Assembly (NCBI GenBank): GCA_012511995.1
Contig: JAAZFA010000471.1
Location: 1 to 21,520, forward strand
DNA length: 21,520 bases
Reading direction: 5' to 3'
DNA from: Thermoproteota archaeon
GTDB taxonomy: Archaea; Thermoproteota; Bathyarchaeia; Bathyarchaeales; Bathycorpusculaceae
Positions 1-21,520 of the stretch are shown here, piece after piece (positions within the stretch are counted from its first letter, which is position 1; each line of letters begins with the position of its first letter). Position numbers and translations under genes: made by a program. Below the pieces are notes generated by a model. That model did not search any database. It saw nothing but the letters and a program-made list of their open reading frames with translations, and was not told the origin of the DNA.

Positions 1-129
1 AGTTGGGCATAGCCACCAAAGTTGCAAGGCTTACCCCGTTGGCTGTTGTAAAAGGCTGAACCACCGCTTTCCCTTTTTATTTCTATATAGGGCTGTGCAT
101 AATTTTAAATCTAGTTAGTACCTATTTAG

Positions 130-501
130 CACTATAGAGCCTGTGAAGTTGTCAGGCTACTTGTCAACAAAGCAATAGTACCAGCCAAACCTCAAAGAAA
201 AGGAACCCTCGGCTACAAAAGAGTCAAAGCACTCAAAAGCCTAGTCTACGCAAGACAGAAAAGATTAGACAATGACACAAGAATAATTGAACACCTAAAA
301 AAGCACCCATGGATATCTAAAACACTTGGATTAGACAATATACCCGACAGAACAACCGTTGACAGATGACGGAGACACTACCTAAACGTTCTAGAAAAGG
401 TTTCCCTAAAAGCAGCAAACATACTCCAACTCGCTATACCAACAACGATAACCGCAGTAGATTCAACGCCTCTTGACAATCTACATAATATAAAAAGCAA
501 C
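130..501 (+). pseudogene. DDE transposase remnant (IS5/IS4-like)
   Basis: This frame reads as the N-terminal part of an archaeal DDE transposase. It contains GTLGYKRVKALKSLVYARQ, then HLKKHPWISKTLGLDNIPDRTTVDR, and it reaches TAVDSTPL, where the Asp is expected to be the first catalytic acid of the DDE triad. It is broken by an in-frame TGA at 367-369, where relatives as I recall them have Trp, and the frame is closed upstream by TAG at 127-129. The remaining two thirds of the transposase, with the other acidic residues, are missing, and a convergent minus-strand gene begins at 515. The sequence GGGCTGTGCATAATT near 89-103 may be the old left terminal repeat, but no matching right end was found. 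Positions 1-88 hold no gene that I can see. The family assignment is from memory of conserved motifs and is moderately sure. Confidence 0.65.
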
Positions 502-514
502 AGGGAACCAGGAA

Positions 515-1618
515 TTAGCCGATTTGTTTACCGCATTTTTCACAGAACACAGCATATCCCTTGTTGTCTTCTCCGCAGTAGATACAATACTTGTTATCAT
601 CTTCTGCCTCAAGCGAAGAAGTGTCGCCGCTTGAAAGCGCATTAGAGTGACGATGGTGGCGCCTAGCAGACCACATTGCCATCACCACAGAAAAAGCGAT
701 AGCAAAGATGAGCACAAATGAAACAACAAGATTATTGGCAATAAGGTTGAACGATAGAGGCAACGGAGTTTGAGCAGTCGGGTCACCATTATTAGGAATC
801 GGTGGAGCCGTGGGGATTGCAGATCCCTGTAGAGGGATTTTTGTTGGAACAGGTGTAGGAGTTGAGATTACTATTTCAACATCTGGTACAAATTGATTAT
901 TTTCGTCTATTGGATAAATATGTGCGCTTGTTCCCGAAAATGCTGCAGGTAACTGTCCAATCTTAAAATTATCGCCAGTAGTTTCACAGTAATAATATGT
1001 ACTGTTGGAACCTTCAGGGTACTCCCAGTAGGTGCCACGTAAGTTACTGCCCAATATACCGACTGCATAGTGATTTGTAGGGTTAATGTAGACAGTACCA
1101 TAACCCATAATGTGGGTAATCGTGGCAAAGAGTATGGAAGTGTCCTCACAGTCACCGCCTTCATCAACGAGAGTCTCTATAGGGAATCTAGGGTACTCGT
1201 CATAGCCTGTAGTCACATTATCAGAGGTGTACTGTAAACTCTGTACAAAGGCTAAAACAAAACTTACTTGATCATAAGAGCTATAACCGAGGTCTGTAGT
1301 GGTTTGATTCAATTTAGACGCCAACATTTGAATGTATTGATCCTTAGTTGTGGTTAAGTAGCCATACCCTGCAGGTCCATCACGAGTACGACTAGAGACA
1401 GAAACAGCTTTGTAGGCCTCATAGAGTGAAGTAGGTATACTTAAGTTCCAATTCCAATGTTTTCCGTCATAATTCCAATTGTAGCATTTTTCGATATAAT
1501 CGGTATTCTGAGCAGCCACTGGATGAAAAGCAAAAAACGATGTGGATAGGATAAACATTAACGACAAGACAGCCAAAAACTTAGGGCCTAATCTTTTTGC
1601 CACGTTCATACAAACCAT
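515..1618 (-). CDS. Secreted transglutaminase-like protein with TM anchor and C-terminal zinc ribbon
   Basis: This 367-residue protein has four parts. An N-terminal signal peptide (about residues 10-36, ending near PVAAQ) is followed by a transglutaminase-like domain. That domain holds a likely catalytic Cys in GGDCEDTSIL and a likely His in NHYAVGI. A Pro/Thr-rich linker follows, then a transmembrane helix (about residues 292-316), a His/Arg-rich turn and a C-terminal Cys4 zinc ribbon (CIYCGEDNKGYAVFCEKCG). The expected topology puts the enzyme domain outside and the zinc ribbon inside. The substrate is unknown; transglutaminase-like folds in archaea are often proteases or amidases. A TATA-like box lies about 28 bp upstream of the ATG, so the mRNA is probably leaderless. 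An alternative ATG lies three codons downstream. The domain calls come from visible motifs; the biochemical role is inference. Confidence 0.8.
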   Translation of the reverse strand: MVCMNVAKRLGPKFLAVLSLMFILSTSFFAFHPVAAQNTDYIEKCYNWNYDGKHWNWNLSIPTSLYEAYKAVSVSSRTRDGPAGYGYLTTTKDQYIQMLASKLNQTTTDLGYSSYDQVSFVLAFVQSLQYTSDNVTTGYDEYPRFPIETLVDEGGDCEDTSILFATITHIMGYGTVYINPTNHYAVGILGSNLRGTYWEYPEGSNSTYYYCETTGDNFKIGQLPAAFSGTSAHIYPIDENNQFVPDVEIVISTPTPVPTKIPLQGSAIPTAPPIPNNGDPTAQTPLPLSFNLIANNLVVSFVLIFAIAFSVVMAMWSARRHHRHSNALSSGDTSSLEAEDDNKYCIYCGEDNKGYAVFCEKCGKQIG

Positions 1619-1640
1619 TCAGTAGGGTAATCTCTAATAA

Positions 1641-1650
1641 CGTTTAAAAG
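1641..1650 (-). promoter_or_regulatory. TATA box of the transglutaminase-like gene
   Basis: On the minus strand this reads CTTTTAAACG, centred about 28 bp before the ATG at 1618. The spacing places transcription start at or next to the start codon, and no Shine-Dalgarno sequence is seen, which fits a leaderless archaeal transcript. Confidence 0.45.
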
Positions 1651-1928
1651 TTATCCCAGATTATACCTTTTTTGATAATTTGCTATTAAATAGTATGTAC
1701 ATAGTACAAGAGACAACTTAGCACAATTACTAACCAACGAGAAACCATCAACAGAAACAAAACTATAAAACTTCATTAAAAACCCAAAATTACACTAAGA
1801 CATTAAAAATATCGTTAAACTTATTTTTCTTTTTTTGACATGAACAATTTTGCCCAATAGATAAGTCGATTCAAAGCCACTTACATTACGAAGCATTATA
1901 TATTCAAACCATTTAGGGATGAATACAA
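1651..1928. other. AT-rich intergenic region without a gene
   Basis: No convincing ORF or RNA gene is seen between the Elf1-like gene and the promoter of the transglutaminase-like gene. The only structure noted is a short perfect palindrome, TATGTACATA, at 1694-1703, with partial extension of the arms. It could be an operator or chance. Confidence 0.4.
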
Positions 1929-2237
1929 CTATTTTTTTGGAGGTTGTTTAATAATCCCGTAGCTTTGCTTCTTCCACGCATCACGAAATTTATTATAGTA
2001 ATCAACGCCTTGAAACACAGGCGCATAAGCAAGCTCCCACTCTAAACCACATTTGCACACAGCATAAGCTTTCTTGTTCTTTGTATCTACATACATCTGA
2101 AGGACTTCTTTGCGGCATTTTGGACAATAGTATGGTCCGTTAACCATTTGTTTAGCGTCTTTTGTTAATATTTTCATTTTACCAGCGGCGACTTTGTGAA
2201 GTTCTTTACTTGTACCTTTGGTTTTATCTGAATTCAT
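1929..2237 (-). CDS. Elf1-like transcription elongation factor / zinc-ribbon protein
   Basis: This is a 102-residue basic protein. A lysine-rich N-terminus of about 33 residues precedes a zinc ribbon with Cys at 38, 41, 61 and 63, followed by the pattern GVDYYNKFRDAWKK. That tail resembles the end of Elf1-family proteins (vDvYxxWxdAC), small zinc-ribbon factors that bind RNA polymerase in eukaryotes and many archaea. The first half-site is a normal CPKC, but the second is C-K-C-G with one residue between the cysteines where Elf1 usually has two. The gene is monocistronic by spacing and ends in a C-terminal KQPPKK. If it is not Elf1, it is at least a Cys4 zinc-ribbon protein of the transcription type. 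Confidence 0.6.
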   Translation of the reverse strand: MNSDKTKGTSKELHKVAAGKMKILTKDAKQMVNGPYYCPKCRKEVLQMYVDTKNKKAYAVCKCGLEWELAYAPVFQGVDYYNKFRDAWKKQSYGIIKQPPKK

Positions 2238-2344
2238 TCAAATCATTAAAGCATTATCTGAGACAAAGATATACTATTCCATTCCAAAATAACAAAAACA
2301 TTCTGCAACTTATTGATAAAACGAGCGATTGTGTTCCAGATACA

Positions 2345-2353
2345 CTTAAATTT
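2345..2353 (+). promoter_or_regulatory. Box A (TATA) of the tRNA-Gly gene
   Basis: CTTAAATTT is centred about 32 bp upstream of the mature tRNA 5' end at 2381, the usual position for an archaeal tRNA promoter. Confidence 0.4.
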
Positions 2354-2380
2354 CTCAAGAGAATATGAAAGTAACCCAGC

Positions 2381-2459
2381 GCGGCCGTCGTCTAGTCTGG
2401 TTTAGGACTTTAGCCTTCCAAGCTAACGATCCCGGGTTCAAATCCCGGCGACCGCACCA
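2381..2459 (+). tRNA. tRNA-Gly(UCC), integration target
   Basis: A full cloverleaf can be drawn. The acceptor arms are GCGGCCG and CGACCGC, the D stem is GTCT/GGAC, and the anticodon stem is TTAGC/GCTAA around loop CTTCCAA (anticodon TCC, glycine). The T arm is CCGGG/CCCGG with loop TTCAAAT. The discriminator base is A and CCA is encoded. No intron is seen. The acceptor stem has one C5-A68 mismatch. The 3' 48 nt are repeated at 5705-5752 with one difference (A57 here, G57 there), so the gene was the attachment site of the element that follows and its 3' part was probably supplied by that element. Confidence 0.95.
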
Positions 2460-2730
2460 TATTTATCCCCTTTTCCCGAAATGCAACCTGATTTAGGCTC
2501 AGATTCCTGTTATTGGATTCTGTGACAGGGTTACTGAATTCCGTAACCGGGTTACATTTTTCCGTAACCATAAAGTTTCCCGTGACCGCGAACCCTGCGC
2601 ACTCAAGCAGCCTCAGATCCTCTCGTAGCCCCTCGATTTTGCCGCGTATGCGATGCCTAAGGGCTTTGCTATAATTCGCGTTGTAGGCTTGAGGATTCCG
2701 TAAAAATTCTTTCTCCGCTTCGCTTAACAA
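2410..2730 (-). CDS. int: Integrase N-terminal fragment (intN) of SSV-type integrase
   Basis: This 106-residue fragment begins at a TTG with GAGG about 10 nt upstream. Residues 1-45 form a charged, probably helical region (LSEAEKEFLRNPQAYN). A linker with four copies of a VT-containing heptad follows (for example NPVTEFSNPVTES). The last 15 residues, VRSPGFEPGIVSLEG, are the antisense translation of the tRNA 3' part, and the stop TAA (2410-2412) comes from the tRNA. intC at the other end of the element reads the same residues in the same frame through attR. In the excised circle intN would thus continue directly into intC and give one 417-residue tyrosine recombinase. In the integrated state this fragment has no catalytic residues. 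It diverges from the nuclease-like gene across 137 bp that hold a promoter for each. Confidence 0.75.
   Translation of the reverse strand: MLSEAEKEFLRNPQAYNANYSKALRHRIRGKIEGLREDLRLLECAGFAVTGNFMVTEKCNPVTEFSNPVTESNNRNLSLNQVAFREKGINMVRSPGFEPGIVSLEG
2412..2459 (+). repeat. attL: 3' part of tRNA-Gly
   Basis: This 48-bp direct repeat starts in the anticodon stem (AGCCTTCC) and ends with the encoded CCA. It matches 5705-5752 at 47 of 48 positions, the difference being A at 2440. Here it completes the functional tRNA and at the same time encodes, on the minus strand, the end of the integrase N-terminal fragment. Confidence 0.9.
2517..2590 (-). repeat. 21-bp repeat coding for VT-heptads in intN
   Basis: On the plus strand the unit around CCGTAACCGGGTTAC recurs with starts near 2521, 2542, 2563 and 2581 (steps 21, 21, 18). 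In the intN frame this gives VTGNFM, VTEKCNP, VTEFSNP, VTESNNR. The repeat respects the reading frame and lies just before the att-encoded part of the protein, so it is probably a flexible linker that can change in length. Confidence 0.6.
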
Positions 2731-2767
2731 TTTATTGTAACCTCAAGGCTATATCCACTGCTCACCG

Positions 2768-2811
2768 ATTTAAACGATTGAGCGGGGCATCCGAGCCATC
2801 GATTATATTAA
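2768..2811. promoter_or_regulatory. Divergent promoters of intN and the nuclease-like gene
   Basis: The minus-strand reading of 2768-2777 gives a GTTTAAATC-like TATA box about 40 bp before the intN TTG. On the plus strand GATTATATTAAG at about 2800-2811 would start transcription about 35 bp before the ATG at 2868. These assignments rest on spacing and composition only. Confidence 0.3.
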
Positions 2812-2867
2812 GCTGCGCCGACAAAGATAGGTAAGGTCATCGCATTCTATGGAGAGTTAAGTTAGCA

Positions 2868-3539
2868 ATGCCGATACGTAACGATTTAAAGTTCCGCAGA
2901 TGGCTTGGGAAATTCGACTGGAGTACAGATGAGCCCGGGTTAATCTGGTACTCCGTGAATATCGCGACAATGTGGTTGCAAAGGGAAGCTAAGCAGAAGG
3001 GTTACGTAACCGCTGACCACTTGAATAAAGCGTGCGGCATATTAACCGAGGAAATCTTTGCAGCCGAACTAAACGAATTGAACGTTCCCCACCTGAGAAC
3101 CGTACCCTTACTGGATAAGACGCATCCAACGAATGCTAGGAAACCGTATGATTTCAAAATCGGCGGCTACACCATAGATTTAAAATCGATTTCACCTTTA
3201 CCGTCACCAAGCATCGGGCACCATAAGAATTTGAACGTTAACCATGCAGAGATTGAAAATATCGGGTTATGCGACTACTATATTTGCACTAAATGCTACC
3301 CCGAATTGCCGCCTGACACCCAGCAATCCGATGAGCTTCCAAGAGATTTTGCGCTTAAGATTCTCCAAAAGGTTGAAAGAGTCGAATTCCTCGGTTACGC
3401 TACGGGGGCTGATGTGCTGAAAGCGCGGTTGGTTCCAACAGCGAAACCATTCCACAGTAAACCGCCACCTCATGAGTCGATGCGGCAATTAGCGCGTTTA
3501 CTTAACATCCCGCTTGAGCCTCCAACATCGGGCATTTAA
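2868..3539 (+). CDS. PD-(D/E)XK nuclease-like protein of the element
   Basis: This 223-residue protein has a pattern typical of the PD-(D/E)XK restriction-endonuclease fold. An N-terminal helix carries Glu (ILTEEIFAAEL, residues 58-68). The strand pair KPYDFKIGG...YTIDLKSIS follows, with Asp95 and the Asp104-x-Lys106 signature. A small region with two cysteines (ICTKCYPE) may bind metal or be structural. The tail is Pro-rich (FHSKPPPHES). GGAGAG sits about 12 nt before the ATG. It is the only clear cargo gene of the element and is transcribed divergently from intN. Possible roles are defence, self-mobilisation or processing of element DNA. I do not recognise a named family. The fold call is motif-based and moderately sure; the function is not known. 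Confidence 0.6.
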   Translation: MPIRNDLKFRRWLGKFDWSTDEPGLIWYSVNIATMWLQREAKQKGYVTADHLNKACGILTEEIFAAELNELNVPHLRTVPLLDKTHPTNARKPYDFKIGGYTIDLKSISPLPSPSIGHHKNLNVNHAEIENIGLCDYYICTKCYPELPPDTQQSDELPRDFALKILQKVERVEFLGYATGADVLKARLVPTAKPFHSKPPPHESMRQLARLLNIPLEPPTSGI

Positions 3540-3780
3540 CTTTCTGCACTGTTTAGGCTAGGTCTCCTTGTGCCGTTCACCCGTAGTCCCGAATGATGCG
3601 CAGGTTTCGCAATGGTGGACTTTAGGGTTTGGGCGCGAGGTTCCGCAAAAGTTGGCTGTACTATTGAAAGTTGGGTGAAGCGAGTATACTATATTATACT
3701 TGTTCTGCCCTGTTCCACATAGTACTGCTCTGAGCCGGGGAAGTTGCGGGTTAAACGTGCGATGCGGTTTGGGGTGCTGG

Positions 3781-4142
3781 CTGCGGATTAAAGTTTCCAA
3801 TGGCACACTCTGCTTTGGGCGCACCTTTTATCAATTGTTGACCTGCTGCAGCTACCTAAATTCCTAAACTCTATAAATCAGGTAGGTAAAAGTATAGTCA
3901 AATTAGAGGTTTATAAAAAATGTTGACCTGCAGCTGATAGCGGGCTTCTCCGTAAGCTGTCGAATTCTGCGGATTAGGCGCTACTTCGTTTACAATGGGT
4001 GACCAGCTGCAATTCATTAAATTTGTCCAAACTTGAAAGTCAGATCTATAGGTAGTAAAATATAGGGAGATAGGGTAGTAGAAAGGTTTCCGCTTTTTTT
4101 ATTCTGTTGCAGCTATTTGCTCATTGCTAAGGCTGCGGATTG
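3781..4142 (+). repeat. Imperfect repeat cluster (candidate origin repeats)
   Basis: CTGCGGATT recurs at 3781, 3967 and 4133. GTTGACCTGCTGCAGCT at 3837-3853 has shorter relatives at 3922-3935, 3998-4011 and 4106-4114. GGTAGGTAAAAGTATAG at 3881-3897 matches GGTAGTAAAATATAG at 4051-4065. The order of motifs is the same in both units, giving two diverged units of roughly 170-186 bp. An AT-rich stretch (TTTATAAAAAATG, 3910-3922) sits between them. Confidence 0.55.
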
Positions 4143-4295
4143 GGCGGATAAATCGCGTTAAGGTATCGCTTCAGGTTCGGCGGGTGCTGAGTATCGCATG
4201 GAATTATTAGGTTCTGCAGGTTATACGGCGGTTGGGGAAAAAGTTCAAGACTCTGCGGTTGTGGGGTTTGCGGGGTGGGATAGGTCGTGCGGTGC

Positions 4296-4334
4296 GGGTT
4301 ACGGGGTTGGGCGCGGTGGGCGGGTAGTGCGGGG
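4296..4334 (+). other. G-quadruplex-prone tract
   Basis: Six runs of three or four G (starting at 4296, 4303, 4309, 4318, 4322 and 4331) are separated by 4, 2, 6, 1 and 6 nt, satisfying the usual G3+N1-7 rule. Further G runs lie at 4263, 4272, 4277 and 4350. Formation in vivo is not shown. Confidence 0.55.
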
Positions 4335-4402
4335 TTTATGTACGACAGCGGGGTGGTGCGTTCAAAGCCTCAAGTGCCAAGTGCCAGAGCCCCCATTTGT
4401 AA

Positions 4403-4444
4403 AGTGCCCTTTTCATAGTGCCCTTTGTAAAGTTCCCATTGCTA
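4403..4444 (+). repeat. Three 14-bp iteron-like repeats
   Basis: AGTGCCCTTTTCAT, AGTGCCCTTTGTAA and AGTTCCCATTGCTA follow each other at 14-bp steps. Two more AGTGCC copies stand at 4373 and 4380. Confidence 0.4.
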
Positions 4445-4498
4445 ACCCTCCGCTGATTTTGTAAAAAGCGTTCTGCGCGCAGTTCCCAAACAGCACGT

Positions 4499-4513
4499 TA
4501 TAACAATGTTATA
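4499..4513. promoter_or_regulatory. Perfect dyad TATAACA-A-TGTTATA
   Basis: Two 7-bp arms are separated by one base. This is a protein-binding type of palindrome in the noncoding part of the element. No gene start lies directly beside it, so its target is unclear. Confidence 0.3.
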
Positions 4514-4769
4514 CCAAGTATCGTTACGGCGTTAAAAGCGGCTTCTAAACCGCCTAAATCCAGTTAACTTTGCAAAATAAGCGTAGAGCTGCATTAAGTC
4601 ACATCCACCTTAACGTTCACCCAAGCGGAATGTTTGTGACTGCAAGGGTACGTGCTGTTTGGGGTTCGCGTGTCAACAAGGGTACACAAAAGGGAACGCG
4701 CTGGCAATCCCTTTTTATTGCTTACCCATTGCGGGTTGACGCGTTGCAGTGATGAAGCGCGGAATATAA

Positions 4770-5768
4770 TTATGCCCCAACCTTAACAGGAGGTTGCGCC
4801 TCTCTAAGTTTCGCGATGTAGTCCGCATACTTCGGGTAAAAGCCATCCGCCTGCTTCAGTAAAGCGGTATAATGTTTAGCCCCAATCTTCTTCGGCACCC
4901 TGCCCTCTATGAAGTCCGCGACGCTTTCGGGGATACTGAACTTTTCGCTTATCATAGTGTCGAACGCGAATTTGCGGAGATACTTAGGTGCCAGATAACC
5001 CATCTTGTAAGCGTAGTGTGAAGCTGCGGATTCATCGATTTTCTCGTTGACGCTACGGATAAGCTGTAAAGTGTGGGGTGTAAAGTAAGCCGCGTACGCC
5101 AGCTTTGAACCTCGAAAGTAGCCGAGTGTGCAGCGGATGAAGCTGTTACCATTAAAGCCGTTAACCTCGACGGGGTTAACTGTGCCATTGTTAAGCTCGG
5201 CGATTAAACGCGCAGCTTCCGTTAACCTTAACCCTGAATCTAAAAGTAAACTGTAGAACGCGCGATATTTGGGTGCAGCCGCGTAAAGTTTCGCAAGGTT
5301 AGCAATGATGTCGGCTTCTGTTGGCACGTTTAAGTCTACCCCAACGTTATCTTTCGGGATAGCTTTTCTGAGTGCAGCCAAATAATTCGGGTCAACCCCT
5401 TTAAGCTCGTAGAAGCGGAAAAGCGCGGATAACGCACGGTTAAGGTTATGCTTTTGCCCATCAGTTAACTTGGTGCAGATTTTCACTATATCCATCGGCT
5501 CATGGATAACCTGAACCCAACGTTCCAGTTGCCTTACGATGCTTTTAGTATACGCGCCGTTAAAATGCTGAGCCTCTAAATATTCCGCGAATTCAGCTGC
5601 CTCGCGCCGCCAATCGATAAAGTAGCCTGCGCCAAACTGCTTTACACAGTTAGAGCCCGAATATAATCCCGATGAGCGAACGGAGTCTGCGCAAGTTGCT
5701 TTTGAGCCTTCCAAGCTAACGATCCCGGGTTCGAATCCCGGCGACCGCACCAATAATTTACTCTTCAA
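4770..5768 (-). CDS. int: Integrase C-terminal catalytic fragment (intC), SSV-type tyrosine recombinase
   Basis: The open frame has 332 codons, but the first few (from a chance TTG at 5768) lie in host DNA. Element-derived sequence begins in attR with VRSPGFEPGIVSLEG. A helical core-binding-like domain spans about residues 50-140. The catalytic domain carries Arg181 (SGLRLTEA), a likely beta-hairpin Lys222 (GSKLAY), Lys262-x-x-Arg265 (KYLRKFAFD, with Lys in place of the usual His of HxxR) and the nucleophile Tyr300 in GAKHYTALL. The stretch IPESVADFIEGRVP is typical of archaeal phage-type integrases as I recall them. After integration it is cut off from its own start, promoter and N-terminal part (intN, 2410-2730), so it is probably not expressed normally and the element is locked unless another integrase acts. 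In the circle the full protein would have 417 residues. Confidence 0.85.
   Translation of the reverse strand: MKSKLLVRSPGFEPGIVSLEGSKATCADSVRSSGLYSGSNCVKQFGAGYFIDWRREAAEFAEYLEAQHFNGAYTKSIVRQLERWVQVIHEPMDIVKICTKLTDGQKHNLNRALSALFRFYELKGVDPNYLAALRKAIPKDNVGVDLNVPTEADIIANLAKLYAAAPKYRAFYSLLLDSGLRLTEAARLIAELNNGTVNPVEVNGFNGNSFIRCTLGYFRGSKLAYAAYFTPHTLQLIRSVNEKIDESAASHYAYKMGYLAPKYLRKFAFDTMISEKFSIPESVADFIEGRVPKKIGAKHYTALLKQADGFYPKYADYIAKLREAQPPVKVGA
5705..5752 (+). repeat. attR: partial tRNA-Gly copy
   Basis: This is the second copy of the 48-bp att core, with G at 5733 where the intact tRNA has A. There is no 5' tRNA half in front of it, so it is not a second tRNA gene. On the minus strand it forms part of the integrase reading frame, where the A/G difference is a silent Phe codon change. 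Confidence 0.9.
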
Positions 5769-5863
5769 GTTTGTTCTAAACTATGTTTCTATCTACCATC
5801 AATGGAGCAAAATAATAAAACAAACAAATCTAATCCGCATTTACAGTTAAACGCGTTATAACC

Positions 5864-5882
5864 ATTAGAGTGCCACTCTAAT
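5864..5882. promoter_or_regulatory. 19-bp perfect palindromic operator next to a TATA box
   Basis: ATTAGAGTG-C-CACTCTAAT has two perfect 9-bp arms. It directly abuts an AATATTTATAC box (5880-5890), the likely promoter of the decayed DUF3786 gene that follows. A repressor bound here would cover the TFB/TBP site. The cognate regulator is not identified. Confidence 0.5.
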
Positions 5883-5931
5883 ATTTATACATTAAATCCT
5901 TTACACAAATTAATATAGCGGCACTGTTCAA

Positions 5932-6532
5932 TTGTTTTATAAGCAGTTAATTCTTAATAATAGCCTGACCTCTTTGAAATATAGCTTAGGCGAGAACCGA
6001 ATTAGAGGCCTCAAATTATTTGTTGGCGGAAGTCAGTTTAGTTTCATAGGTTACCTTGTTAACTTGCAAAGTGGAGAAGTTTTTTATACACTCATTAAAA
6101 CAGAACCTACAAACTTGACGCATAAAGTATTGGTGACGTTACTAAGTCATTATAGTATAGCTAAAAAAGTTGAAAGAGCAGAAAAACATAAAATACGCGA
6201 TAGTCTACCTGGAGACAAAGACTACGAACGGGCTTTTCTACAAAAGGGTAGTACAACCAGTTGCACAAAAATTTGGGGGTAACCCAGAGAACCTTCTTAA
6301 GTGCACAAAACAGTTTGGTGGAGTTTCGGGACCTTATGGCGATATCACGGTAGAATCACCAAGTTTACCATACATACCGTTGATTATTACTCTATGGAAA
6401 GAGTTTCCTGCCCAAGCAAGCATACTCTTTAACCAAACAATAAGTAGCTATTTACCAACAGAAGACTTAGCGGTGCTATGAGAATTGACTGCTTCATGAT
6501 TAATAAAAGCGGTTGAATTAGCAAATAATTAA
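5932..6532 (+). pseudogene. Decayed DUF3786-family gene (frameshift plus two stops)
   Basis: Two overlapping frames together give one protein. The first runs from the TTG at 5932 to about 6245 and includes LPGDKDYERAFLQ. The second continues with KRVVQPVAQKFGGNPENLL, GPYGDITVESPSLPYIPL, EFPAQASILFNQ and YLPTEDLAVL. The join needs one extra base in the ACAAAAGGG stretch near 6241-6248. After LAVL the same frame meets TGA at 6479-6481 and again at 6497-6499. Between and after these it still reads ELTAS and LIKAVELANN up to TAA at 6530-6532, so the original C-terminus is still visible. The usual WeGDEEFPA motif is shortened to WKEFPA. The DUF3786 assignment is from memory of the family pattern. 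The family has no proven function that I know. A sequencing error could explain the frameshift but not both stops. Confidence 0.75.
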
Positions 6533-6635
6533 ACCGTGAATTAGCTTCGAGAAAAAAACGCTTAACTTGATTTTTGGTTTAAACAAATGCTGCCCTGCCA
6601 TACGACTTAAACGGCTAATAATAAATATTGTAATT

Positions 6636-7220
6636 ATGAAAACAGAAATAAAAATTGTTGCAAAAGGAAAGTCAAAAGAACAAGATGAAGAGTTATTGAA
6701 AAAATTGAAAGCCCGTTTTAATGAGAACAAACGCAGACATAAAGACCTTGAATGGACAAAAGTACAAGCAAAACTGGAAAATAGCTCTAAAAAGCTGTGG
6801 TCACTTAATGAAATGGAAAGAACAGGGGGAGAACCCGATATTGTTGGTTACGCAGAAAAAACGGATGAATACGTTTTTTATGACTGTTCAACGGAAAGCC
6901 CAAAAGGGCGCAGAAATATTTGTTACGACCAAGAAGGGCAGAAAAAAAGGGTAAAACAAGGAATACACCCACAGGGCAATGCTGTTGATATGGCAGCTAC
7001 CATGGGTATTGAACTTTTAACGGAAGATGAATACATAGAATTACAGAAACTCGGAGAATTCGATACTAAAACGTCGAGTTGGCTCAAAACACCGCCAGAT
7101 ATTAGAAAAAAAGGTGGCGCCATCTTTGCAAGTCGTCGTTATGGTCACGTTTTTATTTATCCAAACAGTGCACCTTCTTTTTACAGCAGCAGAGCATTTC
7201 GTGGGTCGTTAAAAATATAG
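6636..7220 (+). CDS. DUF4256 family protein
   Basis: The 194-residue protein starts at the ATG at 6636. An upstream in-frame ATT-rich extension to 6567 is possible but reads as non-conserved sequence. After a lysine-rich, probably helical start, it shows the continuous family pattern: LWSLNEMERTGGEPDIVGY, FYDCSTESPKGRRNICYD, AVDMAATMGIELLTEDEY, LQKLGEFDTKTSSWLKTP, ADIR-like PPDIRKKGGAIFA and a C-terminal SRAFRGSLKI. DUF4256 proteins are known as I recall mostly from bacteria, with conserved Cys/Asp/Glu residues that suggest an enzyme, but the activity is unknown. It stands alone between the decayed DUF3786 gene and a small hypothetical. Transfer from bacteria is possible. The family call is fairly sure; a function cannot be given. 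Confidence 0.8.
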   Translation: MKTEIKIVAKGKSKEQDEELLKKLKARFNENKRRHKDLEWTKVQAKLENSSKKLWSLNEMERTGGEPDIVGYAEKTDEYVFYDCSTESPKGRRNICYDQEGQKKRVKQGIHPQGNAVDMAATMGIELLTEDEYIELQKLGEFDTKTSSWLKTPPDIRKKGGAIFASRRYGHVFIYPNSAPSFYSSRAFRGSLKI

Positions 7221-7329
7221 AGCTACTCGATGTCGCCTTCTTTACAAACACAAATAGCAGCACTCAATGGTGTTATAAGCGAAAAGGTGAAAAGCAACAG
7301 TCACCATAATCAATACCAAGGTGACTCTG

Positions 7330-7533
7330 ATGAGTGATCAACCAAACATGGCAACCATCCAACTAAACGGAGTAAAACAGCCCTTTATTATCAACCCTAA
7401 AAACTTCAGTACAGGAAGCAGAGGCTTTTACGGTCAAGGAAAAATGATGGTTGGCGATAAAAACTACCAAGTAAACATTCAACTCGTAGAAATCGGGTCA
7501 AAACCTAAAGGCAAGGATGAAAAGAAAGAGTAA
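7330..7533 (+). CDS. Small conserved-looking hypothetical protein
   Basis: This 67-residue protein starts at the ATG at 7330. AAGGTGA (7318-7324) sits at Shine-Dalgarno distance from it, so the GTG at 7321 is a less likely start. The body is rich in beta-strand-type sequence (MATIQLNGVKQPFII, GKMMVGDKNYQVNIQLVEIG) with a Gly-rich turn (STGSRGFYGQGK), and the tail is Lys/Glu-rich (KPKGKDEKKE). There is no signal peptide, membrane segment or cysteine. The composition and codon use look genuine. I recognise no named family. It is convergent with the cyclophilin gene downstream. Confidence 0.55.
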   Translation: MSDQPNMATIQLNGVKQPFIINPKNFSTGSRGFYGQGKMMVGDKNYQVNIQLVEIGSKPKGKDEKKE

Positions 7534-7566
7534 CTGCTTTTTCTTATCAAAAATCTAATTTTTTCA

Positions 7567-8043
7567 CTATGTTATCGCCACATCGATTATTACCACATCT
7601 TTTAACGGTTTATCCATCGGGTTAGTTCGAACTTTACCGATTGCATCAACAACATCCATACCAGCTACGACTTTACCAAATTGAGGATGCTTCGAGTCTA
7701 AGTAGTTGTTGTCAACTAGGTTTATGAAAAATTGGCTGCTTCCAGTGTTAGGACCTGCATTTGCCATAGCGATAGTTCCACGATCATTATGGTTTTTCTT
7801 TGTAATTTCGTCCTTGATATCAGGGATCGACGAATCACCATATCCTGTCCCAGTGGGGTCGCCGCCTTGGATCATAAAGTTTCTGATAATCCGATGAAAT
7901 ATGGTGCCGTTAAATATTCCCCGTTTAGCTAAATTAACAAAGTTTTCAGTAGTAATTGGCATGTCGCTTCTTAGTTGGAGAGTTATTTCCCCCATACTCG
8001 TATGGAGCAAGACTTTGGCTCCGTTGGTATATTCATCCACCAT
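7567..8043 (-). CDS. Cytosolic cyclophilin-type peptidyl-prolyl cis-trans isomerase
   Basis: The 158-residue enzyme is taken from the ATG at 8043. The frame is open for 39 more codons upstream, but those are non-conserved and a TATA-like CTTTTTAATTG lies about 25 bp before 8043, which points to a leaderless start there. Cyclophilin signatures are present: IFHRIIRNFMIQGGDPTGTG (catalytic Arg in FHR, Gln in IQGG), GTIAMANAGPNTGSSQFFINL and the C-terminal FGKVVAGMDVVDAIGKV. There is no signal peptide, so it acts in the cytosol, speeding proline isomerisation in folding proteins. A membrane-anchored paralogue lies directly upstream on the same strand, 97 bp away. Confidence 0.9.
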   Translation of the reverse strand: MVDEYTNGAKVLLHTSMGEITLQLRSDMPITTENFVNLAKRGIFNGTIFHRIIRNFMIQGGDPTGTGYGDSSIPDIKDEITKKNHNDRGTIAMANAGPNTGSSQFFINLVDNNYLDSKHPQFGKVVAGMDVVDAIGKVRTNPMDKPLKDVVIIDVAIT

Positions 8044-8063
8044 GTGTTCGCCAGCGCATAATC

Positions 8064-8074
8064 CAATTAAAAAG
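8064..8074 (-). promoter_or_regulatory. TATA box of the cytosolic cyclophilin gene
   Basis: The minus strand reads CTTTTTAATTG about 25 bp upstream of the ATG at 8043. This supports that start over the longer open frame. Confidence 0.4.
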
Positions 8075-8140
8075 ATGTTATTATGGATATTGTATGGATA
8101 AAGAAGTATTCTTAAAAAATTAAAGAAAGTAAAAGGTTGG

Positions 8141-8824
8141 TTATGGTAGAATTGAGGCACGTATAATTTCTACAGGGTCTACTGGAAGACTCATTTCACC
8201 AGCCATCTGTGGATTTTCTATTACCTCGCCGTTTGCAATAATATCTACTACATCTTGCCCGTCGATTATTGTGCCAAAAACAGCATATGTCGAGTCAAAA
8301 CCAGAGCGCCATGAATTATCAACCGTATTTATGAAGAATTCGCTTGTAGCTGAGTTTGGTTGGGATGTCTTTGCCATTGCTACGGTATATTTAGTGTTAG
8401 TGTTGTTGCTGCTTATCTCATCTTTTATGGACGCGACAGAACCATCGACTCGTCCGCCCTGTATCATGAAAGTTGACATCGTACGATGGAAAGTTGAGCC
8501 ATCATACTTCCCATCTTTTACGAGGTTAATAAAGTTGCCAGAAGTGATCGGTTTATCGGTTCTCAAATCGATGGTTATGTTGCCTGCTGTAGTCTCGAGC
8601 AACACTTTTGTTGGGTCAATCGTTACAAAAGGAGTAGTGTTTCCGCCTAACTGCCCTGACAATGCTAACCCAGCAAAACTAACGATAACTATAGCGATTA
8701 TAGCTACTGCAATAACTAAATTCTTGTTAGACTTACTAGCTTTACGTTTGACAGATTTCGGTGTTTGTTGTTGCCTCTGCTGAGCGGCTTGTTTCTGTTT
8801 TTGTCTGTGTTTTTTGGGAGCCAT
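8141..8824 (-). CDS. Membrane-anchored cyclophilin-type peptidyl-prolyl isomerase
   Basis: This 227-residue protein has a very basic, Gln-rich cytosolic N-terminus (residues 1-34), one hydrophobic helix (about 35-57, NLVIAVAIIAIVIVSFAGLA) and then an outward-facing cyclophilin domain. The domain keeps the catalytic FHR (STFHRTMSTFMIQGG) and the GxxxAMAK...FFINTVDN core. The usual SQFFI is SEFFI, with Glu in place of the Gln that normally lines the pocket, and some loops are shortened. It is likely a foldase for exported proteins at the outer face of the membrane. A TATA-like CTTATATG about 27 bp before the ATG suggests its own leaderless transcript. It forms a tandem with the cytosolic paralogue, probably a duplication that gained an anchor. 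Confidence 0.88.
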   Translation of the reverse strand: MAPKKHRQKQKQAAQQRQQQTPKSVKRKASKSNKNLVIAVAIIAIVIVSFAGLALSGQLGGNTTPFVTIDPTKVLLETTAGNITIDLRTDKPITSGNFINLVKDGKYDGSTFHRTMSTFMIQGGRVDGSVASIKDEISSNNTNTKYTVAMAKTSQPNSATSEFFINTVDNSWRSGFDSTYAVFGTIIDGQDVVDIIANGEVIENPQMAGEMSLPVDPVEIIRASILP

Positions 8825-8847
8825 GTCTCTGTAGTCAACTGCTCGTC

Positions 8848-8855
8848 ATATAAGA
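8848..8855 (-). promoter_or_regulatory. TATA box of the membrane-anchored cyclophilin gene
   Basis: The minus strand reads CTTATATG, centred about 27 bp before the ATG at 8824, with no Shine-Dalgarno sequence between. Confidence 0.4.
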
Positions 8856-8942
8856 TTTTTGCCATATCTACACTTGAATACCAACACACAAATTTACCAA
8901 ATACCAACAACCTAATCCCATTTTACCTAAAAAAGAGAGGAA

Positions 8943-10253
8943 TTAAACACTAAACGACAAAGGACTATCTCGTGGAGTTATCGCCGCCACTTCACCAGTA
9001 TCAGCCCAAATAAATACTACAATCATATAGTCACCGCCTGCATAGACTTTATCAAGATAAAAGGTTACAATCCACTGCGGATACAACGTCAAATCGTTTT
9101 TAGTATTTGGATGAAAGAACACTGAAGCTGGCTCAGGGTTATATTGAAAACTCTTGATAACTATTCCATTAGATGCCCACTGATAGCCATTCAACGCATT
9201 CCTAGCTAATGTTACAGCGCGTTCACTCGAAACACTAACTGTTGTGCTACCGACACTAAACAAGCCCCAGTTATCAGTTAACTGCTTTAATACACCCTCA
9301 TCAAAAACTAAATTAAGACCCTTCTGTGTAAAATCGACATTATTCTCAGTGTATGCCATGAAAATTTCTGCATCATTACCGGAGAGTGTTGCATTAACTT
9401 TGATATTACCCTCTTTAATTTCCATACTATCAGTCGTATTTATCGATGACATAAGTTTGCTCATGTTAACCAAGTAGGAACCTGTACCGTAATTCTGCAT
9501 CCTATCAACAACATTTTTTGCTGCATCCAATACGAAAGGAGATTGAGGCTCTGCATAGACTGGCGAACCTTCATCAATATTAAGCTGATACTGAGAAAAC
9601 TGTCCATTACGGAACCTAAATGAAACAGTCAACCTACTGGGGGAATCACGGTTATCTTTTCCAATAAGAGAGTATTTGATTACCTCCTGCGTTATACCCC
9701 CTAAGTCGTCTCTTGTTTCTATAGTCCTACTCAGTAAAGCTGCTTGATACCTACTGGTATCTAGTTGTACAACCATTTGAAGAAAATCGATCGCGTCATC
9801 AGCAGTGCTTGACCAAGACAATAACTGTTCATACTTCGACTGTATAATATCGCGTTCACTCAAAGCGGTGTTAAGAACTGAAAGCTCCAATATCGCCACA
9901 CTAGCAAATACAATTAAACCAATAAGCAAAACACCAGTGACCAAACGCCATTTCCTATTTAGTGTGGTAAATTTCTTGGGTTGTACCTGCGGCGCATCTT
10001 CAACTATCTTCATTGTGCCAACCGCAGCTTGCCCAAACGTCGAGAGCCTATAAACACCAGTTTCATTTTTTGATACAAGTTCTCCAAGGTTTTCCAAGTG
10101 ATAAGTCAAATTTGAACTTGAAATTCCCAATAACTCTAACAACTCAGAAAACGCCAGAGATTTATCAGCTAATATTCGAAGTATTTTTCGGCGAACTGGA
10201 TGCTTAAGAGAACTAAACATAATCGAATAGATTTCTTCTTTAGACTCGGGCAC
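8943..10253 (-). CDS. Membrane-anchored winged-helix (ArsR-like) regulator with extracytoplasmic domain
   Basis: The N-terminal 80 residues are a winged helix-turn-helix (SSLKHPVRRKILRILADK, then FSELLELLGISSSNLTYHLENL), as in ArsR-like archaeal regulators. A transmembrane helix follows (about residues 103-123, VTGVLLIGLIVFASVAILEL), then about 300 residues predicted outside the cell. The outer part has repeated alpha/beta stretches, ending in a PepSY-like pattern (PQWIVTFYLDK...YMIVVFIWADTGEV). I start the gene at GTG 10253, which has GGGAG five bases upstream; a TTG at 10265 is the longer choice. It may sense an outside or membrane signal and act on DNA from the membrane. The target is unknown. 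It shares its strand with the two cyclophilins but stands about 120 bp away. Confidence 0.75.
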   Translation of the reverse strand: MPESKEEIYSIMFSSLKHPVRRKILRILADKSLAFSELLELLGISSSNLTYHLENLGELVSKNETGVYRLSTFGQAAVGTMKIVEDAPQVQPKKFTTLNRKWRLVTGVLLIGLIVFASVAILELSVLNTALSERDIIQSKYEQLLSWSSTADDAIDFLQMVVQLDTSRYQAALLSRTIETRDDLGGITQEVIKYSLIGKDNRDSPSRLTVSFRFRNGQFSQYQLNIDEGSPVYAEPQSPFVLDAAKNVVDRMQNYGTGSYLVNMSKLMSSINTTDSMEIKEGNIKVNATLSGNDAEIFMAYTENNVDFTQKGLNLVFDEGVLKQLTDNWGLFSVGSTTVSVSSERAVTLARNALNGYQWASNGIVIKSFQYNPEPASVFFHPNTKNDLTLYPQWIVTFYLDKVYAGGDYMIVVFIWADTGEVAAITPRDSPLSFSV

Positions 10254-10265
10254 GCTGACTCCCAA

Positions 10266-10670
10266 CTGTTCCGAAGTTATACACGTTAAGATGATTAAAG
10301 CTTTTTCAAAACACTATGTCTTAAAACAAATTTGATTATTTGCAGATACCAAATGTTAAGTTCCATAAACTGTTTAACCGGTAAGTTGCTAAATCAATAA
10401 AGACAACATGAAAATAATTCAAGCCTTCAAACCGTTACTACTCATCCTAACGCTGCTAACATCAGAAGCATCCGCCTCAACTATGCAGACACCCAAAACC
10501 TGAGGAACCATCTTTTCTAATCTTTTTAGCAATTGTAATTTTTTTATATATTAATTTTAGCAATACTATTCCAATTTTTACCATATGAAAAGCACGTAGG
10601 CACTATCCAATTATATGGGCAGCAAATTACAAATAAATAGACCGTAAACACATCTCCCTTAGGCATAGCT
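10266..10670. other. Intergenic region between divergent regulator and amylase genes
   Basis: This AT-rich stretch separates the membrane regulator (minus) from the glucan cluster (plus). Apart from the 31-residue ORF at 10408-10503 I see no gene. TATA-like stretches at about 10540-10555 (TTTATATATTAATTT) and 10631-10639 (AAATAAATA) could serve the amylase gene. Confidence 0.35.
10408..10503 (+). CDS. 31-residue ORF with signal-peptide character
   Basis: The ORF reads MKIIQAFKPLLLILTLLTSE, then ASASTMQTPKT and a TGA stop. It has a positive start, a hydrophobic core and an Ala-x-Ser-Ala type cleavage site, followed by almost no mature part. No further open frame continues after the stop. It may be a short secreted peptide, the remnant of a broken secreted protein, or chance. 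No Shine-Dalgarno site is seen. Confidence 0.25.
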   Translation: MKIIQAFKPLLLILTLLTSEASASTMQTPKT

Positions 10671-12218
10671 ATGACTGACATTCTGTTTGTCTTCGAAGTT
10701 CACCAACCACACCGTCTTCGGCGGAATCTGTTTTGGGAAGGCAAAATTTTCAAACGGCAATCAAAAAAAGAACTTTTTGATTACTATTTCGACAAAGAAG
10801 CAGATCGCGAAATCTTCAAACGGGCCGCCCGCAAATGTTATTTTCCTTCCAACCAGATAATCCTAGACTCAATAGACAAACACAAACACGAAAAAAAACA
10901 AGTCAAATTCGCATTCAGTTGCTCAGGAATCTACCTTGATCAATGCGAAATGTTCGATAAAGACCTACTTGAAACCTTTAAGCAATTAGCAGCAACAGGT
11001 CAAGTAGAATTTCTAAACCAAACGTATTACCATTCAATCGCCAGCCTGTATCCAGAAAAAGAAGAATTCATAAAACAAGCTATCATGCACCATCAAACCA
11101 TCAAAGACTTACTCGGCTACACACCCACTACATTTGAAAATACAGAACTACTCTACAACAACACTATAGCTCAAACCGTAGAAACAATGGGCTACCGTGC
11201 CATCTATACTGAGGGGGTGGAGAAAATTCTAAAAGAAAAATCACCTAATTTCATATACACCCCTAAGGGCACAAAAAAACTACGTGTATTACTCAGAAAC
11301 TACAAACTCACCGACGATATAGGATTCCGATTCTCGGCAAGATGGTGGCCTGAGTGGCCTTTGACTGCCCAAAAATATGCAAACTGGCTAGCAACTACAA
11401 AAGGCGAAGTCATCAACATCTTTCCTGACTATGAAACATTTGGCGAGCACCACTGGCCTGAAACAGGTATACACAGCTTCCTACAACACATCCCCGATGA
11501 GATTTTAAAATATGACCATTTAAAAATGGTCACACCCTCCGAAGTTGTGGCAAAACATGCATCCGCAGGTGAATTAGACGTACCTGAAGCAGAGGGCACA
11601 GTTTCTTGGGCCGACATTCAACGTGACCAAACTGGCTGGTTGGGTAACGTTATGCAGTGGGCATATTATACCACACTTCTCAGACTAGAACCCCTAGTTT
11701 TAGAAGCAGATGACAGTGAATTCTTACGTTTGTGGCGTTACTTCCAAACAAGCGATCATCTCTACTACATGTACACAGCAGGTGGCGGACCAGGTGAAGT
11801 TCACTCGTACTTTAGCCCTTATGAATCACCGATGGATGCGTTTGTCGCCGCACAGACGCTGATTAACGACTTCGAAGCACGCTTAAGATTGGTGATTCTA
11901 ACAGCAAACGAGCCGTTCCTATTCTATACTAAAGCCGGAGAGAAATATTACACAGGTACAATAGCATGGAGCCTTAAAGGGTTTATCAAAGCCCTGCAAA
12001 CAGTCGAAACTAGAGTCTTAGAATTCCATGTAAACAACTGTGACTTTGAGAGTTGGGCGCGTTACTCTTTAAAAGACTCTAATTTGGCTGACGCGATAAA
12101 ATCGATAAAAACTTCAGAACAAAAAGGTGAAAAACTTCGTAGAGAACTCGTATCCGCCACAAAAAAACGCTTCCTTACACATAGTAAACATGTTAAAGCA
12201 GCTACTGAACTAACATAG
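10671..12218 (+). CDS. Glycoside hydrolase family 57 alpha-amylase / glucanotransferase
   Basis: The 515-residue protein shows the five GH57 motifs in order. They are VHQPHR (residues 9-14), the GQVEFLNQTYYHS region (110-122), TFENTELLYNN with the likely nucleophile Glu159, FPDYETFGEHHW with the likely acid/base Asp253, and SDHLYYMYTAGGGPGEVHSYF. It has no signal peptide, so it should act on intracellular alpha-glucan such as glycogen or maltodextrin. It heads a same-strand cluster with a small winged-helix-like protein and two glycogen-synthase-like glycosyltransferases, which supports a role in glucan turnover. Whether it hydrolyses or transfers glucan cannot be told from sequence. There is no clear Shine-Dalgarno sequence, and a TATA-like AAATAAATA lies about 35 bp upstream of the ATG. 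Confidence 0.92.
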   Translation: MTDILFVFEVHQPHRLRRNLFWEGKIFKRQSKKELFDYYFDKEADREIFKRAARKCYFPSNQIILDSIDKHKHEKKQVKFAFSCSGIYLDQCEMFDKDLLETFKQLAATGQVEFLNQTYYHSIASLYPEKEEFIKQAIMHHQTIKDLLGYTPTTFENTELLYNNTIAQTVETMGYRAIYTEGVEKILKEKSPNFIYTPKGTKKLRVLLRNYKLTDDIGFRFSARWWPEWPLTAQKYANWLATTKGEVINIFPDYETFGEHHWPETGIHSFLQHIPDEILKYDHLKMVTPSEVVAKHASAGELDVPEAEGTVSWADIQRDQTGWLGNVMQWAYYTTLLRLEPLVLEADDSEFLRLWRYFQTSDHLYYMYTAGGGPGEVHSYFSPYESPMDAFVAAQTLINDFEARLRLVILTANEPFLFYTKAGEKYYTGTIAWSLKGFIKALQTVETRVLEFHVNNCDFESWARYSLKDSNLADAIKSIKTSEQKGEKLRRELVSATKKRFLTHSKHVKAATELT

Positions 12219-12281
12219 ATACAATCACATTGCGTTTATAAAGCGAATAGACGTACTATGTGATGTCATGGTGAAAATGAA

Positions 12282-12533
12282 ATGAGGGAAGAGCTTCCGT
12301 TTCCAGACAAGGTTCTGCAGACACTCCACAATCTATGTGCTACTGCAGCAGATTTAGCGAGGCGTAGCGAAGAAGTGGCGCGGCTGCTACAAAAAGACCC
12401 CATCGAAATAGAAAGTATACTTGACCGCTATAAAAACGAGGGATTTGCTGAAAGCTTCTTCGACAACGAAGGCAGGAAACGTTATTATTTGAATGGAAGA
12501 GGAATAATCAAAGTCTGTTCGCTATTTACGTAA
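12282..12533 (+). CDS. Small winged-helix-like protein in the glucan cluster
   Basis: The 83 residues start at the ATG at 12282, with GGTGA about 8 nt upstream. The order suggests a winged helix: an N-terminal helix, a helix with AADLARRSEEVARLLQ, a recognition-like helix DPIEIESILDRYKNEGF and a beta-wing with basic residues (DNEGRKRYYLNGRGII). It could be a local transcriptional regulator of the glucan genes. A TATA-like GTTTATAAAGCG at about 12234-12245 gives it a promoter separate from the amylase gene. Its stop is one or two codons from the start of the next gene, so they are probably co-transcribed. No named family is recognised. Confidence 0.6.
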   Translation: MREELPFPDKVLQTLHNLCATAADLARRSEEVARLLQKDPIEIESILDRYKNEGFAESFFDNEGRKRYYLNGRGIIKVCSLFT

Positions 12534-12543
12534 AGTGAAAAAC

Positions 12544-13173
12544 ATGCGTACCATCGTTTTTTCCTGGGAGTACCCGCCAAGAGTGGTAGGACAACTTTCT
12601 GAATACGTAAAAGCATTAACCTCAGAACTCTCAGAGAAAAAAATCGATGTTAACGTTGTTACTTATGATGACCGTTTGACAGGAGAAACACAAGAGTCAA
12701 GCGGCGTTAAGACAGTACGCGTAAATAATCCAGTAAAAACTCACATAGGCGTATTAACGTGGGTACTTACACTCAACCAAGAAGTTGAACGTGTTTCCGC
12801 CAACCTCTACTACGATTCGAATAAAAAAATAGACCTCATCAACGTGTTTGATTGGCACTTCATCCCTGCAGCAGTTACCCTCAAAAACGGCCTAGGCATC
12901 CCCTTTATCTATTCAATAGAAAGCCTAGAAGAGCATCGCTCACCAACTGCAAATTCATCCTACAACATGGCCATTAAAAGCATCGAATGGTTGGGTTTCT
13001 ACGAATCACACATAGCCATCGTCAAATCCGAATGGATGAAAGAAGAAGTCATCCGAATTTACAAAGTACCTAAAGAAAAAATTGCAGTTATACCATCCAC
13101 CCAAGAAGCCACAGTTAATAAAATACTAAAAATATATCACAGCATTAGGGAGGAACCAAGAAATAAAACCTAA
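12544..13173 (+). CDS. Single-domain glycosyltransferase-like protein (N-terminal GT-B half only)
   Basis: These about 209 residues begin MRTIVFSWEYPPRVVG and match the N-terminal Rossmann domain of the glycogen-synthase-like enzyme encoded next door, which has MMLSWEYPPRVIGG. Shared features are the start motif, DLINVFDWHFIPAAV versus NVIHAHDWLVANAG, and the end of the first domain at VPKEKIAVIPS. The C-terminal nucleotide-sugar-binding domain with the E-x7-E motif is absent, and no remnant of it follows. A GTG at 12535 is a longer start; I prefer the ATG at 12544. It may be a regulatory or partner subunit of the full enzyme, or a truncated duplicate. The intact frame and close packing argue that it is expressed. 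Confidence 0.7.
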   Translation: MRTIVFSWEYPPRVVGQLSEYVKALTSELSEKKIDVNVVTYDDRLTGETQESSGVKTVRVNNPVKTHIGVLTWVLTLNQEVERVSANLYYDSNKKIDLINVFDWHFIPAAVTLKNGLGIPFIYSIESLEEHRSPTANSSYNMAIKSIEWLGFYESHIAIVKSEWMKEEVIRIYKVPKEKIAVIPSTQEATVNKILKIYHSIREEPRNKT

Positions 13174-13183
13174 CCTTTCGGTT

Positions 13184-14374
13184 ATGATGCTTAGCTGGGA
13201 ATACCCACCCAGAGTAATCGGCGGTATATCACCCCATATCTACTTCCTCTCAAAATACCTATCTAAACAGAACGTTAAAGTATATGTTGTAACCTGCGAT
13301 TTCCCAGGAGCGCCTGCACACGAAGTCATAGGCAACGTAGAAGTTTACCGCGTAGATTCTTACAAGAGCCCTTCACCAGACTTCGCCACTTGGGTCTACC
13401 TCATGAATATGAACATGCAAAAAGAAACCGCAGCATTAATGAAAAAAATCGGTGACAAAGTCAACGTCATACACGCACACGACTGGCTTGTCGCCAACGC
13501 CGGAATAGGTCTCAAACACGTATTTAGAAAACCACTAATAGTGACAATGCACTCAACTGAAATGGGACGACGAGACGGCTTACACACCACCGCAGAACGC
13601 ATGATTCATGAAACCGAGGCCTGGTTAACGTATGAGGCATGGAAAGTTATCTGTTGTAGTGACTACATGATTACGCATGTTCGCTACGCATTTGGATTAC
13701 CCAACGACAAACTCGCCATGGTTCCCAATGGCGTAAACACCCATAGCTATGAATTCGATAACGACTGTGAAATTTTCCGAGCAAAATTTGCCCTACCTGA
13801 AGAAAAAATCGCGTTATTCGTAGGTCGATTAGTTTATGAAAAAGGAGTTCAAATCCTCATAAATGCAGTCCCAAAAATCCTTGCCAAAGTCAACACTAAA
13901 TTCATAATAGTCGGAAGTGGCTACATGAAAGAACAACTCCTCAACATCGTCCAAAGCATGGGATTGGAACATAAAGTACTCTTTGAAGGCTTCATGGACG
14001 AAACAACATTACAAAAACTCCAAAAATGCGCCGACGTTTCCATAGTACCTTCACTGTTTGAACCATTTGGCATAGTTGCGTTAGAAGCCATGGCTGCACG
14101 AAGCCCAGTTGTTGCTTCAGACACCGGCGGCTTATCAGAAATCATCGAACACGATAAAACTGGCGTAAAAGTGTACCCTAACAATCCAGATTCACTCGCA
14201 TGGGGCATAATCAAGATCCTTAAAGATGAGACTTACGCTAATTACATTCGCGATAATGCCTATCGCCGTGTACAGGAACGTTATGACTGGCAAAAAATCG
14301 CTAGTGATACCAAATCAATATACGAAGCAGTTTTAAGCGAATATTCTAAGAGCTTCTGGGCTAAAACAGTTTAA
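13184..14374 (+). CDS. Glycogen-synthase-like GT-B glycosyltransferase (GT4/GT5 type)
   Basis: The protein has 396 residues from the first ATG. The N-terminal domain has SWEYPPRVIGGISPH (the acceptor/donor loop with GG), HAHDWLVANAG and VTMHSTEMGR. The C-terminal domain has LFVGRLVYEKGV, IIVGSGYMKEQL, and EPFGIVALEAMAA with the E-x7-E motif, then SDTGGLSEII. This fits a retaining transferase using ADP- or UDP-glucose, probably building intracellular glucan beside the GH57 enzyme. The start is odd. A GGGAGG site at 13148-13153 is 30 nt before the ATG but 9 nt before an in-frame ATA at 13163. Sequence between them (KPNLSVMMLSW) completes the first beta strand, so a non-canonical start is possible. 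Confidence 0.88.
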   Translation: MMLSWEYPPRVIGGISPHIYFLSKYLSKQNVKVYVVTCDFPGAPAHEVIGNVEVYRVDSYKSPSPDFATWVYLMNMNMQKETAALMKKIGDKVNVIHAHDWLVANAGIGLKHVFRKPLIVTMHSTEMGRRDGLHTTAERMIHETEAWLTYEAWKVICCSDYMITHVRYAFGLPNDKLAMVPNGVNTHSYEFDNDCEIFRAKFALPEEKIALFVGRLVYEKGVQILINAVPKILAKVNTKFIIVGSGYMKEQLLNIVQSMGLEHKVLFEGFMDETTLQKLQKCADVSIVPSLFEPFGIVALEAMAARSPVVASDTGGLSEIIEHDKTGVKVYPNNPDSLAWGIIKILKDETYANYIRDNAYRRVQERYDWQKIASDTKSIYEAVLSEYSKSFWAKTV

Positions 14375-14421
14375 CTAAGTTGTAAAAAGGCTAAATCCAG
14401 CTAAAAAAGAAGCTATGTTGT

Positions 14422-14562
14422 TTAACTAAGAAAAAGAGAAGTATATACCAATTTTAGCCAACCATTAGATTGTTCTATAGATCTTTCCATCGCAACCCCC
14501 CTCGAAACGCCCATACCTGCACAGATAATTAAAGCCTTTATGCCGATAACGCCGGTGACCAT
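14422..14562 (-). CDS. Doubtful 46-residue ORF
   Basis: The ORF from the ATG at 14562 reads VTGVIGIKALIICAGMG near its start, a pattern that recalls the first strand and loop of sugar nucleotidyltransferases, and ends in VYTSLFLS. It may be a fragment of such a gene next to the glucan cluster or a chance frame. No Shine-Dalgarno sequence is seen. Nothing else is visible in the intergenic stretch 14375-14631. Confidence 0.2.
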   Translation of the reverse strand: MVTGVIGIKALIICAGMGVSRGVAMERSIEQSNGWLKLVYTSLFLS

Positions 14563-14631
14563 TCTAGCTATAAAACACTTAAAAAAATAGCAATACAATT
14601 TTCAAATCAATAAAAAACGTATAAACGGCAA

Positions 14632-15996
14632 CTATTTGCCGATTACACGCATATTTTCAACAATAACCCATGGAGCAACTAAATTACCCACCTGCCGCTC
14701 ATTACCACCAACCACCGAGATATTCTTCAGCAACTCAAAGACATTGCCAGCCAACATCGCTCCTTTACAGGAATGATCAATCATACCATCTTTAATTATC
14801 CAAGCTGGATTAGCTACAACACTGAATTCTCCACTGACCGGATTGCTACTATGTGCACCTTGAAGATAATAGATGATTAATCCATCATTGACTTCAGACA
14901 ACATTTCTTCTGCGCTCTTGCGACCAGGCATAATCTGAAAATTAGTAACATCAATGCCGGGTACACTAAGGTAACCAGCACGTGAGGCATTACCGCTGCT
15001 TTCCCTGTTTTCTTTTCGCGCCGTATAGTTGTCATAAAGAAAATTTTTCAGCACCCCTTTTTCTATGATAGGAGTTTTTTGATGTGCAACACCTTCTCCA
15101 TCAAATTGACTAGCACGAAGACCACCAGGATACAAACCATCATCATAAATTGTAAGACTCTTTGAAGCTACTTGTTCACCAATTTTATCCTTAAATGGCG
15201 ACTGACGCCTCTGAACATTATCAGCTTTTATAGCATTCATAAAAGTGTATGTAAGTAAGTCTTGCAACGCAAATTGAGTTAGAATTACACGGGTTGTTTT
15301 AGTTTCCACCGGTTTAGGCTTCAACGCCGCCACTGCAAGCTTTGCTGCTTCCCTCCCAACCCATTCAGGATTAAGCCTATAATCCCTTGTAATATTAAAC
15401 TCAAAACAAATCGGTGTTACCTCACTACCTTCCTTAGCTAAAGCTGCTAAACTACATTCAACTATTGTGCCTCGATCATAAGCTGCAATCCCATTAGAAT
15501 TTACAATCGCATTGGCCCAATAACCACTGCCAGCACCACCTTCAACTGGAAAAACACGTTTATCAACTTCTGGAGCAACATCTAACATAGTTGCGGTTAC
15601 TTTAACAAGATCTTCGGGGCTTAACTCAACAATCCGTTGGTCAAATGTACCTTCTGCCGGACGATATGATTGCATACTGGGAAGTCCATGCCAATCTGGG
15701 TCAGGCTTACTTGCTTTTGCAGCACTAAGTGCACCTATAACTGCACCTTCGATAGCTGCTTTGTCGGTTAAGATGTTTGTGTAGGCAAAGCCTATTGCTT
15801 TGTTAACTAATACCCTGATGCCCAATCCACGGTCAATTATGCAATTGGTTTTGCTAATTTGACCAAGTTCGATGCCTATACTTATTGCTTGCCCCTCGTA
15901 GGCATAGGCTTCTGCTTCTTTAGCACCAAGTTTAAGAGCTGCCTTCACGGCATCCTCCGCAGTACTGATCAAGGTTTGTCTCTCAAGCACTCCCAC
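14632..15996 (-). CDS. tldE: TldE/PmbA family protein (partner of TldD)
   Basis: The protein has 454 residues from GTG 15996, chosen because GAGGTG lies 7 nt upstream; the frame is open to GTG 16011. It shows the TldD/TldE fold pattern ([12 protein letters not shown]..., [19 protein letters not shown], a C-terminal [22 protein letters not shown]) but lacks the HExxxH metal motif of TldD, as usual for the TldE subunit. In bacteria TldD and TldE form a heteromeric zinc protease that trims modified peptides and degrades unfolded ones. The start overlaps the end of tldD by 14 bp, so the pair is translated together. The substrate in this organism is unknown. Confidence 0.9.
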
Positions 15997-17365
15997 CAAC
16001 GACCACCTCACTTAATCGTATATGCGGTCCACCATCACAGATAAAAGCGGTCTGTCCCTTTCCACACCTACCCGGATCCAAAACGAAATCTCTACCTACA
16101 GCATCAACCTTATGCAAAGTTTCAAGAGTATTACCACTTATTGATGCATCACGAATGGGCGCACCGATTTCACTGTTTATGATTTCATAACCCTCTTGAA
16201 TACCAACTTGGAAAGTACCATCTAAACTTGCTTGACCGCCACGAAAACTTTTGAAATAGTAACCAAACTTGATTCCTTCAAAGAGTTCTTCCAACGTTTG
16301 ATCTTGGGGAGCCATGTATGTGCAACGCATTCGAATAATAGGTTCAACCCTAAAATCTTCAGCTCTTGCATTACCAGTTGGGTTGGTGTTGAATTTATTG
16401 GCTGTATCACGGTTATGCATTAACCCAGTGACGATGCCATCTTTAATGAGAAGAGTCTTCTGTGTTGGAACACCTTCGTCATCGTACTTAAAAGCGCCAA
16501 ATGAACCTAATAACGTACCATCGTCATAAAATGTAACGAGACTTGAACCGATTTTTTTACCCATATTACTTGCGAGCAAACCCCCAGATAGTGCAAGATC
16601 AGCCTCAGCCAAATGTCCAAAAGCTTCGTGAACGAATACCCCAACAACATTAGGTCCCAGTACAACCGGAGATTTACCGCCTTTAGGAGGTTTAGCGGTT
16701 AACTGCTGCACAGCTCGGGCAGCTACTTTTTTACCTAATTCTTCTGGAATTTGTTCGTCAAAGAGCTCGTACCCTGCTGTAGAACCGATTTCTTCTCTAC
16801 TAAAAGTAAAAACCCCATTAGTTCTAGCCGTCGCGGTTATACGTGCCCATACATAGAGCTTATCCTGCTCAATACTTGTACCTTCGCTATTAACAAAAAA
16901 GCTATTACCCGTCAAATCCAGGTAATCCATTCCACAGCTTTTAACACGTGAATCAAAACCTATGCTTGATCGGTTGATTTTCAATGCAGTCTGAATTTTT
17001 TCTTCCATAGATACATGAGAAGGATCCTTTTTGGGTTTAGCAACCACACGATCCTCTATCACCTTGACTGGAGCCAACTTGATAGGGATTTTTAAACGGG
17101 TACTAGCTAATTTAGCCATACGACAGGCACTTAACACTGCATTGTCTAAAGTCACTGGTTCTAATGAACCGGCAGATGCAAAACCCCATGCACCGTTAAC
17201 TAGAACACGGACAGCTACACCACTCTCAATACCCTGTTTAGCGGCTTCGACCTGTTCCTCTTTGAGAGTGAGACTAGTTTTTGTTAACCGCAAAGCCCTT
17301 GCTTCAGCATATTCTGCGCCTAAACTTATGGCGGTGCTGTTTAATTTATTGAGAAAGTCTTTCAA
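15983..17365 (-). CDS. tldD: TldD metalloprotease subunit
   Basis: The protein has 460 residues, a typical length. The zinc motif HEAFGH (residues 246-251, HExxxH) sits in [17 protein letters not shown]. Further family stretches are [16 protein letters not shown], the C-terminal [16 protein letters not shown] and a [13 protein letters not shown] region. The likely start is the TTG at 17365; no better ATG is available without losing the conserved N-terminus. A TATA-like TTTAATATACT lies at about 17397-17407. The overlap with tldE shows an operon. The enzyme is expected to be a cytosolic peptidase working as a TldD/TldE complex. Confidence 0.92.
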
Positions 17366-17431
17366 GTCTATTTGTCCTAGAAACCATGGTTTAGCGTAGT
17401 ATATTAAAGAATAGCAAAACGATCAATTATT

Positions 17432-18721
17432 TTACCAGTAGTCACTCATACTGCGTTGCTGCACTTTAGTAAATATTGACGCGTTATCCCTAACCGGTAA
17501 CGACTCGATACCTAAATCAAGTTGACCATAGACACCATCGTAACCTGGTGTTACTTTTACAGTACCATCACGTACACGAATAATAGCTTGGGCAATTGTA
17601 GGTCCAACAACTAACGCCATCTCTTCCAAAGAAGCATCAATAAGAACGCTGTATTCGTCACTAAATTTCTCAATAAGGGCATTATAGGGTTTCCAGACTG
17701 CTTGCGTTGAGGGTGCTGCAGAACCAATAACAGCAGCGATAATTTCTGAAAGAGGTAGTAATCTCATGAATTTAGGCACATCTTCACGCTTATAACCGAG
17801 AGGTCGGTCGGCAAGTTCTTCAATGCGTTGTTCAACACCTTTGGTAAGTTTTCGGCGACAAATTGGGCAGTTGTTACCAAGTTTTCTTGCTTCCGAGGGA
17901 GCCATTGATAATTTGCAATTACGGTGACCGGTCCAATGATATTTACCATAAGCTGGATCAGTTTCAATTGTAAATTTAAAACGAGCGGGATCGTTGGTAG
18001 ATATAGCTGAAGTGATCTCTTTGTAAGTGAATTTGGAAAGCTCAAAGACGTTAGCTTCTCTACCGATACGCCAAGGCCAGAAACTGTGACAGTCACTATT
18101 AGAAACCAATCCATATCGATCCAATTTGCTTAGTCGCCAATTCATAGTTGGATCTGAAGATAAACCGGTCTCAAGGGCATGGATATGTTTGGTCATATCT
18201 TGGTAACAGTCTTCGACTGTGTCAAAACCACTAAATGCACCAAATATACTAAACCATGGTGTCCATACATGCGCTGGAAAAACCATATTATCTGTTGAGA
18301 TGCTCATTACTTCTTCAACAAGTTGGGGCGCCGAACAATCAAGAATTGGTCGACCGTCACTAGATAAGTCACCGAAATGTTTGAGACTTTCATTGATTTG
18401 ATCTACATTTTCCAGGCTAGGGGTAAGAATAACATGATGTACTTTTTTTGATTCTCCGTTATAATCAAAGATCGTAGAAACTTCGGTTTGTAGCATAAAC
18501 CGTACAGGCGAATCCACAGTGGGTTTTAAGAGTCCATTGTTTCCGTCTGGAAAGAGAACTTCTCGAATTTCATTGAGCCATAATGGATGAGTGAAGTCGC
18601 CTGTTCCCACCAAGTTAAGGCCTTTAATCTTTGCATATTTTGCGATCTCTTGTAAACTCATTTTTTCGCTGGTTGCACGACTGTATCTACCATGGATGTG
18701 AAGATCCGCGATGACTCGAAT
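17432..18721 (-). CDS. Endonuclease Q (EndoQ), PHP-domain DNA repair nuclease
   Basis: EndoQ cuts DNA 5' of deaminated bases and abasic sites. The PHP metal motifs are MRVIADLHIHGRYSRATS at the start (H8-x-H10), GTGDFTHP, LQTEVSTIF, FPAHVWTPW and VSNSDCHSFWPWRIG. A zinc module (HRNCKLSMAP...NNCPICRRKLT) and the diagnostic RIEELADRPLGYK follow, then a helical C-terminal domain. The only ATG near the start (18661) would delete the HxH metal ligands. The frame is open upstream and conserved up to ATT at 18719-18721, with GGAGG (18734-18730) 8 nt before it and no in-frame ATG, GTG or TTG in between. I therefore place the start at this AUU, giving 429 residues, close to the usual length. GTA at 18724 is the other option. 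Confidence 0.88.
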   Translation of the reverse strand: MRVIADLHIHGRYSRATSEKMSLQEIAKYAKIKGLNLVGTGDFTHPLWLNEIREVLFPDGNNGLLKPTVDSPVRFMLQTEVSTIFDYNGESKKVHHVILTPSLENVDQINESLKHFGDLSSDGRPILDCSAPQLVEEVMSISTDNMVFPAHVWTPWFSIFGAFSGFDTVEDCYQDMTKHIHALETGLSSDPTMNWRLSKLDRYGLVSNSDCHSFWPWRIGREANVFELSKFTYKEITSAISTNDPARFKFTIETDPAYGKYHWTGHRNCKLSMAPSEARKLGNNCPICRRKLTKGVEQRIEELADRPLGYKREDVPKFMRLLPLSEIIAAVIGSAAPSTQAVWKPYNALIEKFSDEYSVLIDASLEEMALVVGPTIAQAIIRVRDGTVKVTPGYDGVYGQLDLGIESLPVRDNASIFTKVQQRSMSDYW

Positions 18722-18728
18722 TACTGTG

Positions 18729-18734
18729 CCCTCC
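18729..18734 (-). promoter_or_regulatory. Shine-Dalgarno site deciding the EndoQ start
   Basis: The minus strand reads AAGGAGGGCACAGTAATTCG. The strong GGAGGG fits initiation at ATT (8 nt from GGAGG) or GTA (5 nt). It would be 68 nt from the first ATG, far too distant to serve it. Confidence 0.6.
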
Positions 18735-18865
18735 TTTCTAATTTTTTTAGATTAAGCCAGTGCTTTAACTCTTAAGGTAATACTAAAAGCATTCGCCGAT
18801 ACATGACAAACGATTCATTGTTCTATGCAGCTTCTAACAAAAATCCTTTGTTTTCCGACAATATA

Positions 18866-18874
18866 CTTTTATTA
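18866..18874 (+). promoter_or_regulatory. TATA box of the hypA operon
   Basis: CTTTTATTA lies about 27 bp before the ATG at 18897, with no Shine-Dalgarno site, as for a leaderless operon mRNA. Confidence 0.35.
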
Positions 18875-18896
18875 TTCAAATAAAGTATCTAGTTCT

Positions 18897-19301
18897 ATGC
18901 ATGAATGGGCACTAGCTGAAGCAATTCTTATCACTGCACAACGAATCGCTAAAGATGAAGAGTTGACTACAATTTCAGAAGTTATAATTCGCGTTGGGCA
19001 GTTACAGCAAGTTGAAATACCAATTCTCCGGTTTGCATTAAAACAGATGAGCGAAGGAGCCTTCAAAGACACTAAGTATTATATTCGCAAAGCTAAGTCT
19101 ACGTTAAAATGTAGAGTGTGTGGTAACGCTTGGCAGTATAACCCAAATAAACTCGACAAAGCAACAGCTGAAGCCATCCATTTTATACCTGAGGTAGCGC
19201 ATACTTATATCAAATGTGCAAATTGTGGCAGTCCAGACTTTGAAATAGTCAGGGGGCGTGGAGTCTGGCTTGAAGGGTTAAAAGGAGTGAAAACTGTATG
19301 A
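18897..19301 (+). CDS. hypA: HypA, nickel metallochaperone for [NiFe] hydrogenase
   Basis: The protein has 134 residues from the ATG at 18897. The frame is open for 24 codons upstream, but only this start gives the MHEWALAEAI terminus whose Met-His-Glu binds nickel. The zinc site has two CxxC pairs, Cys72/75 and Cys107/110. The 31 residues between them form an insert also seen in archaeal HypA proteins. HypA delivers nickel during hydrogenase maturation. Its TGA stop overlaps the ATG of the next gene (ATGA, 19298-19301), an ATP-type HypB, with which it is expected to form a complex. No hydrogenase gene lies in the window. Confidence 0.93.
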   Translation: MHEWALAEAILITAQRIAKDEELTTISEVIIRVGQLQQVEIPILRFALKQMSEGAFKDTKYYIRKAKSTLKCRVCGNAWQYNPNKLDKATAEAIHFIPEVAHTYIKCANCGSPDFEIVRGRGVWLEGLKGVKTV

Positions 19302-20044
19302 TCGACCCGCGAACAAGCGTAATAACACAGCGTTTAGCGCGAATTAAACATATTGTCGCCGTTACCAGTGGTAAAGGTGGCGTTGGTAAAAGTATAGTTT
19401 CAACTGCATTAGCACTTTCACTATTAAAAGAAGGTTACCATGTTGGATTATTTGACATCGATTTTACGGGTCCATCAACACATATAATTTTGGGTGTGGA
19501 AAAAAATATCCAGCCTAAAGAGGACAAAGGAATCGTTCCTGCCACTGTTGAAGGCTTAGCATACATGTCACTTGTCTATTTCGTCGCAGGTAAGGCTACT
19601 CCTTTACGAGGTGTAGATGTATCAAACGCGCTTATCGAACTTTTAGCAGTAACTCAATGGGGCGAGTTAGACTTTTTAATTATTGATATGCCACCGGGTA
19701 TAGGGGATGCTGTTTTAGATCTAGTACGACTAATTGAAAGGATCAAGTTTTTAATTGTTACCACTCCCTCGCTGTTGGCATTCGATGTGGTTAAGAAGCA
19801 GGTGGAAATTCTCACTGACCTTAAAATGCCCATTGTTGGTATTGTTGAGAACATGAAACGAGATAACGCTGATACCATTAAATCTGAGTCATCGAGATTG
19901 GGATTAATGTATCTTGGGGGAGTTCAATATGATTCGAGAGTCGAGAATTTTATTGGCAATCCCTTGAAGCTGCTCCAGATAATGGATGCTTACCTAGATA
20001 AAATAAAGAAAGCATTCATGGTCGAAAAGGGAAACAATAGATGA
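19298..20044 (+). CDS. hypB: ATP-type HypB (Mrp/MinD-family ATPase, HypA partner)
   Basis: This 248-residue deviant Walker A ATPase has SGKGGVGKS (residues 24-32), the FDIDFTGPSTH Walker A' region and the IIDMPPGIGD motif. It looks like Mrp/NBP35 proteins, but the place where those carry CxxC after VENM is here MKRDNADTIK, without cysteines. It is therefore not an Fe-S carrier of the Mrp type. In Thermococcus a Mrp-like ATPase next to hypA replaces GTP-type HypB and loads nickel onto HypA, and the overlap with hypA here supports the same role. It also overlaps the HAD gene downstream (ATGA, 20041-20044), so the three genes form one operon. Confidence 0.82.
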   Translation: MIDPRTSVITQRLARIKHIVAVTSGKGGVGKSIVSTALALSLLKEGYHVGLFDIDFTGPSTHIILGVEKNIQPKEDKGIVPATVEGLAYMSLVYFVAGKATPLRGVDVSNALIELLAVTQWGELDFLIIDMPPGIGDAVLDLVRLIERIKFLIVTTPSLLAFDVVKKQVEILTDLKMPIVGIVENMKRDNADTIKSESSRLGLMYLGGVQYDSRVENFIGNPLKLLQIMDAYLDKIKKAFMVEKGNNR

Positions 20045-20772
20045 CATGTAAAGCAATAATATTTGACTATATTGGCACACTTGTAAATTGCCGCAACTAT
20101 TATATGGCAAACTCAGAAATTGTCCTATACAGGTCGCTTGTTGCAGAGAACTTCGAACTTGATAAAAAACAATTTTTAGATGCTTATAGAACCTTCCATA
20201 AAAAGTATCGAATCATCCGCTATCAGCAATTCAGAGAAGTAACCAATGCCGTTTGGGTTGCAGAAGCACTTACTAGCCTCGGAGTCGCAGTCACACCTGA
20301 CGACATTCGACTTAAGACTGCACTTAACATGTTTTTCCAAGATTTTATTAAAACGGTTGAATTACGCGAGGGTGCTATGAAGTTGCTCAAGGAAACTTCG
20401 GAGAAGTTTCGTTTAGGTTTAATTAGCAACTTTACTCATGGACCAGTTATCCATAAAAGTTTGCGGAAATTGGGGATTGATTCATTATTTAACGTCATTG
20501 TTGTGTCTGATGACATTGGTTGGAGAAAACCTAGTCCGTTAATTTTTGAGGATATGCTTAAGCGACTGAAAGTTAGAACAGACGAGGCAGTATTCATCGG
20601 CGATAGCCCGCTTGAGGATATTAAGGGTGCAAATGATTTTGGACTAAAGACAGTATTTGTGCAATCACAATTCAATAGCCTAAAAGACCTAATAGACAGC
20701 CAACAGGTACCAGACTACACTGTTGATGACTTATTAACGTTGTTTACAAAGATACATGAGATCACAAGATAA
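20041..20772 (+). CDS. HAD-superfamily hydrolase-like protein
   Basis: These 243 residues carry HAD motifs in order: motif I FDYIGTLV, motif II LISNFT, motif III Lys in GWRKPSP, and motif IV IGDSPLEDIKGAN, with an alpha-helical cap between I and II. The second Asp of motif I (DxD), the acid/base of phosphatases, is Ile here. This resembles dehalogenase-type motif I (DxYGT) more than phosphatases. It may be a weak phosphatase, another HAD reaction, or a binding protein. It overlaps hypB by 4 bp, which suggests a link to hydrogenase maturation or only shared transcription. Confidence 0.85.
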   Translation: MTCKAIIFDYIGTLVNCRNYYMANSEIVLYRSLVAENFELDKKQFLDAYRTFHKKYRIIRYQQFREVTNAVWVAEALTSLGVAVTPDDIRLKTALNMFFQDFIKTVELREGAMKLLKETSEKFRLGLISNFTHGPVIHKSLRKLGIDSLFNVIVVSDDIGWRKPSPLIFEDMLKRLKVRTDEAVFIGDSPLEDIKGANDFGLKTVFVQSQFNSLKDLIDSQQVPDYTVDDLLTLFTKIHEITR

Positions 20773-20788
20773 AAAAAGTTGAAAAGTA

Positions 20789-20935
20789 TTATTTCCATTT
20801 CGGTTTAGGAAAATCTTTACATTTATAAATACGTAATTGCCGTTGAGGTTCAATGCGGCAACGTTTTCGAGAGTTTTGCCGTTTAAGCAATGGTGGCAAT
20901 TGAAAGAAAGGGCATTTTGAACAAAGTGTACTCAA
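20789..20935 (-). CDS. 48-residue basic four-cysteine protein, downstream of the ABC permease
   Basis: This short gene reads MSTLCSKCPFFQLPP, then KRQNSRKRC, RIYKCKDF and ends PKPKWK. Cys at 5, 8, 26 and 39 could form one zinc site. Its TTG start has AGGAGGTGA six bases upstream, and this Shine-Dalgarno sequence overlaps the stop codon of the permease gene (TAG, 20948-20950). That is strong evidence for coupled translation in the same operon. The content is basic and hydrophilic, with no membrane segment. It might bind nucleic acid or be a small zinc protein that regulates the transporter. I recognise no family. Confidence 0.6.
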   Translation of the reverse strand: MSTLCSKCPFFQLPPLLKRQNSRKRCRIEPQRQLRIYKCKDFPKPKWK

Positions 20936-20947
20936 ACTTTTCACCTC

Positions 20948-21520
20948 CTATCTAGTCATCATCCTCTTGAATAATGGGACAGCTATAGCCAACAAAACTG
21001 CACCAAAGACTATCAACACTATTAACTCAGTCGCTATCTGTGGTATACCAGCGCCTAACACCATCACTTTCCGCATTGCATTAGAAGCATACGTAAGAGG
21101 CAAAAAGGAACTAATTGTTTGCATGAAACTGGGCATCATTTTTACTGGGAAAAATATTCCACTAAGGAACATCATTGGAAACATTGTTGTCATCATTATC
21201 ATTGTGGCTGTTTCCTGATCTTTTGCAACGGAAGTCAGAGTGATACCTAAACCTACAAAGCTAAATACACCCAGCAACAGCAAACCCACAACAAGCAACA
21301 AACTACCGTGTATTGTTACACCAAATAGAGTTACTGCTAGTAACAGGATTATGAATCCCTGTAACAAACCTCTGGCTAACTGCGCCAAGGTCTTCCCTAG
21401 TATGATTGATAACCTGTTGATTGGCGCAACCATGACACCATCTAAAGTGCCTAGTTCACGTTCCATCGTGATAGCGCCAGGTAAACCAGTCATCACACTC
21501 ATCATTACAGTCATCATCAT
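20948..21520 (-). CDS. ABC-2 type transporter permease, C-terminal part (cut by window edge)
   Basis: The 190 visible residues are the C-terminal part of an ABC-2 permease. They include ERELGTLDGVMVAPINR, the cytosolic loop typical of this family, then four to five hydrophobic segments with SVAKDQETATMI, FFPVKMMPSFMQ, and FLPLTYASNAMR before the last helix and a basic FKRMMTR tail. The gene continues beyond 21520, so its start and the ATPase partner are not seen. It would export a drug, lipid or polysaccharide. The Cys4 small gene follows in the same operon. Confidence 0.88.
   Translation of the reverse strand: MMMTVMMSVMTGLPGAITMERELGTLDGVMVAPINRLSIILGKTLAQLARGLLQGFIILLLAVTLFGVTIHGSLLLVVGLLLLGVFSFVGLGITLTSVAKDQETATMIMMTTMFPMMFLSGIFFPVKMMPSFMQTISSFLPLTYASNAMRKVMVLGAGIPQIATELIVLIVFGAVLLAIAVPLFKRMMTR

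Follow-up and report, generated by a model that had tools for sequence, protein, structure and literature searches.

A split integrase gene at tRNA-Gly(TCC)

The window analysed here, a 21,520-nucleotide stretch of a Bathyarchaeia genome (contig JAAZFA010000471.1), contains a small mobile element, 3293 bp (~3.3 kb) from att to att, whose integrase is almost certainly an ordinary SSV-type ("suicidal", type I) enzyme split by the element's integration into a tRNA-Gly(TCC) gene. An SSV-type arrangement had been proposed in the initial annotation, and it is borne out by the direct repeat, the reading frames, the family of the catalytic part (PF16795 and PDB matches), its catalytic residues, the intact tRNA, an empty site in a related genome and the other split elements (7/7). 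The features are collected in Table 1. GC content is 47.6% in the element and 39.8% outside.

Table 1. Features of the integrated element and its target, in window coordinates
Feature	Position	Strand	Evidence
Complete tRNA-Gly(TCC), integration target, preserved	2381..2459	+	ARAGORN 2381-2459; Rfam RF00005 2381-2456, 60.6 bits
att copy 1, left end of the element; tRNA 3' part, anticodon stem to CCA	2409..2459	+	Direct repeat
intN, N-terminal integrase part, 106 aa	2410..2730	-	ORF list, homologues, alignment
ORF223, 223 aa, possible nuclease with a PD-(D/E)xK-like motif	2868..3539	+	12 database matches including itself; alignment
1.2-kb stretch with no convincing gene	3540..4769		ORF list
intC, catalytic integrase part, 332 aa as listed; portion past att is host DNA	4770..5768	-	PF16795, phrog_5127, PDB
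att copy 2, right end of the element; tRNA remnant	5702..5752	+	Direct repeat

The tRNA target is intact at one end of the element, where intN overlaps it; of 25 same-genus loci examined, 24 gave the same tRNA. The two att copies form a 51-nt direct repeat, 49/51 identical (96%, two mismatches), within which lies the 48-bp repeat described initially (2412-2459 / 5705-5752, one mismatch). The coordinates and frames first given for both halves were confirmed: intN, which starts with a TTG preceded by GAGGT and whose final codons are antisense tRNA, ends in VRSPGFEPGIVSLEG, where intC begins, and the frame is the same through the repeat. Joining the halves through att at VRSPGFEPGIVSLEG reproduced the single 417-aa protein, with the predicted R266, K307, K347-x-x-R350 and Y385 corresponding to R181, K222, K262, R265 and Y300 of intC. 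Hence, att lies inside the integrase gene, integration splits that gene in frame into intN and intC, and the catalytic part is separated from its start. The repeat and the frames, together with the same split in other genomes, likewise uphold the description of the antisense tRNA as an in-frame hinge.

The family of the catalytic part is clear. intC matches Pfam PF16795 (Phage_integr_3; 1.3e-24, 87.4 bits, the cut-off being 27), phrog_5127 (1.1e-38) and PDB chain 3uxu (7.2e-10), with 3vcf and 4dks also matched; these chains, titled "Probable integrase", we take to be SSV1 integrase. Sulfolobus spindle-shaped virus integrases stand at the top of its 64 matched phage records. The tyrosine-recombinase residues R, K, K/H-x-x-R and Y are all present: R181, K262, R265 and Y300 do not vary in a 27-sequence alignment that includes the window, and K222 shows a conservation of at least 90%. 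Queried alone against IMG/VR, intC gave no matches; an alignment used as query instead found five contigs at 42-50% identity.

A full-length match to an intact SSV-type integrase was recovered in part. Apparently unsplit relatives do exist, e.g. P0110, which combines an N part, an antisense-tRNA hinge and the same catalytic domain (39% over 356 aligned positions, among the best 120 of 462 matches listed for the joined 417-aa query), but their N-terminal domain differs. An unsplit gene carrying the N domain found in the window was not seen; matches to that domain lay in separate short frames, the longest open one being of 209 aa. In a database search whose length limits shut out any unsplit gene, intN homologues showed 92% (P0122), 69% (P0123) and 47% (P0124) identity. 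For P0123, for an intC relative (P0002, 80% identity, among the matches listed) and for a relative of ORF223 (P0129, 65%), the longest contig given is 448,322 bp in each case; presumably all three sit together on that one contig.

An empty site is found in a same-genus genome (G011), with the order Elf1, tRNA-Gly, o7321 and two cyclophilin genes. There, the first downstream gene starts ~170 bp past the tRNA; in the window the element and a DUF4256 gene lie in between.

Integration, excision and alternative explanations

Almost certainly, a small integrative element entered the 3' half of tRNA-Gly(TCC) by site-specific recombination, its attP lying inside the coding sequence, between the N-terminal and catalytic domains, as an antisense, in-frame copy of the tRNA 3' half. 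Strand exchange somewhere in 2412-2459 then restored the tRNA, with intN overlapping it, and placed intC at the opposite end of the element. The complete enzyme would be made from a circular form, and after integration the halves would probably yield no active enzyme, so that excision would need a complete related integrase in trans.

The mismatches of the repeat were used in an attempt to map the crossover, which yielded only the limit "right of 2411". At 2411/5704 the tRNA copy gives a stop (TAA) as the post-hinge codon, the intC copy a serine (TCA); since the former would end the frame, the joined protein must take the latter. The element's base would also break a pair of the tRNA anticodon stem, therefore the host base was kept, which fits strand exchange 3' of 2411. 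At the second mismatch, 2440/5733, the base of the tRNA copy is present in 23 of 24 relatives and can be assigned to neither host nor element. Position 2427/5720, a C in both att copies and a T in all 24 relatives' tRNAs read, was of no help.

Could the in-frame hinge be mere coincidence, intN being an unrelated small ORF? Antisense T-arms give GFEP-like peptides in many ORFs, the hinge peptide alone matches weakly in many genomes, and many of the listed matches cover only the hinge. The peptide itself is indeed incidental, since the intN family, which ends in many tRNA genes, reads antisense tRNA in all three frames. That the in-frame hinge is chance and intN unrelated is nevertheless scarcely credible and is refuted by the N-domain homologues: those of intN match along its whole length (E 8e-55 to 5e-16), with further N-domain matches elsewhere. 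Moreover, in all seven elements with both halves found, an intN-like frame stands at the tRNA end and a 46-62-nt repeat links the tRNA gene to the end of intC. Because of this shared linkage and because intN has homologues of its own, the split arrangement is more than chance.

Granted the split, its consequences may be read differently. That the element is unable to excise alone, as had been suggested, is a prediction: no other intact member of the two integrase families (types A and B) was found in the element's own 85%-complete assembly, but the review PMC8371274 reports that a related complete integrase brought about excision in trans, and cites an experiment that suggests effective expression of TKV4 Int(C). 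intC might still be translated, starting close to att, and act alone or together with intN as an active or helper recombinase by which the element excises or helps others. In-frame starts are available (TTG at 5768 or the next TTG, in host DNA, and a GTG inside att), the listed relatives P0001, P0009 and P0016 start at the att GTG, and a purine-rich GAAGAG, read by eye, stands seven bases before an in-frame TTG at the att edge; it is a weak match compared with the GAGGT before intN, and we consider a still active or helping intC unlikely. We also think it somewhat unlikely that what remains is a dead, decaying copy that is integrated and can no longer move. No circular junction was found in its own assembly (up to three mismatches) or in IMG/VR (exact match), and that assembly gave no other intact type A integrase and, of type B, only a 46-residue scrap with a stop codon. 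Against decay, the frames of intN, intC and ORF223 are uninterrupted and the two att copies still nearly identical; of the seven elements compared, two have already been damaged (intN of G022 and intC of L217, each interrupted before the hinge), so the window copy looks younger than those.

Possible re-pairing of integrase halves

Members of one intN family occur with catalytic parts of two families, types A and B, which share only ~27% identity. When tested with 18 rows, the tree of N domains rejects the grouping by catalytic family (p-AU 0.0034, 4 rows against 3), a test that leaves out the tRNA-Thr row, flagged as long-branched in the test with eight labelled rows; with those eight, the grouping is not rejected (p-AU 0.082). 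These trees were built from 49 alignment columns, leaving out the partial matches L213, L218, L219 and L221. The two catalytic partners and the discordance of the 18-row tree suggest that integrase halves may re-pair at the att seam over evolution. In its wider form, to which we give slightly less than an even chance, the att inside the integrase gene would be a swap point: in Bathyarchaeia a single N-domain family would have acquired partners from two or more deeply different catalytic families and moved from one tRNA gene to another. Antisense tRNA would supply the linker, whatever the frame, and the split genes kept in chromosomes would be a stock of parts from which new integrases arise on very small elements made up of an integrase and a single nuclease-like gene.

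This proposal resembles one made for Thermococcales elements. If true, the Thermococcales model, in which exchanged int(N) and int(C) halves give new specificities, could be tested in another, distant class of archaea and over these far-diverged catalytic families, and it would help to explain the persistence of self-destroying integrases.

Comparison with known systems

Self-splitting of the integrase gene on integration also occurs in several known archaeal viruses and plasmids. The type I integrases of the fuselloviruses SSV1 and SSV2 share with the present one the catalytic family (~29-34% identity to the listed fusellovirus records), the R..K..KxxR..Y residues, an attP within the gene, a tRNA target and intN on the tRNA side. 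In contrast, the host here is a Bathyarchaeia MAG and not a member of the Sulfolobales, the element has no recognised virus gene, and its N domain matched none of 50,697 phage records. The suicidal integrases of the Thermococcales plasmids pTN3 and pT26-2 are likewise split on entering tRNA genes; the record for the Thermococcus 26/2 plasmid, larger than our element, spans 21,566 bp, and the integrase on it covers 88% of the query at 24.8% identity. A small plasmid of Saccharolobus solfataricus P2 (NC_013777, 5,740 bp), presumably the satellite plasmid pSSVi, also carries an SSV-type integrase, covering 56% of the query at 29.7% identity. The present element thus documents the suicidal-integrase mechanism in Bathyarchaeia, in a very small version.

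Cargo ORF and non-coding stretch

ORF223 is the one other candidate gene of the element besides the integrase halves. Residues E61, E62, D95 and D104-x-K106 are invariant in 12 sequences, following an E...D...(D/E)-x-K pattern which we take to be of the PD-(D/E)xK kind; ORF223 is hence a possible nuclease, judged by these residues. Neither Pfam nor PHROG matched it, PDB sequences gave nothing credible (only two designs, E 0.8), and its alignment found nothing in IMG/VR. Its distribution is drawn from 12 database proteins; P0129, searched in 162 genomes of the order, matched the window alone. A comparison with a 296-aa ORF of a tRNA-Arg element (L046) gave an hhalign probability of 20.5 (E 0.0011), which is only suggestive of a relationship.

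At 3826-4115, the stretch between ORF223 and intC holds imperfect repeats whose cores read GTTGACCTGC / GCAGCT, and one may speculate that this stretch is an origin or a recombinase-binding region.

A suicidal-type integrase split at tRNA-Gly(TCC)

The contig (C335, complete at 21,520 bp, from a 2.23-Mb assembly of 499 contigs that is 85% complete) carries an element integrated in tRNA-Gly(TCC), with a GC content of 47.6% against 39.8% outside. The initial annotation had seen here a tyrosine recombinase gene split across an att repeat, and this observation is right; its interpretation, an SSV-type integrase interrupted by its own integration with the tRNA antisense as in-frame hinge, also holds, with qualifications.

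Layout of the integrated element
Feature	Position	Strand	Remarks
tRNA-Gly(TCC)	2381-2459		complete
att repeat, second copy	5702-5752		51 nt, two mismatches; tRNA 3' part, from anticodon stem to encoded CCA
intN	2410-2730	-	N-terminal half
ORF223	2868-3539	+	223-aa ORF
Gap	between ORF223 and intC		about 1.2 kb, no convincing gene
intC	4770-5768	-	catalytic half

The catalytic half, intC, matches the Pfam family PF16795 'Archaeal phage integrase' (E 1.3e-24), phrog_5127 integrase in PHROG (1.1e-38) and the solved chains 3uxu, 3vcf and 4dks, titled 'Probable integrase' (7e-10 to 2e-9), which we take to be SSV1 integrase. It also matches 64 annotated phage records, with Sulfolobus spindle-shaped viruses at the top, 4 plasmid records, and 5 IMG/VR contigs (42-50% identity) where the integrase lies close to one end and an N-domain match is absent within the sequence stretch examined. 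The five catalytic residues named beforehand are present at intC 181, 222, 262, 265 and 300, and are conserved across 27 sequences. The N half, intN, starts at a TTG (2730) with GAGGT nine bases before; it has no match in Pfam and five in the database, namely itself, three that match over the full length of intN (92, 69 and 47% identity) and a partial one.

Joined through att, the halves form the proposed single protein of 417 residues, its frame open if the base at 5704 comes from the intC copy, whose codon there is TCA vs TAA in the tRNA copy. Read by eye, this base is part of the second pair of the tRNA anticodon stem, which the element's version would break, and the window-tRNA base is carried by 24 of 24 readable tRNA-Gly(TCC) genes of relatives (25 loci given). 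On excision, an exchange anywhere 3' of this base would keep the frame open in the circle and the tRNA sound in the chromosome. At att positions 2427 and 5720 both copies have C, and T stands in the 24/24 relatives' genes read.

The available text of PMC8371274, 'Archaeal tyrosine recombinases', covers integrases of type I, also called suicidal (PF16795), their splitting into int(N) and int(C), and excision in trans; it also presents a model of chimeric integrases arising through homologous recombination. The accessible parts of PMC10848311, on Bathyarchaeia viruses, mention integrases and no split gene, and among the open-licence papers listed for Bathyarchaeia or Bathyarchaeota and integrases, none concerns split integrases of this group. 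One preprint on Thermococcales viruses (PMC12934983) contains both 'Bathyarchaeia' and 'suicidal integrase'. The element adds to an already described class, its added interest lying in its small size and in signs of half-swapping.

Hinge frames and variant integrases

The intN family uses all three frames of the antisense T-arm. It is read as GFEP in the intN fragments of the window, L046, L050, L205, L208, L215 and L218, as DLNP, DLNR or DLDP in L125, L204, L209, L217 and L220, and as GIRT in L207 as well as L221 (a weak partial N match). Near the start of the best 120 intC relatives, the window's included, a crude pattern count, with many proteins truncated, gives 52 GFEP-like, 11 DLNP-like and 57 neither. 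The available text of PMC8371274 likewise reports an att translation quite variable among closely related Thermococcales sequences.

Other arrangements were also encountered. In P0018 (359 aa, on a 1,391-bp contig) an att motif and the catalytic part to GARHYTK are followed directly by intN-like sequence and another att motif. This makes it an intC-intN fusion lacking anything in between, which may have arisen by deletion across a short similarity (YTKLLR of related intC, YSKALR of intN) or may be a chimeric contig. P0110 and P0119 are apparently unsplit integrases of the window's catalytic family (type A) with another N-terminal domain (PF07362 listed) ahead of the antisense-tRNA hinge, a second kind of N half; the start of P0053 resembles them by eye. 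In an integrated 4.7-kb tRNA-Thr element (L044:3674-8465) the integrase is of type A, the N-terminal ORF next to the tRNA is a different one, and a further ORF of 994 aa resembles, by eye, a family B DNA polymerase.

Pairing of N and catalytic halves

The elements of G022 and G024 carry an intN resembling the window's, matched at E 7e-16 in G022, where it has internal stops, and at 2e-10 in G024. Their intC belongs to a second family (type B), and a search with the window's intC at a threshold of E 0.001 does not pick it up. Types A and B are distant relatives, since of seven compared by profile, five show a link between the types (E 4e-9 to 5e-6), with none reported for L217 and L220. Type B scores 20.1 and 18.1 bits against PF16795, below the cut-off of 27; within the order, 51 of the 162 genomes searched contain a match to it (E <= 1e-5), the window's own through a scrap.

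The N-domain profile matches 21 distinct loci, 7 with a type A or B intC correctly placed and 14 without, the latter often at contig ends. The tRNA genes used are Gly-TCC (window, G022, G024), Arg-GCG (L046), Ser-TGA (L050), Thr-GGT (L217) and Val-TAC (L220). An att repeat of 46-62 nt lies between tRNA and intC end in all seven elements with both halves, and the hinge peptide closes intN and opens intC in five (L220 with a two-residue insertion), the breaks before the hinge being in G022 intN and L217 intC. The P0123/P0002 pair brings the paired sets to eight.

Catalytic halves share a mean identity of 49% within types vs 27% between, and their tree splits at 100/100; for N halves the values are 54% vs 45%, and a group of seven rows joins tRNA-Arg type A with tRNA-Val type B halves (support 92/99 and 100/99 in two trees). 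Holding type A together in the N tree is rejected with 18 rows, the long-branched Thr row left out (p-AU 0.0034), and is not rejected with 8 rows alone (p-AU 0.082). This discordance suggests that halves may have been re-paired at att; alternatively, the pattern may come from a short domain with little signal.

Scraps of the type A intC C-terminus occur in L220 (11327-12421), next to the type B intC, and in L046 (8790-9074), upstream of its type A intC; they may reflect several rounds of insertion at a single tRNA.

Empty and occupied sites

In the related genome G011 (L131) the order is Elf1, tRNA-Gly, o7321 and two cyclophilin genes, with o7321 starting about 170 bp past the tRNA; in the window, tRNA-Gly and o7321 are separated by the element plus a DUF4256 gene. 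The G011 site is not identical to the window's in every respect, because the Elf1-to-tRNA spacing is about 1 kb vs 143 bp; the empty-site comparison is that with G011, other fetched flanks being mostly too short to bear on it. The same tRNA-Gly(TCC) holds other elements in G022 (10.7 kb, with o7321 and cyclophilin sequence directly past it) and G024 (6.3 kb). Judged by the presence of a second partial tRNA copy, with part of the candidates per genome scored, the site is occupied in no fewer than 3 of 32 genus genomes, counting the window's. In G003 a second copy that is nearly full also lies close by. The DUF4256 gene (6627-7220, 6.5e-82) has no match among fetched same-genus loci, G011 included.

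Cargo and distribution

ORF223 has 12 database matches, itself included, the others at 47-76% identity. Its invariant residues E61, E62, D95, D104 and K106 suggest a putative nuclease with the PD-(D/E)xK motif, a family that no library searched confirmed. A 296-aa ORF of L046 (the tRNA-Arg element) has a stretch like ORF223's, weakly (hhalign probability 20.5). Four imperfect 29-nt repeats (3826-4115; GTTGACCTGC / GCAGCT cores), 66-100% identical to the reference copy, lie in the gene-free stretch of the element.

An intC search matched 22 of 100 genomes at E <= 0.001, own included, several by scraps or hinge only. Scanning one genome per species with two patterns, over 84,980 species, yielded 48 loci, many stopping at contig ends; the records bear the names Bathyarchaeota/Bathyarchaeia, Archaeoglobi, Thermoplasmata, DHVE2, Woesearchaeota and others. 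A simple repeat search, which recovered the window's own repeat as control, found a repeat between the integrase-match 5'-end region and a tRNA gene in seven (L044, L046, L050, L063, L064, L066, L087), which are scored by repeat, the split gene being checked in part of them. Relatives of the window's trio are P0002 (intC, 80%), P0123 (intN, 69%) and P0129 (ORF223, 65%), and the longest contig recorded for each measures 448,322 bp.
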